From: Iamia majanohamensis
Lineage (GTDB): Bacteria; Actinomycetota; Acidimicrobiia; Acidimicrobiales; Iamiaceae
Assembly (NCBI RefSeq): GCF_028532485.1
Contig: NZ_CP116942.1
Span: 1,674,001-1,738,000 of the forward strand
Reading direction: 5' to 3'
Length of the DNA stretch: 64,000 nt
The translations under genes were made by a program, and so were the position numbers. The notes beneath the pieces were generated by a model. That model was given only the letters and a program-made list of their open reading frames with translations. It did no database searches and was not told the origin of the DNA. Position 1 is the stretch's first letter, and every line of letters starts with the position of its first letter. Shown in pieces: positions 1 to 64,000 of the stretch.

Positions 1-103
1 CGCCGGCCGTGGTGAGCCGCAGGCGCAGCCGCGGGGTCGGCCGCGGGCGTCGCAGTGAGCCGACGGCACCGAGGTCGTGGGCCCGGGGCGAGGACCCGCG
101 TGC

Positions 104-264
104 CGGCGCAGCCGCTGGGGGGCTCCGGGGGGTCTCCCCCCGGGGAGGCGAGGAGGGAGCGAGGGACGAGCCCCCGACCGCCGGGATCATCGGGTGCGAG
201 CGCAGCGAGCGCCGTCAGCTCGTCGGAGTGGAGCGAGCGCCAGCGAGCGAACGACGACGAAGGA
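104..264 (-). repeat. Dispersed 3'-flank repeat, copy 1
   Basis: This stretch directly follows the stop codon of the anti-sigma gene (minus strand) and matches a second copy at 36859-37018. In transcript direction both start with a run rich in TCGCT/CGCTC steps, then share ATCCCGGCGG, GGCTCGT, a strong hairpin and CAGCGGCTGCGCCG. Here the hairpin is CCGGGGGG / loop of 3 / CCCCCCGG (125-143). No coding frame in it looks real. It could be a terminator, a 3'-UTR element or a small non-autonomous repeat; the sequence alone does not decide. Nothing else is seen in bases 1-103. Confidence 0.75.
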
Positions 265-963
265 TCAGATCGTGCCCGAGGCGACCATGGGGAGGGTGGG
301 CTCCTCGGCCCCGGCGGCGTCCTCGATGGTGACCCCGACGAGCGCGGTGGGCACGTCGTCGATGGTGTGGCGGACCTGGCCGTCGCGGTCGGGGGTGAAG
401 ACGCCTGCGGGCTCCATCTCGCCGTCGACCTGGAACCACAGCTCGTAGGCCTTGCCCGTGGGCGGGGCGGCCATGTCGTCGGCGACCAGGACGGTGCCGC
501 CGTGGGACTCGGAGACCACGAGGCGCATGGAGCCGGCGTCGCCGGCGGCCATCTCCACCGACTCGGCGTCGGGGGCGGCGACGATGGCGGCCACCTGCTC
601 GGCCCGGTCGGCCCGGTGGTCGGCCTGCAGGACGAGGGCGCCGAGGGCCACGACCACCGCGATGGCCGCCGCCGCGGCGAGGGCGAGGGGCCAGCTGCGG
701 CGGGGGGCGCGGATCTCGGGGCGCAGGCCGCCGGGGGGCACCTGGCGGGTGCGGGCCACCTCGGCCATCACCCGGTCGCGCAGGTCGGGGGAGGGCACCA
801 CGGCGGTGGCCTGGCCCAGGTGGGCGGCCGCGGCCAGCAGCTCGGTGGCCTCGGCGCGGCAGTCGGGGCAGTGGTCGAGGTGGGTCTCGAAGGCGTCGCG
901 CTCGTCCACCGGCAGGGCGTCGAGCACGTAGGGCCCGACGAGGGTGTGGGGATCGGTGCTCAC
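265..963 (-). CDS. rskA: Anti-sigma-K factor, RskA family
   Basis: A 232-residue membrane anti-sigma factor that should hold the sigma factor encoded just upstream inactive until released by proteolysis. The N-terminal zinc-binding anti-sigma motif H28-x3-C32-x2-C35 is present, followed by one membrane segment at about 91-113 and an extracellular RskA domain. The GTG start overlaps the sigma gene stop by 4 bases (GTGA), so the pair is translationally coupled. Family behaviour is from known RskA proteins; the pairing is inferred from adjacency. Confidence 0.88.
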   Translation of the reverse strand: MSTDPHTLVGPYVLDALPVDERDAFETHLDHCPDCRAEATELLAAAAHLGQATAVVPSPDLRDRVMAEVARTRQVPPGGLRPEIRAPRRSWPLALAAAAAIAVVVALGALVLQADHRADRAEQVAAIVAAPDAESVEMAAGDAGSMRLVVSESHGGTVLVADDMAAPPTGKAYELWFQVDGEMEPAGVFTPDRDGQVRHTIDDVPTALVGVTIEDAAGAEEPTLPMVASGTI

Positions 964-1610
964 TGGCTCAGCTCCAGTGTGTCTCGGAGACGGATCATGC
1001 CGTCGCGGATGCGTGTCTTGACGGTGCCGAGGGGCAGCTCGAGGATCTCGGCCACCTGGGCGTAGGTGTAGCCGCCGTAGTAGGCGAGCTCGATGGTCTG
1101 GCGTTGGAGGTCGGTCAGGTGGTCGAGGGCCTCGGTGACCTCGGCCCGCTCGGCCTCGTGGGCGACCGAGCCGGCCACCGGGTCGGGGTCGGCGGCGCCG
1201 TGGCGCTCGGCGTCGCGGACCCGCCGGTCGCGCTCGGCCTGCTCGGAGCGGACCCGGTCGACGGCCCGGCGGTGGGCGATGGTGGCGATCCAGGTCTTGC
1301 AGGACCCCTTGGTGGCGTCGTAGGTCGGCGCCAGCCGCCACACCTCGAGCATGACCTCCTGGGCCACCTCGTCGGCCTGGTCGGGGTCGCGGACGACCCG
1401 ACGGGTCACGCCGGCCACGGTGGGGGCCACCAGGTCGAACAGCTCGGCGAAGGACTGGGCGTCGCCCCGGGCGGTGGCCGCCAGGAGGGCGTCGGCGTCG
1501 CCCGGCCCCGCGGAGGGGACGGGCCGCAGGTGGCGGCGGGCGCGAGCACCCATCAGCCGACGGAGCCCGGAGCGAGGGACGGGATCGGGCGTGTCGGGAT
1601 CCGGCGGCAC
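960..1610 (-). CDS. sigK: ECF RNA polymerase sigma factor, SigK-like
   Basis: A 216-residue ECF sigma factor. Sigma region 2 lies around DQADEVAQEVMLEVW and the following KGSCKTWIATIAHRRAVD helix; region 4 lies at the C-terminus with the helix-turn-helix GYTYAQVAEILELPLGTVKT. The downstream RskA-type anti-sigma gene overlaps by 4 bases, the standard SigK/RskA arrangement. The chosen start is GTG at 1610; about 35 residues precede region 2, so a shorter start is possible. Regulon unknown. Confidence 0.88.
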   Translation of the reverse strand: MPPDPDTPDPVPRSGLRRLMGARARRHLRPVPSAGPGDADALLAATARGDAQSFAELFDLVAPTVAGVTRRVVRDPDQADEVAQEVMLEVWRLAPTYDATKGSCKTWIATIAHRRAVDRVRSEQAERDRRVRDAERHGAADPDPVAGSVAHEAERAEVTEALDHLTDLQRQTIELAYYGGYTYAQVAEILELPLGTVKTRIRDGMIRLRDTLELSQ

Positions 1611-1807
1611 GCCGGGATGCGTAGCACGTGGCGCCTCATCTCGGGGGTTCGCTCCTGGTCCTGGGGTCGGGTGGCCGGGTCTGCGGGCGGGGCGGGCTCG
1701 GCCCCCGCACGCCGACCCTGTCCCGGGGGAGGTCGGCGTCCACCCCCCGTTCGGTGGCCGGGGCGGTCCGGTTTGGTCCGAGCCCGTCGCCCCGGTGCGC
1801 CCGGCCG

Positions 1808-1823
1808 GGTGATCGTGGTCACC
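1808..1823. promoter_or_regulatory. Possible GntR operator
   Basis: An inverted repeat GGTGA-N6-TCACC lies 27 bases before the GntR gene start, in the divergent region shared with sigK. HutC-type regulators often bind short palindromes in their own promoters, so autoregulation is a reasonable inference. The arms are only 5 bases, so chance is not excluded. The rest of 1611-1849 shows no gene. Confidence 0.3.
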
Positions 1824-1849
1824 GCCTCCCCGGGGTACGGTCGCCTGCC

Positions 1850-2614
1850 ATGGCGACCTCGGCCGAGCGCCCGGCCCGGCGCATCCGCTACCGGGAGATC
1901 GCCGACGACCTGCGGGTGCGCATCGACGGGGGGGAGTTCGGCGACCGCCGCATCCTGCCCAGCGAGTCCGCGCTGTCGACCCGGTACGAGGCCAGCCGGG
2001 TGACGGTGCGCAAGGCCCTCGACCAGCTCCGGGGCGAGGGCCTCGTCGACGCCCGGCAGGGGTTCGGCTGGTTCGTGGCCGGGGCGCCGTTCCACCAGCA
2101 CCTGGGCCGGCTGGGCACCCTCGAGGCCCAGCTGGAGGCCGACGGGCGGCGCTCGGAGCGCCGGATCCTCGAGTTCGGCTTCGTCCGGCCGCCGTCGCGG
2201 GTGCACGAGGTCCTCGGCGTGGACCGGGTGCTGCGGGTGGTCCGGGTCAACCTGGCCGACGGCGAGCCCTTCGCCCGGGTCACGGTGTGGGTGCCCGAGG
2301 CGCTCGGCGCCGAGGTGTCCCGGGCCCAGGTGGCCGCCCGGTCGTTCCACGAGCTGCTCCCGGTCGAGCTGGGAGGGGCGGTGCAGACGATCGAGGCCCA
2401 CGCCGCCTCGGCCGCCGACGCCGCCCTGCTGGAGATCCCGGAGTCGTCCCCGGTGCTGGTCTGCGAGCGGGTGACGGCCGACGCGGGGGGGCGGGCGGTG
2501 CTGGTGGCCGAGTACGTGTTCCCCGGCCACCGCAGCGCCTTCACCGTCGACCTGCCCCACCCCGAGGCGTCGATCGGCCCCAGCGGGCTGCGGCTGGTGG
2601 GTCCCGGCCGCTGA
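1850..2614 (+). CDS. GntR family transcriptional regulator (HutC/UTRA type)
   Basis: A 254-residue regulator. Residues ~10-75 form the GntR winged helix (PSESALSTRYEASRVTVRKALDQLRGEGLV), and ~90-245 match the UTRA ligand-binding domain, including the HQHLGRLGTLEAQLEADG entry and a closing FTVDLPH strand. The ATG at 1850 places the wHTH at the N-terminus; longer in-frame starts only add low-complexity sequence. It is divergent from sigK and faces the nitroreductase gene. The effector is not evident. Confidence 0.88.
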   Translation: MATSAERPARRIRYREIADDLRVRIDGGEFGDRRILPSESALSTRYEASRVTVRKALDQLRGEGLVDARQGFGWFVAGAPFHQHLGRLGTLEAQLEADGRRSERRILEFGFVRPPSRVHEVLGVDRVLRVVRVNLADGEPFARVTVWVPEALGAEVSRAQVAARSFHELLPVELGGAVQTIEAHAASAADAALLEIPESSPVLVCERVTADAGGRAVLVAEYVFPGHRSAFTVDLPHPEASIGPSGLRLVGPGR

Positions 2615-2623
2615 GGACGGGCG

Positions 2624-3271
2624 CTACCAGGTGTCCCAGTGGATCAGGCGGCCGGGGTCGACGCGGGCGGCGGGCTTGAAGTCGGTGCCCCTGGTGTAGG
2701 CGACCGGGAAGAGCCCGGCCTGGGTGACCTTGTCGTGGGGGATGCCGAGGACCTCGGCGGCCTCGGCCTCCGAGGGCAGGTGCAGGGTGGTCCACGACGA
2801 CCCCAGGCCCCGGCTGCGCAGGGCGAGCATGAAGCTCCACGCGGCGGGGAGGATGGAGCCCCAGAAGCTGGCCTGGGCGAAGGAGTCGGCCCCCTCCGTG
2901 CGGCCCCACTGGCAGGGGATCACGTGCACCGGCACCTCGTGGAGGTGCTCGCGCAGGTGGCGGGCCGAGGCGCTGACCCGGGGCGCGGCCGCGGCGCGGG
3001 GGTCCGAGGCCGGGTAGGGGGCGGCCTCCTCCGACGCCGCGATGTAGGGGTCGAAGTGTCGTCCGTAGAGGTCGGCCAGGGCCCGCCGCTTCTCGGGGTC
3101 GGTCACCACGACCCAGTGCCAGGCCTGGGAGTTCGAGCCCGACGGGGCCTGGAGGGCGATCTGGATGCACTCCTGGACGACCTCCCGGGGCACGGCGCGC
3201 TCGAGGTCGAGGCGCTTGCGGACGCTGCGGGTCGTGGTGAGCAGCTCGTCGGGCGTGAGGTCGAGGGCCAT
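2624..3271 (-). CDS. Nitroreductase family protein
   Basis: A 215-residue FMN-dependent oxidoreductase of the nitroreductase fold. The N-terminal RSVRKRL and QAPSGSNSQAWHWVVV segments match the FMN-binding start of the family, and LRSRGLGSSWTTLHL matches the second FMN/active-site segment. It converges on the GntR gene with an 9-base gap. The substrate cannot be told; mycobacterial-type homologues act on nitro compounds, quinones or enones. Confidence 0.88.
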   Translation of the reverse strand: MALDLTPDELLTTTRSVRKRLDLERAVPREVVQECIQIALQAPSGSNSQAWHWVVVTDPEKRRALADLYGRHFDPYIAASEEAAPYPASDPRAAAAPRVSASARHLREHLHEVPVHVIPCQWGRTEGADSFAQASFWGSILPAAWSFMLALRSRGLGSSWTTLHLPSEAEAAEVLGIPHDKVTQAGLFPVAYTRGTDFKPAARVDPGRLIHWDTW

Positions 3272-3362
3272 GCGCGGAACCTAGCGGTGGGCCCGGGACC
3301 GGGGTGGGCCCACCCCGTCGGGCGGCCGGGGGACGCAGGGAGCTCGTGCCAGACTCGGCGCC

Positions 3363-3668
3363 GTGGAGCCCCGCACCCACCCCCGCCCGGTGGTGTGGGG
3401 CGCGCTCGTCCTCCTCCTCGTCGGGGCGGTGGCCGCCTGCGGGGGCGACGACGGCCCCGATGCCTCGCCCGCCGCCCTGGCCCGCACCCTGGAGCAGGAC
3501 TACGACCTGTCCTCCGAGCAGGCCGACTGCGTGGCCGGGCGGGTCTTCGACAGCCTGAGCGACGACGAGGTCGCCGCGCTCCGTGACCGGGACGAGGACG
3601 ACGCCCTGCCGGCCGACGTCGAGCGTCGCCTCCGCGCCGCCCTCGTGCCCTGCGCGTCGGTCGGGTGA
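3363..3668 (+). CDS. Small lipoprotein, paralogue of the next gene
   Basis: A 101-residue predicted lipoprotein with a hydrophobic segment ending in the lipobox-like VAAC at about residue 27. The mature part holds a roughly 65-residue alpha-helical domain with two cysteines (ADCVAGR and a C-terminal PCASVG) that resembles the mature domain of the next gene. The start is GTG at 3363. The stop overlaps the next start by 4 bases (GTGA). Function unknown. Confidence 0.72.
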   Translation: MEPRTHPRPVVWGALVLLLVGAVAACGGDDGPDASPAALARTLEQDYDLSSEQADCVAGRVFDSLSDDEVAALRDRDEDDALPADVERRLRAALVPCASVG

Positions 3669-4120
3669 CCGTGCGGCGTCGCCTCGGCCCGGCCTCGGCG
3701 GTCCTCGTCGGCGCGCTGGCACTGGTGCTGGCCGCGTGCGGCGTCGAGGTGCCCGACGACGTCGCCGCCCGGGCCACCTCGACCACGGCCACGACCGAGG
3801 CCGCGCCGTCGACGACGGAGGCCCCCACGAGCGACGACGAGCTGGAGCAGGCCCTGCTCGACAACGGCTACACCGAGGCCGAGGCCCGCTGCGGGGCCGA
3901 GGCCCTGCGGGAGCGGCTCGACGACGACCAGGTCGACGAGATCGTCGGCGCCGACAGCGTCACCGACATCGACGAGGGCACTGCCGCCGACTTCGCCGAC
4001 GCCATCGGCGGGTGCCTGGAGGAGGGCTCCGACAGCCCCCGCCCCGGCGGACGGCCGGGCGGGGACCGGGGCGACGACGGCGACGGCGACGGCGACGCCG
4101 ACGAGGACGGCGACGGCTAG
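3665..4120 (+). CDS. Small lipoprotein with acidic tail
   Basis: A 151-residue predicted lipoprotein: signal segment ending LVLAAC, a Thr/Glu-rich linker, then a helical domain (LEQALLDNGYTEAEARCGAE and following) similar to that of the upstream gene, and a Gly/Asp-rich tail of GDGD repeats. The pair looks like a tandem duplication that later diverged. Its TAG directly abuts the CTA of the convergent acyltransferase stop. Function unknown. Confidence 0.72.
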   Translation: MTVRRRLGPASAVLVGALALVLAACGVEVPDDVAARATSTTATTEAAPSTTEAPTSDDELEQALLDNGYTEAEARCGAEALRERLDDDQVDEIVGADSVTDIDEGTAADFADAIGGCLEEGSDSPRPGGRPGGDRGDDGDGDGDADEDGDG

Positions 4121-5113
4121 CTAGCCGGTCCGGCGGAGGGGCCAGGGCTCGCGCCGCCGACGGCGGTGCGAGCGCCGGTCGCCCAGGGCCCAGGCCCGGC
4201 GCCAGGCGCGGGCGTCGGGTCCCGACAGCGACGGGCTGCTGCCGGCGTGGGCGCGGCGGCGCGCCGTGTACCAGTCGCCCGCGACCTCGTCGGCCAGGGC
4301 GCCGACCGCGGCCTCGATGCGGGTGGCCAGGTCGCGCATGTCCTCGTCGTCGCTCGGGCGCAGCGGGGTGCCGAAGGTGACGCGGGTGGGCCCGGGCACG
4401 AGCGTGGAGGTGCCCTTGGGGAGGATCCGCCCCGTCCCCTCCAGGTGGACCGGGACGACGGGCACGCCGGTGCGGACCGACAGGAACGCGGCGCCGGCCC
4501 GGAAGGGCTGGGCCCACCCGTCGGGGCTGCGACCGCCCTCGGGGAAGATCACCATGCTCCACCCGTCCTCGATGAGCTGGGCGGCCAAGGTGGCGGAGCG
4601 GCGTCCCACCTTGGCCCGGTCGATGGGCACGGCGTTGAGGGCGAGGGCCGACAGCGTCGCCTTGATCCGCGTGTCGAAGAAGTAGTCGGCCGCGGCCCCG
4701 GCGAAGGCCCGCCGGCGCCACGGCTCGGGGAGCGAGCTGAGCAGGAGGCCGGCGTCGATGTGGCTGAGGTGGTTGGCGGCGAAGATGGCCGGCCCCTCGA
4801 GGCCGACGAGGCGGTCGTAGCCCCGGCGCTCGGGGTCGGCCACCAGCCGGATCAGCGGCCGGATGGCCCCCTCCTGGATGGCCATCCGACCCAGGCGGGC
4901 GACCGGCGAGCGGGCCCAGCTGGTCTCGTAGGCGGCGCCCAGGGTGGGCTCCTCGGGGAGGGGCTCCACGCCGCCGGGCACCGTCGGGGCCCGGAGGGGG
5001 AACTCGGCGGCCCGCAGGGCGGCCGAGGGACGGGGCAGCGACCGCTGCACCCTCTGCGCGGTGCGCAGGGCGACCTCGACGCGGGTGGGCCCCGTGCGTC
5101 GGTCGCTGCTCAC
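4121..5113 (-). CDS. 1-acyl-sn-glycerol-3-phosphate acyltransferase family (PlsC-like)
   Basis: A 330-residue protein with the LPLAT motifs: NHLSHIDAG (HX4D, H115 to D120) and FPEGGRSPDG at ~190-199. It probably transfers an acyl chain from acyl-CoA/ACP to a lipid acceptor at the membrane. The GTG start overlaps the LarA-like stop by 4 bases, so the two genes are co-translated. About 90 residues precede the catalytic core, and the C-terminus is Arg-rich. Acceptor unknown. Confidence 0.85.
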   Translation of the reverse strand: MSSDRRTGPTRVEVALRTAQRVQRSLPRPSAALRAAEFPLRAPTVPGGVEPLPEEPTLGAAYETSWARSPVARLGRMAIQEGAIRPLIRLVADPERRGYDRLVGLEGPAIFAANHLSHIDAGLLLSSLPEPWRRRAFAGAAADYFFDTRIKATLSALALNAVPIDRAKVGRRSATLAAQLIEDGWSMVIFPEGGRSPDGWAQPFRAGAAFLSVRTGVPVVPVHLEGTGRILPKGTSTLVPGPTRVTFGTPLRPSDDEDMRDLATRIEAAVGALADEVAGDWYTARRRAHAGSSPSLSGPDARAWRRAWALGDRRSHRRRRREPWPLRRTG

Positions 5114-6702
5114 GTCACGTCCGCCATGACGATGGGCGGGTTGTGGAGGTGGGTGACGGTGGGCTGGGGGCCGACGGTGTCGGTGGCCATCTCCAGCGCG
5201 TCCTGGAGGGTGGAGGCGGGACGGAACCCCAGGCGGCGCACGGCGCGGGTGTCGCCCCCGACGACGATGACCGACCCCAGGTGGTCGAGGGCGTGGGCGC
5301 CCCAGTACCACATGTAGAAGGGGTGGACGCCGTGGTAGGCGTGGCTCGTCCGGTACAGGTGGCGGTACCACTCGTCCTCGGCGTAGCGGGTCTCGTACTT
5401 CTCGGCGATGACCTTCGGGTCGGTGGTGTCGGCCAGCACCTCCTCGAAGAAGTCGATGTAGCTGGGGTGGTGCACCGGGTGGAAGTCCCACGGCGTGGGG
5501 TGGCTGAGGATGAGCACCCCGCCCTCGCGCACCAGCGGCCGTCCCCGGTACATGTTGAAGAAGTACCCGAGCCCCAGGCACATGACGAGGATCGGGTTCA
5601 TGATCGAGTCGACGTTGTAGGGGCAGATGTAGGGCAGCCCCATGGTGAGCACGTCGGTCTGGCCCTCGACCGACACCAGGTGCTGGTCGAAGCAGTGCTG
5701 GAGGGTGCGCTCGTGCACCGGGTCGACGGCGCCGGCGGTCACCGACGTGACCCCGTAGGGGGCCTCCCACGACTGGAAGGCCCGGCGCCGGGCGTTCGGC
5801 CCCATCCGCTTCAGCCCTGCCTGCATGCCCATGAAGGTCATGCGGTCGCGGGTCGACCACTCCCACTCGCGCTTCTGGAGGACCGACAGCGGGCCCTTCT
5901 CGCCGAAGGTGTCGTTGTTGAGGGTGGTCTCGACCTGGAAGACCTCGACGCCGGCCTGGCGGATGACCTCGCCCATGCGCCAGTTGGAGTGGTGCAGCTC
6001 GGACGCGTGGCGGTCCATGAACGACCGGGAGTGCACCATGGTCGCCGGGTTGTGGTGGTGGCGGATGGAGCGGTAGCTGGCCAGGCCGGTGGCCGTGCTC
6101 TTGTGGCCGCCGTCCATGGAGACGATGTTGATGTTGACGTAGACGAGCAGGTCGGACTCGGCCGCCGCCTTGTTGATCTCCACCTCCTCGCCGTGGGGCG
6201 TGGTGCCGAGGAAGGCGAGGTCGTCGGGGTCCTCGGCGTCGTGGTTGTAGAGGCGGCCGTCGGGGGCGAAGGCGTCGTAGACGCGGTCGCCGACGGCGTG
6301 GCGGAGCTCGTCCTCGGTCATGCGCCGGTGCAGGGCGAGGGCGGCGATGATGCGGACGTCGTCGACCCCGGCGGCCGCGGCCCGGTCGAGCACGGCCTCG
6401 ATGACCCGCTGGCGGATGTCGGGCCGGCGCATCTTGGGCAGGGGGAGCGACACGTCGTCGAAGGCGATGACCAGCTTCATGCCCGGGCGCAGGCGGGCCG
6501 CCAGGGGGTCGCTGTCGAGGGGGTGGTCGAGGGCGTCCGCGATGGCCCCCTCGACGTCGCGCAGGGCCGGGAGGGGCTCGGCCGGGTAGACGACCCGGCT
6601 GCGGCCGGCGGGCAGCTTCTCCAGCCGGAACGACTCGCCGTGGTGGAAGAGGATCGGCGGCGTCGAGCGGTCGACGTCGAGCACGAGTCCGGGACGGGGC
6701 AT
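5110..6702 (-). CDS. LarA-like nickel-pincer racemase family protein (DUF2088)
   Basis: A 530-residue protein of the lactate racemase family. The N-terminal half has the features expected of LarA: an FDD segment at 81-83, ALALHRRMTEDEL with a candidate catalytic H125, HDAEDPDDL with H154, and DGGHKSTATG with K201 in the place of the lysine that holds the nickel-pincer cofactor. Start 6702 has AAGGAC eight bases upstream. It sits between an alcohol dehydrogenase and an acyltransferase. The substrate is probably a 2-hydroxyacid, but not necessarily lactate. Cofactor genes larB, larC and larE are not in this window. Confidence 0.75.
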   Translation of the reverse strand: MPRPGLVLDVDRSTPPILFHHGESFRLEKLPAGRSRVVYPAEPLPALRDVEGAIADALDHPLDSDPLAARLRPGMKLVIAFDDVSLPLPKMRRPDIRQRVIEAVLDRAAAAGVDDVRIIAALALHRRMTEDELRHAVGDRVYDAFAPDGRLYNHDAEDPDDLAFLGTTPHGEEVEINKAAAESDLLVYVNINIVSMDGGHKSTATGLASYRSIRHHHNPATMVHSRSFMDRHASELHHSNWRMGEVIRQAGVEVFQVETTLNNDTFGEKGPLSVLQKREWEWSTRDRMTFMGMQAGLKRMGPNARRRAFQSWEAPYGVTSVTAGAVDPVHERTLQHCFDQHLVSVEGQTDVLTMGLPYICPYNVDSIMNPILVMCLGLGYFFNMYRGRPLVREGGVLILSHPTPWDFHPVHHPSYIDFFEEVLADTTDPKVIAEKYETRYAEDEWYRHLYRTSHAYHGVHPFYMWYWGAHALDHLGSVIVVGGDTRAVRRLGFRPASTLQDALEMATDTVGPQPTVTHLHNPPIVMADVT

Positions 6703-6799
6703 CAGCGGTCCTTGGCGTCGAGGGGAGAGGGACGGCCGCCCTGGTGGGCGCATGCCGCCCCTGAGGGTTGCGGTCCCGGGTGGGGGAGGGGGGTGGGGG

Positions 6800-7999
6800 T
6801 CATCGGTGCTTCTCCCCGCGGAGGTCGAAGGCCACCTTCACCGCGCCCCGGCGGCCGGCCTCGGCCGCGTGGGCGATGGCCTCCTCGTAGCGGGCCAGCG
6901 GGTAGGTGGCGCTGAGGAGGCGTCGGAGGTCGGCTGCTGCGACCACGTCGAGCGCGGTGGCGAAGTCGTCGCGGGTGTAGGCGTAGCAGCCCCGCAGGGA
7001 GGTCTCCCGGTGCCACAGCGGGGTGAGGTCGAGGGTGGTGGTGCCGGGCATGCCGACGACCAGGACGTCGCCGCCGGGTCCGACCACCCGGAGGGCCTGG
7101 GCCAGCGAGGCGTCGGATCCCACGCAGTCGGCCACGGTGGGCACCCCGCCGGTGAGCTGGCCCTGGGCGGCCGAGGCGGTGGCGTCGTCGTCGCTCAGCA
7201 CGAGCGAGGCGGTGGTGGAGCGCACGGCCCGGGCCAGCTCCGAGGGGCCGACGACCCGGGTTGCGCCCAGGGCCTCGGCCAGGCGCCGCTGCTCGGGGTG
7301 CTTGGCCGTGACCAGCACCTCGCGCCCGGTGCCGCCGTCGAGGTGGCGGAGGGCGGCCAGGGTGGTGAGCCCGACGGTGCCGGCCCCGACGAGGGCCACG
7401 GCCCCGTCGGCGCCGGCCGACCCGGCGCGGATGGCCCGGGCCGCGTGGACGGCGCAGGCGGTGGGCTCGACGAGGACGGCGGCCTCGTCGGCCATGTCGT
7501 CGGGCACGGGCACGAGCTGGTCGGGGTGGGCGACCATCTCGGTCGACCAGCCCCCGCCCGTCTGGCGGCAGAACCCGCTCTGGAGCCCGGGATCGAGGTG
7601 GCCGAAGGCGATGCGCTCGCAGTGGTGGGTGCGCCCGGCGGCGCACGAGGGGCACGGGGGGTCGATGCCGCGCACGCCGCAGTGGAGCACCGGGACGAGC
7701 ACCGCCCGGGTGCCGTCGTCGAGCTCACCCACCACCTCGTGGCCGAGGGTGATGGGGAAGCTGGTGATGGGGGCGAAGTAGCGGCTGGCCCGCCCGTCGA
7801 CGGTGGCCAGGTCGCTGCCGCAGATCCCGGCCAGGCGGGGCCGGAGCCGCACCCAGGCGTCGGTGGGGCCCTCGGGCGGGTCCACCTCGCCCAGGGCCAG
7901 CGGCCCGGCGGCCGCGCCCCGACCGGGCAGGACCCGCCCGGCGGCCGCGGCCGCGGCCAGCTTCGCCGGCTTCCGCTTCAGCACCAGCGCCCGGCTCAC
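6800..7999 (-). CDS. Zinc-dependent alcohol dehydrogenase (MDR family)
   Basis: A 399-residue medium-chain dehydrogenase. Catalytic zinc ligands fit C60 (GICGSD) and H87-E88 (GHE); a structural-zinc-like set C116, C119 and C127 lies in PPCPSCAAGRTHHC. The nucleotide fold has GAGTVG. A GTG start at 7999 is preferred because the longer frame runs back through the tandem hairpin repeat. First gene of a probable three-gene unit with the LarA-like and PlsC-like genes, suggesting hydroxyacid or hydroxylipid chemistry (inference). Confidence 0.85.
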   Translation of the reverse strand: MSRALVLKRKPAKLAAAAAAGRVLPGRGAAAGPLALGEVDPPEGPTDAWVRLRPRLAGICGSDLATVDGRASRYFAPITSFPITLGHEVVGELDDGTRAVLVPVLHCGVRGIDPPCPSCAAGRTHHCERIAFGHLDPGLQSGFCRQTGGGWSTEMVAHPDQLVPVPDDMADEAAVLVEPTACAVHAARAIRAGSAGADGAVALVGAGTVGLTTLAALRHLDGGTGREVLVTAKHPEQRRLAEALGATRVVGPSELARAVRSTTASLVLSDDDATASAAQGQLTGGVPTVADCVGSDASLAQALRVVGPGGDVLVVGMPGTTTLDLTPLWHRETSLRGCYAYTRDDFATALDVVAAADLRRLLSATYPLARYEEAIAHAAEAGRRGAVKVAFDLRGEKHR

Positions 8000-8002
8000 C
8001 GA

Positions 8003-8128
8003 CCCACCTCGTACTGGCACGCGTTCGGCACCGGATCCCGTCGTGTTCGCGTGCCACTTCGGGGACCCACCTCGTACTGGCACGCGTTCGATACCGGGAA
8101 CCGTCGTGTTCGCGTGCCACTTCGAGGA
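8003..8128 (-). repeat. Two tandem 63-bp hairpin repeats
   Basis: Two head-to-tail 63-bp units (8003-8065 and 8066-8128) differing at about six positions. Each begins CCCACCTCGTACTGG and contains the inverted repeat TGGCACGCG...CGCGTGCCA (8015-8023 with 8048-8056 in unit 1). Most differences fall in the loop, while the arms are identical, so the stem appears conserved. They lie between the acyl reductase stop and the alcohol dehydrogenase start. The AGTACGAGG tail recurs at 38940, and a variant at 42055. Confidence 0.85.
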
Positions 8129-8156
8129 GGTGGGGAGGTGGGGGAGGGGTAGGGCG

Positions 8157-10592
8157 TCACGGCCCGACCTTCCAGCGGCGGGCGCCGCGCTCGGGGCGGC
8201 GGTGGCCCGGCACCCGCAGGCGCTCGCGGCGGGGGCCCGGGGGGCGGGACAGGGGCAGGCGGGGCGGGGCGTAGCCGGGGGCCTTGTCCCACGTCTCGAC
8301 CAGCCAGCCCCGCTTGCGGGCCAGCGACGCCAGCCGGGCCTCGGGGTTGACGGCCACGGGGAAGCCGACCGCCTCGAGGAGGGGCAGGTCGCTGGTGGAG
8401 TCGGCGTAGGCCACCGCCTCGGCCACGTCGATGCCGTGGGCCGCGGCGTGGTCGTAGAGGGCTTGGGCCCGGCTCTCGCCGGTGGGGGGCACCTCGGTCA
8501 TCTGGCCGGTGTAGGTGCCGTCGGGGGCGACGGTCATGCGGGTGCAGACGATGTCGTCGAACAGCGGCCGCAGGGGCTCGACCACGAAGTCGAGGGCGCC
8601 GGTGATGAGCACGGTGCGGTGGCCGAGGGCCCGGTGCTCGCGCACCCTCCGGATGCCGGCGGGGAAGGACTTGGTGAGGATCAGCTCGGAGAGCATCTCG
8701 GCCGAGTCGGCGAAGAGCTCCTCGGCCGGCGCGCCCTCGTAGCGGCGGTAGAAGTGGCGGAGGAAGTCGCTGCGGTCGCGGGCGTCGAGGCGCAGCAGCG
8801 ACGGGGCCTCGGCCAGCAGCCGCAGGGTGAGGGTGCGGCGGTCCGCCGCCTCCAGCCGGCGCGACGCGAGCCAGGCGAAGGATGTGACCACGTTCGACGC
8901 GATGAGCGTGTTCTCGAGGTCGAAGGCGGCCATCTGGCGGGTGTCGGACAGCACCTGGCGCCGCAGCCGGGTGCTGCGGGCCTCGCTGCCGCCGGTCCGG
9001 CCGTCGGTGCGCACCCGGGCGTGCTTGACCACCGAGGGCAGGTGGATCTCCCGGACGTAGTGCTCCCAGTCGACGACCCGGGGGTCGCAGCCGAAGTCGC
9101 GCTGGTCGTCGGGGGTGAGGTCGGCGTGGAGGGCGAGCAGGTTGTCGACGCCGTAGATGGCCTCGCACTCGGTGTAGGCGCCGTAGAGGGTGACGTAGGT
9201 CGAGGCCCGGTCGACCATCTCCCGACGCTCCTCGAGGTCGGTCGCCCACTCCGCCTGCCTGCCGCGCAGGGGGAGGGCGGAGAGCACCTTGTCGGCCGCG
9301 GTGAGCACCCGGGTCGCCCGCTTGAGCTCGCCCTCGACCTGGCCCCGCCCCGGGAACTTGAACTCGGGGACGCTGATGGGCTGTCCGTCGCGGTCGTAGA
9401 GCGGGTGCTCGGTGAACCAGGCGCTGATCAGGTCGACCATGCGCTGGAACTCGAGGGGGTTGGACGAGCCCGAGGCCACCTGGGTGATGTCGGGGCTGCC
9501 GTCGTCGTGGGCCGGCCCCCGCGCCGCCACCGCGCAGATGGCCCCGACCACGAGGTCGACGGGGATGACGTCGACGGTGCCCTCGGGGACGCCGGGGAAC
9601 TGGCTGAGCAGGCCCCGGGCGTAGGAGACGATGACCGGCTCGGCCATGCGGAAGCCGCGGATCCAGCCCGGCACGGGCTCGGACCAGGCCGACTCGATGA
9701 TGGCGGGGCGGACGATGGAGACGGGGACGTCGCCCCGGTCCTCGCCGAGGGCCTTCTCGCCCAGGGCCTTGGTCATGGCGTAGGCGTCGGGCCAGCCCAG
9801 AGAGGCGGCCCGGGCCCGGCCCGCCTCGACCAGCTGGTCCTTCACCCAGGCGGTGCGGCGCTGCTCGGTCTTCTCGGCCAGCAGCGGCCCGCCCGCGGCG
9901 CCCAGCTCGTCGACCGCCTCGGCGCGGAAGGCCGCCAGGTTCTCCGGGGAGCGGCTGGCGGCCTCGGCGTCGGCCCGCACCCGGCGGGCCGCCTCCACCT
10001 CGCGGCGGTGGTCGACGTCGATCCAGAAGGGGCTGTCGTCGACCCGGATCTCGGGGGCCGCCCCCCGGCGGTTGCCGGCCACGTAGCAGGTCGACACCGC
10101 GACCAGGTGGGGGGCGACGCCGAGGTCGGCGAGGGTCCGGGCGATGCGGGACGGGCCGAGCAGGTTGACCTCGACGGCGAGGTCGAGGGGCGAGTCGAAC
10201 GAGACGGTGGCGGCGGAGTGGATGACGGTGTCGCAGGCGGCGAGGACCTCGCGCCCGTGGTCGTCGAGGCCGAGGCCGTCGGTGGCGACGTCGCCGGCCA
10301 CCACCGTGACCCGGTCGGCCACCAGGGCCTCGAAGGCCTCCTTGCCGCCCACCTCGTCGCGCAGGCGGTCGAAGCAGTCGTTGCGGAAGATCTCCCGCTG
10401 GGCCCGCTGCTCGACGGTGCGCTTGCGGCCGGGGCGGACCAGCAGCACCAGGTGGGCGCCGGGGGCGCAGCGCAGGAGGCGCTCGACCAGGGCGGTGCCG
10501 AGGAAGCCGGTGGTGCCGGTGACGAACAGGCGGCGCCCGTCGAGGGCCTCGGCCACGGGCGGGGTGGCGGGCACGGCGGGGTCGGCGGCCAT
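8157..10592 (-). CDS. Fatty acyl reductase (SDR) fused to HAD-IB phosphatase
   Basis: An 811-residue fusion. The first ~520 residues are an extended short-chain reductase of the fatty-acyl reductase type: FVTGTTGFLG nucleotide motif, HSAATVSFD, and YAMTK active site. The last ~270 residues are a HAD-IB domain starting AAFDLENTLIASN, with TGALDFVV and the YADSTSDLPLLEAVG motif. The HAD motif I is DLENT instead of DxDxT. Expected role: reduce an acyl-CoA or acyl-ACP and process a phosphorylated product, perhaps in wax or storage-lipid metabolism (inference). ATG 10592 is used; an in-frame GTG at 10622 also exists inside the operator. Confidence 0.85.
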   Translation of the reverse strand: MAADPAVPATPPVAEALDGRRLFVTGTTGFLGTALVERLLRCAPGAHLVLLVRPGRKRTVEQRAQREIFRNDCFDRLRDEVGGKEAFEALVADRVTVVAGDVATDGLGLDDHGREVLAACDTVIHSAATVSFDSPLDLAVEVNLLGPSRIARTLADLGVAPHLVAVSTCYVAGNRRGAAPEIRVDDSPFWIDVDHRREVEAARRVRADAEAASRSPENLAAFRAEAVDELGAAGGPLLAEKTEQRRTAWVKDQLVEAGRARAASLGWPDAYAMTKALGEKALGEDRGDVPVSIVRPAIIESAWSEPVPGWIRGFRMAEPVIVSYARGLLSQFPGVPEGTVDVIPVDLVVGAICAVAARGPAHDDGSPDITQVASGSSNPLEFQRMVDLISAWFTEHPLYDRDGQPISVPEFKFPGRGQVEGELKRATRVLTAADKVLSALPLRGRQAEWATDLEERREMVDRASTYVTLYGAYTECEAIYGVDNLLALHADLTPDDQRDFGCDPRVVDWEHYVREIHLPSVVKHARVRTDGRTGGSEARSTRLRRQVLSDTRQMAAFDLENTLIASNVVTSFAWLASRRLEAADRRTLTLRLLAEAPSLLRLDARDRSDFLRHFYRRYEGAPAEELFADSAEMLSELILTKSFPAGIRRVREHRALGHRTVLITGALDFVVEPLRPLFDDIVCTRMTVAPDGTYTGQMTEVPPTGESRAQALYDHAAAHGIDVAEAVAYADSTSDLPLLEAVGFPVAVNPEARLASLARKRGWLVETWDKAPGYAPPRLPLSRPPGPRRERLRVPGHRRPERGARRWKVGP

Positions 10593-10614
10593 CGGCGGGG
10601 ACCGTAGCCGATCC

Positions 10615-10630
10615 TCTACCAAGTGGTAGA
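10615..10630. promoter_or_regulatory. TetR-type operator
   Basis: A near-perfect palindrome, TCTACCA-AG-TGGTAGA, sits in the 48-base gap between the divergent acyl reductase and TetR genes. Position and symmetry fit an operator by which the TetR protein represses both promoters. The AT-richer composition stands out from its surroundings. Confidence 0.7.
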
Positions 10631-10640
10631 CAGACGGTCC

Positions 10641-11216
10641 GTGGCCCGGTCCGACACCCGCGAGCGGATCCTGGCCGCGGCCCTGGAGGCCTTCGCCCGG
10701 CGGGGGGTCGAGGCCACCTCGCTCGACGACGTGGCCGAGGCCGTCGGCGTCCGCAAGCAGACCGTCCTCTACTGGTTCCGCTCCAAGGACGCCCTGGTCG
10801 GCGGGGTCGTGGAGGCGGCGGTGGCCGAGCTGGGCGACGCCCTCGACCGGGCCGTGGCGGCCCGCCGCCCGGGCCGGCCGGCGACGGTCGCCGTGGTCGA
10901 CGAGGTCCTGCGCCTGGGCGCCCGCCGGCCGGACCTCCTGGTGCTCCTGCGGGAGGTGAGCCGGCTGGGGCCGTCGGCCACCGGCCCCCTGGCCACCGCC
11001 ATCGGCCCCCGCCTCGACGGCGCCGCCGCCGCCCTGTCGGGCCCCGACGCCGACCCTGCGGCCCGCGACCGCGCCCGACGTCGGCTGGTGGAGGCGGGGG
11101 CCCGGGTGGTGGCGACCGCGGTCGAGGCCCAGCTGCTCACCGAGATGGGCGTGGCCCCGGACCGGGCCTGGCTCCGGCGGCGCCGGGCCGACCTCCTCGC
11201 CGCCCTCGCCGGCTGA
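10641..11216 (+). CDS. TetR family transcriptional regulator
   Basis: A 191-residue regulator. The N-terminal helix-turn-helix is clear (TRERILAAALEAFARRGVEATSLDDVAEAVGVRKQTVLYWFRSKDALV in overlapping short segments). The C-terminal ligand domain is Ala/Arg rich and not recognisable. GTG 10641 is preferred to GTG 10623, which would lie inside the palindromic operator. Divergent from the acyl reductase, so it probably controls lipid reduction. Confidence 0.85.
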   Translation: MARSDTRERILAAALEAFARRGVEATSLDDVAEAVGVRKQTVLYWFRSKDALVGGVVEAAVAELGDALDRAVAARRPGRPATVAVVDEVLRLGARRPDLLVLLREVSRLGPSATGPLATAIGPRLDGAAAALSGPDADPAARDRARRRLVEAGARVVATAVEAQLLTEMGVAPDRAWLRRRRADLLAALAG

Positions 11217-11222
11217 GCGGAC

Positions 11223-11864
11223 CTACCCGTCCCGGCGCTCGCGCAGGGCGTCGAGGGCGGAGGTGTCCCTCGGGCCCGTCTCGGCCATGCGCTCGGCGAC
11301 GTCGTCCTGCTCGGTGCGCAGGGCCCGGCTCATCACCGCGTGCATGTCGTAGAGGGCGGTGATGTAGGTGAGCTCGAGGACCTGCTCGTCGTCGAGGTGG
11401 GCCCGCAGCACGGCGAACACCCCGTCGGCCACCCGTCCGCCGTCGAGCACCAGGGCGTCGGTGTAGGCGAGCACGGCCCGCTCCAGCTCGTCGAAGCAGT
11501 CGGCCACGCCCCAGTGGGGGATGGCGGCGATCTTCTCCTCCGGGATGCCGACGTCGCGGCAGGACTTGCAGTGCTGGGAGAACACGAACTGGCTCCCCCG
11601 GGCCCAGCCGACGCGGGTCTGGCCCAGCTCCCGCAGCTGCGGGTCGATGCGGCGCTCGGGCGACTGGTAGAGGGCGAAGCCGTCGACGCAGTGCTGCAGC
11701 ACGGCGGGGCTGTTGGCGAAGGTGGTCCACCAGTCGCCGGAGGTCTCGGTGTGGGTGCCGGGCTCGGCCACCGGGTCGCGACCCTCGCCGAAGATGAGGT
11801 CGTAGACGAAGGAGACGACGGGCGGGTTGCTCCCGTCGCGGGCGACGGGGTCGAGGCGGGGCAC
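11223..11864 (-). CDS. Carboxymuconolactone decarboxylase (AhpD-like) family protein
   Basis: A 213-residue alpha-helical CMD/AhpD-fold protein. It carries the redox-type CKSC motif in FSQHCKSCRDVGIPEEKI, the usual pattern for peroxidase-like members. GTG start at 11864 lies two bases after the stop of the glyoxalase-like gene, so both form one transcript. Likely a thiol-dependent peroxidase-like or small-molecule enzyme; the substrate is not evident. Confidence 0.78.
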   Translation of the reverse strand: MPRLDPVARDGSNPPVVSFVYDLIFGEGRDPVAEPGTHTETSGDWWTTFANSPAVLQHCVDGFALYQSPERRIDPQLRELGQTRVGWARGSQFVFSQHCKSCRDVGIPEEKIAAIPHWGVADCFDELERAVLAYTDALVLDGGRVADGVFAVLRAHLDDEQVLELTYITALYDMHAVMSRALRTEQDDVAERMAETGPRDTSALDALRERRDG

Positions 11865-11866
11865 GG

Positions 11867-12466
11867 TCAGGCGGGGGAGACGGCGGCCGCGTCGGCGGCC
11901 GCGGCGTCGGTGGCCGCGGCCCGGGCCTCGGCCGCGGTGGCGGGCCGGTGGGCCACGTCGCCGGGCCCGAAGGGGCGGGTGGAGGCGGCCAGCTCGAGCA
12001 GGATGCCGTCGGGGTCCTGGAAGTAGACCGAGCGGACGAAGACGCCCTCGTGGGGCTCGGCGGCCAGGCCCCACTCGCTGTCGTCGTGGTCCCAGGTCTC
12101 GCTGCAGGCGACGCCGGCGGCGAGGAGGCGGTCGCGGTACTCGTCGATGCGCTCGACCGGCACCTTGAAGGCGACGTGGTTCATGGACCCGATGGCACTG
12201 GTCAGCTCGGCCACGTCGGGGCGGCCGGCGGGGCCGGAGACGCCCGGCACCGGCTCGGGGGCCTCGGGGAACCAGAAGAAGGCGAGCAGGTCCCCGCCGC
12301 CGCAGTCGAAGAAGAAGTGCTGGCCCAGGCCCATGGGCAGCTCGACGGTCTTCACCAGGGGCATGCCCAGCACCCCCTCGTAGAAGTCGACGGTGCGGGC
12401 CATGTCCCGGCACACGAGGGCGAGGTGGTTGATCCCGCCCAGCTCGATCGCAGGCTCGGTGCTCAT
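11867..12466 (-). CDS. VOC (glyoxalase/dioxygenase) family protein
   Basis: A 199-residue vicinal-oxygen-chelate protein with paired beta-alpha-beta repeats: GGINHLALVCRDMARTVDFY starts the first and SMNHVAFKVPVERI the second, and the DPDGILLELAA strand closes it with the metal-ligand glutamate. Histidines H14 and H97 region plus that Glu fit a divalent metal site. The tail is Ala-rich. Upstream lies the left 25-bp direct repeat, so its promoter region may have been altered by the islet. Confidence 0.85.
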   Translation of the reverse strand: MSTEPAIELGGINHLALVCRDMARTVDFYEGVLGMPLVKTVELPMGLGQHFFFDCGGGDLLAFFWFPEAPEPVPGVSGPAGRPDVAELTSAIGSMNHVAFKVPVERIDEYRDRLLAAGVACSETWDHDDSEWGLAAEPHEGVFVRSVYFQDPDGILLELAASTRPFGPGDVAHRPATAAEARAAATDAAAADAAAVSPA

Positions 12467-12491
12467 CGGTGCGCTCCCCTGGTCGCGACGA

Positions 12492-12516
12492 GCCGGAGCC
12501 TACGACGGGCGCAGGG
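12492..12516. repeat. 25-bp direct repeat, left boundary of islet
   Basis: Exact 25-base copy of 16674-16698 (begins GCCGGAGCCT, ends GGGCGCAGGG). On the minus strand it matches the last codons and stop of the EVE-domain gene, but here it lies in the upstream region of the glyoxalase-like gene, with no EVE frame. This is what would be left if a segment had been inserted at the 3' end of the EVE gene with target duplication. Confidence 0.8.
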
Positions 12517-12563
12517 GCGACGTCCGGGGATCCGACGCGACGACGTTGCGGCAGACTGTCGCC

Positions 12564-13109
12564 GTGCGCCCCGTGAGCAGCATCGTCGCCGGCTCGCCCC
12601 TCGCCGTACGGGTCCTGCGCCGGACCCCGCCCCGCTGGCTGCGGGCGCTCCCGGACAGGGTGAGCGTGCCCCTCGTCGCAGCTCGCCGGCACGAGCGGGC
12701 CAACGTCGAGGACGTGGTCCTCCTCGAGGGTCCCGGGGTGCTGACGACGTCCGCCTACTGGTTGACGACGCGGGGCGACGAGGGTCCGGCGGCATCGGTC
12801 TTCTACGGGTGCGAGGAGATCCTCAGGGTGGACGTCCTCGCCACCGCGCCGCACGTCCACTACGGGTTCAACCGCCACCGGGGGAGCGACGGCGGCGAGG
12901 GACGGGTATACCTGCCTCCGGTCGTCGGCGGCGATGCCGCCGCCCGGGTCCACCACGAGCTGGCGCACAACCTCCCGGTCTGCCTCGGGTCCCATCCGCG
13001 CCGAGCCGTCCGCCAGATGCGCATCGACCAGTCCGAGGCCGAGGCGGTCGCAGGCCGAGCGGCTCGGCACCTCGATGCGTTGGTCGCGACCAGGGTGGCC
13101 CGTGCCTGA
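12564..13109 (+). CDS. Hypothetical protein with HEXXH motif
   Basis: A 181-residue protein not assigned to a family. It contains H131-E-L-A-H135, a zincin-type HEXXH, followed by an acidic-rich helix (QSEAEAVAG) that could supply a third ligand. The N-terminal 40 residues are basic and Pro-rich, without a clear signal peptide. GTG start at 12564. Its last codons overlap the next gene by 8 bases. A zinc peptidase-like role is possible but untested; the motif may also be chance. Confidence 0.6.
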   Translation: MRPVSSIVAGSPLAVRVLRRTPPRWLRALPDRVSVPLVAARRHERANVEDVVLLEGPGVLTTSAYWLTTRGDEGPAASVFYGCEEILRVDVLATAPHVHYGFNRHRGSDGGEGRVYLPPVVGGDAAARVHHELAHNLPVCLGSHPRRAVRQMRIDQSEAEAVAGRAARHLDALVATRVARA

Positions 13110-14172
13110 CATCGGCCGGGTCGTCACCACCTACGTCGGTGAGAGGGCGGAGGGGGTGGGCCGGGCCTTCGCCCCCACTCCCGTGATCTCGGTGGCGGCG
13201 GAGGACCTCGGGCGCGGGTCGCCAGAGACCGAGGTCGCGGTGCTGGCCGCGGATGCCCGCGCCACCGTGGCCGCGACGCCCGGCCTCCGGTGGGTCCACG
13301 TCGGCCACGCCGGCCTCGACGGCTCCGCTCTCGGGCCGCTCCTGGAGGCCGGCATCGCGGTCACCTCGGCGGCCGGCCGCTCCGCGCCCGTGCTCGCGGA
13401 GCACGCCCTCCACTTCATGCTGTCGCTCACCTACCGGGCCCCGAGCTCGATGCTGCTCCAGCGCCGCCGCACCTGGGCCCCGCCGCGCGGGCGGGGGCCG
13501 TGGAGGGGCCTCCACGGCCGGCAGGTGGTCATCGTCGGGGTGGGCCACACGGGACGGGCCCTCGCGCCGCTGTGCGCGGCCCTCGGGATGGAGGTCGTGG
13601 GCTTCCGCCGCCGTCGGGCCCCGGCGCCGCCCGGCTTCGAGCGCGTCCACTGCACCGACGACGGCGACCGGCTGGGCGACGTGGTGCGGGGGGCGGACAT
13701 CGTGGTGCTGGCGGCCGGCCTGAACGACGCCAGCCGGCACATGGTGGGCGCGGCCGAGCTGACGGCGCTGGGCCCCGACGGCCTCCTCGTGAACGTCGCA
13801 CGGGGCGAGCTCGTGGACGAGCGTGCGCTGCGGGCCGCGCTGCGATCAGGGGCCCTCGCAGGCGCCGCCACCGACACCGTCGCGGTCGAGCCACTGCCCC
13901 CGTGGAGCCCGCTGTGGCGCACCCCCGGCCTGCTCATCACTCCACACCGCACCCCGCCGGTCGCCGACCGCGCCGAGCGGGCCCTCGCCCTGCTCGCCGA
14001 GGACGTGGAGCGCTACCGCGCCGGCCGCCCCCTCCTGAACGCCCTCGGTCCCGAGGACGTGCTCCACCGTCCGCCGCGCCGCACCCGGCGCCCCCGTCTC
14101 GAGCGCGCTGCGACCCACCGGTGGGCCCGGGCCGAGCACCGCTTGGCCCGCCTCCGAGGTGCTGTCGGGTGA
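13102..14172 (+). CDS. D-isomer-specific 2-hydroxyacid dehydrogenase
   Basis: A 356-residue NAD-dependent dehydrogenase. The Rossmann motif GVGHTG lies at ~146-151, and the catalytic triad residues fit R234 (NVARGELVD), E263 (AVEPLP) and H282 (ITPHRTPP). GTG start overlaps the previous gene by 8 bases and the stop overlaps the next start by 4. In this cluster it may make or oxidise a 2-hydroxyacid precursor for a glycan or its modification (inference). Related in fold, not close in sequence, to the gene at 21197. Confidence 0.85.
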   Translation: MPDIGRVVTTYVGERAEGVGRAFAPTPVISVAAEDLGRGSPETEVAVLAADARATVAATPGLRWVHVGHAGLDGSALGPLLEAGIAVTSAAGRSAPVLAEHALHFMLSLTYRAPSSMLLQRRRTWAPPRGRGPWRGLHGRQVVIVGVGHTGRALAPLCAALGMEVVGFRRRRAPAPPGFERVHCTDDGDRLGDVVRGADIVVLAAGLNDASRHMVGAAELTALGPDGLLVNVARGELVDERALRAALRSGALAGAATDTVAVEPLPPWSPLWRTPGLLITPHRTPPVADRAERALALLAEDVERYRAGRPLLNALGPEDVLHRPPRRTRRPRLERAATHRWARAEHRLARLRGAVG

Positions 14173-15089
14173 CGGCCGGACCGGTCGCGCTGGTCGGCTG
14201 CGGGCTCTGGGGGAGCAACGTCCTGCGCGACCTGGTCGACCTCGGCGCCGAGGTGGTCGTGGTCGACCCGGACCTCGCGGTCCGCAGGCGGGCCGAGGTG
14301 GCGGGGGCCGTCGCGACCTGCGCCGACCTGGACGACCTGGGCCCGGTCGCCGGTGCCGTGGTTGCCACCCCTGCGTCCCGCCACGTGGAGGACGTGCTGG
14401 CCCTCGTGCAGCGGGCCGTCCCGACGTTCTGCGAGAAGCCGTTGGCCACCTCGCGACGAGATGCCCACCGCATCCGCGACGCCGGGGTCGGCACGGTCCA
14501 GGTCATGCACGTGTGGCGCCACCACCCCGCCATCGAGCTCATGGGCCACCTCGCGGGTGAGGGCGTCGTCGGTGAGGTGACGGGGCTGCGCACGACCCGG
14601 GCCGGGTGGACCAGTCCTCGCGTCGACGTGGACGCCGTGTGGACGATGCTCCCCCACGACCTCTCCCTCGGCCTGGAGCTGCTCGGGCGCGTGCCGGAGC
14701 CCCGAGGCGCCGTGGCGGACGTGGTGGGCGGCCGTGCCGCCGGGCTCTGGGGCATGTGCCGTGACGACGGGGCCGGCGGGTCCTGGCTGGTCGCGGACAC
14801 CTCGACGCGCGTCGGGGAGAGGCGGCGGGAGGTCCGGCTGCACGGGTCGGACGGGGTCGTGGTCTTCGACGACCGCGAGGCCGTCGTCCGGGTCGAGCGG
14901 GGGCGGGGCCGACGTCCGGAGGTGGAGGAGTGGACCCCCGACCCAGAGCCCGCCCTCCGCCGCGAGCTGCGCCGCTGGTTGGCCCACCTCGACGGCGCCG
15001 CACCGCCCAAGAGCAGCGTGGACGAGGCGGTCCTGGTGGTCGAGGGCGTGCTGGCCCTGCGCGAGCTGGCGGGACTGGTCGATGGGTGA
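14169..15089 (+). CDS. Gfo/Idh/MocA family oxidoreductase
   Basis: A 306-residue NAD(P)-dependent sugar oxidoreductase. The N-terminal Rossmann motif VGCGLWG (9-15) and the family hallmark CEKPLA (E89-K90-P91) are present; MHVWRHHP follows where the substrate domain starts. GTG start overlaps the preceding stop (GTGA) and its own stop overlaps the glycosyltransferase start by 8 bases. Likely oxidises or epimerises a nucleotide sugar or inositol-type substrate within the islet pathway. Confidence 0.85.
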   Translation: MTAGPVALVGCGLWGSNVLRDLVDLGAEVVVVDPDLAVRRRAEVAGAVATCADLDDLGPVAGAVVATPASRHVEDVLALVQRAVPTFCEKPLATSRRDAHRIRDAGVGTVQVMHVWRHHPAIELMGHLAGEGVVGEVTGLRTTRAGWTSPRVDVDAVWTMLPHDLSLGLELLGRVPEPRGAVADVVGGRAAGLWGMCRDDGAGGSWLVADTSTRVGERRREVRLHGSDGVVVFDDREAVVRVERGRGRRPEVEEWTPDPEPALRRELRRWLAHLDGAAPPKSSVDEAVLVVEGVLALRELAGLVDG

Positions 15090-16011
15090 CGGACCCGCCG
15101 GGGAGCGCGAGGGGCTGACGGCGACGGTGCTGGTCCCGACGACGGGTGACCGCGGGCCGCTCCTCCCGTTCTCGGTGGGGAGCGTGCTGGCCCAGACGGT
15201 GACCGACATCGAGGTGTTCCTGCTGCTCGACGGGGCCGAGCCGGAGACGAGGGAGGCGGCCGAGCTGCTGGCGTCACGGGACCGCCGGGTGCGGGTGTTC
15301 GCGTTCCCGAAGAGCGCCCGCCGCGGCGAGCGGGAGCGGCATGCGGTCCTTACCGAGCACGCACGGGGACGCATCGTCTGCTACCTGTGCGATCGCGACC
15401 TCTGGCTGCCGGACCACCTGGCCGAGATGGACAGGGTCCTCAGCGGAGCCGACTTCGGCCACACCCTGCGGTTCGCCATGGAGGAGGGCGACCGGATCGG
15501 GGTCCGTCACGTCATCGACCTGGCCGACCCGGCCGATCGGGCCGTGCAGGCGCACCACTCCTCGGTCCTGCCGCTGTCGATGGGTGGCCACACCATGGAC
15601 CTGTACCGGCGGCTCCCGCACGGCTGGCGGACCACGCCGCCGGGGCGGGGCACGGACCGCTACATGTGGAGCCAGATCCTCGCCGAGCCGTCGTGTCGGG
15701 TGGGGTGGAGCCCCCAGCCCACCGTCCTCTACTTCAAGCGGGGCGACCACCCCGGGTGGAGCACGGCGCGCCGCACGGCGCTGCTGGAGCACTGGTCGGC
15801 CGTCATCGACGACCCCGCGGAGGTCGAGCTGCTGCGGCGGCGCGCGTGGGAGGCGATCCTCGTGGATCGGTCCGACCGGGCGAGGCGGCTCCGTCACCTC
15901 GACCGGCCCTGGGTCGATCGGGCCGCAGAGCGTGCGCTGCCCGAGCACTCCTACCGGGCGTTGCGTCGCCGGGCGGTGGCGGGCCGGGACCGGCTGCGAC
16001 GCCGGCCCTGA
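15082..16011 (+). CDS. Family 2-type glycosyltransferase
   Basis: A 309-residue GT-A glycosyltransferase. The start TATVLVPTTGDRGPLLPFSV with SVLAQTV is the usual GT2 opening, and DRD (D104-D106) is the DxD metal/nucleotide-sugar motif. The C-terminal third is basic and holds no membrane helix, so it is probably cytosolic or peripheral. Last of the four overlapping genes; converges on the RmlC-like gene with a 10-base gap. Donor and acceptor unknown. Confidence 0.82.
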   Translation: MGDGPAGEREGLTATVLVPTTGDRGPLLPFSVGSVLAQTVTDIEVFLLLDGAEPETREAAELLASRDRRVRVFAFPKSARRGERERHAVLTEHARGRIVCYLCDRDLWLPDHLAEMDRVLSGADFGHTLRFAMEEGDRIGVRHVIDLADPADRAVQAHHSSVLPLSMGGHTMDLYRRLPHGWRTTPPGRGTDRYMWSQILAEPSCRVGWSPQPTVLYFKRGDHPGWSTARRTALLEHWSAVIDDPAEVELLRRRAWEAILVDRSDRARRLRHLDRPWVDRAAERALPEHSYRALRRRAVAGRDRLRRRP

Positions 16012-16021
16012 GGGGACCGCC

Positions 16022-16597
16022 TCAGGCGGGTGCGGTGCGCAGCAGCTCGGCCAGCGAGCCGAACGCCTCCGCGCGCGGCGCGACGGAGGTGGGCGCGAAG
16101 GGCCAGTCGATCCCGAGGGCGGGGTCGGACCAGTGGCAGCCGTTGTTGTCGTCAGGACCGTAGGTGCGGTGGGACTCGGTGACCCCCTGGAGGTGGACCG
16201 TGGGCCGGTGGAAGAGCCAGCCGTGGACCAGGCCCGGGGGGAAGGCCAGGAGGGACGGCTCGTCGCCGTCGAGGAGGTAGGTGGCCGACATGCCCTCCGT
16301 GGCCGACCCGGGGCGGGCGTCGTGGAGGCCCACGGTCGCGAGCCCGGTCACGACCTGGAAGACCTCGTCGTGGCGGCGGTGGAGGTGCATGCCCCGGAGC
16401 ACTCCGGGCCCCGAGCGGACGATGCTCCACTCGACGGGGAGGAAGCCCAGACCCCAGTCCTCGTTGAAGACCTCGGTGAAGGAGCCCCGGGCATCGACGT
16501 GGGGCGTCAGGCGGAGGTGGGTCACGCCCACCAGGCCCTCCTCGCGGGGGGTCGCGCCACGAGACCCGTCTGCGACCACCACTCGACCCTCGTGCAT
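16022..16597 (-). CDS. dTDP-4-dehydrorhamnose 3,5-epimerase-related (RmlC-type) cupin
   Basis: A 191-residue double-stranded beta-helix protein. RGSFTEVF, VLRGMHLH and FPPGLVHGW match RmlC/WbtF-type cupins, and the HLH pair includes the usual catalytic histidine. It is encoded opposite to the rest of the islet but belongs with it by function. It probably epimerises or isomerises a 4-keto nucleotide sugar; true dTDP-rhamnose activity is not certain because no rmlA, rmlB or rmlD is nearby. Confidence 0.8.
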   Translation of the reverse strand: MHEGRVVVADGSRGATPREEGLVGVTHLRLTPHVDARGSFTEVFNEDWGLGFLPVEWSIVRSGPGVLRGMHLHRRHDEVFQVVTGLATVGLHDARPGSATEGMSATYLLDGDEPSLLAFPPGLVHGWLFHRPTVHLQGVTESHRTYGPDDNNGCHWSDPALGIDWPFAPTSVAPRAEAFGSLAELLRTAPA

Positions 16598-16673
16598 CGT
16601 GGACCCCCCGGCGTGCCCTGTCCGACGTGGGTCGAGGCTAACCGCGCCGGTCGATCCTGTGGGCCGACGACGG

Positions 16674-16698
16674 GCCGGAGCCTACGACGGGCGCAGGG
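16674..16698. repeat. 25-bp direct repeat, right boundary of islet
   Basis: Exact partner of 12492-16698's left repeat at 12492-12516. It includes the last codons (LRPS) and TAG stop of the EVE-domain gene on the minus strand, so the repeat restores an intact gene end, as tRNA- or gene-3'-end-targeting elements do. Confidence 0.8.
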
Positions 16699-17107
16699 CG
16701 GCCGCGATGAGGTCCATGTCGGCGGTCGGCACCTCGAAGAGGCCGCGGCGGAAGGCCAGGTCCCAGTGCTCGAGGTCGGTCACGAACGACAGCCGGGGGA
16801 GCAGGGGGTGCACGTCGGCCGGCGTGACCTCCTCGAAGGCCACGGCCAGGCGCCACGGGCTGCGCCCGTCGGGCAGGTCGACCGGGCGGGGCCGGTCGTC
16901 GACGACGGTGCCCAGGGCGGTGAGCTGCTGGAGGGGCTGGCCCGAGCGCACCCGGGTCCAGGGCGAGTAGAGGGCGATGCGGTCGCCGCGGGACAGGCGG
17001 CGCAGCCGGTCGGGCTTGCCGTGGTCGGCCTGGGTGAACCCGCCGGCCACCCCGGCCTCGACGTGGTCGAGGCTGACGACGTTGACCCAGCAGCGGCCCT
17101 CAGGCAT
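16682..17107 (-). CDS. EVE domain-containing protein
   Basis: A 141-residue EVE-domain (PUA-like, UPF0310) protein. CWVNVVSLDHVEAGVAGGFTQ and the GKPDRLRRLSRGDRIALYSP segment match the family, whose members bind modified bases in DNA or RNA. It overlaps the ddl start region by 8 bases and so is co-transcribed after ddl. Its final codons lie in the 25-bp direct repeat. Confidence 0.82.
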   Translation of the reverse strand: MPEGRCWVNVVSLDHVEAGVAGGFTQADHGKPDRLRRLSRGDRIALYSPWTRVRSGQPLQQLTALGTVVDDRPRPVDLPDGRSPWRLAVAFEEVTPADVHPLLPRLSFVTDLEHWDLAFRRGLFEVPTADMDLIAAALRPS

Positions 17108-18191
17108 CCGGTTGGGGCCGCCCGAAGCCGGCGCGGTGGGCGTGGCGCTCGACGCCGAGGCGCACCATCTCGGTGATGAGCTCGGCGTAGGGCAGCCCCG
17201 ATGCGGCCCAGAGCGAGGGGAACATCGAGTAGGGCGTGAAGCCGGGGATGGTGTTGACCTCGTTCAGCAGCAGTCCCCGCCCGCCCTCCTCGTAGAACAG
17301 GTCGACCCGGGCGTAGCCGTCGCAGCGCAGGGCGCGGAAGGCGCGGGCGGCCAGGTCGCGGGCCCCCTCGGCCACGTCGGTCGGGATCTCGGCGGGGACG
17401 ACGAGGCGGGCGGCGCCGTCGACGTACTTGTCCTCGTAGTCGTAGAACTCGTGGGTCGGCACGATCTCGCCCGGCACCGAGACCCGCAGCTCGGCGTTGC
17501 CGAGCACGCCGACCTCGATCTCCCTTCCGGTGACGGCGGCCTCGACCACGACCCACTCGTCGTAGCGGAGGGCGTCGGCGACCGCGGCGGGGAGGGCGTC
17601 GGGATCGTCGACCCTGGTCACCCCGACCGAGGAGCCCATGTTGGCCGGCTTCACGAAGAGGGGGAGGCCGAGGGTGGCCACCGCCTCGGTGCAGAAGGCG
17701 GCGTCGGCCTGGACGTCGCGGGCGGCGAGGTGGCGCACCTGGGGCAGGCCGGCGGCGGCCGCCATGGCCTTGGCCGCGACCTTGTCCATGCAGGTCGCCG
17801 AGCCGAGCACCCCGGAGCCGACGTAGGGCACCCCGGCCAGCTCGAGCATGCCCTGGACGGTGCCGTCCTCGCCCAGGGGGCCGTGGATCAGCGGGAGCAC
17901 CACGACCTGCTGGTCGGGCCGGGCCGGGGCCACCGCGGGGAGGGGCTCGAGCTCGGTGCCGGCCACGGCCACGGAGCCGCCGATCTCGCCCGCCCGACCC
18001 GAGTCGAGCAGGGCCTTGGCGTCGTCGGCGAGCAGCCAGCGGCCCTCGCCGTCGATGCCCACCGGCACCACGTCGAAGCGGTCGCGGTCGACCGCCGCGA
18101 GCACGTGGGCCGCAGAGACGCACGAGACGTCGCGCTCGGCCGACACGCCCCCGAAGAGCACGACGAGACGGGTGCGGGGGTCGCTCGCCAT
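17100..18191 (-). CDS. ddl: D-alanine--D-alanine ligase
   Basis: A 363-residue ATP-grasp ligase that joins two D-Ala for peptidoglycan. LFGGVSAERDVS (N-terminal domain), HGPLGEDGTVQG, VKPANMGSSVGV (ATP grasp) and EVNTIPGFTPYSMFP (Mg/phosphate end) are all intact and the length is normal. It is divergent from murF, which uses its product, across a 98-base promoter region. Confidence 0.95.
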   Translation of the reverse strand: MASDPRTRLVVLFGGVSAERDVSCVSAAHVLAAVDRDRFDVVPVGIDGEGRWLLADDAKALLDSGRAGEIGGSVAVAGTELEPLPAVAPARPDQQVVVLPLIHGPLGEDGTVQGMLELAGVPYVGSGVLGSATCMDKVAAKAMAAAAGLPQVRHLAARDVQADAAFCTEAVATLGLPLFVKPANMGSSVGVTRVDDPDALPAAVADALRYDEWVVVEAAVTGREIEVGVLGNAELRVSVPGEIVPTHEFYDYEDKYVDGAARLVVPAEIPTDVAEGARDLAARAFRALRCDGYARVDLFYEEGGRGLLLNEVNTIPGFTPYSMFPSLWAASGLPYAELITEMVRLGVERHAHRAGFGRPQPDA

Positions 18192-18289
18192 GGCCGCCGA
18201 CCCTACTGCCGGGGCCCGCCCGCCCCTGGCGCCCGGGACCGGGTCGACGGCGCCGGGGCGGGCCGCCCCCGCGGCCTAGGGTCCGCCCG

Positions 18290-19624
18290 ATGCGGCTCAC
18301 GGTGCAGGACCTGGCCACCGCCACCGGCGGCACGGTCGCAGGGGACCCGACGGTCACCGTCGACGGCCTCGGCGTCGACACCCGCGACCTGGCCCCCGGC
18401 ACCGGGTTCGTCGCCCTGGTGGCCGAGCGCGACGGCCACGACTACGCCGACGCCGCGGTGGCCGCCGGGGCCCCGGCCGTCGTCGCCTCCCGTCCGCTGC
18501 CCGACGTCGGTGTGCCCGTCGTCGAGGTGGCCGACACCGCGGCCGCCCTCCTCGACGTGGGCCGCCTGGCCCGGACCCGCCTGCCCGACCGGGTGGTCGG
18601 CATCACCGGCTCGGTGGGCAAGACCTCGGCCAAGGACCTGCTGGCCGGGGTCCTCGCCCCCCGGTGGGCGACCACCGCCTCGGCCCGCTCGTTCAACAAC
18701 GAGATCGGGGTGCCGCTCACGCTGGCCGGCGCCCCCGAGGGCACCGAGGCGGTCGTGGTCGAGATGGGGGCCCGGGGCGTCGGCCACATCGCCCTGCTGT
18801 GCGACGTGGCCCGGCCCACCGCCGCCATCGTGACCGCGGTGGCCCCCGCCCACCTGGAGATGTTCGGCACCGTCGAGGACGTGGCCCGGGCCAAGGGCGA
18901 GCTGGTCGAGGCCCTCCCCGCCGACGGCGTCGCCGTGCTCAACGCGGACGACCACCGGGTGGCGGCCATGGCCGGGCGCACCTCCGCCCGGGTGCTCACC
19001 TACGGCATCGGGCCCGCATCGCAGGCCGACGTGCGGGCCGAGGACCTGGTCCTCGACGACCTGCTCCGCCCCCGGCTGCGGCTGGTGACGCCGTGGGGCG
19101 AGGCCCAGGTCGGCCTGGCCGTGCACGGCGCCCACCAGGCGGCCAACGCCCTGGCCGCGGCGGCCTGCGGGCTGGCCCTCGGCGTCGACCTCGACGACGT
19201 GGCCGAGGCCCTGGCGACCACCCGGGTGTCGGACCTGCGCATGGACATCAGCCGGGCCCCGTCGGGCGCGGTGGTCGTCAACGACGCCTACAACGCCAAC
19301 CCCGCGTCGACCCGGGCCGCCCTCGACGCCCTCGCCGCCCTGCCGGTCACGGGCCAGCGGGTGGCGGTGCTGGGGCTGATGGCCGAGCTGGGCGGCGACA
19401 CCGACCGGCTGCACGGTGAGGTCGCCGCCCACGCCGACGCCCTCGGGGTGCGCGTGGTCTCGGTCGACGCCCCCGGCTACGGCGTCGCCGGCGCCGACGC
19501 GGTGGCCGACGTCGATGCCGCCCTCGCCCTCCTCGCCGGGCTGGGCGACGGCGACGCGGTGCTGGTGAAGGGCAGCCGGGTGGCCGCCCTGGAGCGGGTC
19601 GCCTCCGCCCTCCTCGCCGACTAG
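18290..19624 (+). CDS. murF: UDP-N-acetylmuramoyl-tripeptide--D-alanyl-D-alanine ligase
   Basis: A 444-residue Mur ligase. The P-loop GITGSVGKTSAKD (~104-116), FNNEIGVPLTL, EMGARGVGHIA and NDAYNANPAS are diagnostic of MurF, which adds D-Ala-D-Ala to the UDP-MurNAc tripeptide. Length is as expected. ATG start close to a divergent ddl. Its TAG stop shares the CTAG tetramer with the stop of the convergent MFS gene. Confidence 0.95.
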   Translation: MRLTVQDLATATGGTVAGDPTVTVDGLGVDTRDLAPGTGFVALVAERDGHDYADAAVAAGAPAVVASRPLPDVGVPVVEVADTAAALLDVGRLARTRLPDRVVGITGSVGKTSAKDLLAGVLAPRWATTASARSFNNEIGVPLTLAGAPEGTEAVVVEMGARGVGHIALLCDVARPTAAIVTAVAPAHLEMFGTVEDVARAKGELVEALPADGVAVLNADDHRVAAMAGRTSARVLTYGIGPASQADVRAEDLVLDDLLRPRLRLVTPWGEAQVGLAVHGAHQAANALAAAACGLALGVDLDDVAEALATTRVSDLRMDISRAPSGAVVVNDAYNANPASTRAALDALAALPVTGQRVAVLGLMAELGGDTDRLHGEVAAHADALGVRVVSVDAPGYGVAGADAVADVDAALALLAGLGDGDAVLVKGSRVAALERVASALLAD

Positions 19625-20937
19625 GCGACGGCGGCCTCCGTCGGGGGCTCGTCGGGGCCGGGGCGGAGGGTCATCACCGCCCCGAGCACCAGGGCCACGG
19701 CCGCGCCGACGAGCATCATCACCGTCACCGACGTCTGCTCGGCCAGCCAGCCCCCGGCCAGGCCGCCGAAGGGGACCACCCCGCCGAAGCCCATGATCCA
19801 GAGGGCGAGGACCTTGCCCCGCACCCGGTCGTCGAGGTCCTGCTGCAGCACCGTCGACAGCGACGTGATCACGCAGAAGTAGACGGCGCCCACCGCGTAG
19901 ATGGTGGGGAAGGCCAGGGGTGCGACCCGCAGCAGGGAGAACACCGCCAGCAGGACGGCGAAGGCGACCAGCCCGCCCCGGGCCAGGCGGGCCTTGTCGC
20001 GGGCGGCGAAGAGGGTGCCGACCGAGAGGGCCCCGGTCACCGCGCCCAGCCCGAAGGTGGCGTAGAGCAGCCCGTAGGCGGTGCTGCGCGAGGCGATGCC
20101 GAGGTTCTCGTCGGCCAGCTTCGGCATCTGGGTGATGAAGGGCAGGGCGAGCAGCGAGAAGAAGAAGATGGTGACGATGACCTGGCCCACGGCCCGGTGG
20201 CTGCGGGCGTAGCGGATCCCCTCCAGCAGGCGGTGGAGGCCCTGGGTGCCCGACGCGGCGGGGGCCGGGAGCGACACCCGGGTGAGGCTGAGGATCACGG
20301 CGGCGAAGCTGGCCGCGTTGAGCACGAACACCCAGGCCGAGCCCACGGTGGCGAACAGCGCGCTGCCGATGATCGGGCCGATGACCCGGGAGGCGTTCAT
20401 CTGGGCCGAGTTGAGCGAGATGGCGCCGGCCAGGTCGCGCCGGGGCACGAGGATCGGCACCACCGCGCTGAAGGTGGGGGCGTAGAGGGCGTTGCCGACC
20501 CCCACGGCCAGGACCACCAGGACCAGCAGCACCCGGTTGGGGTCGCCCCCGACGACGACGAGGGCGAGCAGCACGGAGAAGACGGCCTGCTCGATCGAGA
20601 GGGCGATGAGGAGCGTCTTGCGGTCGTAGGCGTCGGCCATGGCCCCGCCGACGAGGGACAGCAGCAGCAGGGGCCCGAGCTGGGCCGCGGTGACGATGCC
20701 GACGAAGACGCCGGAGCCGGTCAGGTCGTAGGCCAGGGCGCCCAGGACCACGTTCTGCATCCAGGTGCCGATGTTGGAGGCGAAGGCACCCAGGTAGACG
20801 ATGCGGAAGGTGCGGTGCGAGAAGGCCGACCGGGCCGTGCCCGGGGTGAAGGTGCGATCGCCCTCGAGCAGGGCGTCCTCGACGGCCTCGAGGGCCTCCT
20901 CCGGGTGGTCCGGGCGGGCGGAGGGGGCGTCGGGCAC
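19621..20937 (-). CDS. MFS transporter (EntS-like, 12 TM)
   Basis: A 438-residue major facilitator of the enterobactin-exporter-like branch: FRIVYLGAFASNIGTWMQNVVLGALAYDL in the first helices and the GGAMADAYDRK loop motif after helix 2. Around 50 polar residues precede helix 1. It probably exports a small lipophilic compound or siderophore. The stop codon overlaps that of murF in a shared CTAG. Confidence 0.85.
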   Translation of the reverse strand: MPDAPSARPDHPEEALEAVEDALLEGDRTFTPGTARSAFSHRTFRIVYLGAFASNIGTWMQNVVLGALAYDLTGSGVFVGIVTAAQLGPLLLLSLVGGAMADAYDRKTLLIALSIEQAVFSVLLALVVVGGDPNRVLLVLVVLAVGVGNALYAPTFSAVVPILVPRRDLAGAISLNSAQMNASRVIGPIIGSALFATVGSAWVFVLNAASFAAVILSLTRVSLPAPAASGTQGLHRLLEGIRYARSHRAVGQVIVTIFFFSLLALPFITQMPKLADENLGIASRSTAYGLLYATFGLGAVTGALSVGTLFAARDKARLARGGLVAFAVLLAVFSLLRVAPLAFPTIYAVGAVYFCVITSLSTVLQQDLDDRVRGKVLALWIMGFGGVVPFGGLAGGWLAEQTSVTVMMLVGAAVALVLGAVMTLRPGPDEPPTEAAVA

Positions 20938-21024
20938 CGGCGGAGCCTACGGCTGGGGACGGCCGACTGACCAACGGGTCAAGTCCGCGCCGGGGCGGGG
21001 GGCGAGCCCTACCGTGGGCGCCCC

Positions 21025-21192
21025 ATGGACACCCCTGCCACGAGCTCCCCGTCCGCGCCGGCCCCTGCTCCCGCGCCCTGCGACCTGTCGACCCAGTGCG
21101 GCCACTGCGGCGGTCCCATGCGCCCCGAGCACGCCCACTACCGGTGCACCAGCTGCGGCCAGCGCGACTCCTGCTGCGACGGCCCCTACTAG
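21025..21192 (+). CDS. Small cysteine-rich protein (zinc-ribbon-like)
   Basis: A 55-residue ORF starting ATG 21025. After a Pro/Ala-rich leader it contains CGHCGGPMRP and CTSCGQRDSCC, two CxxC knuckles that could bind one zinc. Its stop lies 4 bases before the next GTG start, so the two are probably coupled. Small zinc-ribbon proteins of this type are common in actinobacteria, with no known function. Confidence 0.72.
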   Translation: MDTPATSSPSAPAPAPAPCDLSTQCGHCGGPMRPEHAHYRCTSCGQRDSCCDGPY

Positions 21193-21196
21193 CCCC

Positions 21197-22111
21197 GTGG
21201 CCGGCCCACGGATCTGCGTCGCGCCCCGCGGGGCCCGCTCGTGGGTGGGCGAGGCGGTGGTCGCCGGCGGTGGACAGGTCGTCGACCCCGACGAGGCCGA
21301 GGCCGTGGTCTGGACCTCGCCCACCGACCCCGACGGCCTGGCCGCCCTCCTGGCCGACCACCCCGGCCTGCGCTGGGTGCAGCTGCCCTTCGCCGGCATC
21401 GAGCCCTACCGCGACGTGCTCGACGCCGAGCGCACCTGGACCTGCGGCAAGGGGGTCTACGCCCCGCCGGTCGCCGAGCTGGCCCTGACCCTCCTGCTCG
21501 CCGGCCTGCGCCACGTGGGCCCCTACGCCCGGGCCGGGCGCTGGACCGGTCCCGCCGGCCGCAACCTCCTCGGCGCCCGCCTCGCGGTGCTGGGCGGGGG
21601 AGGGATCACCGAGGAGCTGCTCCGGCTCCTCGCGCCGTTCGACGTCGACGCCACCGTGGTCCGCCGCCACCCCGACCCGGTGGCCGGTGCGGCGCGGGTG
21701 GTGGGCCCCGACGGGCTCCACGGGGCCCTGGCCGGGGCCGACGGGGTCGTGCTGGCCCTGGCCCTCACGCCCGAGACCCGGGGCGTCGTCGGGGCCGAGG
21801 AGCTGGCCCTGCTGGCCGACCACGCCTGCGTGGTGAACGTGGCCCGGGGCGGCCACGTCGACACCGACGCCCTCGTGGCCGCCTTCGCCGCCGACACCAT
21901 CGGCTCGGCCGGCCTCGACGTCACCGACCCCGAGCCCCTCCCCGAGGACCACCCCCTGTGGGCCGAGCCCCGGTGCACCATCACCCCCCACGTGGGCAAC
22001 ACCCCGGACATGGCCGTGCCCCTCCTGTCGGCCCGCATCCGGGAGAACGTCGGCCGCTGGGCCGCCGGGCGCGACCTGCTGGGCCCCGTCGACGTCGCCC
22101 TGGGCTACTGA
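21197..22111 (+). CDS. D-isomer-specific 2-hydroxyacid dehydrogenase
   Basis: A 304-residue NAD-binding dehydrogenase. The nucleotide loop is GGGGITEEL; the catalytic Arg is in NVARGGHVD, the Glu in DPEPLPEDHPL and the His in ITPHVGN. The catalytic-domain half is short. GTG start 4 bases after the zinc-ribbon ORF. Substrate unknown. Confidence 0.85.
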   Translation: MAGPRICVAPRGARSWVGEAVVAGGGQVVDPDEAEAVVWTSPTDPDGLAALLADHPGLRWVQLPFAGIEPYRDVLDAERTWTCGKGVYAPPVAELALTLLLAGLRHVGPYARAGRWTGPAGRNLLGARLAVLGGGGITEELLRLLAPFDVDATVVRRHPDPVAGAARVVGPDGLHGALAGADGVVLALALTPETRGVVGAEELALLADHACVVNVARGGHVDTDALVAAFAADTIGSAGLDVTDPEPLPEDHPLWAEPRCTITPHVGNTPDMAVPLLSARIRENVGRWAAGRDLLGPVDVALGY

Positions 22112-22185
22112 CCGGCGCCCTCGCGGCCGCCCCGACCGGCTCCTAGGTTGGGGCGCCCCCCACCGCGAACCGCCGGAGGCAGCCC

Positions 22186-23586
22186 GTGGACTTCCGAGAG
22201 CACACCGTCGAGGACCTCGCCGCCCGGGTCCGGTCGCGCCAGGTCTCGGCGCGGGAGCTGACCCAGGCCGCCCTCGAGCGCATCGAGGCCCTCGACGGCG
22301 ACCTCCACGCCTTCCTCGCCGTCGACGGCGACCTGGCCCTGGCCGACGCCGCCCTGGTCGACGAGCGCCTGGCCTCCGGCGACGACGTGGGCCCCCTCGC
22401 CGGCGTGCCCATCGGGGTCAAGGACCTGGAGGACGCCATCGGCTTCCGCACCACCCACGGGTCGGTGCTCTCCGCCGAGGACGCCCCGGCCATGACCGAC
22501 TCGATCCTCGTCGCCCGCCTGCGGGCCGCCGGCTGCGTGGTCGTGGGCAAGACCAACACCCCCGAGTTCGGGTGCAAGGGCGACACCAGCAACGGGCTGG
22601 GCCCGCCGACGGTGAACCCCTGGAACCCCGAGCGCTCGGCCGGCGGCTCCTCGGGGGGCAGCGCCGCCGCGGTGGCCGCCGGCATGGTGCCCCTGGCCAC
22701 CGCCAGCGACGGCGGCGGGTCCATCCGCATCCCGGCCGCCATCTGCGGGCTCACCGGCTTCAAGCCCTCCCTCGGCCGGGTCCCGGTGGGCGGGCCGACC
22801 CCGCCGGCGTGGGCCGACCTCTCGGCCAAGGGCGTGCTCACCCGCCGGGCCACCGACGCCGCCGCCGTGCTCGACACCGTCGTCGGCCCCGACCCCACCG
22901 ACCTCCGCGGCCTCCCCCAGCCCCGGGCGCCGTGGCGGCCCCAGCTCGACGAGCCCCACCCCCCGCTGCGGGTGGCCTGGTCGCCGACCCTCGGCTACGC
23001 CCCCGTCGACCCCGCCGTCGCCGCGGTGTGCCAGGCCGCCGTCGACCGCCTCGACGAGTCCGGCTGCGAGGTCTCCGAGGTGCCGTCGGTCTTCCCCGAG
23101 GACCCGGTGGGGGCGTGGCTCGGGCTCACCTCGGCCTCCCACCTGCGGACGGTGGCCGACCTGGTCGGCACCGACGAGTGGGACCTGCTCGACCCCGCCG
23201 TGCGCTTCGGCGCCGAGATGGCCCAGGGGATGTCGGCGGTCGACCTGGTCGTCGCCCAGGACACCTGCCACCAGCTCAACCAGACCCTCACCACCCTGCT
23301 GTCTGACGCCTCGTTCCTCCTGACCCCGGTGGTGGCCGGCCGGGTGCCCGCACCCTGGGGCAACGGCACGATCGACGGCGTCGAGGACCCCAACTGGATC
23401 CGCTTCACCTACCCCTTCAACCTCACCCGCTCGCCGTGCGGCACGGTGCCCATCGGCCAGACCGACGACGGCGTGCCGGTCGGCCTGCAGGTGGTGGGCA
23501 CCAACCACGCCGACGCCGCCGTGCTCCGCATGCTCGCCTACCTCGAGACCATCGTGGGGGTGGACGAGGTCGCACCGGTGGGCTGA
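22186..23586 (+). CDS. Amidase signature family amidase
   Basis: A 466-residue amidase of the Ser-cisSer-Lys type. K79 (GVKDLE), the GGSSGGS loop at 153-159 and nucleophile S179 (SDGGGSIRIPA) make an intact triad. It hydrolyses an amide of unknown nature in the cytosol. GTG start at 22186. The closing TRSPCGTVPIGQTDDGVPVGLQVVG segment is typical of GatA-like enzymes, but no gatB or gatC is nearby, so a transamidosome role is unlikely. Confidence 0.9.
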   Translation: MDFREHTVEDLAARVRSRQVSARELTQAALERIEALDGDLHAFLAVDGDLALADAALVDERLASGDDVGPLAGVPIGVKDLEDAIGFRTTHGSVLSAEDAPAMTDSILVARLRAAGCVVVGKTNTPEFGCKGDTSNGLGPPTVNPWNPERSAGGSSGGSAAAVAAGMVPLATASDGGGSIRIPAAICGLTGFKPSLGRVPVGGPTPPAWADLSAKGVLTRRATDAAAVLDTVVGPDPTDLRGLPQPRAPWRPQLDEPHPPLRVAWSPTLGYAPVDPAVAAVCQAAVDRLDESGCEVSEVPSVFPEDPVGAWLGLTSASHLRTVADLVGTDEWDLLDPAVRFGAEMAQGMSAVDLVVAQDTCHQLNQTLTTLLSDASFLLTPVVAGRVPAPWGNGTIDGVEDPNWIRFTYPFNLTRSPCGTVPIGQTDDGVPVGLQVVGTNHADAAVLRMLAYLETIVGVDEVAPVG

Positions 23587-23658
23587 CCCCGGGGCGGGGC
23601 CTCGCCGCCGGCGGGGCTCCCGGACGGGGGACCCGGGTCCCGGGTAGCGTGAGCGCTC

Positions 23659-24321
23659 GTGACGGCACCGCCCCATGCCCCGTGGGCGCTGCGAGGCGAG
23701 GGCCTCGTGTGCATGACCCGCAAGCGGCCCGCGGTGGCGCTGCCCGACGGCATCGCCCCCGCGCCGGGGCCCACCGCCGTCGCCGCGGTGCGCTACACCG
23801 ACTCGCCGGTCGGGCCCTTCCTCCAGCTCTTGGTCCTCGTGCCCGCCCGCCTCGGCGCCCACCCCGGGTGGACGGTCGCGGCGGCCGTGGTCGACAAGCC
23901 CGAGGCGCTGCTGGGCTTCCGCATGAACTGGGGCGTGCCGGCCCGGCTGGGGGAGCTGCGCTGGTTCGCCCGCGACGGTGTGCGCCAGCTGCTCTGGGAG
24001 GACCGTGACCTGTCGGTGAAGGCCCGGGGCCGGGGCATCGGCGTGCCCATGGTCGTGCCCCACCGCATGGTGCTGGCCCGGGCCGACGGGCCGGTCGTCG
24101 TCCCCGACCGCCTGTGGGGGCTGTTCCGGCCCGCGGTGGTCGTCATCGAGGCCTCGCCCCGCGACGGGCTCGACTGCCTCGCCGGCCGCCACGTGGGCGC
24201 CACCGTCGACGGCGTGCACCGCACCATCGCCCCCGCCCGCACCCCCGTCGGCCTGCTGGCCCCGCTGCGGGCCCCGGCCACGGCCGAGCCGCTGATGCGG
24301 TGGCCGGACCACCCGATCTGA
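23659..24321 (+). CDS. Acetoacetate decarboxylase-like fold protein
   Basis: A 220-residue protein resembling the acetoacetate decarboxylase superfamily: a YTDSPVGPFLQLLVLVPARLG strand-helix entry and a beta-rich core with VDKPEALLGFRMNWG. The classic catalytic lysine context is not evident to me, so it may be a non-decarboxylase member. GTG start. Followed by a long inverted repeat before the next gene. Confidence 0.6.
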   Translation: MTAPPHAPWALRGEGLVCMTRKRPAVALPDGIAPAPGPTAVAAVRYTDSPVGPFLQLLVLVPARLGAHPGWTVAAAVVDKPEALLGFRMNWGVPARLGELRWFARDGVRQLLWEDRDLSVKARGRGIGVPMVVPHRMVLARADGPVVVPDRLWGLFRPAVVVIEASPRDGLDCLAGRHVGATVDGVHRTIAPARTPVGLLAPLRAPATAEPLMRWPDHPI

Positions 24322-24416
24322 CCCACGACCTCCGGCCGACGATCGGACCTGGAGCACATGTCGCCGCATGTGGCGCACACGTGCTCGAGGTCCGGGCCGA
24401 TGACCCGCCGTGGGTC
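24320..24416. repeat. Long imperfect inverted repeat, possible terminator
   Basis: From the stop codon onward, outer arms GACCCACG (24320-24327) and CGTGGGTC (24409-24416) enclose inner arms GGACCTGGAGCAC and GTGCTCGAGGTCC (24345-24357 with 24381-24393, 12 of 13 pairs). A small CACATG/CATGTG pair sits near the loop. It fills most of the gap between two co-directional genes. No U-tract follows, so classical termination is uncertain. Confidence 0.6.
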
Positions 24417-24447
24417 CGGTCGGGGCCGGGCACCGTAGGTTGGCAGG

Positions 24448-25275
24448 GTGACCAGCCTCTTCGACGAGTGCACCGCCGTCCGGCCGGGAGCGGCCGACGG
24501 CACCTTCGCCACCGAGCTGCGCGACGAGTTCACCATCGTCAACGGCCACCCCAACGGGGGCTACCTGCTGGCCGTCATGGGCCGGGCCGCGGTGGCCGCC
24601 CTGGGGGAGGAGGACCGCCACGTGGTGGGCTCCACCACCTCCTACATCGCCCCGCCGTCGACCGGTCCGGCCACCGTCGTGACCGAGGTGCGGCGCCGGG
24701 GTCGCACCGCATCGCAGCTCCACGTCGTGCTGGTGCAGGACGACGAGCCCAAGGTCGAGGGGCTCATGACGTTGGCCGCGCTCGACGACGGCCCGCCCGC
24801 CTGGGGCCACGTGGCCCCGCCGGAGATGCCAGACGAGGAGACGTGCCGGGCCGCCACCCGGTCGCACCGCTCACCCATCACCGGGGGTGAGCCGCCCATG
24901 GCCCGGGTGGTCGCCCAGGCCTTCGACCCCGCCACCCTCGGCTGGGCCTCGGGCGCACCCGGCGGGGGAGGGGAGATGCGGGCCTGGCTGCGGATGGCCG
25001 ACGACCGCCCCTTCGACCCTCTGGGCCTGCTCTTCGCCGTCGACGCCCTGCCGCCGGCGACCTTCGAGGTGGCCATGACCGGCTGGGTGCCCACCCTCAG
25101 CCTCACCGCCTACATCCGGGCCCGGCCCGCCCCCGGGCCGCTGCGGGTCCGGTTCCGGGTGGGCACCATCGCCACCGGCCGGGCCGACGAGACCTGCGAG
25201 GTGTGGGACGGCGCCGACCGCCTGGTGGCCCAGTCGACCCAGCTGGCCGCCCTCCGGATGCCGCCCGCCCCGTAG
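24448..25275 (+). CDS. Thioesterase family protein (double hotdog)
   Basis: A 275-residue acyl-CoA thioesterase-like protein. FTIVNGHPNGGYLLAVMGRA is the N-terminal hotdog helix entry and FEVAMTGWVPTLSLTAYIRA the start of the second hotdog strand set. It would hydrolyse an acyl-CoA. GTG start. Lies 63 bases before tRNA-Val. Confidence 0.82.
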   Translation: MTSLFDECTAVRPGAADGTFATELRDEFTIVNGHPNGGYLLAVMGRAAVAALGEEDRHVVGSTTSYIAPPSTGPATVVTEVRRRGRTASQLHVVLVQDDEPKVEGLMTLAALDDGPPAWGHVAPPEMPDEETCRAATRSHRSPITGGEPPMARVVAQAFDPATLGWASGAPGGGGEMRAWLRMADDRPFDPLGLLFAVDALPPATFEVAMTGWVPTLSLTAYIRARPAPGPLRVRFRVGTIATGRADETCEVWDGADRLVAQSTQLAALRMPPAP

Positions 25276-25338
25276 CCGCCGGCGCGCGCCGATCGGGTGG
25301 GGCCCCGCCCGGGCGCCGCGCTACTGTCCTCCCCTCCG

Positions 25339-25415
25339 GGGCGTATAGCTCAGCTGGCTAGAGCGCTGCCTTCACACGGCAGAGGTCACAGGTTCGAGTC
25401 CTGTTACGCCCACCA
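25339..25415 (+). tRNA. tRNA-Val (anticodon CAC)
   Basis: A complete 77-base cloverleaf: acceptor GGGCGTA/TACGCCC, D arm GCTC...GAGC, anticodon stem CTGCC/GGCAG with loop TTCACAC (anticodon CAC), T arm ACAGG/CCTGT with TTCGAGT, and encoded CCA. Its 3' 45 bases are duplicated at 29892-29936, showing use as an integration site; the gene itself stays intact. Confidence 0.96.
25371..25415 (+). repeat. attL core within tRNA-Val
   Basis: These 45 bases, from the anticodon loop to CCA, recur exactly at 29892-29936. Flanking bases differ at both ends, so this defines the minimal crossover core. tRNA 3' halves are standard targets of tyrosine recombinases. Confidence 0.92.
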
Positions 25416-25523
25416 CCGATCCCCTGTTCAAAGCGGTCGCGGGCGCTGCGGCCGGGCGCTCCGGGACCCGAATCACCCCACCAATCACCCCACTGTCACG
25501 GGGCAGGCGTACCTTCGCCGGCC

Positions 25524-25880
25524 ATGACCACCGACCGCGGCTCCGTCCGCTGGCGCCAGAACTGGTGGGAGATCCGCCTTTAGGTCGACGGTCGCCGCGT
25601 CACCCGCCGCCTCAAGGCCCCCAACACCCGGGCCGGTCCCCGCACCACCGAGGACGCCCTCAGGCCGGGGGCGGAGCGAAAGTTGGTGAGTCTGACCGAC
25701 GAGTACGACGTAGCGGCCGACGAGGTGCTAAAGCGCCGCCGATCCGTGTGGTTCTTGATGGGCTGGGTTCGGTGCGTGACAGCTATCGAGATTGCTCGCG
25801 CCGTACTCCGGATCCGGAGTACGGCTGCCGCTACACCGACCAGCAAGCGGCCTCGTAGGTCCTTTGCCCAAGCCAGATGA
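25524..25880 (+). pseudogene. Tyrosine integrase N-terminal relic
   Basis: From ATG 25524 the frame reads MTTDRGSVRWRQNWWEIRL, a stop (TAG at 25581-25583), then VDGRRVTRRLKAPNTRAG. This resembles the arm-binding N-terminal domain of phage/ICE tyrosine integrases, which open with a Gly-Ser-Val/Ile-Arg strand and a Trp-x-Val/Ile-Arg strand. After about residue 55 the similarity fades, and no catalytic R...HxxR...Y domain follows. It lies 108 bases from attL, where int is expected. So: nonsense mutation plus loss of the catalytic domain. Confidence 0.55.
25800..25825. repeat. 26-bp perfect palindrome
   Basis: GCCGTACTCCGGA followed by its exact reverse complement, with no spacer. It lies within the integrase relic, 40 bases before the next small gene. 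It could be an operator, a recombination scar or the join of two inverted ends. Perfect 26-base symmetry is not expected by chance in this window. Confidence 0.8.
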
Positions 25881-26064
25881 CCCCGAAGACGTCATCGAGT
25901 TTGTGGAGCGCAACCTGAATAGCGGTCGCCGCTTGAGCCAGCACGACCATCGAGTGCTTCGAGATATGATGGCCGCGGCAGTGCACGGGCGACAGATGTC
26001 AATCCGTCTCCGATCCACGATGCGCCATCTTCGAGTGCCGCTGTCGGAACAAGAACGCGCTTAG
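25864..26064 (+). CDS. Hypothetical small protein of the integrated element
   Basis: A 66-residue protein if TTG 25864 is the start; the frame opens to TTG 25792 (90 residues), but that part runs through the palindrome. Sequence: DDPEDVIEFVERNLNSGRR, then LSQHDHRVLRDMMAAAVHG, with a basic tail; probably all helical. No family recognised. Its TAG overlaps the TAA of the opposing immA fragment by two bases (TTAG). Confidence 0.5.
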   Translation: MPKPDDPEDVIEFVERNLNSGRRLSQHDHRVLRDMMAAAVHGRQMSIRLRSTMRHLRVPLSEQERA

Positions 26065-26150
26065 GCAAACTCCCGCATCGCCTCGAGGGCGATGGCGAGC
26101 GGCACCTCGAACTCGTCGGCCTTGTCGGCGGCGGTGACCGGCCCAACGTG
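26061..26150 (-). pseudogene. C-terminal fragment of an ImmA-type gene
   Basis: The minus strand encodes GPVTAADKADEFEVPLA then IALEAMREFA and a stop, closely matching the C-terminus of the ImmA-like gene at 27318-27686 (GPVTTRDVADEFEVPLA, VALEAMRQVA). Nothing upstream continues the frame. So a paralogous copy was truncated, and the two copies bracket the sortase genes as direct repeats. Confidence 0.8.
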
Positions 26151-26249
26151 GTCCCGGGTCCGTGGGCCGGGCCGGGCCGGTGCGGGCAGTCGATGCCGGT
26201 TTGTTGTACCGTCCGGGTGTCGTCGGTGAGGGGCCGGCCGGGAGAGGGG

Positions 26250-26699
26250 ATGATGATGAGGCGAGTTCTCTTGGCGCTGGTCGCGCTGGGGGCGTTCTTC
26301 GTGGCGGCACCCGTCGCGTCAGCGCAGGACCTGTACAACTGCGACAGCTTTAACTCCCGGGCGGAGGCGCAGGCCGAGTACGACCGGGACACCACGGATC
26401 CCCATGGTCTCGACGGCCCGCCCGGCCCGGAGACGGCTGGGATACCTGGCGAGGCGTGCGAGGACGAGGTCTACCCGGACCAGCCCGTGACTCCCGGGCT
26501 GCCGGCCCCCCCTCAGGACCCGACAGCCCCTGGTGGTGGGGATAACCAGGTTCCTGAGGGCGGCGTGGCTACCGGGTTTGGTGGCATGGCTGACCAGGGC
26601 AGCACCTCGACCCAGCCGCCATGGCTGCTCCTCGGTGGCGCCGCCGCGGCCGGTGCCTCGGCCCTGGCTTTGCGCCGTCGACGCACGCTTCGTCGGTAG
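26250..26699 (+). CDS. Secreted Excalibur-domain protein, probable sortase substrate
   Basis: A 149-residue exported protein. Signal peptide 1-25 (cut after ASA); a compact domain with C31 and C70 and DPHGLDGPPGPETAG, which resembles the Excalibur calcium-binding motif but has lost some acidic ligands; a Pro-rich stalk; then VPEGGVATGFGG, a hydrophobic segment and RRRRTLRR, the plan of a class E/F sortase sorting signal. GGGAGAGGGG precedes ATG 26250 (three ATGs in tandem). Paired with the sortase that follows. Confidence 0.75.
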   Translation: MMMRRVLLALVALGAFFVAAPVASAQDLYNCDSFNSRAEAQAEYDRDTTDPHGLDGPPGPETAGIPGEACEDEVYPDQPVTPGLPAPPQDPTAPGGGDNQVPEGGVATGFGGMADQGSTSTQPPWLLLGGAAAAGASALALRRRRTLRR

Positions 26700-26709
26700 G
26701 GGGACTCCC

Positions 26710-27321
26710 ATCTCGTACAACCTGGCCCGTAGTCGACGGCGCACCGGCGTTGTCCTGACTGCGCTGACGGCTGTCGGCGTCGTTGCGGGTGCAGTGGCAG
26801 TGGTGGGCGCAGCAGCCCAGCGTGAGGAGCCTGAGCCGCCGCTAGCGGCCCCGGTGGCTGCGGTCGCTGCGACCCCGGTCGGCGACCCCATCCAGCTCGT
26901 CATCGACAAGATCGGCGTCGACACCCACTTCGTGCCTCTCGAGCTCGATGACGCTGGCGGGCTGCGGGCCCCCGAGACGGCCGACGTCGCAGGGTGGCAC
27001 GTGGGCGGCCCCGAACCTGGCGAGCCCGGCGCGGCGGTAGTGGCGGGCCACTACGACTCCCGGACTGGGCCGGGCGTGTTCTACGAGCTCGCCGAGCTCG
27101 AGGCTGGCGACGAGGTGGTGATCGGCGGCGAGCATGGGCTGGCGGTGTTCGTGGTCGACCGGGTGGAGACCTACTCGAAGGAGGCGGTCCCGGCCGAGGT
27201 GTACACCCCGACGCCGGAGGCATCGTTGCGTCTCATCACCTGCGGCGGCAGGTTCGACGAGGCGTCGCGGCACTACGAGGACAACGTCGTCGTGTGGACC
27301 TCGCTCCGGGGTGACGTCTAG
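26710..27321 (+). CDS. Class F sortase
   Basis: A 203-residue membrane-anchored transpeptidase: N-terminal membrane helix ~13-36, then the sortase barrel with H114 (VVAGHYDSRTGPGVFYEL) and C178 (LRLITCGGRFD). It should anchor the upstream VATG-bearing protein to the wall. There is no ATG, GTG or TTG before the membrane helix in a sensible place: AGGGGGA at 26698-26704 is ideally placed for ATC 26710, so the gene uses a non-canonical ATC or has lost its start. The next GTG would delete the helix. The stop shares CTAG with the opposing immA gene. Confidence 0.78.
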   Translation: MSYNLARSRRRTGVVLTALTAVGVVAGAVAVVGAAAQREEPEPPLAAPVAAVAATPVGDPIQLVIDKIGVDTHFVPLELDDAGGLRAPETADVAGWHVGGPEPGEPGAAVVAGHYDSRTGPGVFYELAELEAGDEVVIGGEHGLAVFVVDRVETYSKEAVPAEVYTPTPEASLRLITCGGRFDEASRHYEDNVVVWTSLRGDV

Positions 27322-27686
27322 GCCACCTGGCGCATCGCCTCTAGTGCGACGGCGAGGGGCACCTCGAACTCGTCGGCAACGTCACGCGTCGTCACCGGGC
27401 CCACCTCCGCCCGGGCCGCGGCCCACGCCTCCAGCAGGTCGAGGGGGACCAGCCGGCGGGCGACGATCCGGTCGACCTGGGCCTCTTCCCGGGCCCTCAG
27501 CGGTCGCAGTCGGTCGTGGAGGCCGGGTCGGTGGCAGCCGCCGCCGCGCTCGAGGTGGACGAGCTCGTGGGCGAGCGCGGCCAGGCGCTCGGCGGGGGGT
27601 AGGTCGCGGTTGACGAGGATTGCTTGGTGGCCATCGTCGGCGACGGCGCAGAGGGCCCTGACGCCGGCGGGGAGCCTGGTGACCAT
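27318..27686 (-). CDS. ImmA/IrrE family metallo-endopeptidase
   Basis: A 122-residue protein with H40-E-L-V-H44 in ERLAALAHELVHLERGG, the ImmA zinc-peptidase motif; in ICEs and phages such enzymes cleave a repressor. Homologues usually begin with a PWR.LR..P.V strand. Here that part (GPWRDLRGRPDVEC) is in frame upstream of ATG 27686 but without a start codon; an ATG at 27732-27734 reads into it only after a +1 shift. So the 5' end may be frameshifted. No repressor gene is adjacent. Confidence 0.75.
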   Translation of the reverse strand: MVTRLPAGVRALCAVADDGHQAILVNRDLPPAERLAALAHELVHLERGGGCHRPGLHDRLRPLRAREEAQVDRIVARRLVPLDLLEAWAAARAEVGPVTTRDVADEFEVPLAVALEAMRQVA

Positions 27687-27770
27687 GCATTCGACGTCGG
27701 GGCGGCCCCGGAGGTCCCGCCAGGGCCCTCTCCACTCATCAGGGGCACCTACCGAGGGGGTGTGTCAGGC

Positions 27771-28397
27771 CTAGCCACCGAGGTCTGCCAGGGCGGCGGT
27801 GGCGTCGTTCAGGTGGCGGTTGCCCCTTTCGGTGTGCGCAGCGGCAGCGTTGAGCCGGTCAGCATCGCCCGGCGGAAGGGAGCCCTGGACACAGTCGTCC
27901 GTGGCGATCTGGAACTCCCGAAGGGCATTGCGCCAGGGCGCCTCGACGCTGGACGAGGGGATCGCCGGTAGCGCCAAGGCTGCGTTGACCGTTTTCTGAA
28001 GCGTTCCGCACTCGCGGTTCATCAGGTCGAGGTTCGCTGCCATGCCCGCCGCACCTACGGACTCAAGGTCTGATACCAGGGCGTCGAAGACCCATCCGTG
28101 CTCAGCTGCCCAGAGCGTGACCAGTTCCGGCTCGGTCGGACCGGAGGGCGCGGCGGGGGTGGTGATCGGCGGCTTGACGGTTGTCGGAGCGCTTGGGGTG
28201 ATGCCTTGGTCGTCATCGTCTTCACCGGCAACAAGCCCGAGGGCAACGAAGCCCACGACCACGGCGATGACAGCACCCAGGATCACGCCGCCGCGCCGCT
28301 TCGGCGGGTCAGGTGCAACTTGCTGGGTCCATTGTCTGCCGTCCCAGTAGCGCCTGCCGCCTGTGACCGGGTACCAGCCCGGCGGGTAGAAGGCCAT
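27771..28397 (-). CDS. DUF2510 domain membrane protein
   Basis: A 208-residue protein. The N-terminus PPGWYPVTGGRRYWDGRQWT is the DUF2510 motif of actinobacterial envelope proteins, followed by a basic stretch, one membrane helix at ~36-58, an acidic/Thr-Pro linker and an outside helical domain with two cysteines (RECGTL, DDCVQG). AGGAAC precedes the ATG, 4 bases after the lipoprotein stop, so the two are one transcript. Function unknown. Confidence 0.78.
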   Translation of the reverse strand: MAFYPPGWYPVTGGRRYWDGRQWTQQVAPDPPKRRGGVILGAVIAVVVGFVALGLVAGEDDDDQGITPSAPTTVKPPITTPAAPSGPTEPELVTLWAAEHGWVFDALVSDLESVGAAGMAANLDLMNRECGTLQKTVNAALALPAIPSSSVEAPWRNALREFQIATDDCVQGSLPPGDADRLNAAAAHTERGNRHLNDATAALADLGG

Positions 28398-28401
28398 GTT
28401 C

Positions 28402-29103
28402 CTAGAGCTTGTCCACGGCAGTGGTGGCGAACTCGGCGGCTTCGGCGGGGTCGAACGAGCCGGTGTCCGTGAGCACCAGGAAGGTGAGGTAGGGGCCCTT
28501 CTGAAGGAGCACCATGGCGGCGGACACGTTGATGCCTTGGGTGGTGGCCGTTAGCTGGAAGGTCTCCTGCCGTTCTGCGCCCTCGATGGGGTCGAGCTGG
28601 ACACGGCCGATCTGCCCGGTGATGGCTTCGCCGTCGTCGTCGGACTCCTCGAACTCGCCGCACTCCTCGATGACACCGGCGATGAGGTCGAGCGCCTCAG
28701 ACGCCTCGGCGTCATCGGGAAGCTCCACGAGCAGTTGATCGAGCTGGGGGACCCCAGTGCCTCGCATGTAAGCGACCTCGGCCTCGCCGGTCTGTGTGCC
28801 CTCGAGGTCGTCGTTGTCGTCGAGCGGCTCGAGACACTCGACGGGGTCGCTGTCGTCGCCCTCGGAGTTGTTCTCGGCCCAGCCGGCGGGGAGGTCGTCG
28901 AGGGCGAGGGCCAGGTCGGTGAGGTCTTCTGGCTCCTCCTCGCCGTCGGTGGTGGAGGTCTCGGCCTCCGCGTCCTGCTCGTTCACCTCGGCGTCAGGCT
29001 GCGCCTGGGTGGTGGTGGCGGACGAGTCGCTGTCGTCATCCGAGCACGCGCCTGTGTTGAGAATGAGCATCGCTGCGGCGAACAGGTAGATGAGCTTCTT
29101 CAC
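28402..29103 (-). CDS. Lipoprotein of the integrated element
   Basis: A 233-residue lipoprotein: KK-rich signal, lipobox LNTGAC with C20, an acidic Asp/Ser/Glu linker, then a globular domain (LALALDDLPAGWAENN... to TTAVDKL). GTG 29103 is chosen because GGAGGACCC stands just before it; an ATG ten codons upstream lacks this. Operon with the DUF2510 gene. Fold resembles actinobacterial LpqN-like outside domains only in outline; no firm family. Confidence 0.75.
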   Translation of the reverse strand: MKKLIYLFAAAMLILNTGACSDDDSDSSATTTQAQPDAEVNEQDAEAETSTTDGEEEPEDLTDLALALDDLPAGWAENNSEGDDSDPVECLEPLDDNDDLEGTQTGEAEVAYMRGTGVPQLDQLLVELPDDAEASEALDLIAGVIEECGEFEESDDDGEAITGQIGRVQLDPIEGAERQETFQLTATTQGINVSAAMVLLQKGPYLTFLVLTDTGSFDPAEAAEFATTAVDKL

Positions 29104-29158
29104 GGGTCCTCCCCCCGGGGTGGTGGTGATCATGGGTGGGCTACTGGTCGGCCCCTAG

Positions 29159-29325
29159 GGCGTCGAGCAGCTGCGCCTCGAGGCCTACCGCACCTTGCGC
29201 GACCAGCACAATGACCTCGTCCCGGCCGCGGCCTGCATCGTCCACCACCTCGGCCCCTGGCGACCGCCGTCCAGGCCGCCGGGCTCGCACCGGCCCGGCC
29301 CGCCTACGGAGCGGCGCGCGGCTGA
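29159..29325 (+). pseudogene. Possible coding relic with frameshift
   Basis: One frame reads GVEQLRLEAYRTLRDQHNDL then VPAAACIVHHLGP; a second frame continues LATAVQAAGLAPARPAYG to a TGA at 29323-29325. Together they look like the C-terminal end of one protein split by a frameshift and lacking its front. No family recognised. The rest of 29104-29303 holds only the promoter of the lipoprotein gene. Confidence 0.35.
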
Positions 29326-29513
29326 TCCGACGAGCTCGGCCGCTGCGCCTGCTGCCACTGGATGGTGAGAAGCCCGATGCCGAGCGCTCCGATCGCCGCC
29401 AGGGTCACCCAGCTCACCGAGGTGTCGCTGCCGAGCGTGGCGTCCACCAAGGCCGCTGCGGCGAGAGCCGCCAGCATGAGCGCGACGCGCATGACGCAGC
29501 CCTTCGTCGTCAT
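29304..29513 (-). CDS. Small membrane protein
   Basis: A 69-residue protein with two hydrophobic segments (MRVALMLAALAAAALVDA and VSWVTLAAIGALGIGLLTI) and a polar tail. TAGGACAG precedes ATG 29513; ATG 29492 is an alternative. Its 3' end overlaps the relic at 29159-29325 on the other strand. No family recognised. Confidence 0.5.
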   Translation of the reverse strand: MTTKGCVMRVALMLAALAAAALVDATLGSDTSVSWVTLAAIGALGIGLLTIQWQQAQRPSSSDQPRAAP

Positions 29514-29547
29514 GGGACTGTCCTACCCCACCAGGAGGATGAGCACG

Positions 29548-29835
29548 ATGGCCACCACCTGGCGCCTCAAGGCCGCCTCCGGACACGGCTGGGTCGAGCA
29601 CCTCGACCACGACGGCCGGGTCGCCATCACCGCCGACCCCGAGGGCGCCCGGCAGTGGGCCACCCGGGCCCAGGTCGACGCCGCCCTCGCCCGAGTCCGC
29701 CGCGGCGGGGTAGGGGTGCAGCCGGTCGAGGGGCCCGCCTTCGACCACCGGCCCCACGGCGGCCAGCCGCCCCGGCATCACCCCACCCTTCACCCCACCG
29801 ACCTCCCGGCAGGGCCCTGGACGGCGCTGGTCTGA
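29548..29835 (+). CDS. Hypothetical protein next to attR
   Basis: A 95-residue protein. AGGAGG at 29533-29538 fits ATG 29548 (nine-base spacing) better than ATG 29539. The first half (TTWRLKAASGHGWVEHL, DHDGRVAITADPEGARQWAT) looks like a small beta-alpha domain; the tail is Pro/His-rich. Last gene before attR. No family recognised. Confidence 0.5.
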   Translation: MATTWRLKAASGHGWVEHLDHDGRVAITADPEGARQWATRAQVDAALARVRRGGVGVQPVEGPAFDHRPHGGQPPRHHPTLHPTDLPAGPWTALV

Positions 29836-29891
29836 GGGGCTCCGCCCTGGTCAGCCGGCGACTGCCACGCCGCCCGACCCCCACGGCGGTG

Positions 29892-29936
29892 TTCACACGG
29901 CAGAGGTCACAGGTTCGAGTCCTGTTACGCCCACCA
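29892..29936 (+). repeat. attR: partial tRNA-Val copy
   Basis: Exact 45-base repeat of the tRNA-Val 3' half including CCA. It lacks the acceptor 5' strand, D arm and 5' anticodon strand, so it is not a working tRNA. Marks the right end of the integrated element. Confidence 0.92.
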
Positions 29937-29960
29937 ACCGGAGCCCGGGGCGGGGCGGGC

Positions 29961-30350
29961 TCAGCCCTCCGACAGGCTCTCGATGTAGGCGACGACGTCG
30001 GCCACCTCGGCGTCGGTGAGGTCGACGCCGGGCATCTGGGTGGTGAAGCCCTCGACCCGCTGGGCCCCGGGCTCCCGGATCGACCGCTCGAGGTAGGCCC
30101 GGTCGGCGACGACGGTGGTGCCGTCCTCGAGGGGGACCTCGGAGCCGGCCAGGTCCTGCCAGGTCGGCCCCACGCCGCTGCTGCCGTCGACCGAGTGGCA
30201 GCTGTCGCAGCCCCGGGCGTCGACCAGTGCCGCGCCCCGGGCGGCGGGGTCCTCGGCGTCGACGGAGGCCTCGTCCCCGCCGCAGGCCCCGAGCAGCAGC
30301 GTGGCGGCGAGCACGGCGGAGGCGGCGAGGCGTTGGCGGGAGGGGCGCAT
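29961..30350 (-). CDS. Class I cytochrome c, lipoprotein
   Basis: A 129-residue lipid-anchored c-type cytochrome. Lipobox LLLGAC with C23; heme site C48-D-S-C51-H52; distal Met in TTQMPGVDLTDAEVADVVAYI. The arrangement resembles the cytochrome domain of cytochrome oxidase subunit II, but here it stands alone. Likely an electron carrier on the outer face of the membrane. Confidence 0.88.
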   Translation of the reverse strand: MRPSRQRLAASAVLAATLLLGACGGDEASVDAEDPAARGAALVDARGCDSCHSVDGSSGVGPTWQDLAGSEVPLEDGTTVVADRAYLERSIREPGAQRVEGFTTQMPGVDLTDAEVADVVAYIESLSEG

Positions 30351-30581
30351 CACCGCTGCAGGTCGTCGCCGGCCCCGGGCGCGGTTCCCGGGTCTGCACG
30401 ACCGGCGGCGACCGGCGCGGGCGGCCGGGGCAGGGGCGGGGGGCCCTCCCCGATCCCCCCGTCGGGGCTCCCCTCGCGGCGGGGACCGGTGCATGCTCAC
30501 CCGGCCGAAGGGGGGATGCGGTCCTGAGCGATCGACACCTGCGGCGCACCCACCTGTCCAGGACCGATCCGAGGACCTCAC

Positions 30582-31277
30582 ATGCACACCACGCCCACCA
30601 CCACCCCGGCCGCCCCGGCGGCCGCCGACCGACCCGCCCACCCGGCGGGCCCCTCCCGCCGAGGGGGACGCCGCCGGCTCGCGGCCGGCGTCCTCGCCGC
30701 CGGCCTGGCCGTCCTGCTCGCCGCCGGCTGCGGCGGCGGCGGTGACGACGACTCCGACGCCGCGGTGGCCGAGACCTCGACCACCGCCGCCGAGTCGACC
30801 ACCGAGCCGCAGAAGTCCACCACCACCGAGTCCGATGAGGACGACAGCGGCGACGACGACGGCGGGATGACCGGCGCCGACGACGACTCCTCGTCCGACG
30901 ACGACTCCGGCTCCGACGACGACGGCGGCGGGGTGTCCGACGACGACGACTCGTCCTTCGGGGACGACGGCGGCTCCTCCGACGAGGAGGCCACCATCGA
31001 CGGGGAGACCGGCACCATCACCGGCACCCTCGACGAGGACGGCTCGATCAGCCACGAGGTGATCGTCCCCGAGGGCCTGGTCGCCACCGTGACCGTCACC
31101 CCCCTCGACGACATCGACATCGTGGTCACCGGCGCCCAGGACGAGGTCGACGACGGCCTCTCCGGTGAGCCCGAGGTCCTCCAGGGCACCGGCCCGGTCG
31201 ACGAGGTCCTGGAGATCACCGAGTTCTACGGCGACGCCGGCGAGTACGAGATCACCATCGAGACCAGCGCGGCCTAG
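30582..31277 (+). CDS. Acidic low-complexity lipoprotein
   Basis: A 231-residue predicted lipoprotein. Signal helix ~32-48 ending LLAAGC; then ~90 residues of Thr/Ser/Asp/Gly-rich sequence dominated by DDD and SDDD runs; then a ~90-residue beta-type domain (ATIDGETGTITGTLDEDGSI to YEITIETSAA) like a PPC/collagen-binding-type sandwich. Preceded by a 230-base divergent region shared with cytochrome c, where I see no gene. Function unknown, possibly calcium-binding. Confidence 0.7.
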   Translation: MHTTPTTTPAAPAAADRPAHPAGPSRRGGRRRLAAGVLAAGLAVLLAAGCGGGGDDDSDAAVAETSTTAAESTTEPQKSTTTESDEDDSGDDDGGMTGADDDSSSDDDSGSDDDGGGVSDDDDSSFGDDGGSSDEEATIDGETGTITGTLDEDGSISHEVIVPEGLVATVTVTPLDDIDIVVTGAQDEVDDGLSGEPEVLQGTGPVDEVLEITEFYGDAGEYEITIETSAA

Positions 31278-31284
31278 GCCACGG

Positions 31285-31321
31285 GGTGACGTCGCCCGCC
31301 GCCCCGGCGGGCGACGTCACC
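31285..31321 (+). terminator. Strong hairpin after the acidic lipoprotein gene
   Basis: Perfect 17-base-pair stem GGTGACGTCGCCCGCCG with a CCC loop, eight bases after the stop codon. No T-run follows, as is usual in very GC-rich actinobacteria. A smaller GGGGG/CCCCC hairpin at about 31435-31452 precedes the next gene. Confidence 0.75.
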
Positions 31322-31472
31322 GTCCCCGCCGGGCGGCCGGCGGAGGCCCGACGAGGCCGGGCCGCCCGCGAGGTGGCCGCCGGGTGGCCGGGCGGCGGCG
31401 GGCGGGCGAAGGGTCGATGGCCCTGCGGCCCAGGGGGGTGACCACCCCCGGGGACGGTGCGACGATCGGCCC

Positions 31473-31754
31473 ATGGCCCCGTCGACCCGACGTCCCACCC
31501 CCGAGCGGCCCCGCTCGCTCGCCTTCCGTGCCAACCCCCTCGGGTGGCACCCGGTCGAGGTCGTCGCCGTGCTCGTCTTCGTGGGCCTCGGCGTCGGCGC
31601 CTGGGTGTGGCGGACCACCGCCGCGGAGCTGGCCCTGGCCGCCGGCTGCGGGGCGGTGCTGGCCCTCGTCGTGGGCCTGACGGTGACGCTCCAGCAGGTG
31701 AGCCGGGGCGAGCAGGCCGCCGCCCGTCGGCGGCCGCTCGGGGCGCGGCCCTGA
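31473..31754 (+). CDS. Small two-helix membrane protein
   Basis: A 93-residue protein with a basic N-terminus, then two hydrophobic helices (VEVVAVLVFVGLGVGAWVW and LALAAGCGAVLALVVGLTVT) and a basic tail. ATG start. No family recognised. Stands alone between the lipoprotein and the threonine aldolase genes. Confidence 0.6.
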   Translation: MAPSTRRPTPERPRSLAFRANPLGWHPVEVVAVLVFVGLGVGAWVWRTTAAELALAAGCGAVLALVVGLTVTLQQVSRGEQAAARRRPLGARP

Positions 31755-31810
31755 CCGGTCGCACCGCGCCGGCCCGGCCGGGAGCGTCGCCCCGTCCCTA
31801 GGGTGAGGGG

Positions 31811-32878
31811 GTGACCGAGGCCCTCCCGCCCCCGCCCCGGGCCAGCTTCGCCAGCGACAACGCGGCCGGGGTGGCCCCCGAGGTGATGGAGGCCCTGGTC
31901 GCGGCCAACGCCGGCCCCGCCCTGGCCTACGGCCAGGACCCGTGGAGCGCGGCGGCCGAGGACGCCCTCCGCGACCTGGTCGGCGTGCCCGACGCCGAGG
32001 TGCTGATGTGCTGGGGCGGCACCGGGGCCAACGTGGTCGGCCTCGCCCTCGCCGTCCAGCCCTGGCAGGCGGTCCTCTGCGTCGACTCGGCCCACATCGT
32101 GGTCGACGAGTGCGGGGCACCGGCCCGCTTCACCGGCGCCACCATCGTCCCCGTGCCCCACGTCGCCGGCAAGCTGGTGCCCGAGGCCCTGGCCCCCTTC
32201 CTCCACTGGCAGGGGGTCGAGCACCACCCGCAGCCCGGGGCCGTCTCGATCAGCCAGGCCACCGAGATGGGCACCGTCTACACGGTCGACGAGGTGGCCG
32301 CCCTGGCCGAGGTGGCCCACGCCCACGACATGGTCCTGCACGTCGACGGGGCCCGGATCGCCAACGCCCTGGTGGCCTCGGGCACCGACCTGCGGACGAT
32401 GGTGCGCGACACCGGGGTCGACGTCCTCACCTTCGGCCTGACCAAGGACGGGGCCATGTACGGCGAGGCCGTCCTCGTGCTGCGCCCCGAGCTGGCCCGC
32501 GCCGCCCGCTACGTCCGCAAGCAGGCCGGCCAGCTGCCGTCCAAGGCCCGCTTCGTCGCCGCCCAGGTCACCGCCCTGCTCGAGGGCGACCGGTGGCTGG
32601 CCCACGCTCGCCGGGCCAACGCCCTCGCCGTGCGCCTGGCCGAGCGGGTCGGTGCCGTCCCCGGCGTGGAGGTGGTCCGCCCGCCCGAGGTGAACTCCGT
32701 GTTCGCCACCCTGCCGGCCGCGGCCATCGCCCCGCTCCAGGGCTGGTCGTTCTTCTGGCCGTGGGACCCGGAGCGCTCCGAGGTGCGGTGGATGACCGGC
32801 TTCGCCACCACCGAGGACGACGTCGACCGGTTCGCAGCCGGGGTCGAGGCGGTCGTGGCGCCGCTCGTCGGGCCGTGA
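31811..32878 (+). CDS. ltaE: Threonine aldolase family PLP enzyme
   Basis: A 355-residue fold-type I PLP enzyme. FASDNAAGVAPEVMEAL is the usual opening of low-specificity threonine aldolases; HVDGARIANALVASG supplies the cofactor Asp/Arg region and TFGLTKDGAMYGEA the Schiff-base lysine. It would cleave threonine or allo-threonine to glycine and acetaldehyde. GTG start; its stop overlaps the PH-domain gene by 4 bases. Confidence 0.85.
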   Translation: MTEALPPPPRASFASDNAAGVAPEVMEALVAANAGPALAYGQDPWSAAAEDALRDLVGVPDAEVLMCWGGTGANVVGLALAVQPWQAVLCVDSAHIVVDECGAPARFTGATIVPVPHVAGKLVPEALAPFLHWQGVEHHPQPGAVSISQATEMGTVYTVDEVAALAEVAHAHDMVLHVDGARIANALVASGTDLRTMVRDTGVDVLTFGLTKDGAMYGEAVLVLRPELARAARYVRKQAGQLPSKARFVAAQVTALLEGDRWLAHARRANALAVRLAERVGAVPGVEVVRPPEVNSVFATLPAAAIAPLQGWSFFWPWDPERSEVRWMTGFATTEDDVDRFAAGVEAVVAPLVGP

Positions 32879-33372
32879 GCGCCGTCGCCGCCGACCGCGA
32901 CGTCGGCCCGCAGCGCCTGAGCCCCCGGGTGCGCACCCTGTGGCACGTGGTCGGCGCGGGGGTGGCCGCGGTCGTCGTGCTGGTCGCCGCGATCCTCGGC
33001 GCCATCGTCGCCGCCGGGGGCCTGCCGGGAGCGGTGGCCGTCGTCGCCGCGGTGGTCGCCGCCGGTTCGGTGGTGGGCGCCGCGGTCGGTCCCCGCCTCG
33101 CCTACACCCGGTGGCGCTGGACCCTGACCGACGAGGGCCTGGAGCTCTCCCACGGCGTGGTGGTGCGGGTCGAGTCGGCCATCCCCACCTTCCGGGTGCA
33201 GCAGATCGACGTCCGCCAGGGCCCCCTCGAGCGGGCCTTCGACCTCGTCAGCCTGAAGATCACCACCGCCTCGGCGTTCAGCGACGGGACCCTGCCCGGC
33301 ATCGACGCCGACCGGGCCGAGGCCGTGCGGCGCGAGCTGCTGGGCCGGGTCGCGGCCGACGATGGCGTCTGA
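32875..33372 (+). CDS. Bacterial PH domain membrane protein (YdbS-like)
   Basis: A 165-residue protein with two membrane helices (~21-48, ~50-72) and a bPH2 domain: RWRWTLTDEGLELSHGVVVR, IPTFRVQQIDVRQGPLER and SLKITTAS. GTG start overlaps the aldolase stop, and its stop lies inside the next gene. Together they form the YdbS/YdbT pair known from many Gram-positives. Function in the family is not settled. Confidence 0.85.
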   Translation: MSAVAADRDVGPQRLSPRVRTLWHVVGAGVAAVVVLVAAILGAIVAAGGLPGAVAVVAAVVAAGSVVGAAVGPRLAYTRWRWTLTDEGLELSHGVVVRVESAIPTFRVQQIDVRQGPLERAFDLVSLKITTASAFSDGTLPGIDADRAEAVRRELLGRVAADDGV

Positions 33373-35239
33373 CCGGCCGCCCGAGGGCCCGCCCCCGGCC
33401 TGGCCCGACCCGGAGCACCCGGGGACCCCACCGGCGCCGCCCCCCGCCTGGCCGCCCCCGGACCCCGCGGGCCACGGACCTCCACCGGCGCCGCCCCCGG
33501 CCTGGCCCCCGGACCCCGCCGACGGGGCCGCGCCCGTCGCGCCGCCGTCGTCGTGGCCCGCCGGGGTCGGTCCGCAGGGCCCGCCCTCGGCCTGGCCGGC
33601 GCCGCCCACCGCCCCGCCGGCGCCGGCCGCGCCCCCCACCGCCCCGCCGGCGCCGCCGGAGGCCGGGTGGGACCCGTGGACACCGTCGCCGGGCGGCCCC
33701 CTCCCGGGTGGCGGCGGTCCGCTCCGGCTCCACCCCGCGGCCCCGCTGGCCGAGCTGGCCGGCAGCGCGGTGATCCTCCTGCTCATCTCCCGCGGCCGGC
33801 CTGCCGGGCTGGCCTTCGCCGTGCTGCTGCTCCTCGTGGTCGGCGCCTTCCGCTACCTCGCCTGGAGCCGGTTCACGTACGCGATCGAGGGCGACTCGCT
33901 GGTGACCGAGGGCGGCATCCTCAACCGCACCCGGCGGGAGGTGCCCCTCGACCGGATCCAGCAGGTCGACCTCCAGCGCAAGCTCCGCCACCAGGTCCTG
34001 GGGCTGGCCGTCGTCCGCGTCGACACCGCGGGGTCGGGCTCGGAGCCGGAGGTCACCCTCGACGCGGTGTCCGTCGCCGAGGCCGAGCGCCTGCGCGCCA
34101 CCCTCACCCACCGGGACGCACCCGCAGGGGACCCGGCGCCCCCCACCGCCGGGCCCCACCCGGCCGGCCCCGGGACGACCCCGACGCCCGGTCCGGTCGG
34201 CCCGCCGGCCGGGCCCGCCCACGAGCCCGAGCGGGAGGTGCTGGTGATCGACCACCGCCGCCTGGCCCTCGCCGGCATGACGGGGTCGAAGCTGGCCGTC
34301 GTGTTCGCCGTGGCCGCGGCCGCCGTCGGGCTCCTCGACGACCTCCCCCGCACCCTCCGGGACCGGGCGACCGACCCCCTCACCGACAGCACCGGCACCG
34401 CCCTGCTGGTGGTCGGGGTGCTCGCCCTCCTCGCCCTGCCGCTCGCCCTGGTCTTCGCGGCCGTGGCCGGGGTGCTGGCCGACGGCGGCTACCGCCTCAC
34501 CCGCCGGGGCGACATGCTCCACCTGCAGCGCGGCCTGCTCGACCAGCGCCAGGCGAACCTCGCGGTCCACCGGGTGCAGGTCGTGCGCATCCAGCAGAGC
34601 TGGCTCCGCCGGGCCCTCGGGTTCGTGTCGGTCACCCTCCAGAGCGCGGGCGGGTCGCGCCAGGTCGAGGACCAGGACGCCCGGATCCGGGTCCCCATCC
34701 TGCGCGAGGAGGACCTCGACGCCCTGCTGGCCGAGGTGCTGCCGGCCGCCCCCGGCCTCCCCGCCCTCCACCCCGCACCGCCCGCGGCCCGGCGCCGGGC
34801 CTGGGTCCGGCGCCTCGTCCCGGCGGTCGTGCTGGCTGCGGTCGCCGCCCTCCTCCTGCCCTCGTGGGGCCTGCTGGCCCTGGTGCTGGTGCCGATCGCG
34901 GCCGCCACCGGGGAGCTGGCCTACCGGGGCCTCGGGTGGGCCACGATCGACGACCACGTGGTGGCCCGCCGGGGTGCGCTCCAGCGGGAGACGGCGCTGG
35001 TCCCGGTGGCCAAGGTGCAGAGCACCCGCCTGGTGTCCTCGCCGCTGCAGCGGCGCGTGGGGCTGGCGTCGCTCCACGTCGACGTGGCCGGTCGGGGCCG
35101 GACGCCGCTCCTCCACGACGCCGCCGCCGACGACATGGCCCGCCTCCACCGCACGACCGCCGAGGCGGGGGCGGCCCGCCGCGACGAGCGGGCCGTGCGC
35201 CGACGGGTGGCGGCCGCGGCCCTGGGCGGTCGGGCGTGA
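33362..35239 (+). CDS. Multi-bPH2 membrane protein (YdbT-like) with Pro-rich N-terminus
   Basis: A 625-residue protein. Residues 1-110 are a Pro/Ala-rich tail with tandem PPPAWP-type units (five or six copies of APPPAWPP or PPSAWPAP). The rest has three bPH2 modules, each after paired membrane helices, marked by VPLDRIQQVDLQRK, LAVHRVQVVRIQQSW and ALVPVAKVQSTRLV. ATG start is 11 bases inside the previous gene. The N-terminal tail is unusual and may bind proteins or span the wall side (inference). Confidence 0.83.
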   Translation: MASDRPPEGPPPAWPDPEHPGTPPAPPPAWPPPDPAGHGPPPAPPPAWPPDPADGAAPVAPPSSWPAGVGPQGPPSAWPAPPTAPPAPAAPPTAPPAPPEAGWDPWTPSPGGPLPGGGGPLRLHPAAPLAELAGSAVILLLISRGRPAGLAFAVLLLLVVGAFRYLAWSRFTYAIEGDSLVTEGGILNRTRREVPLDRIQQVDLQRKLRHQVLGLAVVRVDTAGSGSEPEVTLDAVSVAEAERLRATLTHRDAPAGDPAPPTAGPHPAGPGTTPTPGPVGPPAGPAHEPEREVLVIDHRRLALAGMTGSKLAVVFAVAAAAVGLLDDLPRTLRDRATDPLTDSTGTALLVVGVLALLALPLALVFAAVAGVLADGGYRLTRRGDMLHLQRGLLDQRQANLAVHRVQVVRIQQSWLRRALGFVSVTLQSAGGSRQVEDQDARIRVPILREEDLDALLAEVLPAAPGLPALHPAPPAARRRAWVRRLVPAVVLAAVAALLLPSWGLLALVLVPIAAATGELAYRGLGWATIDDHVVARRGALQRETALVPVAKVQSTRLVSSPLQRRVGLASLHVDVAGRGRTPLLHDAAADDMARLHRTTAEAGAARRDERAVRRRVAAAALGGRA

Positions 35240-36858
35240 GCCCGGGGCGCACCCGCTCGTGGTGGGGGTGGGGGTTCGAGGAGGCGGCCGTCGACGACCG
35301 CGAGCGCGAGGCCCTGGCCCGCACCATGGCCGGGTTCGGCTTTGCACCCGACGACGACCACGCCCCACCCCCGGTCGCGTCGCTCGAGCTGCGCCCGTCC
35401 CGGGTGGCGCCGCCGGCGTCCCTGGCCGCCATCTGCGCCTCGGACCCACCCGCCCGTGCGGCCCACACCCACGGCAAGGCCTTCCGCGACGTGGTCCGCA
35501 ACCTCGAGGGCCGCCTCGACCACCCGCCGGACCTGGTGGCCCGGCCCCGCACCGAGGCCGACGTGGTCGCGGTGCTCGACTGGTGCGCGGACGCCGAGGT
35601 GGCGGTCATCCCCTACGGCGGCGGGTCCTCGGTGGTCGGCGGGGTGGAGGCGCGCATCGGCGACGGCTACCGGGGCGTGGTCTCGCTCGACCTCACCGCC
35701 CTCGACCGGGTCCTCGAGGTCGACGCCACCAGCCGGGCGGCCCGGGTCCAGGCCGGGGTGCTGGGCCCGGCCCTGGAGGACCAGCTGCGACCCGACGGCT
35801 GGACCCTCCGCCACTTCCCGCAGTCCTTCGAGTTCTCCAGCCTGGGCGGCTGGATCGCCACCCGGGCGGGCGGGCACTTCGCAACCGGCCCGACCCACAT
35901 CGACGACCTGGTCGAGGCCGTGCGCGCCGTGACGCCGGTCGGCCCCTGGGAGTCGCGCCGGCTCCCCGGCTCCGGGGCCGGCCCCTCGCCCGACCGCCTC
36001 CTGCTGGGCTCCGAGGGCGCCCTCGGCGTGGTCACCGAGGCGTGGCTGCGGCTCCAGGTCCGCCCCCGGTGGCGGGGCGGGGCGTCGGTGCGCTTCCCCA
36101 CCTGGACCCAGGGCGTGGCCGCGGTCCGGGCCCTGGCGCAGTCCGGCCTCCAGCCCGCCAACTGCCGCCTGCTCGACGGGACCGAGGCGGCCCTGACCTC
36201 CGGCGTGTCCGGCGTCGGCGCCCTCCTGGTCCTCGGCTTCGAGTCGGCCGACCACCCCGTCGGGCCCTGGCTCGACCGGGGCCTGGAGCTGTGCCGCGAC
36301 CACGGGGGCGAGGCGCCCGACGGGCCCCGGCTGTCCGACAGCGGCGCGCCCGGCGACGCCGAGGAGGGGGCGGCCAGCCGGGAGGGGGCGGCGGGGGAGT
36401 GGCGCTCCACCTTCCTGCGGGCGCCCTACACCCGCGACGCGCTGGCCCGGTTGGGCCTCGTGGTCGAGACCTTCGAGACGGCCTGCCCGTGGGACCGCGT
36501 CGACGCGCTGCACGGCGAGGTCACCGCGGCCGCGCACGCGGCGGTGGCCGAGGTCTGCGGGCCGGGCGTCGTCACCTGCCGCTTCACCCACGCCTACCCC
36601 GACGGCCCCGCGCCCTACTTCTCCGTCTACGCCCAGGGCCGCTGGGGCGACCAGGTGGCCCAGTGGGACGCGGTGAAGGTCGCCGTCTCCGAGGCCCTGG
36701 CCGCCGCCGGCGGCACCATCACCCACCACCACGCCGTGGGCCGCGACCACCGGCCCTGGTACGACCGCCAGCGCCCCGAGCCCTTCGCCGTCGCCCTCCG
36801 CGCCGCCAAGGCCGCCCTCGACCCCACCGGCATCCTCAACCCAGGGGTGCTCGTCTGA
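35236..36858 (+). CDS. FAD-linked oxidase, alkyl-DHAP synthase-like (AGPS)
   Basis: A 540-residue PCMH-type flavoprotein. VIPYGGGSSVVGGVEA is the FAD pyrophosphate loop; SFEFSSLGGWIATRAGGHFATG and THHHAVGRDH match alkyldihydroxyacetonephosphate synthase, whose triple-His motif is catalytic. AGPS makes the ether bond of ether lipids. GTG start overlaps the YdbT-like gene (GTGA). The stop is followed at once by the dispersed repeat. An ether-lipid role is inferred from the HHH motif; other substrates are possible. Confidence 0.82.
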   Translation: MSPGRTRSWWGWGFEEAAVDDREREALARTMAGFGFAPDDDHAPPPVASLELRPSRVAPPASLAAICASDPPARAAHTHGKAFRDVVRNLEGRLDHPPDLVARPRTEADVVAVLDWCADAEVAVIPYGGGSSVVGGVEARIGDGYRGVVSLDLTALDRVLEVDATSRAARVQAGVLGPALEDQLRPDGWTLRHFPQSFEFSSLGGWIATRAGGHFATGPTHIDDLVEAVRAVTPVGPWESRRLPGSGAGPSPDRLLLGSEGALGVVTEAWLRLQVRPRWRGGASVRFPTWTQGVAAVRALAQSGLQPANCRLLDGTEAALTSGVSGVGALLVLGFESADHPVGPWLDRGLELCRDHGGEAPDGPRLSDSGAPGDAEEGAASREGAAGEWRSTFLRAPYTRDALARLGLVVETFETACPWDRVDALHGEVTAAAHAAVAEVCGPGVVTCRFTHAYPDGPAPYFSVYAQGRWGDQVAQWDAVKVAVSEALAAAGGTITHHHAVGRDHRPWYDRQRPEPFAVALRAAKAALDPTGILNPGVLV

Positions 36859-37018
36859 GTCTTCGCCTTCACTCGGTCGCTTGCGCTCCCTCCGTTCGGG
36901 CGAGCTGGTCGTCCTCGCTCCGCTCGGCCCGAGAGATCCCGGCGGGAGGCGGCTCGTGCCTCGCAGCCTCCCGCCTCTGCGGGGGGAGACCCCCCGCAAC
37001 CCCCCAGCGGCTGCGCCG
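36859..37018 (+). repeat. Dispersed 3'-flank repeat, copy 2
   Basis: Begins at the first base after the AGPS-like stop codon, same orientation relative to its gene as copy 1 is to rskA. Shares TCGCT-rich start, GAGAT/ATCCCGGCGG, GGCTCGTGCCTCGC, a hairpin GCGGGGGG / AGA / CCCCCCGC (36979-36997) and CAGCGGCTGCGCCG. The outer pairs of the hairpin differ from copy 1 but still pair. The remaining bases to 37141 show only the start region of the next gene. Confidence 0.75.
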
Positions 37019-37141
37019 GGCCGGGCGGAGGTCGCTGGTGGTCGGCTCCTCGGTGCCGGGGGTTCCCTGCAGACGCGGGGCTGCGTCTCCTGCGGTGAAG
37101 GACCGGGTGCGGGGAGGGCGAGGGTCCGCGAGGCTCGGGGG

Positions 37142-38863
37142 ATGCCCACCTACGCCGAGGCCGTCGCCACCCTCACCGCCCCCGGAGGCCCGTTCGAGGT
37201 CACCACCGAGGAGGTGGACGGCGTGGAGATGAAGGTCTACGCCTCCCGGCTCGGCTCCCTGCGGGACGTGTTGGCCATGGCCGAGGGCCACGGCGACGCC
37301 ACCTACATCGCCCACGGCGACGAGCGCATCTCCTTCGCCGACTTCAAGGCCCGGGCCGACGGCATCGCCGCCGGGCTCGCGGCCCGGGGCGTGGGCCACG
37401 GCGACCGGGTCGCGGTGCTGGCGGCCAACTCGCCCGAGTGGGCCCTCACCTTCTGGGCCACCGTCAGCCTGGGGGCGGTGCTGGTCGGGCTGAACGGGTG
37501 GTGGAAGACCGACGAGGTCCTCTACGGCCTGGAGGACTCCGGGTCGAGGGTGCTGGTGGCCGACGCCAAGCGGCTGGGCCGCATCAGCGACGTCCTGGCC
37601 GAGGGCGCCCTGCCCGACCTGGAGGCCGTGTTCGTCACCGACGCGGCGCCGGCCGAGGTGGGCGGCGGCGACCGGGTCCACCCCTTCGCCGAGCTCGACG
37701 CCGGTCCGGCCGACGCCCCCACCACCCCGATCGCCGAGGGCGACCCGGCGGTGATCTTCTACACCTCGGGCACCACGGGTCGGCCCAAGGGCGCCATCTC
37801 CACCCACCGGGGCATGGTCGCCAACCTCCAGAACACGGTGATGAACACCATGGCCGGGGCCATGGCCGACGACGCCCCCCCGCCCCTCGGGGCCGAGGAC
37901 GCCGGCGGCCAGACCGTCGGCCTGCTCACCTCGCCGCTCTTCCACGTGGCCGGCTGCCACTCCAACCTGGTCGTCAGCCTCCTCGGCGGGGTCCGCATCG
38001 TGATGCCGGTCGGCCGCTTCGACCCGGTCGAGGTGCTGCGGCTCATCGAGGAGGAGCGGGTCAAGATCTGGGCCACGGTGCCCACCATGGTGTGGCGGGT
38101 GTGCGAGCACCCCGACCGCCACGACTTCGACACCTCGTCGGTGCGGACCATGGCCTTCGGCGGGTCCCCCTCGGCCGGCGAGCTCCAGCGCAAGGTGCGC
38201 GAGACGTTCCCCAACGTCCGCAGCGCGTCCAACGCCTACGGGCTCACCGAGTCGTCGTCGGTGGCCACCGTGCTCACCGGGAGCGATGCGCTCGAGCGGC
38301 CCGAGTCCGTGGGTCGGCCCATGCCGGTGGTCGACGTCCGCATCGACGACGGCGCCGGCGGGGCGGCACCCCCGGGGACGACGGGCGAGGTGTGCCTCCG
38401 CGGGCCGATCATCATGCCCGGCTACTGGGGCAAGCCCGAGGCCACGGCCGAGGCGATCCGCGACGGCTGGCTGCACACCGGCGACGTCGGCCACCTCGAC
38501 GAGGACGGCTTCCTCTACATCACCGACCGGGCCAAGGACATGATCATCCGGGGCGGCGAGAACGTGTACTGCGTGGAGATCGAGGAGCGGCTGGTGCAGC
38601 ACCCCGACGTGGCCGACGCCGCCGTGATCGGCGTCCCCCACCCCAGCCTGGGCGAGGAGGTCAAGGCCGTCGTGCAGGTGGCGTCCGGTGCGAGCCTCAC
38701 CGAGGACGACGTCCAGAGGTGGGTCGCCGAGGCCCTGGCCGGCTTCAAGGTGCCGACCTACGTGGAGCTCCGCGACGAGCGCCTGCCCCGCAACGCCTCC
38801 GGCAAGCTGCTGAAGAACCTGCTCCGCGGCTCGGGCGACGTCAGCCTGGCCGAGACCCTCTGA
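37142..38863 (+). CDS. Acyl-CoA synthetase (AMP-binding)
   Basis: A 573-residue class I adenylate-forming enzyme. P-loop-like FYTSGTTGRPKGA, YGLTESSS, LHTGDVGHLDEDGF and the closing RNASGKLLKNLLR with its catalytic lysine are intact. It activates a fatty or other carboxylic acid to acyl-CoA in the cytosol. ATG 37142 is chosen; upstream frame is repeat sequence. Could feed the lipid enzymes nearby. Confidence 0.9.
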   Translation: MPTYAEAVATLTAPGGPFEVTTEEVDGVEMKVYASRLGSLRDVLAMAEGHGDATYIAHGDERISFADFKARADGIAAGLAARGVGHGDRVAVLAANSPEWALTFWATVSLGAVLVGLNGWWKTDEVLYGLEDSGSRVLVADAKRLGRISDVLAEGALPDLEAVFVTDAAPAEVGGGDRVHPFAELDAGPADAPTTPIAEGDPAVIFYTSGTTGRPKGAISTHRGMVANLQNTVMNTMAGAMADDAPPPLGAEDAGGQTVGLLTSPLFHVAGCHSNLVVSLLGGVRIVMPVGRFDPVEVLRLIEEERVKIWATVPTMVWRVCEHPDRHDFDTSSVRTMAFGGSPSAGELQRKVRETFPNVRSASNAYGLTESSSVATVLTGSDALERPESVGRPMPVVDVRIDDGAGGAAPPGTTGEVCLRGPIIMPGYWGKPEATAEAIRDGWLHTGDVGHLDEDGFLYITDRAKDMIIRGGENVYCVEIEERLVQHPDVADAAVIGVPHPSLGEEVKAVVQVASGASLTEDDVQRWVAEALAGFKVPTYVELRDERLPRNASGKLLKNLLRGSGDVSLAETL

Positions 38864-38907
38864 CCGCCGGCGCCCGCTCCGCCCTGGCCCTTCCCGGAGG
38901 TGTGCCG

Positions 38908-38950
38908 GGATCTGGTCGTCAGGGCGACCAGATCCTGAACCAGTACGAGG
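38908..38950. terminator. Bidirectional hairpin terminator with AGTACG tail
   Basis: Perfect 11-bp stem GGATCTGGTCG / loop TCAGGG / CGACCAGATCC (38908-38935), between two convergent genes, followed by CCAGTACGAGG, the reverse complement of the CCTCGTACTGG that opens each 63-bp unit at 8003. Suggests a shared element family. Confidence 0.72.
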
Positions 38951-38962
38951 GTGAGGTGGGCG

Positions 38963-39202
38963 TCAGCCGGGGAGGCCGAAGACGAGGACGACCAGGCCGA
39001 CCACGCCCAGCACCGCGCAGAAGGCGGTGGCCCCGGTGCGGAAGCGCTGCCAGCCCTCCTGGTCGTCGGGCAGGAACGAGCGGCGGGCGGCCGCCGGCGG
39101 CGGGGTGTCCAGGTTGCGGAAGAGCAGGACGCCGCGCACCGCGCTGACGATCAGCATGGCGCCGAGGAGCCGTTCGACGATGGTGACCGCAGCGAGGAGC
39201 AT
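38963..39202 (-). CDS. Small membrane protein
   Basis: A 79-residue protein with a hydrophobic N-terminal helix (LLGAMLIVSAVRGVLLF), a polar middle and a C-terminal helix (FCAVLGVVGLVVLVFGL). ATG start at 39202, divergent from the thiolase gene. Converges on the acyl-CoA synthetase. No family recognised. Confidence 0.65.
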   Translation of the reverse strand: MLLAAVTIVERLLGAMLIVSAVRGVLLFRNLDTPPPAAARRSFLPDDQEGWQRFRTGATAFCAVLGVVGLVVLVFGLPG

Positions 39203-39277
39203 CGGGCGAGTCTCGCGGGCCGGGGCCGGGCCGTCCGCCGGTGAGACGGATGGCACACGGCCGCGTAGCCTGACCCC

Positions 39278-40519
39278 ATGACCGGACCGACCGACGGCGT
39301 GTGGATCCTCGGCACCGCGCAGACCGACTTCGCCCGCAGCGTGGCGCGCGAGGGGCTGGAGGTCGACGCCCTGGTGGCCGAGGCCACCAGGGACGCCCTC
39401 GACGACGCCGGCATCGGCGCCGAGCGGGTCGGCGTGATCCACGTGGGCAACGCCTTCGGCCAGCTCATGACGGGCCAGGGCCACCTGGGTGCCATGCCCG
39501 CCACCGTCGACGACGCCCTGTGGGGCGTGCCCTCGGCGCGCCACGAGGCCGCGTGCGCATCGGGCAGCATCGCCGCCCTGGCGGCCATGGCCGACCTGGA
39601 GAGCGGGCGCTACGACGTGGCCCTGGTGCTCGGCGTCGAGGTCGAGCGCTCGGTGCCCGGCGACGTGGCCGCCCAGCACCTCGGCGCGGCCTCGTGGGTG
39701 GGCCACGAGGGCGCCCCCCGCTTCGTCTGGCCCGCCCAGTTCTCCGACCTGGCCGACGAGTACGACCGGCGCTACGGCCTCGACGAGGCCCACCTGCGGG
39801 CCCTGTCGGCCCAGGCCTTCGCCCAGGCCCGCGACAACCCCCTGGCCCAGACGCGGGACTGGCGCTTCACCGACGCCTCCTTCACCGCCGACGACCACGC
39901 CAACCCCGTCGTCGAGGGGCGGACCCGGCGCACCGACTGCAGCCAGGTCACCGACGGCGCCGCCGCCATCGTGCTGGCCTCCGACCGGGCCCTACGGGCC
40001 GACCCGGGCCTGCTCCGCCCCGGTCGCACGGCCCGCATCGAGGGCTGGGGGCACCGCACCGTCGGCCTGCCGCTGGCGCCCAAGCTGGCGCGCAGCGCAG
40101 ACGACACCCACGTCCTGCCCCACGTGCGCGACACGTTCCGCGACGCGCTCGACCGGGCCGGGCAGGGCGCGGTCGACGACCTCGACGCCGTCGAGGTCCA
40201 CGACTGCTTCGCCATGAGCGCCTACATGGCCGTCGACCACATCGGCATCACCGCCCCCGGCGACGCCTGGAAGGCGGTGGAGGCCGGCGAGCTGGCCCGC
40301 GACGGGCGCCTGCCGGTCAACCCCGGCGGCGGCCTCATCGGCGGGGGCCACCCCGTCGGCGCCACCGGCGTGCGCATGCTGGCCGACGCCACCCGCCAGG
40401 TCACCGGCCGGGCCGGCGCCACCCAGGTCGACGGCGCCCGCCGGGTGGGCACCCTGAACATCGGCGGCAGCACGGCCACCACCTGTGCCTTCGTCGTCGC
40501 CGCGACCGAGGAGGACTGA
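39278..40519 (+). CDS. Thiolase-fold protein (SCP-x/lipid-transfer type)
   Basis: A 413-residue thiolase superfamily member. C93 in EAACASGS is the acyl-binding cysteine; HDCFAMSA and GGLIGGGHPVGATG supply the His residues. The second catalytic Cys of true thiolases is not in its usual place (NIGGSTATTC at the end has a late Cys), as in SCP-x-type proteins of steroid side-chain degradation. ATG start; carotenoid oxygenase gene follows after 3 bases. Confidence 0.85.
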   Translation: MTGPTDGVWILGTAQTDFARSVAREGLEVDALVAEATRDALDDAGIGAERVGVIHVGNAFGQLMTGQGHLGAMPATVDDALWGVPSARHEAACASGSIAALAAMADLESGRYDVALVLGVEVERSVPGDVAAQHLGAASWVGHEGAPRFVWPAQFSDLADEYDRRYGLDEAHLRALSAQAFAQARDNPLAQTRDWRFTDASFTADDHANPVVEGRTRRTDCSQVTDGAAAIVLASDRALRADPGLLRPGRTARIEGWGHRTVGLPLAPKLARSADDTHVLPHVRDTFRDALDRAGQGAVDDLDAVEVHDCFAMSAYMAVDHIGITAPGDAWKAVEAGELARDGRLPVNPGGGLIGGGHPVGATGVRMLADATRQVTGRAGATQVDGARRVGTLNIGGSTATTCAFVVAATEED

Positions 40520-40522
40520 GCG

Positions 40523-41995
40523 ATGGACGTGGACCTGCTGGGACGGGCGCTGCGGACCCTGCCCGACGACGACGACCACCCCTACCGCAGCGGGCCCTGG
40601 CGCCCGCAGCACGAGGAGTGGTCGGTCGACGTGCTCGACGTGGTCGAGGGCGCCCTGCCCGACGATCTCGAGGGCGTCTACCTGCGCAACACCGAGAACC
40701 CCGTCCACCTGCCGATCGAGCGCTACCACCCCTTCGACGGCGACGGCATGGTCCACGCCGTGGCCTTCCGCGACGGCCGGGCCTCGTACCGCAACCGCTT
40801 CGTCCGGACCCAGGGCTTCGAGGCCGAGCAGGAGGCGGGCCGCTCGCTGTGGGCCGGGATCTCCGAGAGCCCCAAGGTGGCCGAGGCCCCCGGCGGCTGG
40901 GGCGCCCGCGGCCGCATGAAGGACGCGTCGAGCACCGACGTGGTGGTCCACGCCGGCCAGGCCGTCACCTCGTTCTGGCAGTGCGGCGACCTCTACCGCC
41001 TCGACCCCCTGACCCTGGACACGCTGGGGGCCACGGGCTGGGACGGCTGGTTCCCCGACACCGGCGTGTCGGCCCACACCAAGGTCGACCCCGCCACCGG
41101 CGAGATGTTCTTCTTCGGCTACGGGCTGGAGGCGCCCTACCTCCACTACGGGGTGGTCGACGCCGAGGACCGCCTCGTCCACCACACGCCCGTGCCGCTG
41201 CCGGGGCCCCGCCTGCCCCACGACATGGCCTTCACCACCGACCACGTGATCCTCAACGCCTTCCCCATGTACTGGGACGAGGACCTCCTGGCCCGGGGCC
41301 GCTTCGCCCTGGCGATGCACGACGAGCCCAGCCGCTTCGCGGTGCTGCCCCGCCGGGGCGGCGTCGACGACATCCGCTGGTTCGAGGCCGACCCCACCTA
41401 CGTCCTGCACTTCACCAACGCGTGGGAGGAGGGCGACGAGGTGGTGCTGGAGGGCTTCCACCAGGACACCCCCATGCCCCGGCCCGACGTCTCCGACGAC
41501 ATGTGGATGTTCCGCTACCTGGCTCTCGACTGGATGGAGACCCACCTCCACCGCTGGCGCTTCGACCTGGTCACGGGCGAGACCAAGGAGGAGCGCCTGC
41601 GCGACGAGTTCACGGAGTTCGGCATCGTGAACCCGGCGGTGGCGGGCCGGTCCCACCGCTACGTGCACGCCGCCACCGGCAAGCCCGGGTGGTTCCTGTT
41701 CGACGGCCTCGTCACCCACGACGTGGCGGCCGGTACCGACACCCACCTGCGCCTGCCCGACGGCGTCTACTGCTCCGAGGTCGGCGTGGCCCCCAAGGCC
41801 GGGGCCACCGACGAGGACGACGCCTACCTCGTCACCCTCACCACCGACGTGGCCCAGGACCGCAGCGAGTGCCTGGTGCTCGACGCGGCCGACATCTCGG
41901 CCGGGCCCGTGGCCCGCCTCCGCCTGCCCCAGCGCATCTCCAGCGGCACCCACGCCCACTGGGCCCCGGCCTCCGCCCTCCCCGGCTGGTCCTGA
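40523..41995 (+). CDS. Carotenoid cleavage oxygenase family protein
   Basis: A 490-residue seven-bladed propeller enzyme of the RPE65/CCD family. The four iron histidines fit AHTKVDP, LPHDMAF, YVLHFTN and the C-terminal THAHWAP. GDGMVHAVAFRDGRASYRNR is the characteristic opening. It cleaves a carotenoid or stilbene-like substrate. Likely co-transcribed with the thiolase-like gene. Confidence 0.88.
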   Translation: MDVDLLGRALRTLPDDDDHPYRSGPWRPQHEEWSVDVLDVVEGALPDDLEGVYLRNTENPVHLPIERYHPFDGDGMVHAVAFRDGRASYRNRFVRTQGFEAEQEAGRSLWAGISESPKVAEAPGGWGARGRMKDASSTDVVVHAGQAVTSFWQCGDLYRLDPLTLDTLGATGWDGWFPDTGVSAHTKVDPATGEMFFFGYGLEAPYLHYGVVDAEDRLVHHTPVPLPGPRLPHDMAFTTDHVILNAFPMYWDEDLLARGRFALAMHDEPSRFAVLPRRGGVDDIRWFEADPTYVLHFTNAWEEGDEVVLEGFHQDTPMPRPDVSDDMWMFRYLALDWMETHLHRWRFDLVTGETKEERLRDEFTEFGIVNPAVAGRSHRYVHAATGKPGWFLFDGLVTHDVAAGTDTHLRLPDGVYCSEVGVAPKAGATDEDDAYLVTLTTDVAQDRSECLVLDAADISAGPVARLRLPQRISSGTHAHWAPASALPGWS

Positions 41996-42003
41996 CCGAT
42001 CAT

Positions 42004-42063
42004 CCCCCGTAGTGGTGTGCGTTCCCGGTGCCCTGGCACCGGGATCCCGCACTAGTACGGGGG
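42004..42063. terminator. Long near-perfect hairpin between convergent genes
   Basis: Nested arms: CCCCCGTA with TACGGGGG, GTGCG with CGCAC, and CCCGGTGCC with GGCACCGGG around a CT loop. The end ACTAGTACGGGGGG resembles the AGTACGAGG tails at 8003-8128 and 38940. It lies 8 bases after the carotenoid oxygenase stop and 10 bases before the convergent gene end, so it can act for both strands. Confidence 0.72.
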
Positions 42064-42072
42064 GGTCCAACG

Positions 42073-42494
42073 TCAGGGGAGGGGGACGGCCCGCAGGGGG
42101 TCGCCGCCGTCGACGTAGAGCACGCCGCCGGGCACCAGCACCTCGGCCAGCCGGGCCCGGGCGCGCCGCCCGGCGTCGGGATGGCGCCCGTCGAGGGCCC
42201 CGACCCGCACCGCGAAGGCCAGGTCGTAGGGCGCCTCGCCGTCGCGCAGGGCCAGGTCCTCGGCCGCCACCAGGCGCACGGCCATGAGCCCCGCCGCGAG
42301 CTCCTGGGCCGAACCGGCCTCGCACTGGGCCACCGCCGTGGCCGAGCGGTCCGTGGCCAGCACGAAGCCGTCGGGCCCGACCCGCGTGGCCACCGCCCGT
42401 GCGGCCACGCCCGGCCCGCACCCCACCTCCAGCACCCGCATCCCGGGTCGGAGGGGCAGGGCCCCGACACCGCGGCCAGGCGGGCCGAGATCAC
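42073..42494 (-). pseudogene. SAM methyltransferase, apparently frameshifted
   Basis: The intact part (ATG 42438-42440, MRVLEVGCGPGVAARAVATR with SAM motif I) runs to the stop at 42073. Methyltransferases usually begin earlier. In frame just upstream is GALPLRPG, and one base out of frame from GTG 42494 is VISARLAAVSG, which together give the expected lead-in. The two frames meet at a GGGGCCC run (42459-42465), which would need one more G. So either a real -1 frameshift or a sequencing error. An Arg-rich 30-codon frame lies before it, from the serine hydrolase stop. Confidence 0.6.
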
Positions 42495-42579
42495 CGCGTC
42501 GGCACCTCGCGGCGGATCCGACGCACGTCGGTGTCGGAGTCGTCGCGAGAACGACCGGTGCGGCGCCGGGAGGGCGGGC

Positions 42580-43725
42580 TCACGGTGCCGTCGCCTCCGC
42601 GGCCCACGTGAGGACCGCGGCCATGCCCGCGGCGTCGTCGGGGCCGGCCAGCTCGACCTGGCTCATCCAGACCACCACCGCGTCGCGCGACGGGACGACG
42701 TGGCCCGCGGTGCCGGTGCCGCCGACCCACCCGTAGCGCCCGGGCACCTCCCACGGGTCGTTGCGGACCAGGTCGACGCTGCCGCCGAAGCCCCAGCCCT
42801 GGCCCCGGAGGAAGGGGCTGTCGGGCTCGGCCTCGGCCTGGCACGTGGTCATCTGGCGCACCGCCTCGGCCGACAGGACCCGCCGGCCCCGGTGGGTGCC
42901 GCCGGCCAGCAGCATGCGGCCGAAGGCGAGCCAGTCGTCCGCGGTCGACACCAGCCCGCTCGCGCCCGAGGGGAACGCCGGCGGGCGGGCCCACTGCCCG
43001 TCGGGCGGGTCGACCAGCTCGAGGCCGCCGGTGTCGGGGTCGCGCCGGTGCGACGAGGTCATGCGGTCGAGTCCGCCGACCGGGACGGCGAAGCCGGTGT
43101 CGGCCATGCCCACGGGGCCCAGCACGGTGTCCTCCAGCACCTCGTCCAGGGGTCGGCCCTCGGCCCGGGCGAGCAGCACGCCGAGCACGTCGCTGCCGGT
43201 GTTGTAGGTCCAGCCCTCGCCGGGCTGGTGCAGGAGCGGGATGTCGGCCAGCCGGGCCATCCACTCGTCGGGTGCCGCCACGGCCTGGGGCTGGGGCGGG
43301 CCCTGGCCCAGGGCGAACAGGCTCTCGACCACCGGGAGGGTGAAGTCGGACGGGAACCCGTGCCCGCCCTGGAACGTGAGCAGCTGGCGGACCGTGATGG
43401 GCCGGACGGCCGGCACCACGTCGTCGGGCTCCGACGAGGGGGTGCGCAGCACCGACGGCTCGGCCAGCTCCGGCAGCCACCGGGCCACCGGCTCGTCGAG
43501 GGCGAGGCGGCCCCGGTCGACGAGCGCCATGGTGGCCGCGGCCGTGATCGGCTTGGTGAGCGACGCGATGCGGAACAGCGAGTCCCGGGCCATGGCCGGC
43601 CCGCCGGGCGACCGCACCCCGGCGCCGGCCACGGTGACCTCGTCGCCGCAGGCCACCAGGGCCACGGCCCCCGGCACCACGCCCCCCTCGACCTGGGCGT
43701 CGACGGTCTCCTGCAGGCTGGTCAC
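42580..43725 (-). CDS. Serine hydrolase, class C beta-lactamase/esterase-like
   Basis: A 381-residue beta-lactamase-fold protein. SLTK (SxxK) in FRIASLTKPITAA, YNT in GWTYNTGSDVLG and GGTGTAG in place of KTG form the active site. No signal peptide, so cytosolic: more likely an esterase or transesterase than an antibiotic beta-lactamase. GTG start. It shares a transcript direction with the LLM gene upstream (69-base gap). Confidence 0.85.
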   Translation of the reverse strand: MTSLQETVDAQVEGGVVPGAVALVACGDEVTVAGAGVRSPGGPAMARDSLFRIASLTKPITAAATMALVDRGRLALDEPVARWLPELAEPSVLRTPSSEPDDVVPAVRPITVRQLLTFQGGHGFPSDFTLPVVESLFALGQGPPQPQAVAAPDEWMARLADIPLLHQPGEGWTYNTGSDVLGVLLARAEGRPLDEVLEDTVLGPVGMADTGFAVPVGGLDRMTSSHRRDPDTGGLELVDPPDGQWARPPAFPSGASGLVSTADDWLAFGRMLLAGGTHRGRRVLSAEAVRQMTTCQAEAEPDSPFLRGQGWGFGGSVDLVRNDPWEVPGRYGWVGGTGTAGHVVPSRDAVVVWMSQVELAGPDDAAGMAAVLTWAAEATAP

Positions 43726-43794
43726 GGTCGCGCTCCCCGGTGGTGGTCGCAGGGGAGACGCCGGCCGGCCCCGGCACTCATCGCCGCAGGGGCG

Positions 43795-44733
43795 TCAGCT
43801 GCCGGCCAGGCGGGCCACCACGGGGGCGAAGGCCTCGACCGCGTCGGCCTGGACCACCACGTAGGAGAGGTCCCAGCGCTCCCGCCGGGACTCCAGGTCC
43901 TCGCAGATCTGGTCGACGGTCCCGATCAGGGCGTGGGGGTAGTCCTCCACGTCCTCGGGCGGGATGCCGAAGAGGGGGGCCATCATCTCGATGGTGCCGG
44001 CCCGGTCGTCGGTGATGATGGTGGCGAAGTGGAGGGCGTTGAGCTCCAGGTCGCCGTAGCGGTCGCCGGCGGCCTCCCGGATCCAGCCCACCTTCTCGTC
44101 GGTGGCCGCAGCGGTGCCGGTGACGGCCGCGTCGGCGTCGACCTTCCCGTTGGGGATGGTCGGGTTGATGCCGACGATCTGGGCCTCGCGCGCCGCGAAC
44201 GACAGCACCCTCCGCTTGCCGCCCCCGATGAGCAGGGGTGGGTGGGGGCGCTGGGCCGGCTTGGGGTGCCCGTCGTAGCCGGTGACGGTGTAGTGGGTGC
44301 CGGCGTGGTCGAAGGGCCCGTCGCCGAAGGCGCCCTTGAGCACCGCCACGGCCTCCTCCATGCGCTCGACCCGCACCTTGGCCGGCTCCAGGGGGATGCC
44401 CGACTGCTCGTAGTCCGAGGTCATCCACCCCGCACCCAGGCCCAGCTCCAGGCGCCCGCCCGAGAGCAGGTCGATGGTGGCGCAGTCCTTGGCCAGGACC
44501 ACCGGGTGGCGGTAGTCGTTGTCGTAGACCAGCGCACCGACCCGCAGGGTGGTGGTGGCGTCGGCTGCGGCCTGGAGGGCGACGGTGGGCGACAGCTGGT
44601 CGCCGAAGTGGTCGGGCATGAACAGCGTGGAGTAGCCGAGGTCCTCGGCCTGCCGGGCCCGCTCGACCCACCCCGGGCCGTCGGGGGCGGTGGCGTGCTG
44701 GACGCCGAAGCGGAACGGGCGGGAGGAGGCCAT
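43795..44733 (-). CDS. F420-dependent LLM-class oxidoreductase
   Basis: A 312-residue TIM-barrel luciferase-like protein. LGYSTLFMPDHFGDQ and LGLGAGWMTSDYE are the hallmark segments of F420-type members, and PPLLIGGGKRRVL the phosphate-binding strand. ATG 44733 is preferred to an earlier one that adds 16 polar residues. Divergent from the PBP gene over 112 bases. Substrate unknown. Confidence 0.87.
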   Translation of the reverse strand: MASSRPFRFGVQHATAPDGPGWVERARQAEDLGYSTLFMPDHFGDQLSPTVALQAAADATTTLRVGALVYDNDYRHPVVLAKDCATIDLLSGGRLELGLGAGWMTSDYEQSGIPLEPAKVRVERMEEAVAVLKGAFGDGPFDHAGTHYTVTGYDGHPKPAQRPHPPLLIGGGKRRVLSFAAREAQIVGINPTIPNGKVDADAAVTGTAAATDEKVGWIREAAGDRYGDLELNALHFATIITDDRAGTIEMMAPLFGIPPEDVEDYPHALIGTVDQICEDLESRRERWDLSYVVVQADAVEAFAPVVARLAGS

Positions 44734-44845
44734 GGGCGGGCACGCTACCGGTGCGTCGCCCCGACCAGCGACGCTGGTCACAGGGCGACGAGGATGCCGG
44801 CCTGCCCGTTGGCGACGGCCGGGGGACCACTACCCTTGCTCCACC

Positions 44846-46834
<1,989 letters not shown>

Positions 46835-46949
46835 CGGGCCCGTCCCGCCCCCCGTCGGCCAGCGCGTACCCTGCCCCGGCGTCGTCGGCGCACCGCGACC
46901 CCGGTGACGACCGACCCCCGGCCGGATCCCAGCAAATGAGGGTGGACCC

Positions 46950-47675
46950 ATGAGCGACACCGACCCGATGGAGCAGCTGCTCGCCGTCCAGGCCCACGAC
47001 ACCCGGGCGACCCAGCTCCAGGCCCGCCGCCGCACCCTGCCCGAGCGGTCCGAGGCCGTCGAGGTGGCCGACGCCATCCGGGCCGCGGACCAGAGGGCCG
47101 AGGTCGTCGAGGCCGAGCGCCACCGCCTCGACCGGGACCAGGCCCGCATCGACGACGAGGTGGCCGGGCTGCGGGAGCGCAGCGGCCAGGCCGACAAGGC
47201 CCTCTACAGCGGGTCGGTCACCAACCCGCGCGAGCTCCAGGCCCTCCAGGACGAGGTCGCCTCCCTCGGGCGGCGCATCGGCGAGCTGGAGGACCAGGAG
47301 CTCGAGATGATGGTCGAGCGGGAGCCGTTCGACGAGGAGGCGTCCACCCTCGCCGCCCGGCGGACCGAGCTGGCGGCGCGGGCCGACGACGTGGCGTCGC
47401 GGCTCACGGTGGCCGAGGCCGAGATCGACGCCGAGCTGGAGGCCGAGGCCACCGCCCGGGCCGAGGCGGCCCGCCAGGTGCCCGACGACCTCCTGGCCGA
47501 GTACGAGGGCCTGCGGGCCGACCTCGACGGCGTCGGCGTCGCCCGCCTCGAGCACGGGAGCACGTGCGGCGGCTGCCACATGAAGCTCTCGGCGGTCGAG
47601 GCCGACCGGATCAAGGGCCTGCCCGCCGACGCCCGCATCCACTGCGAGGACTGCGGCCGCCTCCTCGTGCGATGA
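46950..47675 (+). CDS. C4 zinc-ribbon coiled-coil protein (CT398-type)
   Basis: A 241-residue protein: a long coiled-coil hairpin (about residues 10-180, rich in Ala/Glu/Arg heptads with VTNPRELQALQDEVASL at the turn) and a C-terminal zinc ribbon CGGCHMKL...CEDCGRLL. It matches the widespread C4-type zinc ribbon/DUF164 family, thought to act as a nucleic-acid or flagellar/secretion-related chaperone. Starts 115 bases after the PBP stop. Confidence 0.87.
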   Translation: MSDTDPMEQLLAVQAHDTRATQLQARRRTLPERSEAVEVADAIRAADQRAEVVEAERHRLDRDQARIDDEVAGLRERSGQADKALYSGSVTNPRELQALQDEVASLGRRIGELEDQELEMMVEREPFDEEASTLAARRTELAARADDVASRLTVAEAEIDAELEAEATARAEAARQVPDDLLAEYEGLRADLDGVGVARLEHGSTCGGCHMKLSAVEADRIKGLPADARIHCEDCGRLLVR

Positions 47676-47728
47676 GGCGCTCCTCCGGGCCCGCACCGGC
47701 GACGCAGCGCCGACCCCCGGGCTGAGCG

Positions 47729-48220
47729 GTGGTCCTCTGGTTCGTCGGACCGGCCATCGCCGTGGTCTGGCTGGTGTTCCGCAGCCCCGCCCTCGACTAC
47801 CGCGTGGTGGCCCTCGGGGCCCTGCTGCCCCTGGTCGACATCGCCCTCGGCGGCCCCCGCCTGCTCCACACCCTCCTGGGCGCAGTGCTCGCCCTGGTGG
47901 TGGTGATGGCCCTCACCCGACGCCGGCGCCTGGCCCGCCGGCGCTGGCTGGGCATCCCCATCGGCATGTTCCTGCACCTGGCCCTCGACGGGGCCATCAC
48001 CCGGGCCCAGCTGTTCTGGTGGCCGTTCCTCGGCTGGGACCTGGGCGGGGGCGGCCTGCCCGAGCTCGACCGTCCCCTGGGGGTGATCCTGCTCCTGGAG
48101 CTGGTCGGGACGGCGGCGTGCTGGTGGTGCTGGCGCACCTTCGGCCTCGACGACCCCGCTCGGCGCGACCTGATGCGCCGGACCGGCCAGGTCGACCGGG
48201 CCCTGGCGCCCCCTCCCTGA
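47729..48220 (+). CDS. Membrane protein, metal-dependent hydrolase-like
   Basis: A 163-residue membrane protein with about four helices. GIPIGMFLHLALDGAITRAQLFWWPFLGW resembles the His/Asp helix of the YdjM/DUF457 membrane hydrolase-like family. GTG start; it follows the zinc-ribbon gene by 53 bases and converges on the SMP-30 gene. Function unknown. Confidence 0.7.
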   Translation: MVLWFVGPAIAVVWLVFRSPALDYRVVALGALLPLVDIALGGPRLLHTLLGAVLALVVVMALTRRRRLARRRWLGIPIGMFLHLALDGAITRAQLFWWPFLGWDLGGGGLPELDRPLGVILLLELVGTAACWWCWRTFGLDDPARRDLMRRTGQVDRALAPPP

Positions 48221-48245
48221 CGCCCGTCGTCGCGCCGCGGGCCGG

Positions 48246-49151
48246 TCAGGGGAGCCCGGCGCGGGGGACGTCGACCTCGATGGTGGCCAGCACGGCCTCG
48301 GGCGCCGCGGTCCGGGCGTGCTCGAAGAAGTCCGGGGCCAGGCACGTCAGCAGGGTGCGGCCGTCCTCGCCGCCGAGCATGCAGGCGAAGGCCCCCAGGC
48401 CCTCGGGGGCGGCCACCTCGTCGACGACCTCCCCGCCGGGGGCGATGCGCACGACCCGGCTCCCCACCGCGTCGGCGGCCCAGATGTGGCCGTCGGCGTC
48501 GAGGCCGCACCCGTCGGGCGCGACCCCGAGGGCCCCGAGGGTCTCGCCCATGGTGGTCAGGGGTGGGGTGGGAGCCATCTGGGCCCAGACCCGCCGGTCG
48601 GTCAGCGCCCCGTCGGGGCCGAGGGCGAAGGCCGTGTAGCGACAGCCCAGGGTCTCGCCCACGACGAGGGTGGCCCCGTCGTCGGTGATCACCGCGCCGT
48701 TGGGGAAGTGCAGCCCCTCGGCGGCCAAGGACGCGGTGCCGTCGGGGTCGACGCGGTACAGGGGGGCGGGGGCCGGGTCGGCCCCGGTCATCAGGTCGAA
48801 GCCGAAGCAGCCCACGTAGGCGTGGCCGGTGGGCGCCACCACCATGTCGTTGAGCGGGCCGGGCACGTCGAGCGACGTGAGGTCGGCGTGCACCGACGAC
48901 GCCCCGTCGGCCCCGACCCGCAGCACCCGGTGGCCCTTCATGGACACGACCAGGAGGTCACCGTCGGGCAGCCACCCCAGGCCCGAGGGCTGGCCCTCGA
49001 CCTCCACGACCGTCCGGCGGGTGCCGTCGGCCTCGACCGTCGCCACCACGCCGGCGTAGAAGTCCGACACCCACCACCGCCCGTCGTGCCACCGGGGGCC
49101 CTCGAAGAAGTGGCCCCCGTCGGACAGCGTGGTGAAGGTGCGCTCGGTCAT
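48246..49151 (-). CDS. SMP-30/gluconolactonase family protein
   Basis: A 301-residue six-bladed propeller. FFEGPRWHDGRWWVSDFYAG holds the metal Glu, PLNDMVVAPTGHAYVG the Asn, and CGLDADGHIWAAD the Asp of the calcium site. It hydrolyses a sugar or aromatic lactone. Downstream of the PhyH gene, 43 bases apart on the same strand. Confidence 0.88.
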   Translation of the reverse strand: MTERTFTTLSDGGHFFEGPRWHDGRWWVSDFYAGVVATVEADGTRRTVVEVEGQPSGLGWLPDGDLLVVSMKGHRVLRVGADGASSVHADLTSLDVPGPLNDMVVAPTGHAYVGCFGFDLMTGADPAPAPLYRVDPDGTASLAAEGLHFPNGAVITDDGATLVVGETLGCRYTAFALGPDGALTDRRVWAQMAPTPPLTTMGETLGALGVAPDGCGLDADGHIWAADAVGSRVVRIAPGGEVVDEVAAPEGLGAFACMLGGEDGRTLLTCLAPDFFEHARTAAPEAVLATIEVDVPRAGLP

Positions 49152-49194
49152 GGGGCCGACCCTATGCCCGACGTCACACCGGTGCGGCTGCGGC

Positions 49195-50070
49195 TCAGAA
49201 GCCCCGGAAGGGCAGGTCCGCAGGGCGCTGGAGCCAGGCGTCGGCCGGCCACTCGGCGGAGCCGTCGACGACGTGGAGCGTGTAGGCCTGGCGGGAGCGG
49301 TCCGAGCGGTTGGGGCCGGACCAGTGGGGGAGGAGGCCGTGGAGGGCGATGAGCGTCCCGGCCGCGACCTCGAGGGGCACCAGGCCGCCGTCGGGCCCGG
49401 GGGCGGGGAGCGGGGTGGGGTCGAGGTCGACGAACCTGGTGCCGTCGCCGTCCGACGTCCCGGCCCGGACGAAGCGGCGCCGCAGCGGTCCCCGGTGCCC
49501 GCCCGGCTGGGCCCACAGGCAGCCGTTGTCGAGGGTGGCGTCCTCCAGCGCGACCCACAGCCCGACCACGGACGGGGGCTCGGTGGAGAGGAACGTGGCG
49601 TCCTGGTGGCAGGTGACCTCGCCCCCGATGCGGGGCTGCTTGAAGATGTGCATGGACTGCACCAGCCGGGCGTCGGCCACCCCCAGCGCGGCGGCGGTGC
49701 GGGCCATGACCGGGTCCCGGGCGAAGGCGTCGTACACCGGGTCGAGGTCGTGCTGGGCGTGGCCCACCTTGTTGATGGCCTGCTCGAGGGGCACGGCCAG
49801 GGCGCCCTCGTCGGTGAAGGCCTCCTCCTCGAAGAAGCAGCGGATCGCGCCGCCCGAGCCGAGGAACCACTCGTCGGAGGTGCGCTGCTGCTCCTGGGTC
49901 GAGAACACCGAGACCGGCGCCTGGCCGGCCGCGGCGACGTGCTCGGCGGCCCGCTCCACGAGCGCGGCGCACGCCTCGGCGCTGAAGGCCCCGGGCACGA
50001 CGAGGAACCCGTCGCGCCCCCACGCGGCCACGTCGTCGTCGGTCAGGGTGGCGGCCTCCGCGGTGTGCAT
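49195..50070 (-). CDS. Phytanoyl-CoA dioxygenase (PhyH) family protein
   Basis: A 291-residue Fe(II)/2-oxoglutarate oxygenase. Iron ligands fit H155-x-D157 (TCHQDATF) and H249 (LLPHWSGPNRS), with R259 for 2-oxoglutarate. It hydroxylates an unknown small molecule or acyl chain. Same direction as the SMP-30 gene. Confidence 0.87.
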   Translation of the reverse strand: MHTAEAATLTDDDVAAWGRDGFLVVPGAFSAEACAALVERAAEHVAAAGQAPVSVFSTQEQQRTSDEWFLGSGGAIRCFFEEEAFTDEGALAVPLEQAINKVGHAQHDLDPVYDAFARDPVMARTAAALGVADARLVQSMHIFKQPRIGGEVTCHQDATFLSTEPPSVVGLWVALEDATLDNGCLWAQPGGHRGPLRRRFVRAGTSDGDGTRFVDLDPTPLPAPGPDGGLVPLEVAAGTLIALHGLLPHWSGPNRSDRSRQAYTLHVVDGSAEWPADAWLQRPADLPFRGF

Positions 50071-50168
50071 CCCCCGAGGCTACGACCCCGTCGCGCCCAA
50101 CGTCCCCGGAGCTGCCGCGCTGGTGGGCGCGGTGCGCCCAGGACCACCGCAGCTGCGATGGGTGGGGG

Positions 50169-51443
50169 TCAGGCGATGCGGTCGAGGACGAGGGGGCGGG
50201 GCGTCGGGGGCGCGTCGCCCACCTCGATGGCCGTCTCCAGGGCGGCGAGGGCGCCCTCCAGGCGGTCGGGGTCGTCGAGGTGGAGCTCGAGCACGGCGTC
50301 GCCCTCGGTGACGGCGTCGCCCGGCTTGGCCCGGCAGACCACCCCGGCCGAGGCGCTCACCGGGTGCTCCTTGCGCGCCCGCCCGGCGCCGAGGCGCCAG
50401 GCGGCCTCGCCCACGGCCCGGGCGTCGAGGCGTCGGAGGGTGCCGGTGGCCGGCGCAGGGACCTCCACGACCTCCGAGGAGGTGGGCAGCGGGGCGTCGG
50501 GGTCGCCGCCCTGGCGGCGCACCATGGCGTCGAAGGTGTCGAGGGCCCGGCCGGAGGCGAGCACCTCGGCCGGGTCGGCGTCGAGGCCGACGAGGGCCAG
50601 CATCTCCTCGGCCAGGGCCAGCGTGACGGTGCGCAGGTCGTCGGGACCGCCGCCCTGGAGGACCTCGAGGGACTCGGTCACCTCCAGGGCGTTGCCGCAG
50701 GCCCGGCCCAGGGGGGCGTCCATGTCGGTCAGCAGGGCGACGGTGCGCACCCCGTGGTCGCGCCCGAGGCCGACCATGGTCTCGGCCAGCTCCCGGCCCC
50801 GGTCCACCTCCGGCAGGAACGCGCCCGCGCCCACCTTGACGTCGAGGACGAGGGCCGACGTGCCCGAGGCGATCTTCTTGCTCATGATCGAGCTGGCGAT
50901 GAGCGGGATGGCCTCGACGGTGGCGGTGACGTCGCGGAGGGCGTAGAGGCGCCGGTCGGCCGGGGCCAGGTCGTCGCCGGCGCCGCAGATCACCCCGCCC
51001 ACGGTGGCGAGCGCCTCCCGCAGGTCGGCCAGGTCGAGGTGGGGCGACCACCCCGGGATGGCCTCGAGCTTGTCGAGCGTGCCGCCGGTGTGGCCCAGGC
51101 CCCGGCCGGCCAGCTGGGGCACGGCCGCCCCGCACGCGGCCACGAGGGGCACCAGCACGAGCGACACCTTGTCGCCGACGCCGCCGGTGCTGTGCTTGTC
51201 GACGGTGGGCCGGCCCACGTCGCCCAGGTCGAGGCGGGTGCCGGACTCGAGCATCACCCGGGTCCAGGTCGAGAGCTCGTGGGGGGACATCCCCTGGAAG
51301 ACGATGGCCATGCACAGCGCCGCCATCTGCTCGTCGGCCACCGTGCCGGCGGTGAAGCCGTCGAGGACGAAGCGGATCTGCTCGTCGGTCAGCGCCCGCC
51401 CGTCGCGCTTGGCCCGCAGCACCTCCAGCACGTCGGTGGCCAC
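50169..51443 (-). CDS. deoA: Thymidine/pyrimidine-nucleoside phosphorylase
   Basis: A 424-residue phosphorylase. HSTGGVGDKVSLVLVPL is the diagnostic signature, with the phosphate and base site in LGHTGGTLDKLEAIPG and SSIMSKKIASG. It splits thymidine or uridine with phosphate. GTG start one base after the cytidine deaminase stop; last gene of the six-gene nucleoside operon. Confidence 0.94.
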   Translation of the reverse strand: MATDVLEVLRAKRDGRALTDEQIRFVLDGFTAGTVADEQMAALCMAIVFQGMSPHELSTWTRVMLESGTRLDLGDVGRPTVDKHSTGGVGDKVSLVLVPLVAACGAAVPQLAGRGLGHTGGTLDKLEAIPGWSPHLDLADLREALATVGGVICGAGDDLAPADRRLYALRDVTATVEAIPLIASSIMSKKIASGTSALVLDVKVGAGAFLPEVDRGRELAETMVGLGRDHGVRTVALLTDMDAPLGRACGNALEVTESLEVLQGGGPDDLRTVTLALAEEMLALVGLDADPAEVLASGRALDTFDAMVRRQGGDPDAPLPTSSEVVEVPAPATGTLRRLDARAVGEAAWRLGAGRARKEHPVSASAGVVCRAKPGDAVTEGDAVLELHLDDPDRLEGALAALETAIEVGDAPPTPRPLVLDRIA

Positions 51444-51444
51444 G

Positions 51445-51882
51445 TCAGCCCACCGCCGGCGGGTCGCGGCGGGCGTCGACGTCGGCGGGCCCGAACGCCC
51501 CGGGCAGCAGCTCGCCCAGGGTGACGGTGCCGGCGCCGGTGTCGACCACCAGGTCGGGCCCGGCGAACTCGGAGAGCACCTGGCGGCAGCGTCCGCACGG
51601 GGCCAGGTAGGCCCCGTCGCCGGCCACCACGGCCAGGGCCACCAGGCGGCCGCCCCCGGTGGCGGCGAGGGCCGAGGCCAGCCCGTTCTCGGCGCAGGTG
51701 GTCAGCCCGATGCTGGCGTTCTCCACGTTGCACCCGGTGACCACCCGGCCGTCGTCGACGAGCGCCGCGGCCCCCACCCGCACCCCGCTGTAGGGGGCGT
51801 AGGCCCGGGCCGCCACCTCTCGCGCCGCGGCGCGCAGGGCCTCCCAGTCGACCGAGGGCGCGGCGGGGCCGTCGGGCGCCAC
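51445..51882 (-). CDS. cdd: Cytidine deaminase
   Basis: A 145-residue zinc deaminase. C63-A-E65 (TTCAENG) and C96-x2-C99 (PCGRCRQVL) make the zinc site with catalytic Glu; GCNVENAS binds the ribose. Converts cytidine to uridine, substrate for the phosphorylase encoded next. GTG start one base after the permease stop. Confidence 0.94.
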   Translation of the reverse strand: MAPDGPAAPSVDWEALRAAAREVAARAYAPYSGVRVGAAALVDDGRVVTGCNVENASIGLTTCAENGLASALAATGGGRLVALAVVAGDGAYLAPCGRCRQVLSEFAGPDLVVDTGAGTVTLGELLPGAFGPADVDARRDPPAVG

Positions 51883-51883
51883 G

Positions 51884-53428
51884 TCAGCCCGAGTCGCCCC
51901 GCCGGTAGGCCCGTCCGATGGCCGCCGGTGGTCGGAGCCGCTGCGAGGCGAAGGTGAGCACGAGCAGGGTGGTGATGTGGGGGAGGAAGATGACGATCTC
52001 CCCGGGCAGCTCGTCGATGGCGCGGAACCAGAGGTAGGCGGCCAGCCCCGCCACCCCGGTGACCACGGCCGCCCGCCACCGCCGGGTCCAGGCCGCCCGG
52101 GCCACGAGCAGGACCGTGCCCATGGCCACCACCAGCAGCAGGCTCCGGGTGGTGCCCCCGCTCTGGAGGCTGAGGGCGTCGGTGAAGCCGAAGAGCCCGG
52201 CCCCGAGGGCCAGCCCGCCGGGGCGCCAGTTGCCGAAGATGTTGGCGGCCAGGCCGATGTAGCCCCGGCCGTTGGTCTGGCCGCTCTGGTACTTCTGGGC
52301 GAAGAGGTAGACGAGCGACACGCCGCCGAGGCCGGCCAGGCCGCCGGAGACGACCACGGCCACGACCTTCATCAGGTACACGTTGACGCCGAGGGACTCG
52401 GCGGCCACCGGGTCCTCGCCGCAGGCCCGCAGGCGCAGCCCGAACTTGGTGCGCCAGAGGATGAGCGCGGTGGCGGGGAAGGCCAGGACGCCGATGACCA
52501 CGATGAGCGACAGCTCGTCGGTGAGGCCCTCGATGATGCGACCCACCTCGGAGATGAAGAACCGCTGCTGGCCGTCCATGTAGGGGGCCAGCTCGATCAG
52601 GCAGAGGGCGACGACCACGCCGAGCACGGTGAGCAGGGCCGGGCGGGCCAGGGTCCGGACCGCGGGCGGGAGGCGGCGGTCGCGGGCGCCGTCGGTGGGC
52701 GCCGCTCCCTCTCCGCCCGCCGGGGCGGGGGCGGCGGGTTCGTCGCCGCCGGCCCGGCCGCCGGGGTGGAACAGGAGCGCGGTGGCCACGAGCAGCACCA
52801 CCGAGACGACCAGCCACACGAGCACGGACGCGTCGGTGAGGTCGCCCCCCACGATGCCCCCGACCACGTCGTTGAGCCCGGGGATGCGGATCTCGGCCAC
52901 GTTCTCGGGGATGGCGGGCGACTGGTTGGTGGAGTCGAAGACCTCGAGGTTGAGGAACTGGGTGACCCCCGCAGCCAGGATGTTGATGACCACGCCGGAC
53001 ACGATGTGGTCGACGCCGAAGCCAACGGTGACGATGGCGTGGAGCAGGCCCCCGAGGGCGCCGCCGAGCACGCCGAGGGCGACGCCGGCCCAGGGCCCGT
53101 ACTCGATCCCGCCCCAGGCACCCATCCAGGTGCCGAGGATCATCATGCCCTCGAGGCCGATGTTGATGACCCCGGCCCGCTCGGCCCAGAGGCCACCCAG
53201 GCCGGCCAGGGCGATGGGGATGGTCAGCTGGAGGGCGGAGGACCAGGTGTTGGTGGACGTGAGGCGGCTCTGGCCGGTGACCTGCTCGGCGATGGTGAGC
53301 AGCAGCACCAGGACGGTGGCGTAGAGGCTGAAGCGGGCCCAGGCCGGCAGGACGCTGATCGGGTCGCGGCGGGGGCGGTCCGCGGTCTCCAGGGGGGTGA
53401 CGACGGGATCCGGTTCGACGATGGTCAC
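51884..53428 (-). CDS. Nucleoside ABC transporter permease (second)
   Basis: A 514-residue BPD_transp_2 permease with about ten helices. AERAGVINIGLEGMM is the diagnostic segment for simple-sugar/nucleoside permeases, and FGLRLRACGEDPVAAESLGV the EAA-like loop. It carries an extra Gly/Ala/Pro-rich insert of ~40 residues (GGDEPAAPAPAGGEGAAP) in mid-protein, making it longer than usual. GTG start overlaps the first permease stop (GTGA). Confidence 0.9.
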   Translation of the reverse strand: MTIVEPDPVVTPLETADRPRRDPISVLPAWARFSLYATVLVLLLTIAEQVTGQSRLTSTNTWSSALQLTIPIALAGLGGLWAERAGVINIGLEGMMILGTWMGAWGGIEYGPWAGVALGVLGGALGGLLHAIVTVGFGVDHIVSGVVINILAAGVTQFLNLEVFDSTNQSPAIPENVAEIRIPGLNDVVGGIVGGDLTDASVLVWLVVSVVLLVATALLFHPGGRAGGDEPAAPAPAGGEGAAPTDGARDRRLPPAVRTLARPALLTVLGVVVALCLIELAPYMDGQQRFFISEVGRIIEGLTDELSLIVVIGVLAFPATALILWRTKFGLRLRACGEDPVAAESLGVNVYLMKVVAVVVSGGLAGLGGVSLVYLFAQKYQSGQTNGRGYIGLAANIFGNWRPGGLALGAGLFGFTDALSLQSGGTTRSLLLVVAMGTVLLVARAAWTRRWRAAVVTGVAGLAAYLWFRAIDELPGEIVIFLPHITTLLVLTFASQRLRPPAAIGRAYRRGDSG

Positions 53429-54570
53429 GCCGTCACCCCGCTCGGGGCCGGTGCGTCGTCGCCCGGCGGGTCCGGGTCGGTGGCCTGTGCGGTGATGGCC
53501 GCCTCGCGGCGCTCGGACACGCGCTCGACCACCTGGTAGGCGATCACCACCGAGAGGACGATGACGCCCTGCATGATCGTGGTGATCTCCCGGGGGAGGT
53601 CGGCCCGGGACAGGGGCGTCTTGGCGATGTCCATGAACGACCACAGCAGGGCGCCGAAGGCGATGCCGACGGGGTTGTTGCGGCCCAGGAGGGCGATGGC
53701 GATGCCGGTGAAGCCGAGGCCGGCCAGGAAGCTCTCCTCGGTGTAGCTGTAGGGGGCGCTGCCGACGATCGACGACAGCCCCACCAGGCCGGCCACGCCG
53801 CCGGAGATCACCATGGCCAGGACGGTCATCCGCTTGGCGTCGACGCCGGAGGCCCGGGCCGCCCACGGGTTGGCCCCCGAGGCCCGCAGGTCGTAGCCGA
53901 ACCGGCTGCGCCAGATCAGCAGCCAGTAGCCCACGCCGACGGCGACGGCGAGCAGGATGAAGGCGTTGAGGCTGACGCCGCCGGGGACCTCGCCCGGGAT
54001 CAGCCAGTCGAGGTCGGGCATGCGCCCGCCCTGGGGGATCCGGCCCGTGCGGGTGGCGAAGTCGACCTGGGCGGCCTCGGACTCGTCCTTGAAGTAGCGG
54101 GTGAGGAGGAAGGCCGTCAGCCCGAGGGCGATGGCGTTGAGCATGATGGTGGCGATCACCTCGCTCACCCCCCGGTAGGCCCGCAGGGCGCCGGCGAGGC
54201 CCGCCCAGGCCGACCCGACGAGGACGGCGATGGCGAGGATGCCGACCAGGCGGAGGTAGCTCGGGAGCGGCAGGGCGAAGCCCAGCCCGGCGGCGACCAC
54301 GCCGGCCAGCCGGTACTGGCCCTCGACGCCGATGTTGAACAGCTTCATCTTGAACCCGATGGCCACCGCCACCGCGGAGATGTAGTACGGCCCGGCCCGG
54401 TTGATGGTCTTGACGATCTCCCCCAGCTGGGTGGTCTGGTCGCCGAGGAGGGAGAAGACCTCGGCCGGCGAGTTGCCGCTCAGCACCAGGACGGCGGTGG
54501 AGACGGCCAGGGCCAGGGCGATGGCCAGGGCGGGGGCGGCCAGGCTGAGCAGGACGCGGTCGAGCTTCAC
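53425..54570 (-). CDS. Nucleoside ABC transporter permease (first)
   Basis: A 381-residue BPD_transp_2 permease. KMKLFNIGVEGQYRLAG and FGYDLRASGANPWAARASGV are the family segments; about ten helices. It pairs with the following permease as a heterodimer. GTG start overlaps the ATPase stop (GTGA). Confidence 0.9.
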   Translation of the reverse strand: MKLDRVLLSLAAPALAIALALAVSTAVLVLSGNSPAEVFSLLGDQTTQLGEIVKTINRAGPYYISAVAVAIGFKMKLFNIGVEGQYRLAGVVAAGLGFALPLPSYLRLVGILAIAVLVGSAWAGLAGALRAYRGVSEVIATIMLNAIALGLTAFLLTRYFKDESEAAQVDFATRTGRIPQGGRMPDLDWLIPGEVPGGVSLNAFILLAVAVGVGYWLLIWRSRFGYDLRASGANPWAARASGVDAKRMTVLAMVISGGVAGLVGLSSIVGSAPYSYTEESFLAGLGFTGIAIALLGRNNPVGIAFGALLWSFMDIAKTPLSRADLPREITTIMQGVIVLSVVIAYQVVERVSERREAAITAQATDPDPPGDDAPAPSGVTA

Positions 54571-56234
54571 GGGGCCGCCGTCCCGTGGTCGTCGGACGTG
54601 GTGCCGGTGGCCGCGTGGTCGGCCGCCGCGGCTGCGGCCGCCGCCGCCTCCACGTCGAGCTCGTCGCCCCCGGGGTCGGTGCCGGTCATGTAGCAGCCGA
54701 GGTCGTCGAGGGTCGTGCCGGCGGGGTCGAGGCGGGCCACCATGCGCCCGCCGTAGAGCACCACGAGGGTGTCGGACAGCCCGACCAGCTCGTCGAGGTC
54801 GGCCGAGATCAGCAGCACGGCCAGGCCGGCGTCGCGAGCGGCGCGCAGCTCGGCCCAGATGGCCGCCTGCGCCCCGACGTCGACGCCCCGGGTCGGGTGG
54901 GCGGCCACCAGCACGCGCGGGCCGGCGGTGAGCTCGCGGCCCATGATCAGCTTCTGCTGGTTGCCGCCCGAGAGGGCCCCGGCCCGCACGTCGGTGCCCG
55001 GGGTGCGCACCCCGTAGGTCGTGATGATCTCCTCGGTCCGGGCGCGGGCGCCGGGCCGGTCGATGAAGCGGCCCCGGGCGAACGGGGCCCGCGTCTGCTG
55101 GCCCAGCGCCGTGTTCTCCCACAGCGGGGCGTCGAGGAGCAGGCCGTCGCGCTGGCGGTCCTCGGGCACGCAGGCGATGCGCCGCTCGCGCCGCTGGCGC
55201 GTCGACCACGAGGAGATGTCCTCGTCGCCCACGTGCACCGAGCCCGAGGCCAGCTCGGCCAGGCCCATCACCGCGCCGAGCAGCTCGCTCTGGCCGTTGC
55301 CCTCCACGCCGGCGACGCCCACGATCTCGCCCCGGCGCACGTCCAGGTCGATGCCCTCGAGCAGGTTGCGCTGGCCCGGGCCGGCCACGGTGATGCCCCG
55401 CAGGGAGAGCTCGACCTCGTCCTGGATCCGGGTCTCGCGCCGCTCCGGGGTGGGCAGCTCGTGTCCGACCATCAGGTTGGCCAGGTCGCGGGCGGTGACC
55501 TCGTCGGGGCCCACGGTCGTGACCGTGGTGCCGGCCCGGATCACCGTGATGGCATCGGCGACCGAGAGGACCTCGTCGAGCTTGTGGGAGATGAACAGGA
55601 CGGTGAGCCCCTCGCTCCGCAGCTCCCGGAGGTTGCGGAACAGCTCGTCGACCTCCTGGGGCACGAGCACCGCGGTCGGCTCGTCGAGGATGAGGACGCG
55701 GGCGCCGCGGTAGAGCACCTTCAGGATCTCGACCCGCTGGCGGTCGCCCACGCCCAGGTCCTCGACCAGGACGTCGGGGTCGACCGAGAGGCCGTAGGCC
55801 CGGCCCAGCTCGCGGATCCGGCGGCGGGCGGTGCGGGTGCCGAGGACGACCGGCATCGCCGGCTCGGCGCCGAGGACGATGTTCTCCAGCACGGTGAGGT
55901 TGTCGGCCAGCATGAAGTGCTGGTGGACCATGCCGATGCCGGCCCGGATGGCGTCGGTGGGCCGGCGCAGGTGCACCTGGTGGCCGTCCACGGCGATGGT
56001 GCCCTCGTCGGGGCGCTGCATCCCGTAGAGGATCTTCATGAGGGTGGACTTGCCGGCCCCGTTCTCGCCGACGACGGCGTGGATCGTGCCGGGCTCGACG
56101 CGGAGGTGGACGTCGCGGTTGGCCACCACCCCGGGGAACCGCTTGGTGATGCCGGCCAGCTCGACCGCGGCCGGGTGGGCGGCGGGTGCGGGCCCCGCCG
56201 ACGCAGCTCCGTCGGCGGTGGGGGATGGGGCCAA
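54567..56234 (-). CDS. Nucleoside ABC transporter ATP-binding protein (two NBDs)
   Basis: A 555-residue tandem ATPase. NBD1 has GENGAGKS, signature LGVGDRQRVEI and Walker B VLILDEPTA. NBD2 is degenerate in the way common to sugar-type transporters: Walker A GVEGNGQSEL and Walker B VLVAAHPTRG, though its signature LSGGNQQK is good. The C-terminus has an Ala-rich tail. Drives uptake by the two permeases. Confidence 0.93.
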   Translation of the reverse strand: MAPSPTADGAASAGPAPAAHPAAVELAGITKRFPGVVANRDVHLRVEPGTIHAVVGENGAGKSTLMKILYGMQRPDEGTIAVDGHQVHLRRPTDAIRAGIGMVHQHFMLADNLTVLENIVLGAEPAMPVVLGTRTARRRIRELGRAYGLSVDPDVLVEDLGVGDRQRVEILKVLYRGARVLILDEPTAVLVPQEVDELFRNLRELRSEGLTVLFISHKLDEVLSVADAITVIRAGTTVTTVGPDEVTARDLANLMVGHELPTPERRETRIQDEVELSLRGITVAGPGQRNLLEGIDLDVRRGEIVGVAGVEGNGQSELLGAVMGLAELASGSVHVGDEDISSWSTRQRRERRIACVPEDRQRDGLLLDAPLWENTALGQQTRAPFARGRFIDRPGARARTEEIITTYGVRTPGTDVRAGALSGGNQQKLIMGRELTAGPRVLVAAHPTRGVDVGAQAAIWAELRAARDAGLAVLLISADLDELVGLSDTLVVLYGGRMVARLDPAGTTLDDLGCYMTGTDPGGDELDVEAAAAAAAAADHAATGTTSDDHGTAAP

Positions 56235-56336
56235 GGGGGAGCCTCCTGGAGGTGCAGGCGGGGCCCGGGACCGTGGTCCCGGGCCCCGTCAGGCGTCAGG
56301 GCCTCCGAGGAGGCCGACGGCGGGGAGCCGGTGGCG

Positions 56337-57464
56337 TCAGGGCGTCGCCGGCACCTCGATCTCGCCGTCGATGATCTGCTGCTGCAGCTCCTCGAGCTGG
56401 TCGTTGATGTCGTCCAGCTGGCCGCCGTCCATGGCGTAGCCGATGCCGCCGCTCTCGAGGTCGCCGCTCACGACGCCGCCCTCGAGCTCGCCGTCACCCT
56501 CGACCAGGTCGAAGATGGTGCTGTACACGGCCTGGTCGACGCGCTTCAGCATCGAGGTGAGGATGCAGGGCTGGGTCTCCTCGTCGACCTGCTGGTACTG
56601 GTCGGAGTCGACGCCGATGGCCAGCCGATCCTCGGCCGCGGCCGACTCGAACAGGCCGGCGCCGGAGCCGCCGGCGGCGTGGTACACGACGTCGATGCCG
56701 TCGGCGTACATGCCGTCGGCGACGGTCTTGGCCGAGGCCGGGTCGGCGAAGCCGCTGTCGTCGGGCGGCTCGGACAGGTAGTTCACCTGGACCTCGGCCG
56801 AGGGGTCGATCTCGGCCACGCCGGCCTCGAAGCCGGCCTGGAAGGTCTGGATGAGCTCGCCGTTCTGGCCGCCGATGAAGCCGATCTGGCCGGTCTGGCT
56901 CTTGAGGGCGGCGGCCGCGCCGACCAGGAACGAGCCCTGCTCGGCCGCGAAAACCAGGGAGGTCACGTTGTCGGCCTCGATGACCGAGTCGATGATGGCG
57001 AACTCGACGTCGGGGAACTCCTCGGCGATGGGCGTCATCGACTCGGTGAAGAGGAAGCCGACGCCGATGACCAGGTCGTAGCCGTCCTCGGCCAGCGAGC
57101 GCAGGAGGTCGCCGCGGTTGGAGCCGTCCTCGTTGGGCTCGAGCAGCTGGACCTCGACGCCGAAGTCCTCGGCCGCGGCCTCGAGGCCGGCGTTGGCCGC
57201 CTCGTTGAAGGAGTCGTCGTCGACGCCGCCGACGTCGAGCACCATGCCCACGCGGAGGCCCTCGCCGTCGGCCTCCTCGCCGCCGACGGGCTCGGCCGAC
57301 GGCTCCTGGCCGGCCTCGCCCTGGCAGGTGGCGGGCTCGGTGGTGCTGTCGCCGGAGTCACCCCCGGAGGAGGTGTCGTCGCCGTCGTCGGTGCTGCAGG
57401 CCGCGACCAGCAGCCCGAGGACTGCGACGAGGGCCGCCAGGCGGAACCATCTGCGTAGGCGCAC
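56337..57464 (-). CDS. BMP family nucleoside-binding lipoprotein
   Basis: A 375-residue substrate-binding lipoprotein. Lipobox VAAC with C23, a Ser/Asp/Gly linker, then a BMP/PnrA-type domain: VGMVLDVGGVDDDSFN opens the domain, FTESMTPIAEEFPDVEFAIID and GQIGFIGGQNGELIQTFQAGF follow. Binds nucleosides outside and hands them to the permeases. First gene of the operon, with a 102-base gap before the ATPase. Confidence 0.93.
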   Translation of the reverse strand: MRLRRWFRLAALVAVLGLLVAACSTDDGDDTSSGGDSGDSTTEPATCQGEAGQEPSAEPVGGEEADGEGLRVGMVLDVGGVDDDSFNEAANAGLEAAAEDFGVEVQLLEPNEDGSNRGDLLRSLAEDGYDLVIGVGFLFTESMTPIAEEFPDVEFAIIDSVIEADNVTSLVFAAEQGSFLVGAAAALKSQTGQIGFIGGQNGELIQTFQAGFEAGVAEIDPSAEVQVNYLSEPPDDSGFADPASAKTVADGMYADGIDVVYHAAGGSGAGLFESAAAEDRLAIGVDSDQYQQVDEETQPCILTSMLKRVDQAVYSTIFDLVEGDGELEGGVVSGDLESGGIGYAMDGGQLDDINDQLEELQQQIIDGEIEVPATP

Positions 57465-57491
57465 TGCGCTGTCTCCTTGTGGTGTCGACTG

Positions 57492-57529
57492 CCCTGCCGA
57501 GCCCGGCAGGGAGGTGCTCCCGTGCGGGA
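57492..57529 (-). promoter_or_regulatory. Paired hairpins in the nucleoside operon leader
   Basis: Two adjacent inverted repeats, CCCTGCCG-AGCC-CGGCAGGG-like (57492-57511) and CTCCCG-TG-CGGGAG (57516-57529), lie 28-65 bases before the BMP start on its transcript. They could be an attenuator or mRNA-stability element; they match no riboswitch class that I recognise. CAAGGAGA just before the start is the ribosome site. Confidence 0.4.
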
Positions 57530-57631
57530 GGGCCGCACCCTAACCCGCGACCTCCGGGGTCGGCCGAGGGGACACCGGCCGGCAACGGGACCGTCATCGG
57601 CCCGACACGCGGGGCGCGCTTCCCCTCGCCG

Positions 57632-57648
57632 ATAACAACCGTTATTAT
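57632..57648 (+). promoter_or_regulatory. TetR operator overlapping a -10 element
   Basis: ATAAC-AACC-GTTAT is a symmetric operator inside an AT-rich island. TATTAT at 57643-57648 overlaps its right arm and ends seven bases before the GTG start, so the transcript probably begins at the start codon itself (leaderless). Binding of the TetR protein here would block its own promoter. Confidence 0.6.
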
Positions 57649-57655
57649 CCCCGGC

Positions 57656-58339
57656 GTGGCCCTCGCCGCCGAGAACCTCCCCTCCGCGCCCGACGCGCCG
57701 GCCGTCCCCGCCTCGGACGACCCGCTGGGCGACCGGCTGCTCGAGGCCGCGGCCGAGGTGTTCGCCGAGCGGGGCTACGACCGGGCCGGGGTGGCCGAGA
57801 TCGCCCGCCGGGCCGGGGTCACCACCGGGGCCATCTACAGCCGCCACGCGGGCAAGGCGGGGCTCCTCGTCGCCGCGCTGGAGTGCTGCGCCACCGACGA
57901 GCTCGACAGCCTCTTCGCCGACCACCGCTTCCAGGGCCGGGCCGAGGACGTGCTCGCCATCGCCGGCAGCCACCTGGTGCGCCGGTCCTCCGACGCCGAC
58001 CGCAGCAGTGCCCTGCTCACCGAGGCCTTCATCGCCGCCCGCCGCGACCCGGCCGTGGCCGACCTCATCCGCAGCCACGTGCTCGACCGGCGCGACCGCC
58101 TGCGCGACATCATCGAGGCGGCCAAGGCGAGCGGCGGCATCGGCGCCGACCTCGACACCGAGGCCCTGGCGACCTTCTGCCACGCCCTCGGCTTCGGCTT
58201 CCTGCTGCTCGAGGCGGCCGAGGTGCCGCTGCCCTCGGCGCCCCCCTGGGAGCAGCTCATCGCCCACCTCATCGCCGCCCTCGGCGCCGAGCCGTCCATC
58301 GACCTGACCACACCACCGACATCCCCACAGGAGCCCTGA
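57656..58339 (+). CDS. TetR family transcriptional regulator
   Basis: A 227-residue regulator. The helix-turn-helix is clear: DRLLEAAAEVFAERGYDRAG, VAEIARRAGVTTGAIYSRHAGK. About 25 polar residues precede it. The C-terminal domain is long enough for ligand binding. GTG start, likely leaderless. The stop lies 2 bases before the diiron protein ATG, so the two are one operon and the regulator probably controls it. Confidence 0.88.
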   Translation: MALAAENLPSAPDAPAVPASDDPLGDRLLEAAAEVFAERGYDRAGVAEIARRAGVTTGAIYSRHAGKAGLLVAALECCATDELDSLFADHRFQGRAEDVLAIAGSHLVRRSSDADRSSALLTEAFIAARRDPAVADLIRSHVLDRRDRLRDIIEAAKASGGIGADLDTEALATFCHALGFGFLLLEAAEVPLPSAPPWEQLIAHLIAALGAEPSIDLTTPPTSPQEP

Positions 58340-58341
58340 CC

Positions 58342-59502
58342 ATGGCCACCACCGACAGCCCCGACCGCGACGCCGAGATCCTCGGCCGCGACTCGGTCGA
58401 CGACCTCGAGGCCATCCTCTCGGTCTCCAACACCGAGGTCGACGAGGCCATCCACGTCGTCGAGGACAACGCGGACGCCATCTTCACGTGGGACTACGAG
58501 AAGGGCGCCCGGCCGCCGCTCGAGAAGCTCTACGAGAAGGCCAAGCACTCCATGTGGAACGGCAGCACCGACCTGCCGTGGGAGACCGAGGTCGACCAGG
58601 AGGAGTTCGCCCGCCGCCTCATGGAGATGCGGGTCTCCATGCGCGCCGACATGGGCATCGACCTCTCCGACACCGTGTTCGCCAAGTGGGGCGAGAAGGA
58701 GTGGCTCGAGCTCTCCATCGAGGGCCAGAACTGGAGCCTCAGCCAGTTCATGCACGGCGAGCAGGGCGCCCTGCTCTGCACGGCCAAGATCGTCGAGACC
58801 GTGCCGTGGATCGACGCCAAGTACTACGCCGCCACCCAGGTGATGGACGAGGCCCGCCACGTCGAGGTCTTCGCCCGGTACCTCGACACCAAGCTGTCGG
58901 GCCACTACCCGATCAACGCCCACCTGAAGATGCTGCTCGACGACATCATCGCCGACAGCCGCTGGGACATGACCTACCTGGGCATGCAGGTGATGGTCGA
59001 GGGCCTGGCCCTGGCCGCCTTCGGCATGGCCCACCAGACCACCCCGTGCCCGCTGCTCAAGCAGCTGCTCCGCTACGTGATGAGCGACGAGGCCCGCCAC
59101 GTGGCCTTCGGCGTGCTCTCGCTGAAGGAGTACTACGAGGGCCTCACCGAGCCCGAGCTGCTCGAGCGCCAGGAGTTCGCCTTCGAGGCCGCGGTGCGCA
59201 TGCGGGACCGCTTCCTCCAGCAGGAGGTGTGGGAGCGCATGGGCGTCAGCCCCAAGGACGCCTACCAGGTGTTCAACGTGTCCGCCGAGGAGAAGAACAA
59301 GGACCCGTTCCAGCAGCTGCTGTTCTCCAAGATCGTGCCCAACTGCAAGAAGCTGGGCCTGCTCGACGCCAACGACGGCTGGCTGCGCAAGCGCTTCGAC
59401 ACCCTCGGGGTGAGCCAGTTCGAGAGCTGGGTCGACACCGGCGAGGAGTACGAGATGCTCGACGAGGTCACCAAGGACCGCGAGGCCGCCGAGACGGCCT
59501 GA
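58342..59502 (+). CDS. Ferritin-like diiron oxidase/oxygenase
   Basis: A 386-residue four-helix-bundle protein with two mirrored DEARH motifs. Metal ligands fit E140, E170, H173, E220, E250 and H253, the class used by R2-like oxidases, AurF-type N-oxygenases and acyl desaturases. The length and the tail (YQVFNVSAEEKNKDPF...) do not let me choose between them. Cytosolic. Paired with the TetR gene. Confidence 0.82.
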   Translation: MATTDSPDRDAEILGRDSVDDLEAILSVSNTEVDEAIHVVEDNADAIFTWDYEKGARPPLEKLYEKAKHSMWNGSTDLPWETEVDQEEFARRLMEMRVSMRADMGIDLSDTVFAKWGEKEWLELSIEGQNWSLSQFMHGEQGALLCTAKIVETVPWIDAKYYAATQVMDEARHVEVFARYLDTKLSGHYPINAHLKMLLDDIIADSRWDMTYLGMQVMVEGLALAAFGMAHQTTPCPLLKQLLRYVMSDEARHVAFGVLSLKEYYEGLTEPELLERQEFAFEAAVRMRDRFLQQEVWERMGVSPKDAYQVFNVSAEEKNKDPFQQLLFSKIVPNCKKLGLLDANDGWLRKRFDTLGVSQFESWVDTGEEYEMLDEVTKDREAAETA

Positions 59503-59558
59503 CCGGTCCCGAGGTCCCGGCCGTCCCTCGGGGCGGTCGGTCCCAGGGGGAGTGGCGG

Positions 59559-59580
59559 GGGCGGGCCCACGGGCCCGCCC
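59559..59580. terminator. Hairpin terminator between convergent genes
   Basis: GGGCGGGCCC and GGGCCCGCCC with an AC loop, 9 bases from the end of the enoyl-CoA hydratase gene and 56 bases after the diiron gene. Perfect 10-bp stem. Confidence 0.7.
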
Positions 59581-59588
59581 TCGTCGCG

Positions 59589-60395
59589 TCAGCCCTGCTG
59601 GGCCCGGCCCCGCTCCTGGATGGCCTCGCGGCGGCGGGCCACCTCGTCGGGGTCGAAGGCCCTGCCCTGCCACTCGGCCGCCACCCGGGCCTCGTTGGCC
59701 CAGCCCTCGGCACCGGTCCCCTCCGCGTTCTCGGCGTAGGTGCGGAACAGGCGGGCGACGGCGGCGCCGTCGTTGCTGGCCACGTCGCGCGCCAGCTGCT
59801 GGGCGGTGGGCACGAGCTCGGCGTGGGGCACCACCTGGTTCACCAGCCCCCAGGTGAGGGCGGTGGGGGCGTCGACGAAGTTGCCGGTGGCGCTCATCTG
59901 CCGGGCCCGCCGGAGGCCCACGGCCTCGGGCAGCAGGACCGAGAGGCCCCACCCGGGCTGGATGCCGACCCGGGCGTGGGTGTCGGCGAAGCGGGCCCGC
60001 TCGGAGGCGACGAGCCAGTCGCACGCCAGGGCCACCTCGAGGCCGCCGGTGACCGCAGCGCCGTTGACCGCGCCGATGAGGGGCGTGGTCCGGCCCGCAG
60101 GCATGGGGCCCCGGCGGGCGGCGGCGTCGGCGTCGGTGCCGCCCGACGCCCCGCTGGCCCGCAGCGGACCGCCGTCGCCCGAGCCCACCTCGCGCAGGTC
60201 GAGCCCGGCGCAGAAGGCGGGGTCGGACCCGGTGAGCACGATGGCGGCCACGTCGTAGTCGGCGTCGAGCTCGCCGACGGTGCGGGGCAGGGCCCGCAGC
60301 AGGTCCATCGAGAGCGCGTTGCGGGCCTCGGGGCGGTTCATGGTGACGGTGGCGACGCGGTCGGCCACCTCCACGAGCAGGACGTCGTCGGACAT
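59589..60395 (-). CDS. Enoyl-CoA hydratase/isomerase family protein
   Basis: A 268-residue crotonase. NRPEARNALSMDLL, FCAGLDLREV (oxyanion hole) and the second oxyanion segment AVNGAAVTGGLEVALACD are present. The usual two catalytic glutamates appear as Thr/Glu and GIQPG, so it may be an isomerase or degenerate hydratase. A Gly/Ser/Ala-rich insert follows the first oxyanion motif. Confidence 0.85.
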   Translation of the reverse strand: MSDDVLLVEVADRVATVTMNRPEARNALSMDLLRALPRTVGELDADYDVAAIVLTGSDPAFCAGLDLREVGSGDGGPLRASGASGGTDADAAARRGPMPAGRTTPLIGAVNGAAVTGGLEVALACDWLVASERARFADTHARVGIQPGWGLSVLLPEAVGLRRARQMSATGNFVDAPTALTWGLVNQVVPHAELVPTAQQLARDVASNDGAAVARLFRTYAENAEGTGAEGWANEARVAAEWQGRAFDPDEVARRREAIQERGRAQQG

Positions 60396-60421
60396 GGCGC
60401 CGACCCTAGGTCCCCTCCCGA

Positions 60422-61024
60422 TCAGGAGTCGTCGTCGGTGGCGGGGAGGAAGTCGAGCTTCACGTCGCCCAGGCGCACCAGCGTCGAGGCGATCCAGCCG
60501 CCCATGGCCGCGAAGTGGGAGTCGAGCACCGACCCGTCGGCCAGGACCTCCTCCTCCACGTCGTAGGACCCCTCGTAGGACACCTCGATGGCGTACTCCT
60601 CGGGCTCCAGGTCGCCGTCGTAGATGGTCTCCAGGGTCGGGCTGGAGCGCTGGAGGGTCTCGTCGCCGATGGGCGAGGACTCCTCGGGCAGGGTGGCCAG
60701 CAGGTCGGCCACCGTTGGCGTGGTCGCCAGGCGCTGGACCCGCATCACGATCTCGATCTCGATGCGGGGCGGCTCGTCGAGCTCCTCGCCGATGTACCAG
60801 GAGCGGTACGCGGTCTGGGCCCACGTGGGCCAGTCGAGGGTGATGTCGGCCCGGGTGCGGGGCGGGCTGCCCTCGCCGGGGAGGCTGTAGGACGTCTCCC
60901 AGGTGAGGTCGCCCAGCAGGACGTCGGCCTGGAACCGCTCCTCGAAGGCCTGCCGCTCCAGGAAGGCCGACTCCATGGCGTCGCGCAGGGCGCCGATGGC
61001 GTCGGTGAAGACGTGGTCGAGCAT
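60422..61024 (-). CDS. Hypothetical protein
   Basis: A 200-residue acidic protein of alternating strands and helices (FQADVLLGDLTWETSYSLPGEG; IEIEIVMRVQRLA; YAIEVSYEGSYDVEEEVL). No signal peptide or membrane segment. ATG start. Ends 27 bases before the enoyl-CoA hydratase start. No family recognised; codon use and position support a real gene. Confidence 0.65.
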   Translation of the reverse strand: MLDHVFTDAIGALRDAMESAFLERQAFEERFQADVLLGDLTWETSYSLPGEGSPPRTRADITLDWPTWAQTAYRSWYIGEELDEPPRIEIEIVMRVQRLATTPTVADLLATLPEESSPIGDETLQRSSPTLETIYDGDLEPEEYAIEVSYEGSYDVEEEVLADGSVLDSHFAAMGGWIASTLVRLGDVKLDFLPATDDDS

Positions 61025-61151
61025 CAGGGTCGCACGGCAGGCGGGGGAGGGGAGGGGCGGTCGGTCACCTCTGCGACCCTAGGCCCGACGTCACGGGACC
61101 GTGGCCCGGGCAGCGGTTGTCACGACCTGCCACCCGTGGGAGGCTCCCGTG

Positions 61152-64000
61152 GTGCGGGTGGGAGGCCCTCGACGGTGTCGTCGGGGACGAGCGCGCCCCC
61201 TCACGGTGGCGCTCGCCGCGGCCGGGCTGGTCGCCGGCGACCTGGCCGTGGTCGACGGGGATCGGGCCGGGGCCGCGGCCACGGCGCCGGAGGTGGCGTC
61301 CGTGGCCGCCGAGCCCGTCGGTGCCGACCAGCCCTTCGCCCTGGAGGCGGAGGTGGCCGGCGCCTCGGCGGTGACCGCCGAGGTGACCCTCGACTTCGCC
61401 GACCCCCTCGCCCTGGCGCTGGTGGACGACGGCACCGGGCTGGACGTCGCGACCGGCGACGGCACCTGGACGGCGACCGTGCCGGCCGTCGCCGCCGGGA
61501 CCCTGGTGCGGTGGTCGGTGGTGGCCACCGGCGATGGAGGCGCGACCCGCTTCCCCGACGAGGACGACGAGGCACCCACGCGGGGGATCGTGGTCGACCG
61601 CCCTCCGGTGGACACCGCCCTCCCCGTCCTCGACTGGTACATCGCCCCCGAGGACCACGCCGCCCTGATGGCCGAGGTCGGGTCCAAGGAGTACCGCCCC
61701 ACCGTGGTCGTCGTCGACGGCGTGGTCCACGACGGCGTGCGGGTGCGGCTCCAGGGCGGGGCCGTGTCGCAGGCCCAGCCCAAGAAGAACCTGCGCTTCA
61801 AGATGCCGAAGGGCCACGACCTGGTGGCCCCGGCCCTGGCGGACCACCCGCTCGAGGAGTTCATCCTCGACGCCGAGTTCGAGGACCCCACCGGCACCCG
61901 GGCCGAGCTGGCCTGGTGGGTGTTCGACCACGCCATGGGCCAGCAGCTGGCCCACGCCAAGGTGCGCGTCGAGCGGGGCGGCCAGCTGCAGGGCGTCTAC
62001 ACCTTTCGGGAGGAGTACGACGACGAGTGGCTGGAAGACAACGCCCCCGACGGCCTCCTCTACGAGAGCGAGGACCTGGCCTTCCTCCACGACGTCGGCC
62101 CCGAGGCCCTGGCCGCCATGTGGGACCAGAAGGAGCCCGGGGACGCCCCCCACGACGAGCTCGCCGCACTGGGGGCCGCCCTCGACGGGGCGGTGGCCTC
62201 GTCGACGTCCGACGCCTGGCGGGACCGGGTCGACGTGGCCGCCCTCGTCTCGTTCCTGGCCGCGACGGTGGTCGCCGGCAACGTCGACGGCGTCCAGCAC
62301 AACATCTGGCTGCTGCACGACCCGGCCCTCGCCCGCTGGACCGTCCTGCCGTGGGACCTGGACGTCGCCGTCGGCGCGCCCGTCGGCTACGACCTCTCGA
62401 CGCCCTTCTGGCCCGCGGTGGCCGACCTGTCGCAGGCCGTGCTCCGCGACCCCGTCCTCACCGAGGCGGTGTTCCGCCGGGTCCGCACCCTCTCCGACGA
62501 GCTGCTCGCCTCCGGTGCCGCCCGGGCCCACCTCGACGCCGAGGTGGCCCGCCTGGCGCCGGACATGGCCCTCGACGAGGCCCTCTGGCCGAGGTCGGTC
62601 CCCGCCGCCCAGGCCCACGCCCAGATGCAGGGGTGGCTCGCCGACCAGCAGGCCCGCGTCGAGGGGGAGTGGACGACGCCGGGCCTCCTGCCCGCCCCCG
62701 GACCCGCAGCGCCCGTCATCAGCGAGGTCAGGGGCACCGGCGACCCGGCCGGGGACTTCGTCGAGCTGGCCAACCCCGCGGAGAGCGCCGTCGACCTGTC
62801 GGGCTGGACCCTCACCGGGGCGGCCGAGGGCACCCTGGCCCCGGGCACGGTGGTGCCCGCAGGCGGCCGGGTGGCCGTGCCCGCCGCTCCGGCGGCCGTC
62901 GCTGCGGTCGGCGACGGGCTGGTGCTGGGCCGGCTGAACGGGCCGCTGCCCGACGCCGGCGGCGTCGTCGAGCTGCGCGACCCGGGCGGCGTCGTGCGGG
63001 ACCACGTCCCCTGGTCGATCGGCGGGGCGTGGCCCGCCCCCGCCCCCGGCACCTCCATCGAGCGGGTCGACCTGGCCGCCGACGGCGCCGACGGGGCCTC
63101 GTGGGCGGCGGGCGTGCCGGGCGGGACGCCGGGCGAGGACGCGGGCCCGTCGGGCCCGCTGCAGGTCGAGGTGCGCGTCGACCGGCAGCTCACCGTGCGC
63201 CAGGTCCCGGTGGAGGTCGACCTGCGGGTGGCCAACGCAGGAGGCGCCACGCTCACCGGCGTGTCGGTCACCGGCCTCGGCCCGGGCTGCGACCGCACCC
63301 ACCGCCGCCTCCCGCCGGGGGCCGAGCGGGTCACCCGCTGCCGTGTCGACCTCGGGTCGATCGAGGGGCTGGTCGCCACCCGGCCGATCCGCGCCGAGGC
63401 CACCGCGGCCGGGGGCATCACCGCCGCCAGCCGGTGGCACGCGGTCGTGGCCGCCGACGGCCTGGTCGCCGGCTTCGAGGGGGCGTCGCCCGGCGACGGG
63501 CTCGAGGACCTCCGCACCCTGCCGCCGCGGATGCGCACGGTGCTGCTGGCCCCGGGAGGCGGGCTCGACGTGGCCTGGGACCCCTCGCCGCCCACGCCCC
63601 GCGCCTACGACGTCTCCGGCCTCCCGGTCGGGTCGCTCGACGTCAGCCTGGGGACCACCGTGCCCGGGGGGACCACCGGCGCGGTCCTGCCGGGCGGGAT
63701 CGACGGCCCGCCCGTCCGCGTCGGCACCAGGGCGGAGGGCACCGTCCACGGCGGGCTGAGCCGGCTGAGCCCGCCGGTCACCCCGCGGGCCACGACGACC
63801 TGGCCGGCGGCCTCGCCCGCGGCGTGGGCCGAGGACGCCCTCACCCGGCTGCGGGGCTCCGCCCCGACGCCGGCCGCCCGGACCGCCTGGGTGGACGCCC
63901 TCGCGGCGGGGACGCGGCCGGCGCAGCTCGTGCGCGACGAGCTGGCGCGGCCGCCGTGGGCAGGGTCGCAGGCCCGGGCCGCACGGCTCTACGCCGCCTT
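61152..64000 (+). CDS. CotH-like secreted protein with lamin-tail domain, cut by window end
   Basis: At least 949 residues; the frame runs off the window. A short basic start and hydrophobic segment (LTVALAAAGLVAGDLAVV) suggest export. Then a CotH kinase domain: VRLQGGAVSQAQPKKNLRFK, GQLQGVYTFREEYDDEWL and LPWDLDVAVGAP. A lamin-tail domain follows (APVISEVRGTGDPAGDFVELAN). After two beta-type domains the end (WVDALAAGTRPAQLVRDEL, RLYAAF) looks like DUF4214. GGGAGG at 61138-61143 fits GTG 61152. A large surface or exoprotein; CotH domains are protein kinases acting on secreted substrates. Confidence 0.82.
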   Translation, partial: MRVGGPRRCRRGRARPLTVALAAAGLVAGDLAVVDGDRAGAAATAPEVASVAAEPVGADQPFALEAEVAGASAVTAEVTLDFADPLALALVDDGTGLDVATGDGTWTATVPAVAAGTLVRWSVVATGDGGATRFPDEDDEAPTRGIVVDRPPVDTALPVLDWYIAPEDHAALMAEVGSKEYRPTVVVVDGVVHDGVRVRLQGGAVSQAQPKKNLRFKMPKGHDLVAPALADHPLEEFILDAEFEDPTGTRAELAWWVFDHAMGQQLAHAKVRVERGGQLQGVYTFREEYDDEWLEDNAPDGLLYESEDLAFLHDVGPEALAAMWDQKEPGDAPHDELAALGAALDGAVASSTSDAWRDRVDVAALVSFLAATVVAGNVDGVQHNIWLLHDPALARWTVLPWDLDVAVGAPVGYDLSTPFWPAVADLSQAVLRDPVLTEAVFRRVRTLSDELLASGAARAHLDAEVARLAPDMALDEALWPRSVPAAQAHAQMQGWLADQQARVEGEWTTPGLLPAPGPAAPVISEVRGTGDPAGDFVELANPAESAVDLSGWTLTGAAEGTLAPGTVVPAGGRVAVPAAPAAVAAVGDGLVLGRLNGPLPDAGGVVELRDPGGVVRDHVPWSIGGAWPAPAPGTSIERVDLAADGADGASWAAGVPGGTPGEDAGPSGPLQVEVRVDRQLTVRQVPVEVDLRVANAGGATLTGVSVTGLGPGCDRTHRRLPPGAERVTRCRVDLGSIEGLVATRPIRAEATAAGGITAASRWHAVVAADGLVAGFEGASPGDGLEDLRTLPPRMRTVLLAPGGGLDVAWDPSPPTPRAYDVSGLPVGSLDVSLGTTVPGGTTGAVLPGGIDGPPVRVGTRAEGTVHGGLSRLSPPVTPRATTTWPAASPAAWAEDALTRLRGSAPTPAARTAWVDALAAGTRPAQLVRDELARPPWAGSQARAARLYAA

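Follow-up and report, generated by a model that had tools for sequence, protein, structure and literature searches.

Background

Several known kinds of integrated element resemble the locus analysed here. CIMEs are characterised, in the parts of the source used, as decayed ICEs or IMEs that retain attL and attR (PMC5704250). Mycobacteriophages that enter tRNA genes have, in the sections consulted, attP cores of 43-44 bp lying over the tRNA 3' half, so placed that a functional tRNA stands at attL, and putative arm-type site pairs flank the core (PMC10865867). An AICE of the pSAM2 kind, identified here in a relative (G036), and the class F sortases with their GVDTG-type substrates complete the comparison.

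Our locus lies at a tRNA-Val(CAC) gene in a 64 kb window (the whole stretch of DNA that was analysed, 64,000 nucleotides). A preliminary description had proposed an integrated element at this tRNA, with att sites, an integrase relic and surface cargo, and the present analysis supports that proposal: with a probability that we put at roughly 0.87, the locus holds a decayed mobile element, integrated site-specifically at tRNA-Val(CAC), with attL and attR complete and surface cargo left between them. What is new here is a tandem repeat pair at each end of the element.

Results

The 45-bp 3' half of tRNA-Val(CAC) has an exact second copy 4,521 bp away (the preliminary description had given 4.5 kb), and identity between the two cores stops at 45 bp on both sides (Table 1). 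No other exact direct repeat in the window is as long (the runner-up reaches 25 bp), which excludes chance as the origin of this one. Genome-wide, in a single contig of 4.58 Mb, the matches to tRNA-Val(CAC) are the intact gene, the partial copy that forms attR, and two weaker ones (78% and 75%). All 45 bp of the attR core are unmutated; this points to a recent event, is at odds with the far-decayed integrase, and counts against the preferred reading. The interval between the cores (25416-29891) has a G+C content of 0.704 versus 0.752 for the window, below all 505 other stretches of equal length (taken every 100 bp, none overlapping the interval), which confirms the shift in base composition claimed earlier. 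Both flanks of the element are host-like.

Table 1. Features of the tRNA-Val(CAC) element and its flanks, in window coordinates
Feature	Position	Strand	Evidence or remark
Left flank: acyl-CoA thioesterase	24448..25275	+	Syntenic in G001 and G002
tRNA-Val(CAC), complete; 3' half is the attL core	25339..25415	+	Sole intact copy listed in genome
attL core, 45 bp	25371..25415	+	From tRNA position 33 (anticodon loop)
Left pair, putative arm-type integrase sites	25473..25493	+	TCACCCCAC twice, 12-bp period; 57 bp inside attL core
Integrase relic: N-terminal arm-binding domain, 47 codons	25524..25664	+	TAG at codon 20; catalytic part missing
26-bp perfect palindrome	25800..25825	none	
Fragment resembling 3' end of ImmA-like gene, 97 bp	26062..26158	-	75% identical to 27319-27415
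Predicted secreted protein, GVDTG-type C-terminal sorting domain	26250..26699	+	NF058571, 37.4 bits, cut-off 29
Sortase, closest to class F	26710..27321	+	PF04203 over cut-off; NF033748 156.7 bits, cut-off 166
ImmA-like (Peptidase_M78) protein, 122 aa	27318..27686	-	HELVH motif; PF06114 over cut-off
DUF2510 protein	27771..28397	-	PF10708 over cut-off; one predicted membrane helix (by eye)
Predicted lipoprotein	28402..29133	-	By eye from N-terminus; no family over cut-off
Small predicted membrane protein	29304..29513	-	Families below cut-off only
ORF, 95 aa, overlapping right repeat pair	29548..29835	+	
Right pair, putative arm-type integrase sites	29778..29798	+	93 bp before attR core
attR core	29892..29936	+	Exact copy of tRNA-Val 3' half
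Right flank: cytochrome c-like gene	29961..30353	-	Families below cut-off

The integrase relic said to lie next to attL is present, though very short at 47 codons. The catalytic domain by which PF00589 defines a tyrosine integrase is missing from it and was seen in none of the six frames of the interval, and a Pfam scan of the relic gave no match. Non-self matches to the relic fall in 11 places, one of them an integrase; this one clear relative is the N-terminus of a full, 395-aa integrase adjoining tRNA-Glu(CTC) in genome G040 (49% over 41 aa, E 2.1e-4). Evidence this short is weak, and we count it against the preferred reading.

The tandem repeat pair TCACCCCACNNNTCACCCCAC occurs in 2 places genome-wide, both of them element ends, and its reversed control pattern in 0. 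It was found in none of the 396 other genomes of the order, and a search of the family (24 genomes) and the order (397 genomes) gave nothing outside the source genome. With up to 3 mismatches allowed, the window holds 3 matches to the pair, a number that none of 100 shuffles reached. The pairs are most likely arm-type sites, which an integrase would bind, because two relatives' occupied tRNA-Val sites, like a tRNA-Gly element of the same chromosome, carry pairs of their own at both ends (the motifs of all three were chosen by eye). The layout is the same in G036, with the motif CATCCCACA at +62/+73 and +10563/+10574, and in G017, with TGGCAC at +60/+71 and +9023/+9034. The window and 6 of 30 relatives have a 9-of-9 tandem repeat within 200 bp downstream of tRNA-Val; among upstream stretches 1 of 31 has one, and among shuffles 9 of 1,240. 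Counting against the preferred reading, one relative with an integrase beside the tRNA (L035) reaches just 7 of 9, and two others (L055 and L067) reach 9 of 9 but have no integrase by the model used.

The tRNA-Val(CAC) gene is a recurrent entry point in the order, for conjugative (G036) as well as phage-like (G017) tyrosine-recombinase elements. The first is 10.7 kb long and encodes an integrase, HTH_17, RepSA and an FtsK-type protein; the second, an interval of 9.2 kb, encodes a phage capsid protein (PF05065) as well as two integrases. Among the tRNA-Val loci of 30 relatives, five have a downstream frame for a tyrosine integrase, its nearer edge at most 1.8 kb away, and PF00589 is over its cut-off in all five (L034, L035, L048, L052, L054). 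Such elements with intact integrases use the same tRNA-Val half, the outcome of a search for elements at the same att core that the preliminary description had suggested. Within the genus, G002 is without the element, but its empty site falls short of a clean junction (between the tRNA and a threonine aldolase it has other genes than the window); G001 has a different island at that tRNA, flanking it, with a large serine recombinase; and G003 yielded no tRNA-Val(CAC) locus, so that absence of the element in the genus is read from G002 alone. The interval's proteins were found in 0 of the 40 loci fetched from relatives (E 1e-4). The case for an element at tRNA-Val is strengthened by the repeat pairs at both ends, by the elements with intact integrases in relatives, and by G002.

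As the preliminary description had it, the cargo includes a sortase (PF04203), a sorted protein (NF058571) and a DUF2510 protein (PF10708), all over curated cut-offs. Its lipoprotein agrees with the N-terminus as read by eye, and no family is over cut-off. Less is left of the "ImmA-type genes typical of ICEs and phages": one is an ImmA-like gene, whose product matches the phage family phrog_87, the other is a fragment, and the claim is weak. No repressor partner for the ImmA-like protein was identified. The sortase gene has no ATG, GTG or TTG where a start is expected; ATC at 26710 follows GGGGGA. The scanned ORFs of the interval gave no relaxase, FtsK-type or Rep family and no other sign of a transfer or replication gene, and the main ORFs gave no phage structural, lysis or packaging family (PHROGs and Pfam).

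DNA 82% identical to the sortase module lies at 3.11 Mb, outside the tRNA-Gly element and 72 bp from its att repeat, and encodes a sortase paralogue with 87% protein identity (dN/dS 0.18). With this twin outside, not inside, the tRNA-Gly att repeat, the sortase module was rejected as defining the element. The whole cassette has no second copy in the genome. As for whether the module is native to the tRNA-Gly neighbourhood, the corresponding stretches of three genus members gave no sortase match (tRNA-Gly itself was found in G002 and G003 but not in the stretch from G001). A partnership of ImmA-like protein and sortase was considered: the twin retains weak traces of an ImmA-like sequence at the corresponding position (E 1.1e-5), but 0 of 11 loci around 9 other sortases have an ImmA match, nine of these loci being only 3.1-3.6 kb long.

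Neither a parent element nor a helper integrase was found in the sequences searched. A search of viral contigs with 43 bp of the core found no match; the repeat pair gave 7 places there, several of which look like coding repeats, with no match to an integrase or the relic. The tRNA end plus repeat gave 2 places in genome contigs (Gammaproteobacteria and Chloroflexi MAGs) with no integrase match, and a tRNA scan of 6 of these 9 viral and genome loci called none. Viral contigs, genome contigs, and the 24 family and 397 order genomes yielded no full-length relative sharing these repeat pairs. A resident helper was considered, but none of the genome's 8 PF00589 recombinases, each examined within about 3.5 kb of sequence, showed a relic-like N-terminus. 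The repeat-pair signature is a simple handle for seeking the missing parent.

Discussion

Under the preferred reading, a mobile element would have entered tRNA-Val(CAC) by tyrosine-recombinase site-specific integration, with the crossover probably at the anticodon-loop end of the 45-bp core. Its own tRNA 3' half would have restored the gene at attL, leaving the chromosomal half as attR, and its integrase gene would have stood just inside attL, oriented away from the tRNA. A nonsense codon and the loss of everything beyond the arm-binding domain would later have ruined the integrase (a direction and order of decay that we infer), and ancestral transfer or replication genes, if any, would also have gone. 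The residue is a 4.5 kb interval with the cores, both repeat pairs, and a cargo whose core is a class F-like sortase and its own substrate, presumably kept for a surface function. Inheritance would at present be chromosomal, and movement would need a matching integrase, or a newcomer at the same tRNA to carry the element in cis.

A phage-type ancestor (prophage or phage satellite) instead of a conjugative element would refine this reading, not replace it, and we consider it rather unlikely. The capsid gene and two integrases of G017 at the same tRNA, and the phrog_87 match, point that way; no structural, lysis or packaging family was found in the scanned ORFs, and the remaining genes do not separate a phage ancestor from an ICE or AICE.

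The preliminary description had also suggested a satellite mobilised by another element's integrase. Such a living, non-autonomous satellite would have shed its integrase and kept its att sites and pairs for excision and re-integration in trans by a related one, as identical cores, intact pairs beside a ruined integrase, the low dN/dS of the sortase and repeated use of tRNA-Val across the order might suggest. This is quite improbable, and the claim went unsupported: none of the 8 resident recombinases is relic-like, the pair is unique to the element in the genome and across the order, a search with 43 bp of the core found nothing in the viral contigs, the nine contigs with one or the other pattern offered neither integrase nor relic, and the cassette is single-copy. 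More speculative, and very unlikely, is a minimal integrase-less cassette (class F-like sortase and substrate with complete att sites and pairs) that would move in trans among tRNA sites through incoming integrases; the near-copy next to the tRNA-Gly element would then mark another stopping place. Hardly credible is the reading without site-specific integration, in which a different kind of recombination would have copied the tRNA half and ordinary host DNA would make up the interval: host-like flanks and the frequency of related sortases in the order (29 of 41 genomes, source included) fit it, but the repeat pairs at both ends, the G+C drop, the relic and the shared layout in relatives do not.

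The decayed, site-specifically integrated element thus preferred can be set against known systems. Its sortase and GVDTG-type substrate form an adjacent gene pair like those of class F (NF033748, NF058571), with the sorting domain over cut-off; the sortase itself differs, scoring 156.7 against a class F cut-off of 166 (only the wider PF04203 is reached) and having its 87% paralogue outside the tRNA-Gly element. With an AICE of the pSAM2 kind it shares the tRNA half used as core and a similar spacing of the pairs (in G036 these lie some 60 bp and 92 bp away from the cores), but the repeat motif is another, there is no RepSA, FtsK-type or excisionase family, and the set of integrase, RepSA-type initiator and FtsK-type transfer protein present in G036 is absent from the interval. 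Mycobacteriophage attP sites, as far as the cited sections describe them, are alike in core length and position, in restoring the tRNA at attL and in having pairs on both sides; here, by contrast, the integrase is just a relic, no phage structural or packaging gene was seen, and the ImmA-like protein is the one product in a phage family. Closest, going by the portions of the source used, are the CIMEs: integration and transfer genes are absent, attL and attR are retained (exact 45-bp cores with repeat pairs at both ends), and the site is a tRNA 3' half. The integration gene is reduced to a 47-codon relic with an internal TAG; for transfer genes the likeness is one of absence in the scanned ORFs, their former presence being putative. 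The element differs in that its remaining genes do not define the ancestor's type, that no tandem partner was seen beside it, and that its mobilisation is putative. Judged by its sequence, it would appear to be a remnant of the cis-mobilizable type at a hot spot: a neat instance of a familiar class of genomic relic, and a clean case in which the DNA part of a site-specific recombination system (the cores with both pairs) has outlasted the protein part.

Probable recombination sites of the tRNA-Val(CAC) interval

The interval beside tRNA-Val(CAC) is a decayed tRNA-borne integrated element with surface-protein cargo and seemingly complete DNA recombination sites. The last 45 bases of the tRNA gene, which run from anticodon-loop position 33 through the CCA end, have an exact copy 4.5 kb away (attR; see table); identity ends beyond both edges of the copies, and no other exact direct repeat in the window is as long. 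The G+C content of the interval, 0.704, is below that of all 505 other window stretches of equal length, so both the exact repeat of the tRNA 3' half and the deviating composition reported from sequence inspection are confirmed. (A 25-bp exact direct repeat lies elsewhere in the window, at 12492 and 16674. The interval also holds a 26-bp perfect palindrome, GCCGTACTCCGGATCCGGAGTACGGC, at 25800-25825, for which no other match was listed when its own genome was searched with the interval.)

A tandem repeat, TCACCCCAC-NNN-TCACCCCAC, begins 57 bp past the attL core, and a second pair, equally oriented, stands 93 bp ahead of the attR core. The exact pattern occurs twice in the genome itself (4.58 Mb, one contig), at no further locus, and is absent from the 396 other genomes of the order that were searched; a family draw of 24 genomes likewise has none outside the own genome. 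The reversed pattern, used as a control, has no occurrence in the own genome. Allowing up to three mismatches adds one match in the window, at 13937, with three. These pairs are putative arm-type sites, to which an integrase would bind.

Coordinates of features at the tRNA-Val(CAC) interval and at related loci (window positions unless a locus or chromosome is named)
Feature	Position	Evidence
tRNA-Val(CAC)	25339-25415	
attR core	29892-29936	exact copy of the last 45 bases of tRNA-Val(CAC)
Start of integrase relic frame	25524	
Predicted secreted protein, GVDTG sorting domain	26250-26699	NF058571, 37.4 bits, cut-off 29
Sortase, nearest class F	26710-27321	PF04203 over cut-off
ImmA-like protein, HELVH (convergent to sortase)	27318-27686	PF06114; phrog_87
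Second sortase and sorted-protein copy, own genome	3,113,729-3,115,022	82% identity, 1,334 aligned columns
tRNA-Gly(GCC) element, own genome	G000:C1:3115095-3133381 (L082, L083, L125)	50-bp att repeats at 3,115,095 and 3,133,332
Integrase adjoining tRNA-Pro(TGG), own genome	G000:C1:1740091-1740600 (L105, L119)	PF00589
Integrase of G040 (same order)	L138:508-1692	395-aa frame with PF00589
tRNA-Val interval of G036 (same order)	L034:4676-15469	
tRNA-Val interval of G017 (same order)	L035:4760-14049	
tRNA-Gly interval of G002 (same genus)	L153:8788-10112	

The integrase relic and present mobility

The integrase relic placed next to attL by the preliminary description is borne out as a 47-codon frame 109 bp beyond the tRNA, with TAG at codon 20 and no Pfam family match. 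Its best match among ORFs of the fetched loci is the G017 integrase adjoining attR (33%, 43 aa, E 0.002), and its best non-self match over 298 genomes of the order is the G040 integrase (49% across 41 aa, E 2.1e-4). Because the remaining 10 non-self match places in that search show no integrase signal, the score alone would be weak. The G040 frame lies immediately 3' of tRNA-Glu(CTC) and, like the relic at tRNA-Val, reads outward from its tRNA; place, direction and a common APNTR stretch make the match convincing. A six-frame search of the interval revealed no piece of a catalytic domain.

None of the eight PF00589 recombinases of the own genome showed a relic-like N-terminus (best E 0.32). 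No parent element was found in viral and genome collections, from which the records closest to the own genome may be omitted. Just right of the window, a PF00589 integrase adjoins tRNA-Pro(TGG); another tRNA-borne island may begin there, some 2 kb beyond the end of the window.

Surface cargo and its paralogue

The expected surface cargo (sortase, sorted protein, DUF2510 protein and lipoprotein) is present, the lipoprotein by prediction only. Against the class F model NF033748 the sortase reaches 156.7 bits (E 3.4e-46), below the cut-off of 166. None of the papers listed by a narrow search on class F sortases and sorting signals contains GVDTG. In a PADLOC scan the ImmA-like protein weakly matched capP (E 0.0018), and no other interval protein put through that scan matched a defense family; a 97-bp fragment ahead of the sorted-protein gene resembles the 3' end of the ImmA-like gene (75% identical). 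Beyond that gene come the DUF2510 protein, a predicted lipoprotein with no family assigned, and a small protein predicted to lie in the membrane. Matches to the lipoprotein occur in 16 other genomes of a 198-genome draw (top G137, 27% identity), none of them in members of the genus or family. Eight interval proteins have no counterpart (E 1e-4) in 40 fetched relatives' loci, most of which center on tRNA-Val or its partial copies.

The second sortase and sorted-protein copy, followed by weak ImmA-like remains, sits outside a separate element at tRNA-Gly(GCC), 72 bp from its att repeat. That element encloses a PF00589 integrase along with a TrwC-type relaxase, with transposase-like genes and, at both ends, GGGCACAA repeats (the last two by eye). 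Comparison of the two sortases (dN 0.07, dS 0.39, ratio 0.18; Nei-Gojobori, custom script) suggests purifying selection. At the start expected from the membrane helix (26700-26715; L082:15480-15500) both copies lack ATG, GTG and TTG and have ATC, after GGGGGA or GGAG; ATC is possibly a rare start codon retained in both.

No sortase was found in the tRNA-Gly neighborhood of the congeners G001, G002 and G003 (for G001, neighbor genes were recovered but tRNA-Gly was not). In G002, tRNA-Gly and its partial 3' copy enclose 1.25 kb that carry a HepT-like/nucleotidyltransferase pair but lack an integrase, which makes this a second tRNA islet of the integrase-less kind. Visual inspection shows two copies of GTGCCCA on its right side, spaced 12 bp apart, resembling the repeat of the own-genome tRNA-Gly element; neither side gave a tandem repeat in a scripted 8-letter test.

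Use of the tRNA-Val site in relatives

An empty site, proposed as a check, is found in part. In G002 a dehydrogenase-like gene, an amidase, the counterpart of the ORF at 23659 and a thioesterase reach up to tRNA-Val, as they do left of the window's tRNA, and a threonine aldolase-like gene with two neighbors lies 5 kb past it. The stretch between contains no interval gene; its genes are host-like by codon score but differ from the window's, so that the site is unoccupied but its flank is rearranged, and the junction is not a clean one. In G001, G+C is 0.76 up to tRNA-Val, drops there to 0.65 and does not regain 0.70 over at least 30 kb (L043:1-9998, L120); this fall, and a large serine recombinase adjoining the tRNA with ArdA and a DNA methylase behind it, indicate that a different island occupies the site. 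No tRNA-Val(CAC) locus was recovered from G003, a 520-contig draft.

A tRNA search of 40 relatives gave extra copies of the tRNA-Val 3' half, from tRNA positions 26-32 and 84-100% identical, in nine (G008, G012, G017, G020, G023, G027, G031, G035 and G036; picked by eye, mostly on separate draft contigs). Two have copy and intact tRNA on one contig, G036 (10.7 kb apart) and G017 (9.2 kb apart), and both hold integrase-bearing elements at the tRNA-Val half, as the suggested search for the same att core had sought. The G036 interval has a pSAM2-like gene set: integrase, HTH_17 protein, RepSA initiator and FtsK-type protein. That of G017 has two different integrases, one per end, and a phage capsid protein; it could be a satellite or a pair of accreted elements. 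Repeat pairs occur at both ends in G036 (CATCCCACA at +62/+73 and +10563/+10574) and G017 (TGGCAC at +60/+71 and +9023/+9034), these motifs having been picked visually on the attL side, and TGGCAC not being confined to these places in the G017 stretch. In G035, the same 67 bp continue the intact-tRNA-Val contig (end of L050) and the partial-copy contig (L040:6329-6376), reflecting either an empty site and attR coexisting in the sample or assembly overlap.

Tandem repeats were scored over 200 bp downstream of tRNA-Val in the window and 30 relatives' loci (L050 and L069 having less than 100 bp there). A 9-of-9 repeat of period 10-14 is present in the window and six of the 30 (L034, L048, L052, L054, L055, L067), as against 1/31 upstream and 9/1,240 shuffles (permuted non-overlapping dinucleotides, a simple control). 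An integrase frame, always with PF00589 over cut-off, has its near edge at most 1.8 kb downstream in five of 30 loci (L034, L035, L048, L052, L054), by a model made from six frames of these loci and the own 3.11 Mb integrase, which unlike recombinases would escape. L035 scores only 7 for tandem repeats though integrase-bearing; L055 and L067 have the repeat but no integrase under that model.

Comparison with known elements

A single narrow literature search found no paper joining Acidimicrobiia, tRNA-Val and integrase. The ancestor may have been either conjugative or a phage. As described in PMC5704250, cis-mobilizable elements (CIMEs) have lost integration and transfer genes and kept attL and attR; the tRNA-Val interval fits that description both in lacking these genes and in retaining its att sites, and is an ordinary kind of element in very legible form.
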